NCBI GenBank assembly: GCA_937927755.1
Contig: CALBDB010000185.1
Span: 1 to 37,234, forward strand
Origin: an uncultured Lysobacterales bacterium
Lineage (GTDB): Bacteria; Pseudomonadota; Gammaproteobacteria; Xanthomonadales; SZUA-36
Direction of reading: 5' to 3'
DNA length: 37,234 nucleotides
Shown one piece after another: positions 1 through 37,234 of the stretch. The first letter of the stretch is position 1. The number at the start of each line of letters is the position of its first letter. The notes below the pieces were generated by a model that was not told where the DNA came from, ran no database searches, and saw only the letters and a program-made list of their open reading frames with translations. Made by a program: the position numbers and the translations under genes.

Positions 1-2
1 CG

Positions 3-116
3 TCGTCAGCATCCCAGCTGGTGCTGGTCGCTGACTGCGAGGAGACCGAATATCACGAACGTGGGGTGTTCGTGCGAGTCTCGTTGGATTCTGGTGGCAA
101 ACCACAAATAGCATAA
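3..116 (+). CDS. C-terminal end of an unidentified protein (5' part outside window)
   Basis: Frame 3 is open from the left edge and gives 37 residues ending in a tandem stop (TAA at 114-116, TAG at 117-119). The residues have ordinary protein character, with charged stretches (ADCEETEYHERGVFVRV), while the other two plus frames read less naturally or stop early. I take it as the tail of a gene that starts before the window. No domain can be recognised from so short a piece. A stem-loop at 212-239 lies downstream and could end its transcript. The double stop favours a true gene end over chance, but the call is weak. Confidence 0.45.
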   Translation, partial: SSASQLVLVADCEETEYHERGVFVRVSLDSGGKPQIA

Positions 117-211
117 TAGTGAAATCATCAGGGTCGGAATCGTCGGTCTGACTGCCTTATTCATATATCACCTGTCGTGAACCTGGCTGGGACACCCCTG
201 TTTCCGGAGAG

Positions 212-239
212 AGCGGACCGCTGGATTCAGCGGTCCGCT
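212..239 (+). terminator. Perfect 11-bp stem-loop, possible terminator of upstream gene
   Basis: AGCGGACCGCT (212-222) and AGCGGTCCGCT (229-239) are exact inverted copies around a 6-nt loop. The stem is strong enough to terminate or stabilise a transcript, but only a weak T-rich tail follows, so intrinsic termination is uncertain. It lies 96 bp after the stop of the left-edge gene. Confidence 0.4.
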
Positions 240-446
240 TATCGACCTTGCGTGTCCCCGGAATGCTATCCTCCTCGCGGCTTGGGGGTGGCGACTCCAC
301 GCAAAGTCTCTCTTTTCCTCAAAGGCTGCCGGAAATTTAGCTGCCCTTTCGTATCTCGGGGTGGCCGCGTGACGGGGCATTTTTGGTGCCGATCAAGTCA
401 CCCCTCGTAACCAATAACTGCTTGAATAGCACACCCTGTGTTACAG

Positions 447-532
447 AAAGCTGAAGATGAATTTAAGCTTTTGCTAAGGTTTATACGAAACAATCATATT
501 CTTAATAGCAGCTTAAAATAATTTTCAGCTTT
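447..532. repeat. AT-rich nested inverted repeat (long hairpin) upstream of the secreted-protein genes
   Basis: Outer arms AAAGCTGAAGAT (447-458) and ATTTTCAGCTTT (521-532) pair with one G-U. Inside them TTTAAGC (462-468) pairs with GCTTAAA (511-517), then TGCTA (472-476) with TAGCA (506-510). All three helices are collinear, so an 86-nt imperfect hairpin or cruciform can form. It sits about 140 bp before the start of the next gene and just before the candidate promoter at 561-589, so it may be a regulator-binding region, or part of a longer leader RNA if transcription starts further upstream. Function is unknown. Confidence 0.5.
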
Positions 533-672
533 GGTTAATTGAGTCTTGATTATGCTGTCTTTGATCCCGTGTAGATCCAGCTGTAGATAATTCTCATAAG
601 ACAAAACGCAGACCTCTCGCAAATGGGGTTACTCGTGATTCTGATTACGTGGTTATGCGAAGGAGAAAACTT

Positions 673-3600
673 ATGAGAAGCAAGGCTTTTGCCGTGCCCA
701 ATGCGGCACCTACCGACGCACCGCCCAAATTTGGTGCGGTGACAGTCAAAAGGAACAAAAAGACGTTCCGCAATCTCTTACTAATTCCATTACTGTTATT
801 GACGGTACTGTGTATGGTCGCCGGCAACACCAGCGCCGAGGAGGGCCTGACCTGGCCGGTTAAAGTCGACCTGCTGGTGCCTGACGCCGAAGTCGCTGCA
901 CCATGGCATGACATGGGTGACGTATTCATGCAGAACGACAGGGACAAGAACCTCACTATTGAGATATTTCCCAACGAAGGCATTTTGCTCAGGAATGTTT
1001 CCATCCACGTCGTCGACGATCCGGAAGATTTTGAAGCGATCCTGGATAAAAAAAGCATGAAGCTCAAAATCCCCAAGCTTGATTTTCGGACGGACTATGA
1101 AGTTGACCCGCAAGGCTATCACCATCAGGTCATAGCGCTGGAAGATCTCGACGACGTCAAGTTCTGCTGGGGGGTCAACCCGGATCATTGCCCACCACCC
1201 TACGTTATCGTTCATGCCGAGTTGCAACTGCCGGACGGAAGTATCCTGGACGGCGCCTACGCCAAGAACGAAGCCGTGTTTGACCGCTTTGTGGTCAAAG
1301 AGGTAGTGCTGGGTGATTCAAAGTACTGGGGCTACGTCACCTATCCTCTGGCCAAACACGAAGCGGGGCACTTCATCGACGCCAACGTGATGGGCCTGGA
1401 ATATGTGACCATCACCCAGTCCGGGATTACCGGTATTGACGGCCAGTTCTGGTACCTGCCTGATGAATATGTCGCATTTTCGGCGGGCAGCCTGTTGCTT
1501 GGCGATACGCTCGGTGGACGCCGGGTATCGCCGGCGGACCTCTTCGGGGAATCCGATATGGATGACGACCATGTGATCAATATGGCCTGGTTGTTACAGA
1601 GCCTGGATGCGGATGGAAATCCCGGACAGGGTTCAATCAATATCAGCGAAGAAGTAGTCGCTTGTCTGGATAGCGTGCTACCGGCCCCCCCACCAACACC
1701 AGCCGAACTTTTTTATGATGCTGGCGCCGTTGGCGCCCTGATCACGGCGACGCAAACTTCCTGTGCGGTGGAACTGGCTGCAATTACAAGGGAGGAGGCC
1801 CGGGAGAATCTGAATTCCGGGCAGAAGGCCGGCAACCTCTTGCGGAAGAACATCTCAAAGACTCCCGATATGAAAAGCGACAAGGCCAAGATTGAAATCA
1901 TGCCTGTCTACGTACCGGCCAGGAGATCAAATGAGATGCCAGCCGAAGTGGTCTACTACGATGAAAACGACGAGATCATAGAGACACGGGATGTCGCCAA
2001 ACCCATCGTGGTTTCTTACCTTGACCAAGTTGAAAGTACCGGTGCGCTTGACGTGTTCGTGGCCGTCTCACGGGACGACGGGGACACCTGGAAACGCCGT
2101 AATATCTCCAAGACCGCAGACAAATCTTCCATGGCGGGTTACCCGGGAGAATCCTGGAAGCCCATGCTCAAGGTCAAGGACAACAAGATCTTTGTGGCCT
2201 GGACCGACAAATACTGCCGGGGCGGCCGTCCTGGTTACGCCGTCACGGTTTGTGATGCGTTTGATATCGACTCTGACGGGGATGGCGAATTCGATACTTG
2301 TGAAATATGCCGTGAAACCGACGAGGGCACCATGTGCAGATACGATTACACGGGTGACGACGGCTACTGGCAGGACGACATCTTCGGTGTGGGCGGGCCG
2401 CAACGTTCGGTTTTCTATGATGACTACCCCGAAATGGGTGAGGTGCCCTACAGCTGCGTTTGGGCAGCCAGGGGTATCGTTACCACCCAGAATGACGTTG
2501 ATAATGGTACCGGTGACTATGTCGGTGACATTGTCTGGTTCAAGCCCGAGAAGTTGACTTCAGGACGCCGCGACGCCTTCCAGCTCTTTGCCGGGGCGGG
2601 TACCGGTGTCGGGTTTGCCATTGTCTGGCAGGAAGACCCCAAAGGTCTGCTGCCGGGTGACGGGGCAGGCCCTGGCGACGGATGGAGTGGTGCCAATACC
2701 AACAATAAGACCGATGTCTGGTACAGCTATATCACTCTGAAGGATTTTGCCAAAATTGATGAAAACTACCCATCAGGGGAGTTCGGCGAAAAGGACGACA
2801 TTGTGGACACTGATCCCGAGCTGGCTGGAAGAGTCAAGGCCCTGGTGCCCATGACCCTGCCGGTAAGGATAACCGACAACGAAGTCTGCAGCATGGAGAA
2901 CATGGACCCCGATGGTGGACATGGAGAGCACGATTTTGACGGGGAAGGTCAAGGAACCCATCGCTACTGCGGTACATTAGCGAGCATCGGTACGGCCGAA
3001 GTTCCGGGAACCAACCCGCTGTGCGCCTACACCCTGGAGAAAGCAAACCCCAAGGGTGAAATCCATAATGTCTGTGTTACTGCCGACGGACGCTTTCTTG
3101 ACGGCAACACCGGCGCTTCCCGGCCCAATATCTTCTTGCAGCCCTATAAGAAACCAGACGGCAGCAAGAGCGCCTGGGTCATCATCGGCTACGAGGACAG
3201 CAAGGGTGTTGGCTCACCCCCGGATGGTGAGCACGACGATGACGGCTGTGGCGGAGGTGATGATTACATACCGGTTTGGCCCGTTGAGGATGGCGATGAA
3301 CATGACGAGGATCGCTACAAACCGGATATGGGTAAAAATGTCTTCTATCACAGCTTCGATCTTTTCAATCCCGTAACAGTCGCCAGCGGAGGCATGATCA
3401 ATCAGCCGGAGATCAAACTGGATGAGTACGGAAACCCGATATTGGACGAGTTTGGAAACCCGATACCGGTCTACCTGACGGAAGATCCCGCTCTGTATGA
3501 TGGTGATCCACCGCTGCTTCTCGACTGGAAGGGTGATCCAATCCCGGCTACGCATAATGCCCGGCGGGTGCGCTTTGTCACCCAACCCAAGTCCAAGGCA

Positions 3601-4590
3601 GGTAAGTCGAAAACCGTATTGGTAGCACTGTACCGCGAAGGTGAAGAAGGCAGAGGTAAACCCGCAGATGTGTTCATGCGACGCATGGTTGCACCTAAAT
3701 CCGGTAATCCCTATGCCTATGAGAACTTCACGCCGGGGGCCAGGAACCTTAGCAGCGTGGAGCCGACCGTAACATTCCAGGATCCGTTTGACGCGGAAAA
3801 ACCCATCAAGATGCTCCGATGGACCTGGTCTGAAGAGAATCTCGATGATTCGTCGGCAAGAAATCCCTTCTCCGATGCCCGCGCCCACCGCGGTGCACTT
3901 AACGGGGATGATCTGCTTATCGGCTACACCTGGACGCCAAATTGGGGCAGAAAGGCCAACGATAAGTACGATTTCTACATCCGGCGCTCCTTTAACGGAG
4001 GTCAGCACTGGACGACCGACTCGTCTGATCCCGATCCTATCGAGCACAACGTGGTCTTCAGGGTACCGGTGATCGATGAGGTCAACCAGGTCGTAACCTG
4101 GGATGAAGAGGTGGTCACCACTGAGTACAGCCCGGGCGCACTCGAACCGCCGCGTAACGTTTCCAACCTGCGCAACAACCGCACGACCGTGGCAGAGCCG
4201 AGGCTGGTCAAGACGCCGGGAACCATCCTGACCGGTGGAACCATTCTTTACCCGGAAGATGAGTGGGATAAGGACGTCTACCAGCTCGCCTATGGTCTGG
4301 ATTTCAACCAGAACACGCTGCCGGATGGTGTCGAGTATCCCAAGCTGCCACTGGACATTTATTACAGCCGGACCATGGACAAGGGGCAACGCTACCAAAG
4401 TGTGCTTGTCACTCCGCAGGGCGGCAGCGGCAAGCCAGAGGAAGGCTGGAACCCGCTGGCCAAAGATAAGCCCCAGCAAGGTGCAGCTCAGTTGCGCCAG
4501 ACACCCGACGGCTCGCGGATGTACGGCATCTGGCTGGAGGAAGGCGAGAAGGGCAGCGACATCCTGTTCCGCAGAGTTGACTATCGTTGA
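673..4590 (+). CDS. Large exported protein with M41-like HEAGH region and Asp-box motifs
   Basis: 1305 residues. The start at 673 is preferred over the GTG at 649 because AGGAG at 661-665 lies 7 nt upstream. A hydrophobic segment at about residues 34-50 followed by a small-residue stretch ending NTSA suggests a Sec signal peptide with a long n-region. Residues 229-233 are HEAGH, a zinc-protease motif, followed by LGGRR (280-284), LFGE and a DDDH cluster (297-300); the order and spacing resemble the FtsH/M41 peptidase domain, but no ATPase domain is present. Asp-box motifs of the sialidase/BNR type occur at 466-473 (SRDDGDTW) and 1106-1113 (SFNGGQHW), suggesting beta-propeller blades. A calcium-loop-like Asp-rich segment starts at 531. 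First of three exported-protein genes. No whole-length family is recognised; proteolytic activity is inference. Confidence 0.85.
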   Translation: MRSKAFAVPNAAPTDAPPKFGAVTVKRNKKTFRNLLLIPLLLLTVLCMVAGNTSAEEGLTWPVKVDLLVPDAEVAAPWHDMGDVFMQNDRDKNLTIEIFPNEGILLRNVSIHVVDDPEDFEAILDKKSMKLKIPKLDFRTDYEVDPQGYHHQVIALEDLDDVKFCWGVNPDHCPPPYVIVHAELQLPDGSILDGAYAKNEAVFDRFVVKEVVLGDSKYWGYVTYPLAKHEAGHFIDANVMGLEYVTITQSGITGIDGQFWYLPDEYVAFSAGSLLLGDTLGGRRVSPADLFGESDMDDDHVINMAWLLQSLDADGNPGQGSINISEEVVACLDSVLPAPPPTPAELFYDAGAVGALITATQTSCAVELAAITREEARENLNSGQKAGNLLRKNISKTPDMKSDKAKIEIMPVYVPARRSNEMPAEVVYYDENDEIIETRDVAKPIVVSYLDQVESTGALDVFVAVSRDDGDTWKRRNISKTADKSSMAGYPGESWKPMLKVKDNKIFVAWTDKYCRGGRPGYAVTVCDAFDIDSDGDGEFDTCEICRETDEGTMCRYDYTGDDGYWQDDIFGVGGPQRSVFYDDYPEMGEVPYSCVWAARGIVTTQNDVDNGTGDYVGDIVWFKPEKLTSGRRDAFQLFAGAGTGVGFAIVWQEDPKGLLPGDGAGPGDGWSGANTNNKTDVWYSYITLKDFAKIDENYPSGEFGEKDDIVDTDPELAGRVKALVPMTLPVRITDNEVCSMENMDPDGGHGEHDFDGEGQGTHRYCGTLASIGTAEVPGTNPLCAYTLEKANPKGEIHNVCVTADGRFLDGNTGASRPNIFLQPYKKPDGSKSAWVIIGYEDSKGVGSPPDGEHDDDGCGGGDDYIPVWPVEDGDEHDEDRYKPDMGKNVFYHSFDLFNPVTVASGGMINQPEIKLDEYGNPILDEFGNPIPVYLTEDPALYDGDPPLLLDWKGDPIPATHNARRVRFVTQPKSKAGKSKTVLVALYREGEEGRGKPADVFMRRMVAPKSGNPYAYENFTPGARNLSSVEPTVTFQDPFDAEKPIKMLRWTWSEENLDDSSARNPFSDARAHRGALNGDDLLIGYTWTPNWGRKANDKYDFYIRRSFNGGQHWTTDSSDPDPIEHNVVFRVPVIDEVNQVVTWDEEVVTTEYSPGALEPPRNVSNLRNNRTTVAEPRLVKTPGTILTGGTILYPEDEWDKDVYQLAYGLDFNQNTLPDGVEYPKLPLDIYYSRTMDKGQRYQSVLVTPQGGSGKPEEGWNPLAKDKPQQGAAQLRQTPDGSRMYGIWLEEGEKGSDILFRRVDYR

Positions 4591-4638
4591 TTATCGCATC
4601 GCAGACGCGCCTGAATTATGAGGCGCAAGGAGTACATT

Positions 4639-6183
4639 ATGAAAACCAGTAAATTTGTTATTACCATAGGAGCCTGCGTATTGCTGCTCCTGACCGGCGC
4701 CCCCGTATGGGGCGCCAAGGGGGGGATCCCCGGCAAACCGCCACCAAGCGATGATCCCCCGCCGGATGCAGTTGTTGAAGATTTCTACTTCTGGCGATGG
4801 GGACACATGGATGGCCCACACGATTCCAGCAAGGCTCTGGGCATCTCCCGGGATGGCTTTACAGCAGTTGGATCTACCGTGGTTGTGGATTTCCAACGGG
4901 CCTGGCGCTCTGACATCGACTGGGCTATCAACACCAATCTTGATGGTGACACTATTCCCCCGCTCTACAACGAGCTCCAGGTGCAGGAGGATATCGGCAA
5001 AATTGCACCATCCCGTCCCAGTGCCGCCTTTGCGGCCTCGGACATGACAGAAGGCACAGTTGATGGTTGCCCGGGGTATGACAAGACTGACCTGTCGAAC
5101 CTTTCCCTGGATTGGTGCGGCTCGCTGCCGGTGGGAACGTATGACAAGGGCGAGGTGACCTACGGTATTGAGTGGCTACTGCCTGTACTCGATGCAGAGG
5201 ATGGGTACGAGTTCTTGAATCTCACCGACTTCGTGGCCTTTCCAGACTTCGGCGGCGGCATATCCGACATGCAGGTGAATGATGTGTCTGTCGACGGTAG
5301 CATCCTGGTGGGCACCGGAAACGTCAAGAAAGGCCTGCGGGCGTTCCGCGTCGACACGGTGGAAGGGCCCTTTGATGAAGAAGGTGTGCCGATCCCGGTT
5401 CAGCTGACCATCCAGGAAGTAATCGATGATGTGGAGGGGCAGACGCTCCAATACAGCTCGGCCCAGGCCGTATCAGCGGATGGAACTATTATCGCCGGTT
5501 ACGGCGGGACAAGAAACGGGAACAAGGCGTTCGTCACGATCTTCGAGGGTACTGAGGTGGATGCGGACGGTAATGTAGTTGCGCTCCTGACGAGCACGAT
5601 CCTGCCTAAGATCCCCGGCGGCAGGTTTGCCGAAGCTTACGCCATGACCGAGACCCCTGAGGGCGTCATCTACATCGCTGGACGAAGCGACAGTCCCAGG
5701 GGACCCCAGGCCTGTATCTGGTTTGAAGGGGATGATCCCACCACCACGGATGTTGTCGAAACCTGGGTGGTCAAGGGACTGGGCGGCCTCTCCAAGAAGA
5801 AGCTCGACAGCGTGGCGACCGGCATTGCCTACAGGGCTGGCGCGGTGGATGGTGATCTCATGGTCGTGGGTACAAGCCAGAGCATTCTCTACCCCTCCGA
5901 GGCTTTCGTCTGGGCTGGTAACCCTGTGATCGAGGAAGAGGACGTGCCTGAGGATGAGGTGATTGGCTACATGTACGATCTCGAGTACATCCTCACCAAG
6001 ACCGGCGCTGGCGCAGCGTCCAGCTTTGGTTCCAGGTGGATACTGAACGAGGCCACCGGGGTCTCAGCATTGGGCGACCGCATCGTCGGCTGGGGCACCA
6101 ACCCGGAAGGTGGTATCGAAGCCTGGGTTGTCACCGGTTACCCGCTTGAAGAATTGGGACCCCTCCTGAGCTATGAGGAATAG
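4639..6183 (+). CDS. Exported HAF-type repeat protein
   Basis: 514 residues. The ATG at 4639 is preferred over 4618 because AAGGAG at 4627-4632 is 6 nt upstream and the protein then begins with a clear signal peptide (KTSKF, hydrophobic core, cleavage near VWGA). The mature protein contains repeated units of the kind 'VSADGTIIAGYGG ... KAFV', 'VSVDGSILVGTGN ... RAFRV' and 'ALGDRIVGWG ... EAWV', typical of HAF extracellular repeats, which are predicted to form a beta-propeller. No catalytic residues are evident. It lies 48 bp after the M41-like gene; a small stem (GCGCCT at 4607-4612 with AGGCGC at 4621-4626) sits directly before the ribosome site. The three genes 673-7406 are probably co-expressed. 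Specific role unknown. Confidence 0.85.
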   Translation: MKTSKFVITIGACVLLLLTGAPVWGAKGGIPGKPPPSDDPPPDAVVEDFYFWRWGHMDGPHDSSKALGISRDGFTAVGSTVVVDFQRAWRSDIDWAINTNLDGDTIPPLYNELQVQEDIGKIAPSRPSAAFAASDMTEGTVDGCPGYDKTDLSNLSLDWCGSLPVGTYDKGEVTYGIEWLLPVLDAEDGYEFLNLTDFVAFPDFGGGISDMQVNDVSVDGSILVGTGNVKKGLRAFRVDTVEGPFDEEGVPIPVQLTIQEVIDDVEGQTLQYSSAQAVSADGTIIAGYGGTRNGNKAFVTIFEGTEVDADGNVVALLTSTILPKIPGGRFAEAYAMTETPEGVIYIAGRSDSPRGPQACIWFEGDDPTTTDVVETWVVKGLGGLSKKKLDSVATGIAYRAGAVDGDLMVVGTSQSILYPSEAFVWAGNPVIEEEDVPEDEVIGYMYDLEYILTKTGAGAASSFGSRWILNEATGVSALGDRIVGWGTNPEGGIEAWVVTGYPLEELGPLLSYEE

Positions 6184-6194
6184 GTTCCTTTCGC

Positions 6195-6220
6195 AGGGGA
6201 GGACGTTAACGTCCTCCCCT
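6195..6220. terminator. Perfect 26-bp palindrome after the HAF-repeat gene
   Basis: Positions 6195-6220 are a perfect palindrome of 13 + 13 bases (AGGGGAGGACGTT and its complement), 12 bp after the stop at 6183. A short T-rich stretch (GATCTTGT) follows. It could be a partial terminator or an RNA stabiliser that sets the level of the next gene. Confidence 0.55.
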
Positions 6221-6266
6221 GATCTTGTCACTGCAAGTTGACGAGTGATTCAACTGGAGAAAGATT

Positions 6267-7406
6267 ATGTACGCAAAATTCAATACCGGACTTTTCTGTC
6301 TCTTGCTGCTTGCGGGCAGCAGCAATATGCTGGCTGATCCAATCATTTTCGAAACTTTTACGGATTACCCCGACAATGCCCTGATTTCGGTCAGCCCCGC
6401 CGGGCCGGCGGTTGGTTTGCGGGACGACTGGCAGCTTGATGCTGAAAACAATTTCTATGTCAACCGCACCGAGGCAGACCTCGAAAGTGGCACCGGCAAG
6501 GCGGTTTACGACTTCCCATTTGATGATAATGGCGCACGCACAGCTTCCAGGTCAACGAGCATTGATCATGTCCTGTTCAGTGATGACGGCGACGTGTTTT
6601 ACGCCAGTTTCCTGATCGAACCCGCGCGCGAAATGGGTCATATGTTCTTCATACTGATCCTTGACCGGCTTGACGGTGGTGGACAACCGGAAATTTCCTT
6701 TGGCATGAAGGACGGCCAATTCGTAGTCGGTAATGGTGGTGTGGAGGTAGATATTGGCGGCGGCTTCCCAACAGTCACCGAAATGCTGGTCGTGCTGAAA
6801 GTTGAATATGGCGCTGGCGGAAGCGAGGTTGTAACGCTGTGGGCTGATCCGGAAAATGAGTCCAGCGACCCTGTGATTGACAGTGAGTTGGTTAATTTTC
6901 TGAACCAGGGTGGTGGAAAGGTCACAGCGGTGGCCATCCGGGGCGAGCAAATGGCTGGTCAGCCGGCGCTATTTGACGACCTCCGGGTCGGCCTGAAGTT
7001 CGAGGATGTTGCCAGTGACGTGCAACTCCCGGTGCTGTCCCCAGACGTTGGCGTGAACGGAATGTTTTACGATCCCAGTAATCCGGGGCACGGTCTGGAC
7101 TTTAACGTGCATGAGCTGGGGTTTACGGTTTTTTATTACGGTCATACCAGCAACGGCGAGAGGCTCTGGCTGCACTCCGAACTGTTCAACGAAGACCTTG
7201 AGTTTGGCCTGTCGTACGAATTGGAGATGTTCGAAGCCATCAACGGTGTGTTCGGCAATCCGGCTATACCGGTAACGACCTGGGGAACGATCACCATAAA
7301 CCTGACGGATTGTGATTCCGGTCATGCTTCATTCAGCGGGATTGATGGCAATCTCGAGATGGACTTAGCACGATTGACCCGCCTGCCGGGCATCGGTTGT
7401 CATTAA
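6267..7406 (+). CDS. Exported protein, lectin-like fold plus C-terminal 'YDPSNPGHG' domain
   Basis: 379 residues. CTGGAGA ends 8 nt before the ATG. Residues 1-23 form a signal peptide ending near MLA-DP. Residues about 24-245 are beta-rich with alternating hydrophobics (ASFLIEP, VTLWADP, FDDLRVG), in the style of concanavalin/laminin-G-like jelly rolls. The C-terminal ~110 residues begin NGMFYDPSNPGHGLDF and contain FTVFYYGHTSNGERLWL and a late LTDCDSGHASF; I know similar 'W/F-Y-(D/N)P-x-x-x-G-x-G' domains from exported gammaproteobacterial proteins, without a defined function. Two Cys near the C-terminus may form a disulfide. Third of the exported-protein genes, closed by hairpins downstream. 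Confidence 0.8.
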   Translation: MYAKFNTGLFCLLLLAGSSNMLADPIIFETFTDYPDNALISVSPAGPAVGLRDDWQLDAENNFYVNRTEADLESGTGKAVYDFPFDDNGARTASRSTSIDHVLFSDDGDVFYASFLIEPAREMGHMFFILILDRLDGGGQPEISFGMKDGQFVVGNGGVEVDIGGGFPTVTEMLVVLKVEYGAGGSEVVTLWADPENESSDPVIDSELVNFLNQGGGKVTAVAIRGEQMAGQPALFDDLRVGLKFEDVASDVQLPVLSPDVGVNGMFYDPSNPGHGLDFNVHELGFTVFYYGHTSNGERLWLHSELFNEDLEFGLSYELEMFEAINGVFGNPAIPVTTWGTITINLTDCDSGHASFSGIDGNLEMDLARLTRLPGIGCH

Positions 7407-7411
7407 TAAGC

Positions 7412-7462
7412 GCGCTGGTTGCCCCCGGCGAATTGGAGGCCAACCGCCAGACACCAGCGCGG
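7412..7462. other. Stem-loop directly after the third exported-protein gene
   Basis: CGCGCTGGT (7412-7420) is exactly complementary to ACCAGCGCG (7454-7462). An alternative inner pairing GGTTG/CAACC (7418-7422 with 7442-7446) competes with it. No T-tract follows, so it is more likely a 3'-end stabiliser than an intrinsic terminator. Confidence 0.4.
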
Positions 7463-7511
7463 AACCCACTTGATTGGGGTTGTTTTGTTAGAGTTTGAAA
7501 TCTGACCCCAA

Positions 7512-7543
7512 AAAAGGGCCTGTGGTTATTTCCAGGCCCTTTT
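7512..7543. terminator. Rho-independent terminator, possibly bidirectional
   Basis: AAAAGGGCCTG (7512-7522) and CAGGCCCTTTT (7533-7543) form a perfect 11-bp stem with a 10-nt loop, with A and T runs on the two sides. It ends the exported-protein gene group and insulates the following lipoprotein protease gene. Confidence 0.7.
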
Positions 7544-7638
7544 CCATGGGAATCAGCCAGATTCAGTTTTGTGAATAATAAACACCACAACATCTTGAGC
7601 TACAATCTGTGAAATAGAACTCAAGCAGGTACCCGTAC

Positions 7639-8451
7639 ATGACCCAGACCAGCCGTTTACTCATCCTCTCCATTGTTTTATTGCTGCTGGCCGCATGCGC
7701 CACCAGTCCCACGGGACGCCGTCAGCTGATGCTGGTTTCCGAGGAGTCATCCATCGTATCTTCGAAGGAAGCCTACCTTTCAACGGTAAATGAACTGGAT
7801 AAGGCCGGAAAGATCGAGGATAAAACAGCGGTCACCGCCAGGGTTGAAAATATAACGGGCCGCCTGATCACCGAGGCCATCAAGATGCGTCCCGACACGG
7901 CCAACTGGGAATGGAGTGTCGTGGTTATCGAGGATCCTGAAATGGTAAATGCATGGTGTATGGCAGGTGGCAGGATGGCCGTTTACACGGGGTTGCTGGA
8001 GAAAGTTAAACCGAGCGATGATGAACTGGCACAGGTTATGGGCCACGAGATTTCGCATGCGTTGGCAAAACATACGGCAGAGAAAATGTCGATGCAAATG
8101 GCCACCGCCGTAGGTGTCGCAGCGGTCGGGATTGCTTCCGATAATACCGGCGTTGCACTGACAGGCGCCGCACTTACAGCAATGCTGGTCGTTAACCTGC
8201 CCAACAGCCGCTCTGCTGAAAAAGAAGCTGACCGCATTGGTATTGAACTGGCTGCCAAGGCCGGGTACGACCCGAGAGCAGCGGCAACCTTGTGGAAGAA
8301 AATGGGGGATGTGTCCGGGTCAGGCCCGCCGCAATTTTTAAGCACCCATCCTGCGCCGGAAAACCGGCAGGAGAAACTGGCAAAGTTGGCAGTAAAGATG
8401 GAGCCGTACTACGATCCCGACGCCGATCACCCGGTTTATATATTGAGGTAA
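7639..8451 (+). CDS. M48-family zinc metalloprotease, lipoprotein
   Basis: 270 residues. N-terminal lipoprotein signal with lipobox LLAAC (Cys20). The M48 zinc site is visible: HEISH at 136-140 and a downstream ExxxD (E194, D198 in AEKEAD) that supplies the third ligand and a catalytic-site Asp. The hydrophobic stretch between them (about 150-185) is usual for the family. Size and layout match the single-domain periplasmic proteases related to LoiP/YggG and YcaL, which degrade misfolded envelope proteins; the exact orthologue cannot be decided. Weak AGG 10 nt before the ATG. Separated from the convergent small lipoprotein gene by REP-like palindromes. Confidence 0.9.
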   Translation: MTQTSRLLILSIVLLLLAACATSPTGRRQLMLVSEESSIVSSKEAYLSTVNELDKAGKIEDKTAVTARVENITGRLITEAIKMRPDTANWEWSVVVIEDPEMVNAWCMAGGRMAVYTGLLEKVKPSDDELAQVMGHEISHALAKHTAEKMSMQMATAVGVAAVGIASDNTGVALTGAALTAMLVVNLPNSRSAEKEADRIGIELAAKAGYDPRAAATLWKKMGDVSGSGPPQFLSTHPAPENRQEKLAKLAVKMEPYYDPDADHPVYILR

Positions 8452-8462
8452 AAATAAAACCC

Positions 8463-8577
8463 GTAGGAGCCACGTGTTGGTGGCGATGCTCTTGAATCTT
8501 AGTGCAAAACTGAACAAATCGCGACGCGAGCGTCGCTCCTACAGGGTTTGGCACAATCGTGGAGTCGCGCCTCCCAC
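8463..8577. repeat. Cluster of three REP-like palindromic elements
   Basis: Three units share the pattern GTrGGAGc...hairpin...CGAT: one on plus (8463-8488, GTAGGAGCCACG..., stem GCCAC/GTGGC), one on minus (8518-8543, GTAGGAGCGACG..., stem GCGACG/CGTCGC) and a diverged one on minus (8555-8577, GTGGGAGGCGC...). The first two are inverted, as in BIME elements. They fill the gap between two convergent genes. Related copies lie at 14162-14243. REPs of this type resemble the pseudomonad-style GTAGGAGCG repeats mobilised by RAYT transposases; no such transposase gene is in the window. Confidence 0.75.
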
Positions 8578-8589
8578 ATCGATTCCCGG

Positions 8590-8994
8590 TTACTCCTTAT
8601 CCAGCCTGATACGCACGGACTTAACCGTGCTTGATATTAGCGCCAGTGCAAACCTGGGGGTGTCCCCGCGTCGTTTTACAAGGACATCCTCGCCATCGTC
8701 TCTTTCAATGTGGAACCCATCCGGCGGCAGTTGCGCGCGGAAGGCGTCGCGGATGACCGAGGCTATCTTGTTCTCACGTGCACCTTCAACAATTCCGACC
8801 GAGACATCTGTCGAGGCCTGTCCATCGGGGGTGATGCGGAATACCAGGCTGCCGGTGGATTTTGCACCCTCGCTGACCTGGATACGCCACTTGTTGGACA
8901 GGCTGGTGTTGTTGCCGGTCACCGCGGTGCCCCCACAGGACACCAGCAAAAGCGAAAGCAGCATCACGCCCAGTGGAAACACACGCTTCATCAT
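8590..8994 (-). CDS. Small lipoprotein of unknown function
   Basis: 134 residues (ATG at 8994, or the adjacent ATG one codon later). Hydrophobic leader with lipobox LLVSC (Cys20) followed by Gly-Gly, which by the +2 rule fits outer-membrane sorting. The mature part is beta/alpha with segments such as SLVFRITPDG, a helix VIRDAFRAQLPPDGF and VKSVRIRLD; no family is recognised. It starts 21 bp after the ubiD stop on the same strand, so it is likely the last gene of the ubiU-ubiV-ubiD transcript, but it need not act in quinone synthesis. Confidence 0.7.
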   Translation of the reverse strand: MMKRVFPLGVMLLSLLLVSCGGTAVTGNNTSLSNKWRIQVSEGAKSTGSLVFRITPDGQASTDVSVGIVEGARENKIASVIRDAFRAQLPPDGFHIERDDGEDVLVKRRGDTPRFALALISSTVKSVRIRLDKE

Positions 8995-9015
8995 GGCCAG
9001 GTCCTGTCGAGGTAA

Positions 9016-10530
9016 TCAGAAACCGAGAGTTTGCGCGATCTGCTCGATTTTTTCCATGGTGTCTTTGTCCATGCCAGCGACCCTGCCCCAGTCACGGCTG
9101 GTTTCCGAGCCGATCTTGTTGGTCGCATCGATACCCATCTTGCCGCCGAGCCCAGGTTCCGGGCTGGCGAAGTCGAGGTAGTCGATGGGTGTCTTTTCGA
9201 CCAGCACGGTATCGCGCACCGGGTCGGCGCGGGTGGAGATGGCCCAGATCACCTCTTTCCAGTTGCGGGCGTCGATATCGTCATCGACAACAATGACCGT
9301 CTTGGTATAAGTGAACTGGCGCAGCCAGGACCAGATGCCAAACATGATCCGGCGCGCATGTCCGGGATAATGCTTGCGGATGCTGACGATGGCGACACGG
9401 TAAGAGCAGGCTTCCGGCGGCAGGTAGAAGTCAACGACCTCGGGGAACTGTTCCTGTAACAGCGGTATGAACATCTCGTTCAGGGCCGAGGCCATGATGG
9501 AAGGTTCATCTTCTCCGGGTTTACCCATGTAGGTTGTCAGGTAGACCGGGTTTGCGCGGTGGCTGATACGCTCAACCGTGAAAACCGGGAAATCGGCGGT
9601 GGCGTTGTAATAGCCGGTATGATCGGCAAACGGGCCTTCAGTTGCCGTCTCACCGGGATAAATATGGCCTTCCAGCACTATCTCAGCACCGTGCGGGACG
9701 GGCAGGGCGGTCAGAGAGGACTTGACGACCCTGCTCCTGCGCCCACGTAACAAACCGGCAAACTGGTATTCGGAAAGCGTGTCGGGTATTGGTGTCACGG
9801 CAGCCAGCAAGGTAGCCGGGTCGGCGCCGATAACAACGGACACGGGGAACGGTTTGCCCGAATTGGCCTGTTGGAACTCACGGAAGTCCTGCGCACCGCC
9901 ACGGTGGGGCAGCCCGCGCATGATCAGTTTGTTTTTGCCAATCACCTGCTGACGGTAGATGGCCAGGTTGACCCGTGGCTTATTGGGGCCATGGGTGATA
10001 ACCATACCCCAGGTGATCAGCCGGCCCGCATCGCCCGGCCAGCAGGTGGATATGGGCAGGTTTTCCAGGTCGACATCAGGGCCTTCAATAATATTTTCCT
10101 GCCAGGGGGCGCTATCCTTTTGCTTGGGTGTAACGTGTGCAAGCCTGGCGAAGCCCGGCACCACGTCCAGCGCCGATTTACGGTTTTCAGGCAGGTGGGG
10201 ATTTCTGAGGAAGGCAAACTCCTGCCCCAATTCTCGTAATTCCTGCCGGTTTTTCAGTTCCAGGGCGGCCAGCACCCTTTGTTCGGCGCCAAACAGGTTG
10301 CCGAGCACCGGCATGTCAAAGCCCTGCACGTTCTCGAACAAAAGGGCAGGGCCGTTGTTGAGCAGGCTGCGATTACATAAGGCGGTTATCTGCAGCCTGG
10401 GCGATACGGCCGGGTTGACCGGTTTTAGCTGGTTACTCTTGGCGAGGGCATCGGAGAACTGCCGCAGGTCTCCCCAGGCCTTCCTGTTCACCTGGCGGTG
10501 ATGATGTTCAAGCAGTTTGTCGAGTCCCAT
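9016..10530 (-). CDS. ubiD: UbiD, 3-polyprenyl-4-hydroxybenzoate decarboxylase
   Basis: 504 residues from the ATG at 10530, close to E. coli UbiD (497). An upstream in-frame ATG at 10602 would add 24 residues lying inside ubiV and is not favoured; GGGATGG precedes the chosen start. UbiD is a prenylated-FMN-dependent decarboxylase acting on prenylated 4-hydroxybenzoate in ubiquinone synthesis. Family signatures seen: ENVQGFDMPVLGNLFG near the N-terminus, the Arg-containing cofactor region NLAIYRQQVIGKNKLIMRG, and the Glu-bearing block GHIYPGETATEGPFADHTG that holds the acid/base residues. The 23-bp overlap with the ubiV end implies coupled translation. Its partner UbiX (prFMN synthase) is not in the window. 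Placing ubiD beside ubiUV fits use of the pathway under anoxia. Confidence 0.93.
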   Translation of the reverse strand: MGLDKLLEHHHRQVNRKAWGDLRQFSDALAKSNQLKPVNPAVSPRLQITALCNRSLLNNGPALLFENVQGFDMPVLGNLFGAEQRVLAALELKNRQELRELGQEFAFLRNPHLPENRKSALDVVPGFARLAHVTPKQKDSAPWQENIIEGPDVDLENLPISTCWPGDAGRLITWGMVITHGPNKPRVNLAIYRQQVIGKNKLIMRGLPHRGGAQDFREFQQANSGKPFPVSVVIGADPATLLAAVTPIPDTLSEYQFAGLLRGRRSRVVKSSLTALPVPHGAEIVLEGHIYPGETATEGPFADHTGYYNATADFPVFTVERISHRANPVYLTTYMGKPGEDEPSIMASALNEMFIPLLQEQFPEVVDFYLPPEACSYRVAIVSIRKHYPGHARRIMFGIWSWLRQFTYTKTVIVVDDDIDARNWKEVIWAISTRADPVRDTVLVEKTPIDYLDFASPEPGLGGKMGIDATNKIGSETSRDWGRVAGMDKDTMEKIEQIAQTLGF

Positions 10531-11407
10531 AATCCATCCCTGCTTTTTCGACCAGGTAGCCGTTGCATACACCGTTGGGAATAAACTCAAGTAATTCCTC
10601 ACCTAAATTATCTATAGTATTATTATTTATAGATTTATTAAAGATATTCAGTATCTCCATGGTGCCATGGTTCTGGGGACTGATACGGAGTACATCGACA
10701 CCCAGCCCCGCCAGTTCGGGCACCTGGTCCAGTACCTGGTGGGTTAGCGCCGACTGCGTCTGGATACCGTTGAGTACCAGGAATTCCTGTTTCTCCTGCG
10801 TTTCCAGCATGCGGCCGTCCGGGTAATCGATACACTTGAACTGGCAGTCATCCTTGGGCAGGTTGTGCGACCGCGCCGTGTAGCAACGCGCTGAATAGGC
10901 CAGCGGCAGTCGACCCAGTGCAAATACTTCTGTTTCCACTCCGTCGGGGCGCAACCCTTGCAGGTCTTTGAGGGTATCCAGGCCCAGTTCAACCGGCAAT
11001 ACCCAACGTTTCAGGCCCTTGCCGGCGAGTAGTTGCAGGCTGCGTCCGTTGTAAATGTTGAAACTGGGACCGGTGACGAAGCTTTTTCCGGCAGATGACA
11101 GCAATTGCACTGCGGATATGTCGTTCGCCTCGACCATGAAGGAGTCGTTGGCGCACAGTTTCTTCAGGCTGCTCATCTCGGACGCTGCTTCGAGCAGGGT
11201 CAGGGAGGACAGAATTACTTCCTTGCCGCTTTGTTTGAGTTCGTTGCCAATGGCCAGCCAGTCCTCAAATTTAACCAGGCGCCGTTTTGAGCAGATCACC
11301 TCGCCGAGGTAGATAATTTCTGCCGGGCTGTCGGCGGCCTGCTGATAAAAATCCAGCACGTGCTCGCGTTCCCAGAAGTACTGTATCGGTCCGAGGGATA
11401 GTTTCAT
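10508..11407 (-). CDS. ubiV: UbiV, iron-sulfur U32 protein of O2-independent ubiquinone synthesis
   Basis: 299 residues from the ATG at 11407, giving MKLSLGPIQYFW, matching the E. coli UbiV (YhbV) N-terminus; the adjacent ATG at 11410 is an alternative and the longer 339-codon frame reads into ubiU. The four cluster cysteines are present: Cys39 (EVICSKRR), Cys175, Cys188 and Cys192, with the C-x12-C-x3-C spacing of the E. coli protein. With UbiU it forms a heterodimer that carries out ring hydroxylation without O2. It starts 22 bp after ubiU and overlaps ubiD. The segment around 10601-10660, encoding an Asn/Ile-rich loop (FNKSINNNTIDN), is about 18% GC, unlike the rest of the gene. Confidence 0.93.
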   Translation of the reverse strand: MKLSLGPIQYFWEREHVLDFYQQAADSPAEIIYLGEVICSKRRLVKFEDWLAIGNELKQSGKEVILSSLTLLEAASEMSSLKKLCANDSFMVEANDISAVQLLSSAGKSFVTGPSFNIYNGRSLQLLAGKGLKRWVLPVELGLDTLKDLQGLRPDGVETEVFALGRLPLAYSARCYTARSHNLPKDDCQFKCIDYPDGRMLETQEKQEFLVLNGIQTQSALTHQVLDQVPELAGLGVDVLRISPQNHGTMEILNIFNKSINNNTIDNLGEELLEFIPNGVCNGYLVEKAGMDYGTRQTA

Positions 11408-11429
11408 CATAATTGCCTGTTGCCTGTGC

Positions 11430-12425
11430 CTATTGCCAGGGTCGGTGGTAGGCGCCGAGCGTGGTCTGGGAGCCCTCTGATACCGTCGCCAGTTTTCGCA
11501 TCCACTGCTCTTTTGGGCGGTAACCATGCGGGTTTTTCATACATTCATCGATTGCCGCGCGCATGACGGCGGTCACGTGGCCCACGTAAGCGGGGCTGCG
11601 CTGGCGGCCCTCAACCTTTATGGCGCTGACGCCGATTTCCCTGAGCTTTGGCAGGATCGAAAGAGTGTTCAGGCTGGTGGGTTCTTCCAGCGCATAGAAG
11701 GTATTGTCGCCTACCTGGAAACGGCCCTTGCACAATGTCGGGTAACCAGCTTTTTCACCTTCGCCATAATGGTCGATCAATACGCCGTTGAGGCGCGTAT
11801 TGGTGCCGTCCCCTGTCTCTTCCCAACGCACATGCGATGCCGGAGAGCAGGCGCCGTAGGTGTTGGGTGAGCGGCCCGTGGCATAACTGGACAACAGGCA
11901 GCGGCCTTCGACCATGACGCACAGGCTTCCAAAGCCAAAAACCTCGACCGGCACGGGAGATTCGGTGATTACGTGGGCAACCTGGTTGACCGATAGCACG
12001 CGTGGCAGGACGACACGCCGGATACCGAAGTTCTCGTGATAGAAACGAATACCTTCGGCGCTGGTCACTGAACCCTGCACCGACAGGTGAAGGTTCAATT
12101 CAGGCCAGCGCTCGGCGGCATAGTCCATGACGCCCATATCGGCAAGGATCAGGGCGTTTACGCCAAACTCCGCTGCCTGGTCCACCGCTTTCTGCCAGCG
12201 CTCGAATCCCTTCGGCTGCGGGTAGGTGTTGATTGCCACGAAGATCTTGCGGCCCTTGTCCCGTGCATAGCTGACGGCCTTTTCAAACGTGCGATCGGTA
12301 AAGTTCAGGCCGGCGAAGTGCCTTGCATTGGTATCGTCCTTGAAACCGACGTAAACAGAGTCCGCACCGTTGTCGACAGCGGCTTTTAACGAGGGCAGAT
12401 TCCCCGCGGGACACACTAATTCCAT
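11430..12425 (-). CDS. ubiU: UbiU, iron-sulfur U32 protein of O2-independent ubiquinone synthesis
   Basis: 331 residues, the same length as E. coli UbiU (YhbU). It begins MELVCPAGNLPSL and has Cys169, Cys176, Cys193 and Cys232, the positions known to hold the [4Fe-4S] cluster in the E. coli protein, within GSLCVMVEGRC, GACSP and LCKGRF. U32-family TIM-barrel fold. UbiU works with UbiV and UbiT to hydroxylate the ubiquinone ring in anoxia, probably with prephenate as oxygen donor according to published work on E. coli. First gene of the minus-strand ubiU-ubiV-ubiD run. A minus-strand -10 (TAGAAT, 12458-12463) and an FNR box at 12485-12498 lie upstream. Confidence 0.95.
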   Translation of the reverse strand: MELVCPAGNLPSLKAAVDNGADSVYVGFKDDTNARHFAGLNFTDRTFEKAVSYARDKGRKIFVAINTYPQPKGFERWQKAVDQAAEFGVNALILADMGVMDYAAERWPELNLHLSVQGSVTSAEGIRFYHENFGIRRVVLPRVLSVNQVAHVITESPVPVEVFGFGSLCVMVEGRCLLSSYATGRSPNTYGACSPASHVRWEETGDGTNTRLNGVLIDHYGEGEKAGYPTLCKGRFQVGDNTFYALEEPTSLNTLSILPKLREIGVSAIKVEGRQRSPAYVGHVTAVMRAAIDECMKNPHGYRPKEQWMRKLATVSEGSQTTLGAYHRPWQ

Positions 12426-12457
12426 GGCTGATCCAGATTACGGGCTAGTGGCAGGAT

Positions 12458-12463
12458 ATTCTA
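12458..12463 (-). promoter_or_regulatory. Predicted -10 element of the ubiU promoter
   Basis: Read on the minus strand the hexamer is TAGAAT (5 of 6 to TATAAT). A transcription start about 7 nt downstream, near 12451, puts the FNR box centre (12491.5) at about -40.5, the usual class II activator position. No good -35 hexamer is needed in that arrangement. Confidence 0.5.
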
Positions 12464-12484
12464 TGCGCAGTATCTTTCGTCACA

Positions 12485-12498
12485 TTGATCTGAATCAA
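12485..12498. promoter_or_regulatory. FNR-type binding box between ubiU and ubiT
   Basis: TTGATCTGAATCAA is a perfect match to the FNR/ANR consensus TTGAT-N4-ATCAA. It lies in the 127-bp divergent gap between ubiU and ubiT, at about -40.5 from a predicted start site on each strand. FNR is the iron-sulfur sensor that activates genes in the absence of oxygen, and E. coli ubiUV is reported to be FNR-activated. The regulator gene itself is not in the window. Confidence 0.85.
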
Positions 12499-12519
12499 CA
12501 CATCGTTGAAATCGGCAAA

Positions 12520-12525
12520 TATACT
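12520..12525 (+). promoter_or_regulatory. Predicted -10 element of the ubiT promoter
   Basis: TATACT (5 of 6 to TATAAT). A start near 12532 places the FNR box centre at about -40.5 and gives a 5' leader of about 20 nt to the ATG at 12553. This also argues against the earlier in-frame ATGs at 12370, 12424 and 12463 as ubiT starts. Confidence 0.55.
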
Positions 12526-12552
12526 GAGCGCTCACCTACATTGAGAGCGCCG

Positions 12553-13056
12553 ATGCTGCCCATTACAGATTACGTCCGGCCAATAGCAAAAAAGGTTATT
12601 GGCATACCGGGGCGTTTCATACCCTACTCGGCCCAGAAGCCGCTATTAGCCGTTGTCCTGAACCAGGCGTTTCGCGAACCACTACAGCATGGTGAACTCG
12701 ATTTTCTTGAAGGAGCGAAAGTCAGGATAAAGGTCACCGACCTGTGCATAGACTGGTTGATCAGTGTCGGCAGCGATAAATTCGTCCCGGTGGACCGTGA
12801 ACTGAAGGACGACGTATGCATCAGTGGCGAAAGCCCGGATTTCATATTACTGGCCACACGCCAGGCCGATCCCGACACGTTGTTCTTTCAGCGCAGGATC
12901 CGAATAGAAGGGGATACGGAGCTGGGATTGGGTGTTAAAAACACGATGGACAGCATGGACTGGGACGATTTGCCGCTGCCACTACGCAGACTCCTGCAGG
13001 GTATAGGTCAGCTGATCGAATTATTGCCGAAAAAAGAGCAGCAGGAATCGTTGTAA
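12553..13056 (+). CDS. ubiT: UbiT, SCP2-domain accessory factor for anaerobic ubiquinone synthesis
   Basis: 167 residues from the ATG at 12553 (GAGAG 5 nt upstream; E. coli UbiT is 174). Upstream in-frame ATGs would place the start before the predicted promoter or inside ubiU. The SCP2 lipid-binding domain spans most of the protein. Clear UbiT signatures are GELDFLEG (48-54 region), DLCIDW and the block 106-126 starting DPDTLFFQRR and continuing to EGDTELGL, nearly the same in E. coli. Hydrophobic face LLQGIGQLIELL at the C-terminus. The protein binds the isoprenoid tail of quinone intermediates and is required for the O2-independent route. Divergent from ubiU, sharing the FNR box; convergent with the RquA-like gene 52 bp away. 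Confidence 0.92.
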   Translation: MLPITDYVRPIAKKVIGIPGRFIPYSAQKPLLAVVLNQAFREPLQHGELDFLEGAKVRIKVTDLCIDWLISVGSDKFVPVDRELKDDVCISGESPDFILLATRQADPDTLFFQRRIRIEGDTELGLGVKNTMDSMDWDDLPLPLRRLLQGIGQLIELLPKKEQQESL

Positions 13057-13108
13057 GAGTTCCCCGGTTACGGGCGCCTGGTGGCAGCCCGGACACAGCC
13101 GTTGTGGG

Positions 13109-13915
13109 TTATGTTAGCCGTTTCGCCGCTAAGACCTGGAAGTTATCAAAAAGAAATGTATCCTTTTCTACCCGGTAAGAACCGGCCGCCTCATCTTCAA
13201 GGACTTTCGTGATGTCGAACTCATCCCACATTTCAGTCGCATAGGGCTCAAAAATTTTAAAATAAATACGCCCGAGAACCTCTAAAACCTTAAGTCTTGG
13301 TTTGTGGAATTCACCAAAAACCACTTTACCGCCAGGCTTTAATACCCTGTGGGCTTCTTTGACGTGCTGTACTTTCTTGTCAAAAGGCAGTTCATGCGGG
13401 AGGAAAAACGCAACCACGTAGTCAAACGACTGATCTTCAAACTCCAGGTTCGTGGCGTCCTGTTTGCTGTAAGTACACAGATCTCCAAAACGCTTCAGCT
13501 TTCTTTGTGCATTGTCCAATTCGCTCTGCATGATATCGGTCAGCACAAACTCTGCGGCGTCCTGTCTTGCACAGCTTTCGGCAATTTTTTCAGACACATT
13601 TCCGAAAGCACAGGAAACCTGCAAAATCCTTTTGCCTTCAAGAGAAGGATTTAAGCGTTTTACAACAAGGCTCACCAGCTTGCTGTACTGAAGCAACAGT
13701 ATGCTCGATACAACAAACATCCGGTCCGCCAGCTTGATAAAAAACGGACTTTTATAGATCCAGTAAATATGTGCCGTATCGGGATCGGAATTGGCATCAT
13801 TGGCCTGGTAGATCAGGGATAGCCTGGTTACGACAAGAAAAAACAAACCGATCAAAGCCAGGGCGACGATTGCGATTGTGATCAATAGTGTCAGATTTTC
13901 AGGTATTGCTGTCAT
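13109..13915 (-). CDS. RquA-like rhodoquinone biosynthesis protein (SAM-methyltransferase fold)
   Basis: 268 residues. N-terminal membrane segment (about residues 7-29), then HIYWIYKSPFFIKLADRM (49-66) and a second hydrophobic patch, followed by a class I SAM-methyltransferase fold: motif I ILQVSCAFGN (97-106), AFFLPHELP (169-177), LKPGGKVVFGEFH (192-204) and FEPYATEMW (222-230). The YW-x-Y segment, a motif I lacking the usual GxGxG, FF-L-x-HE-x-P and EP-A-x-x-W resemble what I remember of RquA, which uses SAM to swap a ubiquinone methoxy group for an amino group, giving rhodoquinone for fumarate respiration. Convergent with ubiT. It may instead be a related methyltransferase of unknown substrate; RquA identity is inferred from recall, not alignment. 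Confidence 0.6.
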   Translation of the reverse strand: MTAIPENLTLLITIAIVALALIGLFFLVVTRLSLIYQANDANSDPDTAHIYWIYKSPFFIKLADRMFVVSSILLLQYSKLVSLVVKRLNPSLEGKRILQVSCAFGNVSEKIAESCARQDAAEFVLTDIMQSELDNAQRKLKRFGDLCTYSKQDATNLEFEDQSFDYVVAFFLPHELPFDKKVQHVKEAHRVLKPGGKVVFGEFHKPRLKVLEVLGRIYFKIFEPYATEMWDEFDITKVLEDEAAGSYRVEKDTFLFDNFQVLAAKRLT

Positions 13916-14236
13916 GTCGTTTCACTTCAGATGTCAGGTGAATTTATCCTTTTGGATGGCTCCTTTTGCCAACCAAAAAATGCGCCAAATTTATGTGATG
14001 ATTTATTAATATCTGTGCCAGCGATGGCAAATTTACACATCCATTTTCCGAGTTGAAAAGGAGTAAATATCTATGTGTTTTGAGGAATGAATTTTACGTG
14101 CTTTGGGGTGCTTGTGGTAACAAAACTTAGGTCCGAGTTGACTTAAGTCAAGCGGTGGTGCCCTGTAGGAGCGATCGGCGCAGCTGGTCGCGATTTACCT
14201 ACAAAAAATCATCGCGACCGAATTCATCGATCGCTC
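13916..14236. other. Intergenic region upstream of the RquA-like gene
   Basis: About 320 bp without a credible gene. AT-rich on the RquA side (13940-14100), where a promoter for the minus-strand gene is expected, although no unambiguous -35/-10 pair is seen. It contains a perfect 14-bp palindrome at 14138-14151 and most of an inverted REP pair at 14162-14243. Confidence 0.5.
14138..14151. promoter_or_regulatory. Perfect palindrome resembling a CRP/FNR-family operator
   Basis: TTGACTTAAGTCAA has the TTGA-N6-TCAA form of CRP/FNR-family sites, with TTGAC/GTCAA arms rather than the TTGAT/ATCAA arms of the ubi box. It lies 223 bp before the RquA-like ATG. I see no good -10 hexamer at the matching distance, so its use for that gene is tentative. 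Confidence 0.35.
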
Positions 14237-14243
14237 CTACAGG
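14162..14243. repeat. Inverted pair of REP-like elements (BIME-like)
   Basis: The outer 16 bp, CCTGTAGGAGCGATCG (14162-14177) and its exact complement (14228-14243), flank an inner perfect 9-bp pair GGTCGCGAT/ATCGCGACC (14186-14194 and 14211-14219). The whole folds into one long hairpin. It is the same family as the elements at 8463-8577. The right arm overlaps the 3' end of the ribokinase-like gene and supplies its TAG stop. Confidence 0.8.
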
Positions 14244-15079
14244 TTCTTGATCTGAGCCAGTGTCGGGGAGGACTGGGCACCCATTTTTGTAGTGGCCAGG
14301 GCACCTACTACGCAGGCCTCCTCCAGTGCTATCTGTGGATCTTTTCCGCTGACCAGCGCAACGGTCAGTGCTGCGGTGAAGGCATCGCCGGCGCCAGTGG
14401 TATCTACGACCTCCACCTTGGGTGGCCTGGCCTTTGCCACCTGTCTGCCATGCCGGCGGAGCACGGCGCCTTCAGCACCATAAGTGGTGGCCAGCAGGCC
14501 TTTATAATTATCCAGTTCAGTACCCAGCGTACGGGCTTCGATCTCGTTGACAACCAGCAAGTTCACGTGCTCCAGTATTTCGTGTGGCACCGGCTTGGCA
14601 GGGGCGGCGTTAAGGCAGAAGAAATTGTTAGCTTCGCCGGCCGCCTTGAGAATGGTTTCAAACGGTACTTCAAGCTGGGCAATGCTCGCGTCGGTGGCGG
14701 GAATTTCAAGGTGTTCAGCATCAAATGCAGCGTTGGCGCCTGGTGCCACGACAATCTGGTTTTCACCCGCCTCATTGACAACGATCATGGCCAGGCCGGT
14801 AGCATACCCCTCAAGCGGCTTGCAAAAGCCAAGGTCGATGCCTTCTTTGCGCAAGGTATGTAGCGCTTCCTCTGCCATTGGGTCATTTCCGACCCGTCCC
14901 ACCATGTATACAGCGGCACCCAGGCGGTGGGCAGCAATAGCCTGGTTGGCGCCTTTTCCACCCGGGAAGCGCCTGACCACGGCGTTGGTGACGGTTTCGC
15001 CGGGTAGCGGAAACTCCCGTACGGTGGCAACGATATCCAGGTTTATGGATCCGATGATGGCGACCGATATATTCTTCAT
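14237..15079 (-). CDS. Ribokinase-like PfkB-family sugar kinase
   Basis: 280 residues from the ATG at 15079, which overlaps the upstream hydrolase stop as ATGA; the longer 331-codon frame runs backward into that gene and is not used. PfkB signatures: N-terminal GSINLD (10-15), GGKGANQ (40-46) and DTTGAGDAF (226-234) with catalytic Asp232 and the anion hole. It is somewhat short for ribokinase (E. coli 309). Ribokinase phosphorylates ribose at O5 using ATP; the neighbouring nucleoside hydrolase would release ribose, supporting that substrate. The last codons and the TAG stop fall inside a REP element, so the original C-terminus may have been replaced. Confidence 0.85.
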   Translation of the reverse strand: MKNISVAIIGSINLDIVATVREFPLPGETVTNAVVRRFPGGKGANQAIAAHRLGAAVYMVGRVGNDPMAEEALHTLRKEGIDLGFCKPLEGYATGLAMIVVNEAGENQIVVAPGANAAFDAEHLEIPATDASIAQLEVPFETILKAAGEANNFFCLNAAPAKPVPHEILEHVNLLVVNEIEARTLGTELDNYKGLLATTYGAEGAVLRRHGRQVAKARPPKVEVVDTTGAGDAFTAALTVALVSGKDPQIALEEACVVGALATTKMGAQSSPTLAQIKNL

Positions 15080-16014
15080 CCTTTTAACCGTTCTATCAGC
15101 AACTTGAAAAAGCCGTTCGCGTCGACCCGGTATAACCAATTGGTATTTTTGGGCCGCCCGGTGACGCCCCAGAAATCGACTGCGGTATGTCCGCCGGTCA
15201 ACGGGGAATCCGTTTCCACTTCCACATTGCACATTTTACCCTCAAACAGTTCCGGTTTGAGCAGGTAGGCAATGGTGCAGGGGTCATGCAGCGGCGCACC
15301 ATCGCTGCCGTATTTTTCGCTGTCAAAGCGGTTGAAGAACTCCATCATTCCGACCACGGCGGTACCGATGGGTGAATCTATTTGGCGAATCTGCTCAAGC
15401 CGCTCGCGTGTGACCATGGCCTGGTGGGTCATGTCCAGCGGTGCAATGGTGACCGGTCGTCCACAGCGCAAAACGATATGTGCCGCTTCGGGATCAACCA
15501 GGATATTAAACTCGGCGCTGGGTGATGTGTTGCCGCCCTCCCGCATGGCGCCGCCCATCATCACGATTTCCTTGATTTTTGGCAGAATTTCCGGTTGTCC
15601 GGATATCGCCTGGCCGATATTGGTCAGTGGCCCCGTCGGAACCAATGTAATGGAATCATCCTCCGCGGCGAGCAGGGTTTCGATAATAAAATCCACCGCG
15701 TGTTGGCCTTGCAGTGGCATGTCGGGTTGATAGATATCAACACCGTCGATTCCAGTCTTGCCATGCACGTTTTCCGCGGTCACCAGTTCGCGGTTCATGG
15801 GTCTGTCACAACCGGCGAATACCGGCACATCGGTATTGCCTGACAGTTCACACATGATCCTCGCATTCCGCTGTGTCAGGTCCAGCGGCACGTTGCCGGC
15901 CACGGTGGTGATACCCAGGATATCCAGTTCATCAGGGCAGGCCAGCGCCAGCAGCAGCATGACGGCATCATCCTGGCCGGGGTCGCAATCGATGATGATT
16001 TTTCTTTTTGTCAT
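15076..16014 (-). CDS. Inosine/uridine-preferring nucleoside hydrolase
   Basis: 312 residues, usual for the family. Begins MTKRKIIIDCDPGQDDAVM: the DxDxxxDD motif (Asp9, Asp11, Asp15, Asp16) binds calcium and supplies the general base. Also seen: VPTGPLTNIG, MGGAMREGGNTSPSAEFN and the C-terminal HDPCTIAYL with the His/Asp of the active site. The enzyme splits ribonucleosides into base and ribose in the cytoplasm. The four-base overlap with the ribokinase-like gene implies a two-gene salvage operon. Substrate preference (pyrimidine, purine or mixed, as in RihA/B/C) cannot be assigned. Confidence 0.92.
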   Translation of the reverse strand: MTKRKIIIDCDPGQDDAVMLLLALACPDELDILGITTVAGNVPLDLTQRNARIMCELSGNTDVPVFAGCDRPMNRELVTAENVHGKTGIDGVDIYQPDMPLQGQHAVDFIIETLLAAEDDSITLVPTGPLTNIGQAISGQPEILPKIKEIVMMGGAMREGGNTSPSAEFNILVDPEAAHIVLRCGRPVTIAPLDMTHQAMVTRERLEQIRQIDSPIGTAVVGMMEFFNRFDSEKYGSDGAPLHDPCTIAYLLKPELFEGKMCNVEVETDSPLTGGHTAVDFWGVTGRPKNTNWLYRVDANGFFKLLIERLKG

Positions 16015-16098
16015 TTATGCGGATGTTTTTGTGCTCTGCTGGGGATTTTACTGAAAGACAAGCGGCATATCCGGTTTATTTGAGGTTAGAATTCAGAA

Positions 16099-16263
16099 AT
16101 GAAATACCACTCTGTCACCTTCCTGTTTGTGCTTTTCGCATGCATATTTTATTTCCTGGGGATGGCCTTGCACGCAGGGGTGTTCATGCTATTTGGGCTC
16201 GTGGCAGAAATCGTGGTCTGGGTGCGCATACTCGGTGGAGGAAGACGCAGGTCCCGGAAATAG
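16099..16263 (+). CDS. Small two-helix membrane protein, 54 residues
   Basis: ATG at 16099, TAG at 16261-16263. The peptide MKYHSVTFLFVLFACIFYFL continues into a second hydrophobic segment (AGVFMLFGLVAEIVVWV) and ends in a strongly basic tail (GGGRRRSRK). Two helices with a positive C-terminus suggest an inner-membrane hairpin. GAGG at 16082-16085 is 13 nt upstream, so the ribosome site is weak. It is transcribed opposite to both neighbours. No family is recognised; the coherent hydrophobic/basic layout supports a real gene. Confidence 0.55.
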   Translation: MKYHSVTFLFVLFACIFYFLGMALHAGVFMLFGLVAEIVVWVRILGGGRRRSRK

Positions 16264-16299
16264 CTTGCTGGTTTGTAAACCCGGATTCACTCCAATAAA

Positions 16300-17586
16300 T
16301 CAGTTTTCATTCAACTCTTGTTGCACGCGGGTTTGTTCCCACTTCAGAACATCGATTTTATCCAGCGTCGTTGGCCGGCTTTCAAAAAACATCACGGCGC
16401 GAAGTCCGTCCGAGTAGTACGGGTCCGGTGTCAGGTTGTAGTGGGTATCCTGCAACGTTGAAACCTGCGAGCCTCTTACAAAGGCGAATTTTGACATGGA
16501 CTGGGAATAAGCCAGGTCGCCAATCAAATTATTGCGGGTGTCATCAACATCGGGGTCGATCGCGTGCGTAGTGACGGTTCGCTTATTGAATTTGACACCA
16601 ACATCCCGGGAAATTTGCCCCAGGTAAATCTCATAGCCCTGGTAGTTGTATGGAGTACGCCACAGACGCATGTGATTACGCAAGTGGATGGTATTGCGTG
16701 CTCTCTGTAAACCTATGTCCTGGGGGCGGTCAAATACGTATAAAGCACTGATGGGAGAATAGCGGTAGCTGCTGCCAAAGGCGAATGATTTTGTGGTTTT
16801 CCAGGCCGATGCAGCGTGGGTAAACTCGGTTTCATGCCAACCTCTACGGATAAGTGCTGAGAAGATATCCTCCTTGCTTCCTATCATTACAATATTTAAT
16901 GGATCACCCCGCTTGTCGCCTTTCTTGTTTACAGTGCAGCATGGAAAAGATTCCAGTACTGCTTGCAATTCGGACTCGCTATCAATTTCAATCGGTGTCT
17001 CATATATGGAGTCAATATCGATCAGGCTGTAATCAGTTAAAATGCTTTCGACCCTGACTACGAATGAAAAAGTTATCAATTCATTGTCACTGAGCAGGTC
17101 GATATTTACAGCCTTGTGGCCTTCATCCAGGTTGGTAAAGACGAACCCTGATGTGGTATGGCCGGCTTTGATCGGGTTCTTGAAATCCATTGAATAGAAA
17201 AATAAATTCATTTCCTGCTTGGTTTCCTTGGACCCGGAGTGGCGCTGATAGGCAGCTTCCAACGGCGAGAAGCCATCCGGATCAACGCCAGTTTTCATCA
17301 GGATAAAATGGTCTTCGCTGTTGTTTTCGACTTTGATCCAGACGGGCTGGATTTCATCTGCATATAAAGAAGTGCCAAATAGCTGTTCGGTTTCTTCCTT
17401 GCTGGGAACCGCCAATGTTACCGTCAAGTCACCGTCTGACAGCGTGCGCGCATGGGTCAGGAAATCGACCTGGTCAACCGGTATCGGCCGTTTCCATGCG
17501 GGCGCACCGCATGCCGTCAGCACCAGGCTGAAAAAAACAACCATGAAAATTTTTATTGTCCTGTAATCAGAGGTATGGATATTCAT
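16300..17586 (-). CDS. Lipoprotein with LssY-like C-terminal domain
   Basis: 428 residues; AGGAGG 5 nt before the ATG. Lipoprotein signal with lipobox LVLTAC (Cys26). The N-terminal half (about 40-210) is beta-rich, with an IKAGHTTSGFVFTNLDEG immunoglobulin-like segment. The C-terminal ~200 residues match what I know of the LssY_C domain: LNIVMIGSKEDIFSALIRRGW, SPISALYVFDRPQDIGLQR, HMRLW, GYEIYLGQISRDVG, and DPDVDDTRNNLIGDL. In other proteins this domain is fused to membrane phosphatase-like or DedA-like parts; here it is secreted and lipid-anchored. It lies 40 bp after the phospholipase D-like gene on the same strand, probably an operon. Biochemical role unknown. Confidence 0.75.
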   Translation of the reverse strand: MNIHTSDYRTIKIFMVVFFSLVLTACGAPAWKRPIPVDQVDFLTHARTLSDGDLTVTLAVPSKEETEQLFGTSLYADEIQPVWIKVENNSEDHFILMKTGVDPDGFSPLEAAYQRHSGSKETKQEMNLFFYSMDFKNPIKAGHTTSGFVFTNLDEGHKAVNIDLLSDNELITFSFVVRVESILTDYSLIDIDSIYETPIEIDSESELQAVLESFPCCTVNKKGDKRGDPLNIVMIGSKEDIFSALIRRGWHETEFTHAASAWKTTKSFAFGSSYRYSPISALYVFDRPQDIGLQRARNTIHLRNHMRLWRTPYNYQGYEIYLGQISRDVGVKFNKRTVTTHAIDPDVDDTRNNLIGDLAYSQSMSKFAFVRGSQVSTLQDTHYNLTPDPYYSDGLRAVMFFESRPTTLDKIDVLKWEQTRVQQELNEN

Positions 17587-17626
17587 CAGGTCCTCCTGTT
17601 ACGCCTGCCATCAGCAGGCATTCATG

Positions 17627-19186
17627 CTAATTCTGTTCTTTTGGTACGACTTTGAGAATTACATTCATTATCCTTTGGCCGTAATCCCTTGCAGGCTGTC
17701 TATCAACTGTTTCATCAGAATTCACCCAGTACAGCTTTTTTTTGTCGTCAAGGAAGACCTGCCAGGCATTTTTTGGAGCCATGTCACGTTCCATGACCCT
17801 GGCAAGGTCTTCAGCCAGTCCCGGACTTTGAACAAATGCCCCGGCCTCGGTATTGATGTTGAACGAGCGGGGATCAAAATTCATCGAGCCAATAAAAACC
17901 TGTTGCCGGTCAACCACGACGGCCTTGGTATGCAGCGCGATAAAATCGGACTCAGTAGGCGGGACATCAACCAGGGTCTTGATGATCCCGTCTGGTCGCA
18001 TTTCATATAACTCGGTGCCGGTGTTGATAATGTCGTCCCGCCATTTCTCATAGTGAGAATTGACTGCAGGCACATCATGCGAGGCAAGCGAGTTGGTCAG
18101 CATACGGACTTTCACACCACGATTTGTCAGTTCCGAGAGAAAATCAATCGCCGGTTCACTGGGAATGATATATGCATTGGTAATCAACAGTTCTTCCCGA
18201 GCGAGGTCCATGAATCCAAACATCTTGTCCGCAACATTCTGCGCTATGGCATCCTCTGTGGTCTCGTCAAACACGAGGTAACTTGTGCCCAAGTGCAACT
18301 CACCGGTGATCCCGGCCAGCTTTTCACTCCAGTCTTTAACTTCCGAACCAAAGGGTTTCAGTTTTGCAGACGCCGCTGTTCTGTCTCGGATGTCCTGCCA
18401 TTTTTGCTGTGCGAACTCGGCATCATGCGTGGTATCGAGTTCGGCTGCGGATACGACCCACCCGGAGTTCCAGAAGTGATCAAACATCGCGTTCGACTGG
18501 CGGGCGATACGGCCGAATCCAAGAAGATCCAGATCATGAAAGTTATATGCATCGGCCAAACCAAAGTAGTGATCGCCGATATTGCGCCCGCCAACGATGG
18601 CTGCATTACCGTCAACGATCTGCAGCTTGTCATGCATGCGTGTGTTCAATCTCTCCATCTGCGCGATCATCTCGCCGGCCCGCGAGAGTGTTGAACGATT
18701 CTTCCAGGGATTGAACAGGCGTAACTCTATATTCGGATGGTTCTGCAGCTCATACATTCCCTGTTCCAGGCCAATGGTCAGCAGGTCATCGATGATCAGT
18801 CTGACGCGCACACCCCGGTTGGCAGCTTCGACAGCCCGTTGCAGGACAAGAAGGCCCGTATCATCCGCATACCAGAGGTAGGTCTGGATATCCAGCGAAG
18901 TGGTGGCGGAGTCAATCAGCGCCAGACGCCATATCAGGCTGTCCGCACTTTCGTCCAGTAACTTGAAGCCGGAATATTCCGGCCCATGCCTTGTGAAAAT
19001 ATCATTAGCCATCTCGGCCAGTACACCCGTGCTTGCCGGGGGACTGGCATAACTTGACTCAAGCTCGGCGGTATCTGTTTTTAGTGAAGGAGCGGAACAG
19101 GCCACCAACAAGACTGACAGGAACAGCCACGATAGCGACTTCTGCATCAAGATAATAGCCGAGGCGTTTGCATGATTGGTAAACAT
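17627..19186 (-). CDS. Phospholipase D-family lipoprotein (ClsC-like)
   Basis: 519 residues. Lipobox VLLVAC (Cys30) if the ATG at 19186 is used; an internal Met14 (19147) would give a more typical signal length, and neither start has a strong ribosome site. Two HKD motifs are complete: His185-Lys187-Asp192 (MHDKLQIVD) and His419-Lys421-Asp426 (LHTKAVVVD), each followed by the usual GG/GS-x-N. Length and layout resemble ClsC/YmdC-type cardiolipin synthases, which make cardiolipin from phospholipids in the inner membrane; a different phosphodiester substrate is possible. The predicted lipid anchor places the active site in the periplasm. Upstream of the LssY_C lipoprotein gene. Confidence 0.88.
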   Translation of the reverse strand: MFTNHANASAIILMQKSLSWLFLSVLLVACSAPSLKTDTAELESSYASPPASTGVLAEMANDIFTRHGPEYSGFKLLDESADSLIWRLALIDSATTSLDIQTYLWYADDTGLLVLQRAVEAANRGVRVRLIIDDLLTIGLEQGMYELQNHPNIELRLFNPWKNRSTLSRAGEMIAQMERLNTRMHDKLQIVDGNAAIVGGRNIGDHYFGLADAYNFHDLDLLGFGRIARQSNAMFDHFWNSGWVVSAAELDTTHDAEFAQQKWQDIRDRTAASAKLKPFGSEVKDWSEKLAGITGELHLGTSYLVFDETTEDAIAQNVADKMFGFMDLAREELLITNAYIIPSEPAIDFLSELTNRGVKVRMLTNSLASHDVPAVNSHYEKWRDDIINTGTELYEMRPDGIIKTLVDVPPTESDFIALHTKAVVVDRQQVFIGSMNFDPRSFNINTEAGAFVQSPGLAEDLARVMERDMAPKNAWQVFLDDKKKLYWVNSDETVDRQPARDYGQRIMNVILKVVPKEQN

Positions 19187-19278
19187 GGAGTTAAGCCCTC
19201 ACCGTGTTAAAACTATGGCTTTCGCCCCCATTATGGGCAGGATCCTTTTACGTCCATATATTACCCCAGTGAGTAATT

Positions 19279-19320
19279 GTGTCCATCCCAACTCAAAATG
19301 CGGCCACATTGTTTGGACAC
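19279..19320. repeat. Spaced inverted repeat in the gap between divergent genes
   Basis: GTGTCCA (19279-19285) and TGGACAC (19314-19320) are exact inverted copies 28 bp apart, in the 240-bp gap between the phospholipase D and POT transporter genes. It could be an operator or a relic of mobile-element ends. No -10/-35 pair stands out. Confidence 0.3.
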
Positions 19321-19426
19321 GACAATCCGAATTCCGGGTCTATTTGCAACGATAAAGCATTTGACTCCAGCCTGATTTCATCGGATTCTGAGTCACCATC
19401 CAATCAACCAAACCACGAAGAAAAAT

Positions 19427-21160
19427 ATGAGCGCAACAGACAATAGCGAACACTTTCACCCCGGCGAAGAGTTCTGGGGGCATCCCAAGGGGCTGTACAT
19501 CTGCTTTTTTACCGAGATGTGGGAGCGTTTTTCTTTTTATGGAATGAAGGCGCTTTTATTCCTTTACCTGATCAAGTACCACCTGATGGGCGACGCGCCC
19601 AGTTACCAGTTGCTGGGTGCTTACGGGGGAATGGTTTATGCAATGCCGGTCCTCGGCGGTATGCTGGCGGACCGCTGGCTGGGTATGCGCAAGGCGGTGG
19701 TTGCGGGTGCGGTGCTGCTATGCCTGGGGCATTTTGGCATGGCTTTTGAAGGCGAGCAGGCAAGCATGGTAGGCGGGGAAGTGCAGCGTGATGAATCCGC
19801 TTTACAGATATTCTATTTTTCGCTGGCCCTGATCATTGGTGGTGTTGGCCTGTTAAAACCAAATATTTCAACCATCGTCGGCAAGCTATATCCGCAAAAT
19901 GATCCGCGCCGGGATGGCGGATTTACCATTTTCTATGCCGGTATTAATGTTGGCGCACTGTTCGCCAGCCTGATCTGCGGTTACCTGGGTGAGACCTTTG
20001 GATGGAAATACGGCTTCGGCGCGGCAGGTATAGGCATGTTGCTGGGCCTGACGGTATTTCTGACGGGACAGAAGTACCTGCATGGTCATGCAGAGCCCAA
20101 AAAACCGGAATTGCTGAAAGAAAAAATTCTCGGGCCGCTCAACCGTGAATGGGCAATTTACCTGGGCTCACTGGCGGGTGTCTGCGTGATCTGGCAGTTG
20201 ATGCAAAACACGTGGACAGTTTCGGGCGCCATGCACATCATGTCGGCCGTGCTGGTGGTGTGGTTTATCTGGTTCCTGGTCAAACAATGTAGCCGTGTTG
20301 AACGCCAGCAGATGATCAGCCTGGTTGTGCTGATCATCATGGCCCTGGTGTTTTTTGTCCTGTATGAACAAACCTATGGTTCCTGGGTGGCTTTTACAGA
20401 CCGTCTTTTGACCAAGGACTTGTTCAGTACTGGCAGCGCTACCGGTGAACCTGTCGTGCCCTGGACGATCGTTCCACTGATCATCAGCCCGCTGGCCATG
20501 CTGATGGCACTTAGGCTGGCGGGTCTGAACCGGCTGCGCACCGGTGAAGTACTGCTTGGCCTCGTGTTTGTATTGATGGTTGTCGCTTTTATCCGTGATA
20601 TGTCATTTGTACAGCAGACAGCCGGCTCACTGACATTCCTCGGTGCATTCTTCATCGTGGCGTTAACGCCATTCTTTACGTGGCTGTGGCCGTGGCTGGA
20701 CCGGCGGGGTGTGAATCCGACCAAACCAGCCAAGAGTGCAATTGGCTTGTTGTTTGGTGGGTTGGCGTTTTTGCCCATGGCGTATGCTGCCCATCTGGCA
20801 GGCATCAATGGCGTGGCCAGTGTCTGGTGGTTGGTACTGGCCTACGGTATTCTCGAGTTGGGCGAGCTCAGTATTTCACCTATCGGGCTAAGCGCCGTTA
20901 CCCAGTTATCCGTACCACGCGTGGTCAGCGTCATGATGGGTGCGTGGTTCCTTGCAACCGCCTATTCGGAAGTTCTGGCCGCCAAGTTCGGTGAGTTGTC
21001 GGCGCTGGATGTACCTGAAGGCGAGACCCTGGACGTGGCGCTTGCGTCGGCAAAATATGGTGATCTGTTCATGATGATGTTCTGGATAGGCATCGTTGCG
21101 GCGGCGATAGCGTTTGCTGTGACACCGCTGGTGCGTAAGGGGATGCATGGGGTTAAGTAA
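19427..21160 (+). CDS. POT-family proton-coupled oligopeptide transporter
   Basis: 577 residues, largely hydrophobic, about 14 membrane helices. The family signature ExxERFxFYG is present (Glu30, Glu33, Arg34, Phe35 in FTEMWERFSFYGM), and the second POT motif is visible around GLLKPNISTIVGKLY. POT proteins import di- and tripeptides with protons across the inner membrane. Subfamily Dtp type; exact preference unknown. A downstream oligopeptidase B gene on the other strand would suit use of imported peptides, although that protease usually cuts after Lys/Arg in longer peptides. Weak ribosome site (GAAGAAAAAT). Confidence 0.93.
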   Translation: MSATDNSEHFHPGEEFWGHPKGLYICFFTEMWERFSFYGMKALLFLYLIKYHLMGDAPSYQLLGAYGGMVYAMPVLGGMLADRWLGMRKAVVAGAVLLCLGHFGMAFEGEQASMVGGEVQRDESALQIFYFSLALIIGGVGLLKPNISTIVGKLYPQNDPRRDGGFTIFYAGINVGALFASLICGYLGETFGWKYGFGAAGIGMLLGLTVFLTGQKYLHGHAEPKKPELLKEKILGPLNREWAIYLGSLAGVCVIWQLMQNTWTVSGAMHIMSAVLVVWFIWFLVKQCSRVERQQMISLVVLIIMALVFFVLYEQTYGSWVAFTDRLLTKDLFSTGSATGEPVVPWTIVPLIISPLAMLMALRLAGLNRLRTGEVLLGLVFVLMVVAFIRDMSFVQQTAGSLTFLGAFFIVALTPFFTWLWPWLDRRGVNPTKPAKSAIGLLFGGLAFLPMAYAAHLAGINGVASVWWLVLAYGILELGELSISPIGLSAVTQLSVPRVVSVMMGAWFLATAYSEVLAAKFGELSALDVPEGETLDVALASAKYGDLFMMMFWIGIVAAAIAFAVTPLVRKGMHGVK

Positions 21161-21202
21161 GCAGTAAGCGCTGTCCGATTTTAGGTGCTGTGGGCCGCCA
21201 CT

Positions 21203-21227
21203 GAGTAACGCCTTGCTTAAGCACACA
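21203..21227 (+). repeat. Dispersed short repeat, copy A
   Basis: GAGTAACGCCTTGCTTAAGC (first 20 bases) continues to CACA; 21 of 25 positions match copy B at 31495-31519. Both copies lie in intergenic DNA and are preceded by a GGCC-containing stretch, suggesting a larger, diverged element. Confidence 0.45.
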
Positions 21228-21367
21228 ACTCACTCAGCCAAGTGTGCCCCGTAATTACAGTTGGAGAAACCGCGTAAAATCGATGGTCAAGTTGTTGACC
21301 GCGACGGTCAAGCCGGGGTTTTTAAATGTGCTTACAGTGGACGTACTCTGAAACCGAGGGTAAGCAC

Positions 21368-21553
21368 ATGATGAAATATATTGTCCTGACGCTACTGGCA
21401 ATATTGACCGTGGCAAGCGCGGTTCTTGAAGGTCTTTTCGATAGTCTTCCGCCGCAGTTTATCCAGCTTGTTGGATTGCTGACCATCCTTTGTACCGGTG
21501 TTTTTATTGGCTGGATGCTCAGGTTGCAGGTGCGCAATTTCAAAAAAGACTGA
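21368..21553 (+). CDS. Small membrane protein, 61 residues
   Basis: The ATG at 21368 (followed by a second ATG) is preferred over 21326 because GAGGG ends 8 nt upstream. Two hydrophobic segments (YIVLTLLAILTVASAVLEG and FIQLVGLLTILCTGVFIGWML) are separated by a short loop with DSLPPQ, and a basic tail RLQVRNFKKD follows. Predicted inner-membrane hairpin with cytoplasmic ends. Its stop is 2 bp from the stop of the convergent oligopeptidase B gene. No family recognised. Confidence 0.65.
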   Translation: MMKYIVLTLLAILTVASAVLEGLFDSLPPQFIQLVGLLTILCTGVFIGWMLRLQVRNFKKD

Positions 21554-21555
21554 AT

Positions 21556-23589
21556 CTAGCGCTGCGCCAGATCCAGCACAAAGGCAAATTCGCGTGCTAC
21601 TTCCCTGTAACGCTTGTATCGTCCTGATGCTCCGCCATGGCCCGTATCCATGTCCGTGTGCAGTATCAGCAGATTGTTATTTGTGCGCATCTCCCGCAAT
21701 TTGGCCACCCACTTGGCAGGTTCCCAGTATTGCACCTGTGAGTCGTGCAGACCGGTCGTGACCATCAGGTTGGGGTAGGGCTGTTGCTTCACCTGATCAT
21801 AGGGTGAATACGACAGCATGTAGTCGTAATACGCCCTGTTTTTCGGATTACCCCACTCATCAAACTCTCCAGTGGTCAGCGGGATGGACTCGTCCAGCAT
21901 GGTCGTGACAACGTCAACGAATGGCACGGCGGCAACCACACCGTGGTACAGCGCCGGTGCCAGGTTTATCACGGCTCCGACCAGCAGCCCGCCAGCGCTG
22001 CCGCCCGTCGCGTAAGTGCGATCCGGGTCGATTATTTTTTTCTTTTGTAATTCAAGTGTAATATCAATAAAATCATTAAAAGAATTGAATTTATTTAATT
22101 TTCTACCATTATCATACCAGTCACGCCCCAATTCCTGACCGCCGCGAACATGTGCGATGGCGTAAATTAAACCACGGTCCAGCAGGCTGATAATGGAACT
22201 GCGGAAAGATGGGTCCATCGAGTAACCGTACGAGCCGTAGGCATAGATCAATGCGGGCGCGCTGCCATCAAGCGGTGTGTCCTCGTGGTGCACCAGCGAC
22301 ACCGGTACTGCCGTGCCGTCGCGTGCGGTCACCATTTGTCGTTGTGTTAAGTAATCATGGCTGTTGAAACCACCGCCGACCTTCTCCTGCTTGAGCAGTC
22401 GGGTTGTACCTTTCCGAAGGTCGATCTCCAGAATTTGCGTTGGTGTCACCAGGCTGGAATAACCATACCGGATCCGGCTGCTGTGCGTATTGACATTCAG
22501 GTGCGGCCACATCACGTATACGGACTCACTGGCTTCGAGGTATCTGTCCCTGCTTCCATCATGCGCAAGGATGCGAACTTGTCTGAGGCCGTCCTTGCGT
22601 TCACCAACCACCAGCCAGTCGTCAAATGCCTGGATGCTTTCGACCATGGCGTCAGTACGGGCCGCTATGATCTCCTGCCACTTCGACTTGTCGGTACTGT
22701 CATCCAGCGTTGTCGCCAGTACACGAAAATTGACCGCCTGCCAGTTACTGCATATGTAAAACCGGCCGTTGGCATGGTCGATTTCGTATTCATGGCCGGT
22801 TTCACGCGGCAAAAATGGTTTTACCGCAGCCAGTGGCTCATTCGCGGGCAGTAACTGTATTTCCGATGTTTCGGTACTGTGGTGGTGCAGGAATATGTAT
22901 TCCCGCGAGCGGCTGCGGGCCAGGGTGGTATAAAAGGTATTATCACTCTCCTCGTAGACCATCACGTCGGCATTGCTGCCGGTGCCCACCTCGTGCCGCA
23001 TCAACTGGTAGGCCAGAAGGGTTTCAGGGTGTTTTTTCAGGTAGAAAAGATAGGCGCCATCAGTGGACCACGCCAGTGAAGATGATGTGCCCTCTATCAG
23101 GTCTGATGTAAATTCACCCGTCTGGAGATCGAGGATGCGGACCTGGTGGATTCTGCGGCTGACAGTGTCTTCAGCGATGGCGACAAAACGATGGTCGTCG
23201 CTGACTTCAAAGCCTCCCAGCGCATAGTACTCATGACCTTCTGCGCGTTGATTGGTATCGAGCAGGATTTCTTCATCGGCTTCCAGGCTGCCTCTGCGGC
23301 GGGCGTAAATGCGGTAATCCCGTTCCGGCTCAAAGCGGCTGTAGTACCAGTAGTCATCAACCTGGCAGGGCACGCTGGATTCATCAGGATCCAGACGGGC
23401 GGTCATCTCTTCGTAGAGTGTCTGTTGCAACTGCCTGGTATGGGTCATTGCGGTTTCAAAGGCCTCGTTTTCGGCCTGCAGGTGAGCCAGCACCTGTGGG
23501 TCCTCACGTTTGTCATCGCGTAACCAGTAATAGTCATCAATACGCGTGTGGCCGTGTGTCGTTATTGTATGGGGGCGTTTTTCAGTCAT
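21556..23589 (-). CDS. ptrB: Oligopeptidase B (S9A prolyl-oligopeptidase family)
   Basis: 677 residues (E. coli 686). Begins MTEKRPHTITTHGHTRIDDYYWLRD in family style. N-terminal beta-propeller to about residue 400, then the alpha/beta hydrolase domain: ALIYAYGSYGYSMD, AHVRGGQELGRDWY, nucleophile in GGSAGG (Ser531), with Asp and His in the C-terminal part (HGGASGRYKRY). It cleaves peptides up to about 30 residues after Lys/Arg in the cytoplasm. An 80-bp stretch at 22031-22110, encoding the conserved KLNKFNSFNDFIDI region, is only about 15% GC. Divergent from the FemAB-like gene with a 43-bp gap. Confidence 0.95.
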   Translation of the reverse strand: MTEKRPHTITTHGHTRIDDYYWLRDDKREDPQVLAHLQAENEAFETAMTHTRQLQQTLYEEMTARLDPDESSVPCQVDDYWYYSRFEPERDYRIYARRRGSLEADEEILLDTNQRAEGHEYYALGGFEVSDDHRFVAIAEDTVSRRIHQVRILDLQTGEFTSDLIEGTSSSLAWSTDGAYLFYLKKHPETLLAYQLMRHEVGTGSNADVMVYEESDNTFYTTLARSRSREYIFLHHHSTETSEIQLLPANEPLAAVKPFLPRETGHEYEIDHANGRFYICSNWQAVNFRVLATTLDDSTDKSKWQEIIAARTDAMVESIQAFDDWLVVGERKDGLRQVRILAHDGSRDRYLEASESVYVMWPHLNVNTHSSRIRYGYSSLVTPTQILEIDLRKGTTRLLKQEKVGGGFNSHDYLTQRQMVTARDGTAVPVSLVHHEDTPLDGSAPALIYAYGSYGYSMDPSFRSSIISLLDRGLIYAIAHVRGGQELGRDWYDNGRKLNKFNSFNDFIDITLELQKKKIIDPDRTYATGGSAGGLLVGAVINLAPALYHGVVAAVPFVDVVTTMLDESIPLTTGEFDEWGNPKNRAYYDYMLSYSPYDQVKQQPYPNLMVTTGLHDSQVQYWEPAKWVAKLREMRTNNNLLILHTDMDTGHGGASGRYKRYREVAREFAFVLDLAQR

Positions 23590-23632
23590 ATTGCGTGTGG
23601 AACCATGTCGTATTATTTGCGTACACTAAGCC

Positions 23633-24787
23633 ATGCATTTTAAATGTTTTTCGAACATAGCCGATATACCGTCTTCACTTTGGAACGCACTGTTTAACAG
23701 TGATAATCCATTCGTTCAGCATTCTTATTTGCTGGCACTGGAGCAAAGTGGGTGTGTCAGTGAAAAAACGGGCTGGCAGCCCCGGCACATCATGCTGATG
23801 GACGGCGAAAAGCCCGTTGCAGTCATGCCACTGTATGCCAAGAACCATTCCTACGGGGAATTCGTATTTGACTGGGGCTGGGCTGACGCCTACACGCGGC
23901 ACGGCCTGGATTATTATCCAAAGCTGGTGACCGCCATTCCTTTTTCGCCCATTGCAGGACCACGTGTGGGTGTTTCGCCCGACGTTGAGCCGGGTGAGGT
24001 ATTTGCGGTGTTGCTCAGTGCCATACACCAGTTGGCGGAAATGCAGAAATATTCGAGCTGGCACCTGCTGTTTCCGGGCCTTCGGCTGCAAAGGGCTTTG
24101 GTGGATATGAAGGATGAAGGTGCTTTTCTTCATCGCGAAGCCGTTCAGTTCCACTGGTTCAACCGTGGCTACCATTCATTCGATGATTTCATGGCAACCC
24201 TGCGGTCCTCGCGGCGCAAAAATCTCAAGCGGGAACGACGTCACGTGGAAGAGCAGGGTGTGACGGTAGAGAGAAAAACCGCTATGGATATCACAGACGA
24301 GGAGTGGGACGGATTCTACTATTGTTACATGGACACCTATCGCAAGCGTAGCGGCCACGACGGTTATCTGAATCGTGAATTCTTCGAGTGTTTGCGGGAG
24401 ACCATGGCTAATCGGCTGATGTTGGTGGTTGCGCGCCGCAACGATGAAGTTGTGGCCAGTTCCCTGTTTTTGTTCGACAGCAAACGCCTTTACGGACGTT
24501 ACTGGGGTGCACTGGAAGACATATCCTGCCTGCATTTCGAGGCCTGTTTTTATCAGGGAATCGAGTTTTGCATCGAAAACAGCCTGCAGGAGTTCGATCC
24601 CGGCACGCAGGGGGAGCACAAGCTAATGCGCGGTTTTGAGCCGGTCAGGAGTGCTTCCTATCACTGGATAGCGGACAGCCGGTTCCGGGAGGCCATTGCC
24701 GAATACCTGGCGCACGAGAGACGTGGCACGGACGCTTATCAGCAGGGTGCAGAAATCTTTTTGCCGTACAGAAAGGACACTTCATAA
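23633..24787 (+). CDS. FemAB-like GNAT-fold acyltransferase (peptidoglycan-type)
   Basis: 384 residues. The layout matches the family once called DUF482 (FemAB-like/peptidogalycan biosynthesis proteins): N-terminal SSLWNALFNSDNPFVQHSYL, GWQPRHIMLM, KNHSYGEFVFDWGWADAY, a SPIAGPRVG segment, RSSRRKNLKRERR, and C-terminal RYWGALEDISCLHFEACFYQ with DPGTQGEHKLMRGFEP. Two GNAT-like halves are typical. The acceptor and donor are unknown; members are found in many proteobacteria and are not proven to act on peptidoglycan. Its stop and the stop of the convergent DUF3025 gene abut, with a 6-bp gene overlap. Confidence 0.85.
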   Translation: MHFKCFSNIADIPSSLWNALFNSDNPFVQHSYLLALEQSGCVSEKTGWQPRHIMLMDGEKPVAVMPLYAKNHSYGEFVFDWGWADAYTRHGLDYYPKLVTAIPFSPIAGPRVGVSPDVEPGEVFAVLLSAIHQLAEMQKYSSWHLLFPGLRLQRALVDMKDEGAFLHREAVQFHWFNRGYHSFDDFMATLRSSRRKNLKRERRHVEEQGVTVERKTAMDITDEEWDGFYYCYMDTYRKRSGHDGYLNREFFECLRETMANRLMLVVARRNDEVVASSLFLFDSKRLYGRYWGALEDISCLHFEACFYQGIEFCIENSLQEFDPGTQGEHKLMRGFEPVRSASYHWIADSRFREAIAEYLAHERRGTDAYQQGAEIFLPYRKDTS

Positions 24788-25600
24788 TTCGAGGATAGCA
24801 ACAGGTTCCAGGTTTGAGGGCGGTGCCCTGAATACCGCCGGGTCATCGTAGAATGCGGTCTTGTTTTGTTCATCATCCGGCCACCAACCGGGCACGCCTG
24901 CCAGCGGTAAGGGTGTGAGACAGGCAGGTTCGGTCATCAGGGTGCCGGCCAGCATACGTTCGGAAATTTCCCGGTCCAGTACCGTCAGTATTTCCTCCCT
25001 CGGGAGTTCCCGGGCAGCCGGGCTTATTTGTACCAGCAAGGCTTTCGCCGTCATGGATTTGTATGGTGCAAGGTACTTTTCAAGCATCGCGTGTCCGCTG
25101 ATGCTTAGTCCCACTTCGGTTCTGAAATTCTCAGCTGTGAACGCATCTGCCCAACGTCTCTCGGCCAGTGCATCAAGCCAACCCCGGCGCCTGGAAAACA
25201 CGATCACACCGCACTCATCAAAAAGCGTCAAGGCGTCACGCACGCGGCCTCTGGTACCGCCGGACTGTTTCGCCCAGTAGCGAACGTGCAGTGTGTTCAT
25301 TGCGACCTTGATACGTGGAAAACGCATCCATACCAGCGCGTTGAACAGGTCATGCCAGTTGTCCGGCCGCGTGCTGACCCGGCCAGTGGTGTAAATACGT
25401 TGTTCGTATGCGCTATCGTCAAGCTCGGTGCTGGGTACAAAGCGGATGGGTTGCCCGTTCCCGGTTTCCAGCCCGTCGGGCAACAGCGCGTTTAACTGTT
25501 CACACGGTGTGATTTGCGTGCCCTTCAGCTGATTCAGAAGGGGCTGATAGTCCGCCCACCAGGGTTGATTGGCGCTAACGCGTATCTTCGATAGACTCAC
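24782..25600 (-). CDS. DUF3025 family protein
   Basis: 272 residues if started at the GTG at 25600 (GGA 8 nt upstream); the ATG at 25699 would require about 125 bp of overlap with the ketosynthase gene and gives a low-complexity N-terminus. DUF3025 features: PIRFVPSTELDDSAYEQRIYTTGRV, NWHDLFNALVWMRFPRIK, and later DECGVIVFSRRRGW. Function unknown. It overlaps the 3' end of the FabH-type gene by 26 bp, so the two are probably translated from one message. The conserved NWHD-LFNALVW block might be catalytic, but nothing proves it. Confidence 0.8.
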   Translation of the reverse strand: MSLSKIRVSANQPWWADYQPLLNQLKGTQITPCEQLNALLPDGLETGNGQPIRFVPSTELDDSAYEQRIYTTGRVSTRPDNWHDLFNALVWMRFPRIKVAMNTLHVRYWAKQSGGTRGRVRDALTLFDECGVIVFSRRRGWLDALAERRWADAFTAENFRTEVGLSISGHAMLEKYLAPYKSMTAKALLVQISPAARELPREEILTVLDREISERMLAGTLMTEPACLTPLPLAGVPGWWPDDEQNKTAFYDDPAVFRAPPSNLEPVAILEL

Positions 25601-26645
25601 TGAGCAGTTCCAGCGCAGTCTTGTCGCAGGGCGGTAGCTCGGCATCGGACTGCTTGATCGGCGTGGTGCGTTTACCCCAGCGTACCAGGCCGGCGGCACG
25701 TGTCAGACCGGCACCAAAGGCCGCCAACAGGATTCGGGCGCGGGGTTTGACCCGACCGGCTTCCAGCGCTTCGACGAGGGCCACCGGAATGGTGGCGGCA
25801 GACGTGTTGCCGTAACGCTGGATATTCACCTCGACCTTGGACATATCAACTGACAGGTATTTTGCCAGTGATTCAATAATGCGCAGGTTAGCCTGGTGCG
25901 GGATGATCATGTCGATATCGTCATCGGTCAGACCCAGCTCATTCAGTACTATCCGTGTTTCACCTGCCATACCCTTGACCGCGCGGCGGAATATCTCCCT
26001 GCCGTCAAAACGGTGCTCGAATAAATCATAGTCGTCTGCAAAGCGGTCTGTGGCAGTTCCAAAACCCGGGAGGTGCAGGGCATCGAGAGCATCACCCTCG
26101 CAGCCAAGGTGGGAGAACAACAAGCCTGATTCCTCGTCAGACGGTTCCAGCACCACCGCTCCGGCACAATCGCCAAACAACACAGCGGTGTCGCGTACGG
26201 CCCAGTTCAGAAAGAAGGTGACACGTTCGGCGCCGATCACAACGGCCTTCTGATAGGCGCCTGACTTTATCATCGCGGTAGCGACAGAAAGACTGTAGAT
26301 GAAGCCGCTGCAACCGGCATTTAGGTCAAAAACTGCCGCGTTGTCTGCGCCGATCTTTCGCTGGACATGGGCTGCTGTGCTTGGGATGACCGTATCGGGT
26401 GTGCAGGTGGCGACGATCAGCAGATCTACGTCTTCTATACCAATGTCTGCGGCGGCAATGGCACGTAGTGCCGCCACGGCAGCGAGATCACTGCATGGCA
26501 CATGTGAGACACGACGTTCACTGATTCCACTGCGTGATTTGATCCATTCATCCGAGGTATCGATGATGGTGGAAATTTCATCGTTGGTCAGTACTGCGGG
26601 GGGGATACATTTACCCCAACCGGTGATAGCAGCAAATTCAGCCAT
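25575..26645 (-). CDS. FabH-type 3-oxoacyl-ACP synthase III
   Basis: 356 residues. Full catalytic triad of the KAS III class: Cys112 (NAGCSGF), His250 (IIPHQAN) and Asn280 (YGNTSAAT). N-terminal SDEWIKSRSGISERR is also typical. It condenses an acyl-CoA with malonyl-ACP. Compared with E. coli FabH (317) it has extra residues within the core and a C-terminal tail of about 25 residues after GLVRWGKR. It is not next to other fatty-acid genes, so it may be a second, specialised ketosynthase rather than the housekeeping FabH. Gene symbol withheld for that reason. Confidence 0.9.
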   Translation of the reverse strand: MAEFAAITGWGKCIPPAVLTNDEISTIIDTSDEWIKSRSGISERRVSHVPCSDLAAVAALRAIAAADIGIEDVDLLIVATCTPDTVIPSTAAHVQRKIGADNAAVFDLNAGCSGFIYSLSVATAMIKSGAYQKAVVIGAERVTFFLNWAVRDTAVLFGDCAGAVVLEPSDEESGLLFSHLGCEGDALDALHLPGFGTATDRFADDYDLFEHRFDGREIFRRAVKGMAGETRIVLNELGLTDDDIDMIIPHQANLRIIESLAKYLSVDMSKVEVNIQRYGNTSAATIPVALVEALEAGRVKPRARILLAAFGAGLTRAAGLVRWGKRTTPIKQSDAELPPCDKTALELLSESIEDTR

Positions 26646-26911
26646 GTCTTATGTCCCGAGTGGATATGAAGGTGAGACTAGCAGTGAAAAACACAAAACT
26701 CAATCCAGGCAGCCTTTGAACAAGCCCATGGTATCTCTGCGTGGCCAGAAGCATCCAGGTGCGAGATGCGTTTTACCGTTAATGGCCATTATCCTTACCA
26801 AGATCCGGCCCCTTGCATCTGCCCTGGATAGTCGATTTACATTTGAACAACTTGCCGATTTGACGCACTTGTTGCACTCTGCGTTTTTGACTATGGCGGC
26901 GGCCGTTTCAC

Positions 26912-28144
26912 ATGAGCAATCAACTACCCTTGGAAGTCCGTTTTCTTAAAAGGTTTGCCCGCCAGTTACATGCGGCGGGAGTGCCCGCACACCAGTTTGA
27001 ACGCATGATTACCGCCCTGGCGGACAAGCTTGGCTTTAACTGTCAGGCCCTGTCTGCGCCAACCTCAATATTTCTGTCATTCCATTACCAGGATGATGAC
27101 GACGACAGCCGTCCGATCCCGATGCAACTGGACCGCATGAGTTCGCCTTCGATCAATCTCGGTAATACAGCAGAGTTGTATCACATCGGTAATTGCCTGA
27201 TTGATGGTGAAGTCGGTGTCGAGGATGCGTATGCGCAGTTACGGGACTGGCAGCCGGAGCAGCTGTACCCGTTATGGCTGCAGATCATTTGCTGGGGTCT
27301 GACGGGCGGCACGGTCGCGGTGATGTTGAGTGCAAGCTGGGTGGGTATCGCAGCTGCTTCATTGACCGGTGCGCTGATAGGGTTGTTAGTTACACAGGCC
27401 GGTGACGCCTTGCGGGAGGGTGGACTCGAAGCCATCGCTGCCCTGTTCAGCACTTTTCTTGTGTTCGCCCTGAACAGGTTTGTACCCGGCATGGATGTTT
27501 TTGTGGTCATCATGTCCAGCCTGATAGTTCTGATTCCGGGTCTGGGCCTGACCACAGCAGTCGTGGAGTTGTCTACCGACCACCTCGCATCGGGCTCCGC
27601 GCGTCTTTCCGGCGCGATGATAACGCTGTTGAAACTTTCACTGGGCGTGCTGATCGGTACAGTTATCGTCGGGTGGTTTGGCTGGACGGCGGGAACGGAG
27701 GCGGCATCGCCCCTGTCAACGCCGCCGGACTGGTTCCGCTGGCCTGCATTGCTTGCAGCAGCTTTCAGTTTTGCCGTGCTTTTCTCGGTGCGCAGAAAAG
27801 ATTTTCATATTGCCATGCTCGCGGCAATTTTCAGTTACCTGGTCAGCCGCGCCGGGGTTGCCGCTGGCGGACTGGAGTTCGGGGTTCTGCTGGCCTCCAT
27901 GTCGATCGCTGTCCTGGCCAACCTTTACGGCCGTATCTACAAACAGACCGGCAACCTGGTGAGGATACCCGGCATCATCCTGTTGGTGCCCGGCACGATT
28001 GGCTACCACGGTGCGACGGCATTATTTCTCGACGGCGGTGCAGACCTGACGGACACCACTATGCTGGCCGTCCGTCTGTTGATTGCGCTGGTCGGTGGCC
28101 TGTTGTTCGGTAACACGCTATTGCCACCGAGGCGCGGGCATTGA
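26912..28144 (+). CDS. ThrE-like threonine/serine exporter
   Basis: 410 residues. Layout of the fused ThrE family: a soluble N-terminal part (FLKRFARQLHAAGVPAHQFERM..., about 1-125) followed by roughly ten membrane helices in two blocks, with IMSSLIVLIPGLGLTTAVVEL in the first block and RIPGIILLVPGTIGYHGATALF in the second. Family members export threonine and serine across the inner membrane. The start at 26912 has no good ribosome site. Preceded by a 266-bp gap and divergent from the ketosynthase gene. Confidence 0.88.
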   Translation: MSNQLPLEVRFLKRFARQLHAAGVPAHQFERMITALADKLGFNCQALSAPTSIFLSFHYQDDDDDSRPIPMQLDRMSSPSINLGNTAELYHIGNCLIDGEVGVEDAYAQLRDWQPEQLYPLWLQIICWGLTGGTVAVMLSASWVGIAAASLTGALIGLLVTQAGDALREGGLEAIAALFSTFLVFALNRFVPGMDVFVVIMSSLIVLIPGLGLTTAVVELSTDHLASGSARLSGAMITLLKLSLGVLIGTVIVGWFGWTAGTEAASPLSTPPDWFRWPALLAAAFSFAVLFSVRRKDFHIAMLAAIFSYLVSRAGVAAGGLEFGVLLASMSIAVLANLYGRIYKQTGNLVRIPGIILLVPGTIGYHGATALFLDGGADLTDTTMLAVRLLIALVGGLLFGNTLLPPRRGH

Positions 28145-28254
28145 AGGGCGATGTTCAGTAACACTTGATTCAAAGCCTCGCTGACTCCACATTTATTAAA
28201 ATATTCTAATATACAATCCCGGCCACAGGCTGGATTTATTGAGAGGATGAAAAT

Positions 28255-28692
28255 ATGAGCTTTTCAAGAAAAGTTGTATGCCCTTACTGCGGCGCTGTAA
28301 ACCGGATTCCGGGCGACCGCCTGGACGACAACCCCAGGTGTGGTAAGTGCAGTAAAGACATCTTTGCCTCCAGGCCGGTAGACCTGACAAGCGCGAATTT
28401 TCATAGCCATATCGCCAACAGCGAGATTCCCGTGCTCGTTGATTTCTGGGCCGAGTGGTGTGGACCCTGCAAGGTGATGGCGCCGGCCTTTGAGAAAGCG
28501 GCAGTGGCGCTTGAGCCCAATGTGCGCCTGGCCAAGCTGAACACCGAGAACGAACAACAGATTGCCGCCCAGTTTGATATCCGCAGCATCCCGACGATGA
28601 TCCTGTTCAAGGACGGCAAGGAAATAGCCCGACAATCAGGCGCAATGATGGGCGGTCAGATCGAACAGTGGGTAAATAGCCAATTGGGCTGA
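28255..28692 (+). CDS. trxC: Thioredoxin 2
   Basis: 145 residues. N-terminal zinc ribbon with Cys9, Cys12, Cys29 and Cys32 (CPYC and CGKC), then a thioredoxin domain with WCGPC (Trp68-Cys72) and the cis-proline region SIPTMILF. This combination defines TrxC, a cytoplasmic disulfide reductase linked to oxidative stress in E. coli. GAGAGG precedes the ATG. The gap upstream is AT-rich (28190-28215) with TAATAT-like hexamers, so it probably has its own promoter. No OxyR site could be recognised. Confidence 0.95.
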   Translation: MSFSRKVVCPYCGAVNRIPGDRLDDNPRCGKCSKDIFASRPVDLTSANFHSHIANSEIPVLVDFWAEWCGPCKVMAPAFEKAAVALEPNVRLAKLNTENEQQIAAQFDIRSIPTMILFKDGKEIARQSGAMMGGQIEQWVNSQLG

Positions 28693-28766
28693 AATAAACG
28701 GCCTAATGCGTGTGAATAAAAACTTTCAGGTCCGGTAGACAGAAAAACCGCAAATTTTCTTCCTGT

Positions 28767-29612
28767 TCAATTTTCGGGCGGTAATTCCAACAATGATTGT
28801 TGTTCCTCTTCCATCATTTGCAGAACCTCCACCATGATGTGGTTATCCATATGGAACAGGCTCATCATTGGCCGGTCAAGGTCTGTGATCAGCATCATGA
28901 TGCCTGAGAAAGCCAGGGCCAGGCTGACAGTTGCAATGGGACTGCGCCGGCCTACCAGGCCAGCCTGATAGCCCATTACAAGCATCGACAGCATGGCGCA
29001 CAGGTATAGTGTGACCCATATCACGTTGGGAATGCGGTTCATCAGCGCGGCCTGCAGTCGTTGCGCATGGATATCGATCAGGGCGCCTACCAATTCTGTG
29101 AAGGGATCGCGTCCTGGCACGCTATTGGTGGCCATCTCCGGCTTTGATTCATTTATCGCAGCAATACGCCACAAGTCTCCCTGCATTTGCTCCGAGGTTT
29201 GGATCAACTCGAGTATTTCGTCAACCTTGTCATCGCGCACCAACTGGTCTGCTCGAACGCGATCGCTTATATACTTGTGCAAAATCAGGCGTGCCTGGGT
29301 CCCGTATGGTGCAGGCAGGAATTCGGCCTGATAATAGGCATTTCGCGCAAGACGTGCTTCCTCGACCATATTCTGGACCCTGACCTCATAGTGAGATTGC
29401 CCGGTGGCAAAGGAGAACGCCAGGATAAAAGCCAGCAAGCCCAGTGCTGCAGCCATGAGCGCGCGCACCTGGGACGCCTGGGCCTTGACCATCTTAGGGT
29501 GACTGCGCCTGCCGAGGCGAAACCCGATCTCGATGAATACCAGCATGAAGGCGACTGTCAGAAGGAACAATTGTCCAAGTGAGAACTGGTCCAGAAAGTG
29601 TAGGTTTGTCAC
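28767..29612 (-). CDS. DUF4239 (bestrophin-like) membrane protein
   Basis: 281 residues with a GTG start at 29612; GAGGAAA upstream lies in the end of the previous gene. Four hydrophobic segments: about 12-33, 50-70, 197-217 and 224-242. Family marks are ALLGLLAFILAFSF-type second helix, QSHYEVRVQNMVEEARLARNAY and LITDLDRP just before the C-terminal tail. Related proteins are called bestrophin-like on structural grounds; transport activity is not established. Separated from the sulfotransferase gene by 12 bp, so the two are likely co-transcribed. Confidence 0.8.
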   Translation of the reverse strand: MTNLHFLDQFSLGQLFLLTVAFMLVFIEIGFRLGRRSHPKMVKAQASQVRALMAAALGLLAFILAFSFATGQSHYEVRVQNMVEEARLARNAYYQAEFLPAPYGTQARLILHKYISDRVRADQLVRDDKVDEILELIQTSEQMQGDLWRIAAINESKPEMATNSVPGRDPFTELVGALIDIHAQRLQAALMNRIPNVIWVTLYLCAMLSMLVMGYQAGLVGRRSPIATVSLALAFSGIMMLITDLDRPMMSLFHMDNHIMVEVLQMMEEEQQSLLELPPEN

Positions 29613-29624
29613 TTTTATATTTCC

Positions 29625-30251
29625 TCAATAGGTATATTCAAACAGCTCGATCTCCCGAGCCCAGTGTTTTGCCACCAGCTGACGGCTCTCCGAATCGTAA
29701 TAGCTCCTGTATGGTTTACGTTCGGTCACATTCTTGCGGGGCAGGGCCTGGTATGGAATTCCGGCCCTGGTGCAGGCAGTTTGCCAGTCCTGATCCAGGT
29801 TCTCCAGTTTGCCGACAAAGTCCATCAACAGTCGACCATTACGGTCACATAACATATTGAGCTGGTAGGCATCGCTGCGTGGAATTTGCATATGGATGAA
29901 CTCCTTGAAATTGGCCAAGCCCTTTACACGCTTGTAGCGTCCATGCTCCGGTCGGGTCAGGACAAATTCATATTCGGAAACCAGCCGTTCCCATGGGTTA
30001 CGCACAAATGCAAATTTGAAATAGCTGTCAAACAGTTCGGTGGGCATCCGTCGCCTGGCCGCCAGTATGTTTTCATGGGCCCTGAATACGTACTTATGAT
30101 AATCCCACTCGAGCCGGGCCCTGCTCAGCAGGTGTGCAATTTTACCATCGGGCTCGGGGATACAAAGCGGCCGCAGTATTGCCTGCATACTGGTGCTGGC
30201 TACTTTACGCATGCGCAAGAAAATAAATCTGTGACTATCGGAGATCAACAT
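29625..30251 (-). CDS. Sulfotransferase-family protein
   Basis: 208 residues from the ATG at 30251, giving MLISDSHRFIFLRMRKVASTS, the usual N-terminus of the Sulfotransfer_2 family; a TTG at 30317 would add 22 residues without a ribosome site. The PAPS 5'-phosphosulfate loop is FLRMRKVASTSMQ and the 3'-phosphate site is FAFVRNPWERLVSEY. Family members move sulfate from PAPS to carbohydrates or other hydroxyls. Substrate unknown; no surface-polysaccharide genes lie nearby. First gene of a pair with the DUF4239 gene. Confidence 0.85.
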   Translation of the reverse strand: MLISDSHRFIFLRMRKVASTSMQAILRPLCIPEPDGKIAHLLSRARLEWDYHKYVFRAHENILAARRRMPTELFDSYFKFAFVRNPWERLVSEYEFVLTRPEHGRYKRVKGLANFKEFIHMQIPRSDAYQLNMLCDRNGRLLMDFVGKLENLDQDWQTACTRAGIPYQALPRKNVTERKPYRSYYDSESRQLVAKHWAREIELFEYTY

Positions 30252-30361
30252 TGGTTTGTGCGTTTTGACCGCTTGCTTGTTGCGGGTGATTTTGACGGTA
30301 TTACGCGCGTACCACAATGCTTGTAATTAAATCCGCTGTACTTAGATACATAACGTGAACA

Positions 30362-30390
30362 CAAGACCCCGGGCGTACCCGCGGGTCTTG
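30362..30390. terminator. Stem-loop, possible terminator of the DUF4097 gene
   Basis: CAAGACCC (30362-30369) is complementary to GGGTCTTG (30383-30390), with an inner GGG/CCC pair (30371-30373 and 30378-30380). It lies 85 bp past the stop of the minus-strand DUF4097 gene. The T-tract is poor on both strands. Confidence 0.45.
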
Positions 30391-30474
30391 CAAGAGTGAA
30401 TTATAGTGGGCACGCGGGGCCGCGGTTTATACGGCAGCCCGCAGTCTCGATTTTCAATAGCCCCGTCGGGATTC

Positions 30475-31278
30475 TCAGTGCTTACTTGGTATATCTACTT
30501 CACCTTCGACACCATTCGCAACAATGTCTCCGCTACCGTCCTTGAGAACACGGAAATCACCGCCAACATCACTGGCCCTGATATCACCGGATGAATCACG
30601 CTCTACCACGACATCCTCACTGACGTGGGAAACACGTATGTCGCCGGAGCTGTCCCTGACCACGAGGAACGAACCATTGATGTCCCTGGCATAGATCCCA
30701 CCTGAGCTGTCGGATTCGATTGTTACATCACCGCCGGCCCCTTCGATATCGATATCACCCGAAGAGTCGTTGATAGCTACTGCGCCGCGCGCATCTTCAA
30801 TGTCGATCTCGCCGGAGCTGTCCCTGATTTCCACGGCAGCGATGTTCTTGAGAAACATCTCACCACTGCTGTCCCTGATATCCAGCGGTAGATTCTCAGG
30901 GACCTCGACTTTCAGGTGAATCATGGCATAAACGCCGCCTGTGAAAGACCAGCCGCTTGCCTGGGGCAGTTCCACGGCAATACGGGCCCGTTTACCTGTC
31001 TCGGTGTTGATCACGGATTTTTCAAGCCACTCCTCCTTGGAGACACAGGCTTTACCGCTTATTACTGCTTCATCAGTTGCCGATACGCCGATGACTTCAA
31101 GCTCACCGGCTGCTGCTGAAATGACTAGCGATTGGCTGTCTGCCACATCAAGTGTCAGGTAAATGTCCTTTTCATATTTGCACGAGTCGGCCGAAGCCTT
31201 GGCGCTGAACTGGAGAGCAAGCAGGATGATTAAAACTACTGCCCAAAACCGAATTGGATAAGTCATGGATTTCCTCAT
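30475..31278 (-). CDS. Exported DUF4097-type beta-repeat protein
   Basis: 267 residues; AGGAGT shortly upstream of the ATG. Signal peptide ending near AKASA-DS. Two Cys in the N-terminal domain could pair. The C-terminal half is a ladder of seven units about 17-20 residues long, each starting DSSGxI (the last DGSGDI): IRDSSGEMFL, IRDSSGEIDI, INDSSGDIDI, ESDSSGGIYA, VRDSSGDIRV, ERDSSGDIRA, LKDGSGDIVA. This is the pattern of the DUF4097 family, predicted to form a beta-helix. The aligned Asp-Ser-Ser turns would make an acidic stripe. Periplasmic or secreted; role unknown. Confidence 0.85.
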   Translation of the reverse strand: MRKSMTYPIRFWAVVLIILLALQFSAKASADSCKYEKDIYLTLDVADSQSLVISAAAGELEVIGVSATDEAVISGKACVSKEEWLEKSVINTETGKRARIAVELPQASGWSFTGGVYAMIHLKVEVPENLPLDIRDSSGEMFLKNIAAVEIRDSSGEIDIEDARGAVAINDSSGDIDIEGAGGDVTIESDSSGGIYARDINGSFLVVRDSSGDIRVSHVSEDVVVERDSSGDIRASDVGGDFRVLKDGSGDIVANGVEGEVDIPSKH

Positions 31279-31640
31279 GTTGTCACTCCTGGTTAGTTCT
31301 ATGATTCTGTTGTTAACAGATGCAAGAATGAAGCCAAGCGAAAATTGGCTTCTGAAACGATGAATTCATCGTGGTGTTTCTATTTATGATGCTGGGGAGA
31401 GGTATTTGGTTACATTTTCTAGCGGCGTTTTGAAACCCTGGGAATTTAGAGTTACTGGTTCATAGGATGTGGAGTTCTGAGCCGGCCCATCATTAAGTAA
31501 CGCTCTGCTTGAGCACACATGTTCGTCGAAGCTTTTGCAAATTTGCACGGCATTTGCACAGCCCAGGGGGTGCAATTCACCAACCAGTTGGCAAAATCCG
31601 CCAAATTACTGCCAGTCAAGCGGTTCAATAATTCTAATAT
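31279..31640. other. Intergenic region, contains dispersed repeat copy B
   Basis: About 360 bp between two minus-strand genes. A 63-codon minus frame (31384-31575) has no ribosome site and overlaps the repeat, so I do not call it. The only distinct element is the 25-bp repeat at 31495-31519. Confidence 0.5.
31495..31519 (+). repeat. Dispersed short repeat, copy B
   Basis: AAGTAACGCTCTGCTTGAGC (first 20 bases) continues to CACA; 21 of 25 positions match copy A at 21203-21227. It lies in intergenic DNA between the DUF4097 and lipid-kinase genes. Confidence 0.45.
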
Positions 31641-32531
31641 CTAAACAAAAATCGCCAGGTCCTTATGCAAACAGGTAATTTCAGCAGGCGAACTGCCACA
31701 TAGCTCGCCATCCGGGCCAAGCTGCATGGCGGCGGGTGAGAGGATTTTGATGGTTGCTGATTGATACGTTGAAACTTCCTGGTACTCAACATGGCTGCCT
31801 GAATAGATCGTTGGGAACAGTTTGAGCAGACGCCGTCGGGGAAGACGTTCCAGAATTGTCACATCCAGCAGTCCGTCATCGATGATTGCATCGGGTGCGA
31901 TCAGAAAATGCGTACCGGTATAACGTGTGTTTGAAATTGTTATGAAGACATTGTTGCTGGTTATCGTTTTACCATCAGCTTCGAGCACCAACGGATAGCA
32001 TTTCAGTGTCAGAACCTTCCACAAGGTAGCCAGGGTGTACGCTGCGTTGCCGAGGAATTTAAATTTCTGGGCAACTATACCTGCATCCACCGAGAAACCC
32101 ATACCGACGATATTCAGAAAATAATAGCTCTCGTCCGCGGATTTGACGTGGCCGACATCCACTTCGCGGGTTTGGCAACGGTGGAGCAAATCAATGGCTT
32201 CGCGCCAGGCTGACGGCTGCAGGCCCAGGTCGCGCGCAAAGGCATTGCCAGTGCCAACAGGTAATACGCCAAAAGGTATTCGCTTAGCCTTGGGGTGCCT
32301 GTAAAGGCCATTGAGAACTTCGAATATCGTACCGTCGCCGCCCGCAGCAATCAGCCCGTCATAGCCGGAAAGCGGGGTGTTCGCGACCAACTCGACAGCG
32401 TGGCCTGCATGCGTTGTCGGCATGAAAGTGGCCTGGATACCGAGGCTGTCAAAACGGGCCCTGATATCCGCCAGTTTATTGATGGAACGGCCGTATGCGG
32501 CACTGGGATTAAAAATGACGAGCAGGTTCAA
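31641..32531 (-). CDS. YegS/DgkB-type lipid (diacylglycerol-like) kinase
   Basis: 296 residues with a TTG start at 32531 (no in-frame ATG nearby; GGGA upstream). Starts NLLVIFNPSAAYGRS; the nucleotide-binding GGDGT lies at 64-68, and LPVGTGNAFARDL follows. These are the DAGK catalytic-domain motifs. The C-terminal beta-sandwich (FLIAPDAIIDDGLLDVTIL) fits the YegS/BmrU group, which phosphorylates lipids such as diacylglycerol or phosphatidylglycerol using ATP. Substrate not assignable. Divergent from the histidine kinase gene. Confidence 0.9.
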   Translation of the reverse strand: MNLLVIFNPSAAYGRSINKLADIRARFDSLGIQATFMPTTHAGHAVELVANTPLSGYDGLIAAGGDGTIFEVLNGLYRHPKAKRIPFGVLPVGTGNAFARDLGLQPSAWREAIDLLHRCQTREVDVGHVKSADESYYFLNIVGMGFSVDAGIVAQKFKFLGNAAYTLATLWKVLTLKCYPLVLEADGKTITSNNVFITISNTRYTGTHFLIAPDAIIDDGLLDVTILERLPRRRLLKLFPTIYSGSHVEYQEVSTYQSATIKILSPAAMQLGPDGELCGSSPAEITCLHKDLAIFV

Positions 32532-32657
32532 GTCGCGGCATTCCCATGTTTGATATGAGCATTGTTCTGCAACTCATTCTATTGCAATTGTAATTTGTTT
32601 GGTATCCTAGTGGTTGCCAATGGACGGAACCGGGGTATTAATAGGGAAGTTGTAGCA

Positions 32658-34250
32658 ATGAAAACGCGATTCAGTCGAAAACTTCACCTGGCGTTTGGAG
32701 CGATGTTGCTCGTCACCTTCGCGCTTGCGTGGTATTTCTACGACAGCGTCAATTGGTTTGAGCATGACGTGGAGCGAATCACCATTGCCAATTCCATACT
32801 GAATGGCCACCGCACCCTTTCCACGCGGACAGCACAGAAGTTAAATCTGATAGAAGAAAGTGTTAGCGCCGGTATCATCAAGGATTTACCCCTTTGGCAT
32901 GACAATGTAAAGGTTTTGCGCACGACTATTATCGAAATCCGGCACCTGTTAACAGAGGAAAGCGCCCTTCGCCGCATAGAGGGTGCAATGGGTGAACTGG
33001 ACGTTCTCAATGAGATGGAGGTCCAGCTTGAGGCTATCATCGCTGCCGGGGAAAACATCCGGACCGCGCTGGAAGAGCAAAAACCGGAGGATGCGATTGC
33101 CGAGGCAGAATCTCTGCAGAACTCTGGAGCGACGGAAATATTTAATGAACTGATGGCTGAGACCCTGGCTGCCCGTGCCCGGGAACTCCAGGAAGCGAAT
33201 TCTGAATCCATATCGCTGGCGCACTATATTACCGGTGTTTTACCGTTGTTCATGCTGATGCTGGCAGGTTTCACTGCCACTATTGCCTGGCTTTTTTCAC
33301 GCAGCCTGACACGATCTGTCAACGTTCTGCACCGTGGTGCACAGGCATTTACCAATGATGACCTGAACCACCGGATTCCCGAACTGAATGAAATAGAATT
33401 TGAGGAGCTGGGCGAGGCTTTCAACGCCATGGCCCGCCAGTTGGCCGATCAAAGGGCGGCCATGCGTGATTCCAATATCCGTCTCGAAGCCATTGTTGAA
33501 GAGCGCACGCGTGCGCTTAAAACCAGTAACGAGGTTCTCGAGTTGGCAGATGAGAACCGGCGCAAACTGCTGGCGGATATCTCCCACGAGTTCCGCACAC
33601 CCCTGACAGTAATTCGGGGTGAGTCCGAGATAGCCCTGCGCGGTAAGGTCAAGACCAGGGCGGAGTACCAGGAAACATTGAAGCGGATCATGGAACAGGC
33701 CGACCAAACCACGCGGCTTGTTGATGACCTGTTGTTTATCGCCCGCGCCGATGCCGGCGAACCGCGTCTTGATATCCGGCCGGTTTCCATCAGCGGATTG
33801 CTGAGCAGCACTTGTACAGACCTGGGTGCACGCGCGGAGCAGGCCGAAATAAAAATTGAACAGAATTTGCAGGATGTGAGGGCCGTGGTCATGGGTGACG
33901 CAGGTCGGTTGCGACAGGTTTTTTCCATTTTGATCGATAACGCCTTGCGCTATTCCAAGCGGGGGGATACCGTGTTGGTGAGTCTTGGACGAAATGACAA
34001 GGAAATCGTCGTGTCAGTACGCGATACCGGCATCGGACTGACAAAAGAGGAATCACGCCTCGCATTCAAACGCTTTTTCAGGGGCGGCAAAGCCCAGGGC
34101 CACGCCCGTGGCACCGGTTTGGGTTTGCCGGTCGCAAAGGCGATCGTGGAAGCCCACAAGGGCCGTATTGCACTTGAGGGTAAACCGGATGAAGGCGCCC
34201 TGGCGACCGTTTTCCTGCCCGCAGAGGAAAAACTACAGGCTGTAGCATGA
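32658..34250 (+). CDS. Membrane sensor histidine kinase
   Basis: 530 residues from the ATG at 32658 (AGGGAAG upstream; the frame's earlier ATG at 32562 has no ribosome site and adds a Cys-rich leader). TM1 about 10-27, a long helical periplasmic sensor (about 30-188), TM2 about 191-214, HAMP, a short coiled coil, then HisKA with His310 (DISHEFRTPL), and a HATPase domain with N box (DNALRY), G1 (DTGIGL) and G2 (GTGLGL). It autophosphorylates on His310 and passes phosphate to the next gene's product. The all-helical periplasmic region suggests a four-helix-bundle sensor; ligand unknown. ATGA overlap with the regulator gene. Confidence 0.93.
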   Translation: MKTRFSRKLHLAFGAMLLVTFALAWYFYDSVNWFEHDVERITIANSILNGHRTLSTRTAQKLNLIEESVSAGIIKDLPLWHDNVKVLRTTIIEIRHLLTEESALRRIEGAMGELDVLNEMEVQLEAIIAAGENIRTALEEQKPEDAIAEAESLQNSGATEIFNELMAETLAARARELQEANSESISLAHYITGVLPLFMLMLAGFTATIAWLFSRSLTRSVNVLHRGAQAFTNDDLNHRIPELNEIEFEELGEAFNAMARQLADQRAAMRDSNIRLEAIVEERTRALKTSNEVLELADENRRKLLADISHEFRTPLTVIRGESEIALRGKVKTRAEYQETLKRIMEQADQTTRLVDDLLFIARADAGEPRLDIRPVSISGLLSSTCTDLGARAEQAEIKIEQNLQDVRAVVMGDAGRLRQVFSILIDNALRYSKRGDTVLVSLGRNDKEIVVSVRDTGIGLTKEESRLAFKRFFRGGKAQGHARGTGLGLPVAKAIVEAHKGRIALEGKPDEGALATVFLPAEEKLQAVA

Positions 34251-34924
34251 GAATACTGATCATCGAAGACGAAGAACGAATTGCCGATTTCCTGCAACGC
34301 GGTCTGCGTGCGGAGGGCCATTTTTGCGTCGTGGCAAATGATGGTGAAGCCGGACTGTCGCTGGCGCTTGAGGGTGATTTTGACCTTGTGTTGCTGGATA
34401 TGATGCTACCGGGAATGCACGGCCGCGAAGTATGTCAGACCTTGCGTATGAACAAAGTAAACATACCGTTGATCATTCTTTCGGCCATGGACAGCCTAAA
34501 TGACGTTATTGCTGGTCTGCGCATGGGTGCGGATGACTACATGACCAAGCCGTTTTCATTCGAGGAACTGCTGGCACGCATTGAGACAGTAATGCGGCGG
34601 AAATCGGAAATCACCAGTGAAGAACAATCCATTTCAACGGGCAGGCTGGCGTTCGACCGCCAATCGCTGCGATTTTCGGTGGACGGCAATGAAATCAAAA
34701 TGACGGCCAAGGAACTCGCCATCATCGAACTGCTGATGAGTAATCCGGGTACGCTGTTCAGCCGTGAACGCATACTCAGCAATGTCTGGGGTTTGAACAT
34801 GGACCCCTTGACCAATGTCGTGGATGTGTACATCGGCAAATTGAGGAAAAAGATCGACGGCGACAATGCAGAGTCGATGATCGAGACAGTCCGGGGCCTC
34901 GGATACCGTCTTAATATCGATTAA
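34247..34924 (+). CDS. OmpR/PhoB-family response regulator
   Basis: 225 residues. The start overlaps the kinase stop as ATGA. Receiver domain about 1-115: Glu7/Asp8 acidic pocket, phospho-acceptor Asp51 (LLDMMLPG), switch Ser/Lys region (ILSAMDS, TKPFSFEELL). C-terminal winged-helix domain about 130-223 with the TAKELAIIELLMSNPG and RERILSNVWG segments and VDVYIGKLRKKI recognition helix, as in OmpR/PhoB. It is the partner of the upstream kinase. Targets unknown; a palindromic site near its own operon was not recognised. Confidence 0.95.
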   Translation: MRILIIEDEERIADFLQRGLRAEGHFCVVANDGEAGLSLALEGDFDLVLLDMMLPGMHGREVCQTLRMNKVNIPLIILSAMDSLNDVIAGLRMGADDYMTKPFSFEELLARIETVMRRKSEITSEEQSISTGRLAFDRQSLRFSVDGNEIKMTAKELAIIELLMSNPGTLFSRERILSNVWGLNMDPLTNVVDVYIGKLRKKIDGDNAESMIETVRGLGYRLNID

Positions 34925-35288
34925 ACCGCGTCCCGGGCGTTCATCAAAAATTTAGTTTGTATTCATCTTTGTTTCAATACTTGTTCAATTGACAGGCCTA
35001 CTCTTTGAAACAGTGGAATCTGGACGCCAGCTCAGTTTACCCCTTGCTGACTTCCCGGGCGTCCTGGATACCCTGCGATGACCAGACCACCGGCTACAGG
35101 TTTTCATCGGGTGGCGAAGGGAACAGGTAGCCAGGTGGAATGGTATCCGGTCACTGAATGTGAGGAAGCGCCGGAATTTGCAAGGAAGCAGGTGAAAAGC
35201 GCTTAGAGATTCAGATGACCAGAAGAGTGAAAATATCGACACCGCTCAACAGGGATGTTTGGCGGTGGTTTTTTTTGTCCCCAAAATT
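34925..35288. other. Intergenic region with a possible gene remnant and a terminator
   Basis: About 364 bp. The left part is AT-rich. A 42-codon plus-strand frame (ATG 35078, TAG 35204-35206) encodes a normal-looking C-terminal stretch (SQVEWYPVTECEEAPEFARK) but has no ribosome site; it may be the tail of a decayed gene. A terminator closes the region at 35240-35276. Confidence 0.4.
35240..35276 (+). terminator. Rho-independent terminator
   Basis: CACCGC (35240-35245) pairs with GCGGTG (35262-35267), with an inner AAC/GTT pair, followed by eight T (35269-35276). It ends plus-strand transcription from the two-component operon or from the remnant at 35078-35206. Confidence 0.7.
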
Positions 35289-37234
35289 TTAGTTCCCAAG
35301 GTCATAACGCAGGTGCCGGTCGGAGAGTTTTGCCTCACCGGTGTGAACATTGCCGCCGGATAAAAGCGTAGCCGGGTCCAGCCTGATGATCGTCGGCAGG
35401 GGCCGTATCTCCAGCTCGATATTGCCGGTGAAGAATTCCGCGTCATCACCGCTAATAGCCTGTTCTACCTCGCTGACCGTCAGGCCTATCTTGCAATTGG
35501 CCAACAGCTGTGGGTTTCCAACAAACACGGATTCCAGCGGTGACGGGTTAGTGTCGATATTCAATCCAAATCCGGACCAGTTAGCTGTCAGCGCATCACC
35601 GCTCTCCTGCAGGTCAGCCAGCAAATTGTTGACCGCGGGTATGGTCGCAAACCTGTTTTTGAATGGTGCGCTCCAGGCGGCGATACATTCGGCCAGTGGT
35701 GGATCAATACCGTCAGGTCTGAACGCCAGGGTCCCCTCCAACTGCAGATCAGACTTCAGGGTCATGTCCAGTTTCAGGCCTTCGAGGTCACCTTCGATAC
35801 GGAAATTGGAAAAATTGGTTGTCAACTTGCCCCCGGCACGGGTCTGGGCGCTAACCCTTGACCGGGAAGCGCCTGCTTGCAGGGATTGCATGGCCGCTTT
35901 GCTTGATTCGCAGGCAGACCCTTCAAACCCGGATTCGATCTGGCAGCTTTCCACTGCCTGGGCCGCTAATTGATTACACTCGATTCTTGCTGCTTCCGCC
36001 TCAGCGATACAGGCAGCCCGGTCAGCCTCGTACTTGGCGTTCTGGCGGTTCCGGGATGCTTCACACAAGGGGTCAATCGCTTCGCTGACGCAGCGGTTAT
36101 TCAATGGGTTGCGGAACTTGCACGAAGAGCAGTCGCGCGTATCCCTGAGACGTTTGCATTGGGTTACAACGGTTTTGCATGCCGGCGGGGGCGGGCAGTC
36201 GCGGTGTTCGCAAACGACGTCTGCCACGTCTATTGGCAGTAGCTCTGCCGTGAAGCGCAATGCAGCAAAGGCTGAGCTGTCAAAATTTGCGACTATGTTC
36301 AGGTCGGCCAGCGCGGCCTGCAGTACTTCTCGGAAAAACTGCCGCTGTACTTCAACCTGGGCAATGATCGGTTGGTCTTCGGCAATCGTGAAAGCAGCAG
36401 TCCGCAGGCCAAATTGTTCCTTGTATGCGGTAAATGCTTTCCTCGCCGCAGCCGTGTCTGTAGGGACACTGGTTGTTTCCGGTGCGGGTATGCGAACGGT
36501 ATTCGAATGCAATATGCATCCTGACTCCTTTTCCACAACCAACACTTCCCAGCGGCGCACATCGCCGCTTATCGCACCCTTGGAAGACCATGTTCTCCAG
36601 CGTTCGCTTGGTCCCACAGCCAGTTCCTCGGCGCTTACCGGGAGTCCGTCAGCAAACCAGTAGTGAACGATGGTCAATGGCCGCTTGGCGCCTGAAATCT
36701 CCGAGAAAAAATACTGGACATCTGCCGTGCTGCCTAGTTGCCTGACAACACCTGCCGGTTCACGGGAAGCTATGTCACTGGCAAACTCCGCCCGCGAAAC
36801 AACAACATCTGCAGGACAGGTGGACAGGTCGGGGATAAATGTCATATCCAGTGCGATCGCGCTGGTGGAAGAATCGATCAGCATCGCACTGCCCGCTACC
36901 ATGAAGACCCCCCGGAGGGCATGGGACTGCATGGCTGGCAAATTAGAGAAACCCGGCAGGGAGGCACCTGCTTCCACCTCACCGAGTGGTACAGCACTCA
37001 GTGGTATCGTGTTATCACCCCGCTCGATGATGGCTCCAATAACATCACCGCTGAGGCTCCGGTAAAGCGTCTGTGTCAGTTCCGGGACCGGTTCGGCATA
37101 GGTGCCGTCTTCAAACATGAAGTTCCTGGAGTTAACTTGAAAGTTACTGAAATGTGGTAGCCACTCCAGGTGCTCGCCGCTGAAGTCCAGCAGTATTTCG
37201 CCGTCGGCCGATGCAGACAGGACATTGCCCTGCT
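35289..37234 (-). CDS. Large Cys-rich protein of unknown function (5' end outside window)
   Basis: At least 647 residues; the frame stays open to the right edge, so the ATG at 37118 is probably internal. No known domain is recognised. The N-terminal part visible is beta-rich (DGEILLDFSGEHLEWLPHFSN). Past the middle there is a Cys-rich block (EHRDCPPPPACK, TRDCSSCKFRNPLNNRC), then an Ala/Glu-rich helical stretch with regularly placed Cys (ACIAEAEAARIECNQLAAQ) that may be a coiled coil with disulfides. The C-terminal part is again beta-rich. Abundant paired Cys suggests an exported protein, but the signal region is off the window. Confidence 0.8.
   Translation of the reverse strand, partial: QGNVLSASADGEILLDFSGEHLEWLPHFSNFQVNSRNFMFEDGTYAEPVPELTQTLYRSLSGDVIGAIIERGDNTIPLSAVPLGEVEAGASLPGFSNLPAMQSHALRGVFMVAGSAMLIDSSTSAIALDMTFIPDLSTCPADVVVSRAEFASDIASREPAGVVRQLGSTADVQYFFSEISGAKRPLTIVHYWFADGLPVSAEELAVGPSERWRTWSSKGAISGDVRRWEVLVVEKESGCILHSNTVRIPAPETTSVPTDTAAARKAFTAYKEQFGLRTAAFTIAEDQPIIAQVEVQRQFFREVLQAALADLNIVANFDSSAFAALRFTAELLPIDVADVVCEHRDCPPPPACKTVVTQCKRLRDTRDCSSCKFRNPLNNRCVSEAIDPLCEASRNRQNAKYEADRAACIAEAEAARIECNQLAAQAVESCQIESGFEGSACESSKAAMQSLQAGASRSRVSAQTRAGGKLTTNFSNFRIEGDLEGLKLDMTLKSDLQLEGTLAFRPDGIDPPLAECIAAWSAPFKNRFATIPAVNNLLADLQESGDALTANWSGFGLNIDTNPSPLESVFVGNPQLLANCKIGLTVSEVEQAISGDDAEFFTGNIELEIRPLPTIIRLDPATLLSGGNVHTGEAKLSDRHLRYDLGN

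Follow-up and report, generated by a model that had tools for sequence, protein, structure and literature searches.

Known systems and the present locus

The closest described system is that of Escherichia coli, in which, according to the parts of PMC10470549 that cover the region, ubiUV and ubiT are divergent and both are activated by FNR. The same parts report two boxes in that region, F1 and F2, where mutation of one box has no effect on the other gene, and an additional FNR-independent promoter for ubiT, ubiTp1 (PMC10470549). In Pseudomonadota, main-text parts of PMC11707229 describe an architecture 3 of ubiTUV, with divergent ubiT and ubiUV and a predicted FNR site between them in 96% of cases. 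With respect to position, the FNR site lies at −41.5 ± 4 in 19 of the 23 E. coli FNR-activated promoters with a known start. El-Robh and Busby reportedly described, in 2002, pairs of divergent promoters that share one CRP site. The relevant parts of PMC3105977 list 11 E. coli cases of this kind. In the literature covered, which included few subscription papers, we recognised no report of an FNR site shared by ubiU and ubiT.

The locus discussed here lies in a window of 37,234 nucleotides, by which we mean the whole stretch of DNA that was analysed, and comprises two adjacent gene sets for oxygen-independent ubiquinone synthesis. As in the E. coli region described in parts of PMC10470549, the genes are divergent, and they are orthologous to those of E. 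coli; FNR activation has been shown there and is predicted here. The difference is that one box would serve both sides here, whereas there are two in E. coli, and a single box matching at least 9/10 bases was found in each of 13 related gaps rather than a pair of sites. Architecture 3 is alike in its divergent genes and FNR site, while a shared site and symmetric −10 spacing are not described in those main-text parts of PMC11707229. The likeness to the single-site CRP pairs, as presented in parts of PMC3105977, is that one dimer of the Crp/FNR superfamily lies between two divergent promoters, with control being predicted in our case, and here too one site is at activating distance from both predicted starts. 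The signal differs, being CRP with cAMP there and FNR with oxygen here, and the symmetric spacing conserved across a family that we see here was not encountered for the single-site CRP pairs in those parts of PMC3105977.

Genes and promoter elements

The features of the locus are as follows.

9016–10530, minus strand: gene for a UbiD-family decarboxylase (TIGR00148, 503.5 bits, cut-off 244.85), overlapping the end of ubiV
10508–11416, minus strand: ubiV (NF047965, 380.6 bits, cut-off 275), beginning 13 bp past ubiU
11430–12425, minus strand: ubiU (NF047963, 558 bits, cut-off 440), with its ATG at 12425
12426–12552: intergenic gap of 127 bp between ubiU (minus) and ubiT (plus)
12458–12463, minus strand: predicted −10 element of the ubiU promoter, TAGAAT (ATTCTA on the top strand), 21 bp away from the box, with its start predicted at 12451
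12485–12498: FNR box TTGATCTGAATCAA, a perfect match to the 10 specified bases of TTGAYN4RTCAA
12520–12525, plus strand: predicted −10 element of the ubiT promoter, TATACT, 21 bp away from the box, with its start predicted at 12532
12553–13056, plus strand: ubiT (NF047962, 141.2 bits, cut-off 46.9), with a conserved Met at 12553

Given the 13 bp between ubiU and ubiV and the overlap between ubiV and ubiD, the three minus-strand genes likely form one operon, ubiUVD. The model scan for the UbiD-family decarboxylase ran from 10602, and the narrower PRK10922 model gave 660 bits, under its cut-off of 788. A longer ubiT frame, starting at 12370 or 12463 and thus placing the box inside the gene, was judged unlikely on the basis of upstream stops in relatives: in 8 of 13 family genomes, the frame meets a stop no more than 14 codons before the conserved Met, the stop is farther away in L062 (35 codons) and L070 (41 codons), and the gap is without such a stop in the remaining three (the window, L068, and L071). 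In L065 (the same locus as L007), the ubiT ATG is only 8 nt past TATACT, and the transcript may be leaderless.

The original prediction of a perfect FNR consensus at 12485–12498 was correct to the base, and both −10 elements that it named were recovered, each separated from the box by 21 bp (spacers 12464–12484 and 12499–12519). Transcription starts were placed 7 nt past each −10 element, and on this −10-based prediction the box centre, 12491.5, lies at −40.5 relative to both, exactly as had been proposed; the two predicted starts are 81 bp apart. Together with a box at 14138–14151, TTGATCTGAATCAA is the sole box of at least 9/10 within 8900–14300. A consensus-type scan of 12380–12620 returned no sigma-70 match having a −35 element, although a non-consensus, FNR-independent ubiT promoter comparable to ubiTp1 may still be present. 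At the usual spacings of 15–18 bp, the best −35 candidates match 3/6 bases on the ubiU side and 3/6 on the ubiT side; at 19 bp, which is outside the usual spacing, ubiT has 4/6 (TCAACA) and ubiU 2/6. Both sides thus have a −10 element with a weak or absent −35, and with a site at −40.5 from both predicted starts, what a class II activator needs is present in the sequence on either side.

Conservation across the family

A UbiU scan of genome contigs gave 37 loci, of which the ten closest retain the layout of the gap. Among the 39 genomes of the window's family, ubiU was detected in 14, which is a lower bound as many of the genomes are incomplete. In 13 of these 14, spanning six genera as labelled, ubiT is adjacent and divergent, and in the fourteenth (G147), ubiU, ubiV, and ubiT are all on one strand. 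The original prediction had proposed comparing this gap across related genomes, and the symmetric layout, with one box and 21/14/21 spacing, recurs in all 13 genomes with divergent ubiU and ubiT, across gap lengths of 105 to 163 bp. Ten loci (L001–L010) were omitted from this count, being the same loci, with identical gap sequences, as L060–L068 and L070.

The box matches TTGAYN4RTCAA at 10/10 bases in 12 of the 13 gaps and at 9/10 in one (L068), and the second-best box is at most 8/10, a value reached in L068. Toward ubiU, the −10 is TAGAAT in 11 and TAAAAT in two, scoring 5/6 in every case. Toward ubiT, it is TATACT in 11, TACACT in one, and TAGACT in one, scoring 5/6 in 11 and 4/6 in two (L067 and L071). 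Mean pairwise identity is 0.95 in the −10 elements vs. 0.49 in the spacers. In mean information content, the −10 elements reach 1.90 and 1.87 bits and the box arms 1.77, with 0.75 and 0.85 bits in the spacers and 0.54 outside, and the two −10 elements are the best-scoring 6-bp stretches outside the box.

Chance and symmetry

The arrangement is more than a product of chance. Perfect FNR boxes number two in the window and 17 in the whole 3.44-Mb genome, compared with none for the same pattern read backwards. Among the 17, the ubi box alone is flanked on both sides, at 19–24 bp, by −10 elements of at least 5/6. In mononucleotide shuffles of the gap, TTGAYN4RTCAA arose in 163 of 300,000, and from base composition, the probability that −10 elements matching 5/6 or better stand exactly 21 bp away on each side is ~3.6 × 10^−5. 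The second perfect box of the window (15727–15740) was set aside as a chance occurrence, as it lies inside a nucleoside hydrolase gene with flanking −10 matches of at most 2/6.

A palindromic box might nevertheless yield two −10 elements by accident of symmetry, and this was the rationale for a comparison with 37 other ubiU loci that have a 10/10 box upstream and for which no divergent ubiT turned up within 600 bp. Duplicates in the comparison group were removed on the basis of the last 120 bp; 136 of 175 loci were excluded for want of a 10/10 box, L068 (9/10) was admitted to the family group, and two ubiU matches were left out (a second copy in G417, and G330). "Not divergent" here means that ubiT was undetected in the available stretch or was more than 600 bp away, and for 122 of 206 loci ubiT was not found in the stretches examined. 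Toward ubiU, the −10 score of the 37 peaks at 22 bp (mean 2.95, with 16 of 37 at 4/6 or better), and 21 bp is the spacing at which −10 elements of 5/6 are most frequent (5 of 37). The scores on the opposite, far side are at background, with means of 1.4–1.7 at 20–23 bp and no −10 of 5/6 in any of the 37 at 20, 21, 22, or 23 bp, whereas the far side of the 13 family loci has a mean of 4.85 at 21 bp. Because of this contrast, we conclude from the sequences compared that the second −10 accompanies divergent ubiT.

Outside the family, 11 loci have divergent ubiU–ubiT pairs with aligned starts less than 600 bp apart. Six of these are Vibrio loci with several candidate boxes of 8–9/10 each, including one ~65 bp from ubiU with a 4/6 −10 at 22 bp toward ubiU, and one at ~124 bp with a 5/6 −10 at 22 bp toward ubiT. 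Two boxes of 9/10 were found in each of L126 and L129, L148 and L174 have a single 10/10 box each, and the divergent gap of L176 has no box of 8/10 or better. With its 4/6 −10 elements on both sides at 22 bp, L148 could be a second one-box case. In view of these loci, we do not claim the design as exclusive to the family.

The regulator

An FNR is encoded in the genome beside a frame that looks like hemN (judged by eye), and it passes the NF008365 model with 230.9 bits (cut-off 228). Among the 39 family genomes, 32 have an FNR match (E ≤ 1e−40), namely all 14 with ubiU vs. 18 of the 25 others. In each of the 14 ubiU genomes, it carries cysteines 19, 22, 28, and 121, which we take to be the counterparts of the E. 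coli cluster ligands, and the E..SR motif.

The box could instead be read mainly by another Crp/FNR regulator, in which case the signal may not be oxygen. Related Crp/FNR regulators share the FNR half-site, and two more such proteins in the genome, L039 and L040, bear E..SR in the recognition helix. However, L039 reaches only 64.5 bits against the FNR model cut-off of 228, and L040 has no match among the FNR matches listed, while the four-cysteine FNR is present in every ubiU genome and the E. coli counterparts of the genes at this box are activated by FNR itself. We therefore regard another reader of the box as unlikely.

Proposed mechanism

We consider it highly probable, judging from sequence features, that one FNR dimer acts as an oxygen-responsive class II activator of both ubiUVD and ubiT. 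At low oxygen, a single dimer would bind 12485–12498, and each of its faces would act in class II fashion to recruit sigma-70 RNA polymerase, giving leftward transcription from about 12451 into ubiUVD and rightward transcription from about 12532 into ubiT. The gap would then be a dyad-symmetric, FNR-dependent bidirectional promoter, with −10 elements that lack a good −35. The original suggestion that a single dimer could activate both transcripts is supported by all 13 gaps, each of which has a −10 element exactly 21 bp away on either side of the box.

Certain details count against this reading. The implied −40.5 is one base short of the canonical centre of −41.5, and the mean score is higher at 22 bp in other loci; spacings of 21 and 22 bp both fit within the class II range. 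In addition, the ubiT −10 is only 4/6 in L067 and L071, and L068 combines a 9/10 box with an 8/10 second site. FNR might also activate ubiUVD alone, with ubiT transcribed from an unrelated promoter and TATACT being incidental, as might be thought from the FNR-independent ubiTp1 of E. coli. But the conservation of TATACT at its exact 21-bp distance is close to that of the ubiU −10, and the gap yielded no further sigma-70 match, which makes this very improbable. Least probable of all, in our estimation, is activation of one promoter by the dimer combined with repression of the second: a site at −40.5 covers part of the −35 region and could stand in the way of an FNR-independent polymerase, yet box position and −10 spacing are identical on the two sides, the −35 matches at 15–18 bp are at most 3/6 on either side, and ubiUV and ubiT are both activated in E. 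coli.

In speaking of both transcripts, the original prediction left a steric conflict between the two polymerases unaddressed. Under activation of both promoters by one dimer, the polymerases probably use it by turns and not together: with starts 81 bp apart, either class II polymerase would require this dimer as well as the DNA past it, so that each polymerase with its activator would extend across the box into the opposite promoter. It is possible, if rather doubtful, that the symmetric site is an either/or splitter, in which the dimer holds one polymerase at a time and the equally sub-consensus, conserved −10 elements fix the ratio of UbiU/V/D to UbiT transcripts. If true, the stoichiometry of the pathway would be encoded in a 68-bp near-symmetric promoter.

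UbiD and oxygen

The UbiD of the window is the sole UbiD domain found in its genome, which is 97% complete and also encodes two oxygen-dependent Ubi hydroxylases. UbiD domains of at least 255 bits are present in all 14 ubiU genomes and in none of the 25 other family genomes, so this UbiD, in the family genomes surveyed, travels with the oxygen-independent route. Among the 25 genomes without ubiU, 21 have Ubi hydroxylase matches above cut-off and five have lower-scoring UbiD domains above cut-off. Family genomes without this UbiD may decarboxylate differently, possibly with an unknown aerobic decarboxylase. We considered whether Coq4 might be the aerobic counterpart to a UbiD that works only anaerobically, and this was unsupported (Coq4 found in 1 of 39 family genomes). 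The oxygen coupling of UbiD that had been proposed fits the operon layout and is plausible. Since no other UbiD was found in the genome, UbiD would be low in air if the shared promoter is its only one.

Neighboring rquA and other nearby features

An RquA-like methyltransferase gene (13109–13915, minus strand) is convergent with ubiT and scores 148.7 bits against the RquA cut-off of 175. The box at 14138–14151, TTGACTTAAGTCAA, is 236 bp upstream of where this gene is annotated to start, and boxes of 9–10/10 also occur upstream of its counterpart in L001–L004. The spacing from this box to a TAAAAT varies, being 41 in the window and L003, 43 in L002, 63 in L004, and 82 in L001. The window's own genome has a separate RquA match of 292 bits (L283, G000:C182:14703-15362), and RquA was found above cut-off in 21 of 39 family genomes. 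This contrasts with the dataset of PMC11707229, in which, in the parts that treat it, only one gammaproteobacterium has the rhodoquinone pathway. Five family genomes have an rquA above cut-off next to one arm of the proposed shared promoter (L005, L006, L286, L290, L300, L302, and L303), after ubiT in G063, G070, and G027 and after ubiD in G171 and G042; a 9/10 FNR-like box lies between ubiT and rquA in G063 and G027.

At the end of the ribokinase gene, an inverted GTAGGAGCGATC...GATCGCTCCTAC at ~14162–14240 resembles a REP-type element by eye. L056 and L058 have perfect FNR boxes beside frames that, by eye and from a known motif, resemble hydrogenase maturation proteases.

Implications

The locus appears to work like a single-site CRP divergent promoter, with sequence that has the testable features of FNR class II activation at predicted starts. 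FNR control and single-site CRP promoters were already known; the present case would combine them, with FNR acting from one site and exact symmetry kept across the family. The gap offers a compact system for asking if one activator feeds two polymerases at once. For the organism, ubiU, ubiV, ubiT, and a ubiD would be tied to one DNA site where E. coli uses two, and for the family, this seems to be a natural and conserved case in which one oxygen-sensor dimer serves two equidistant divergent class II promoters.
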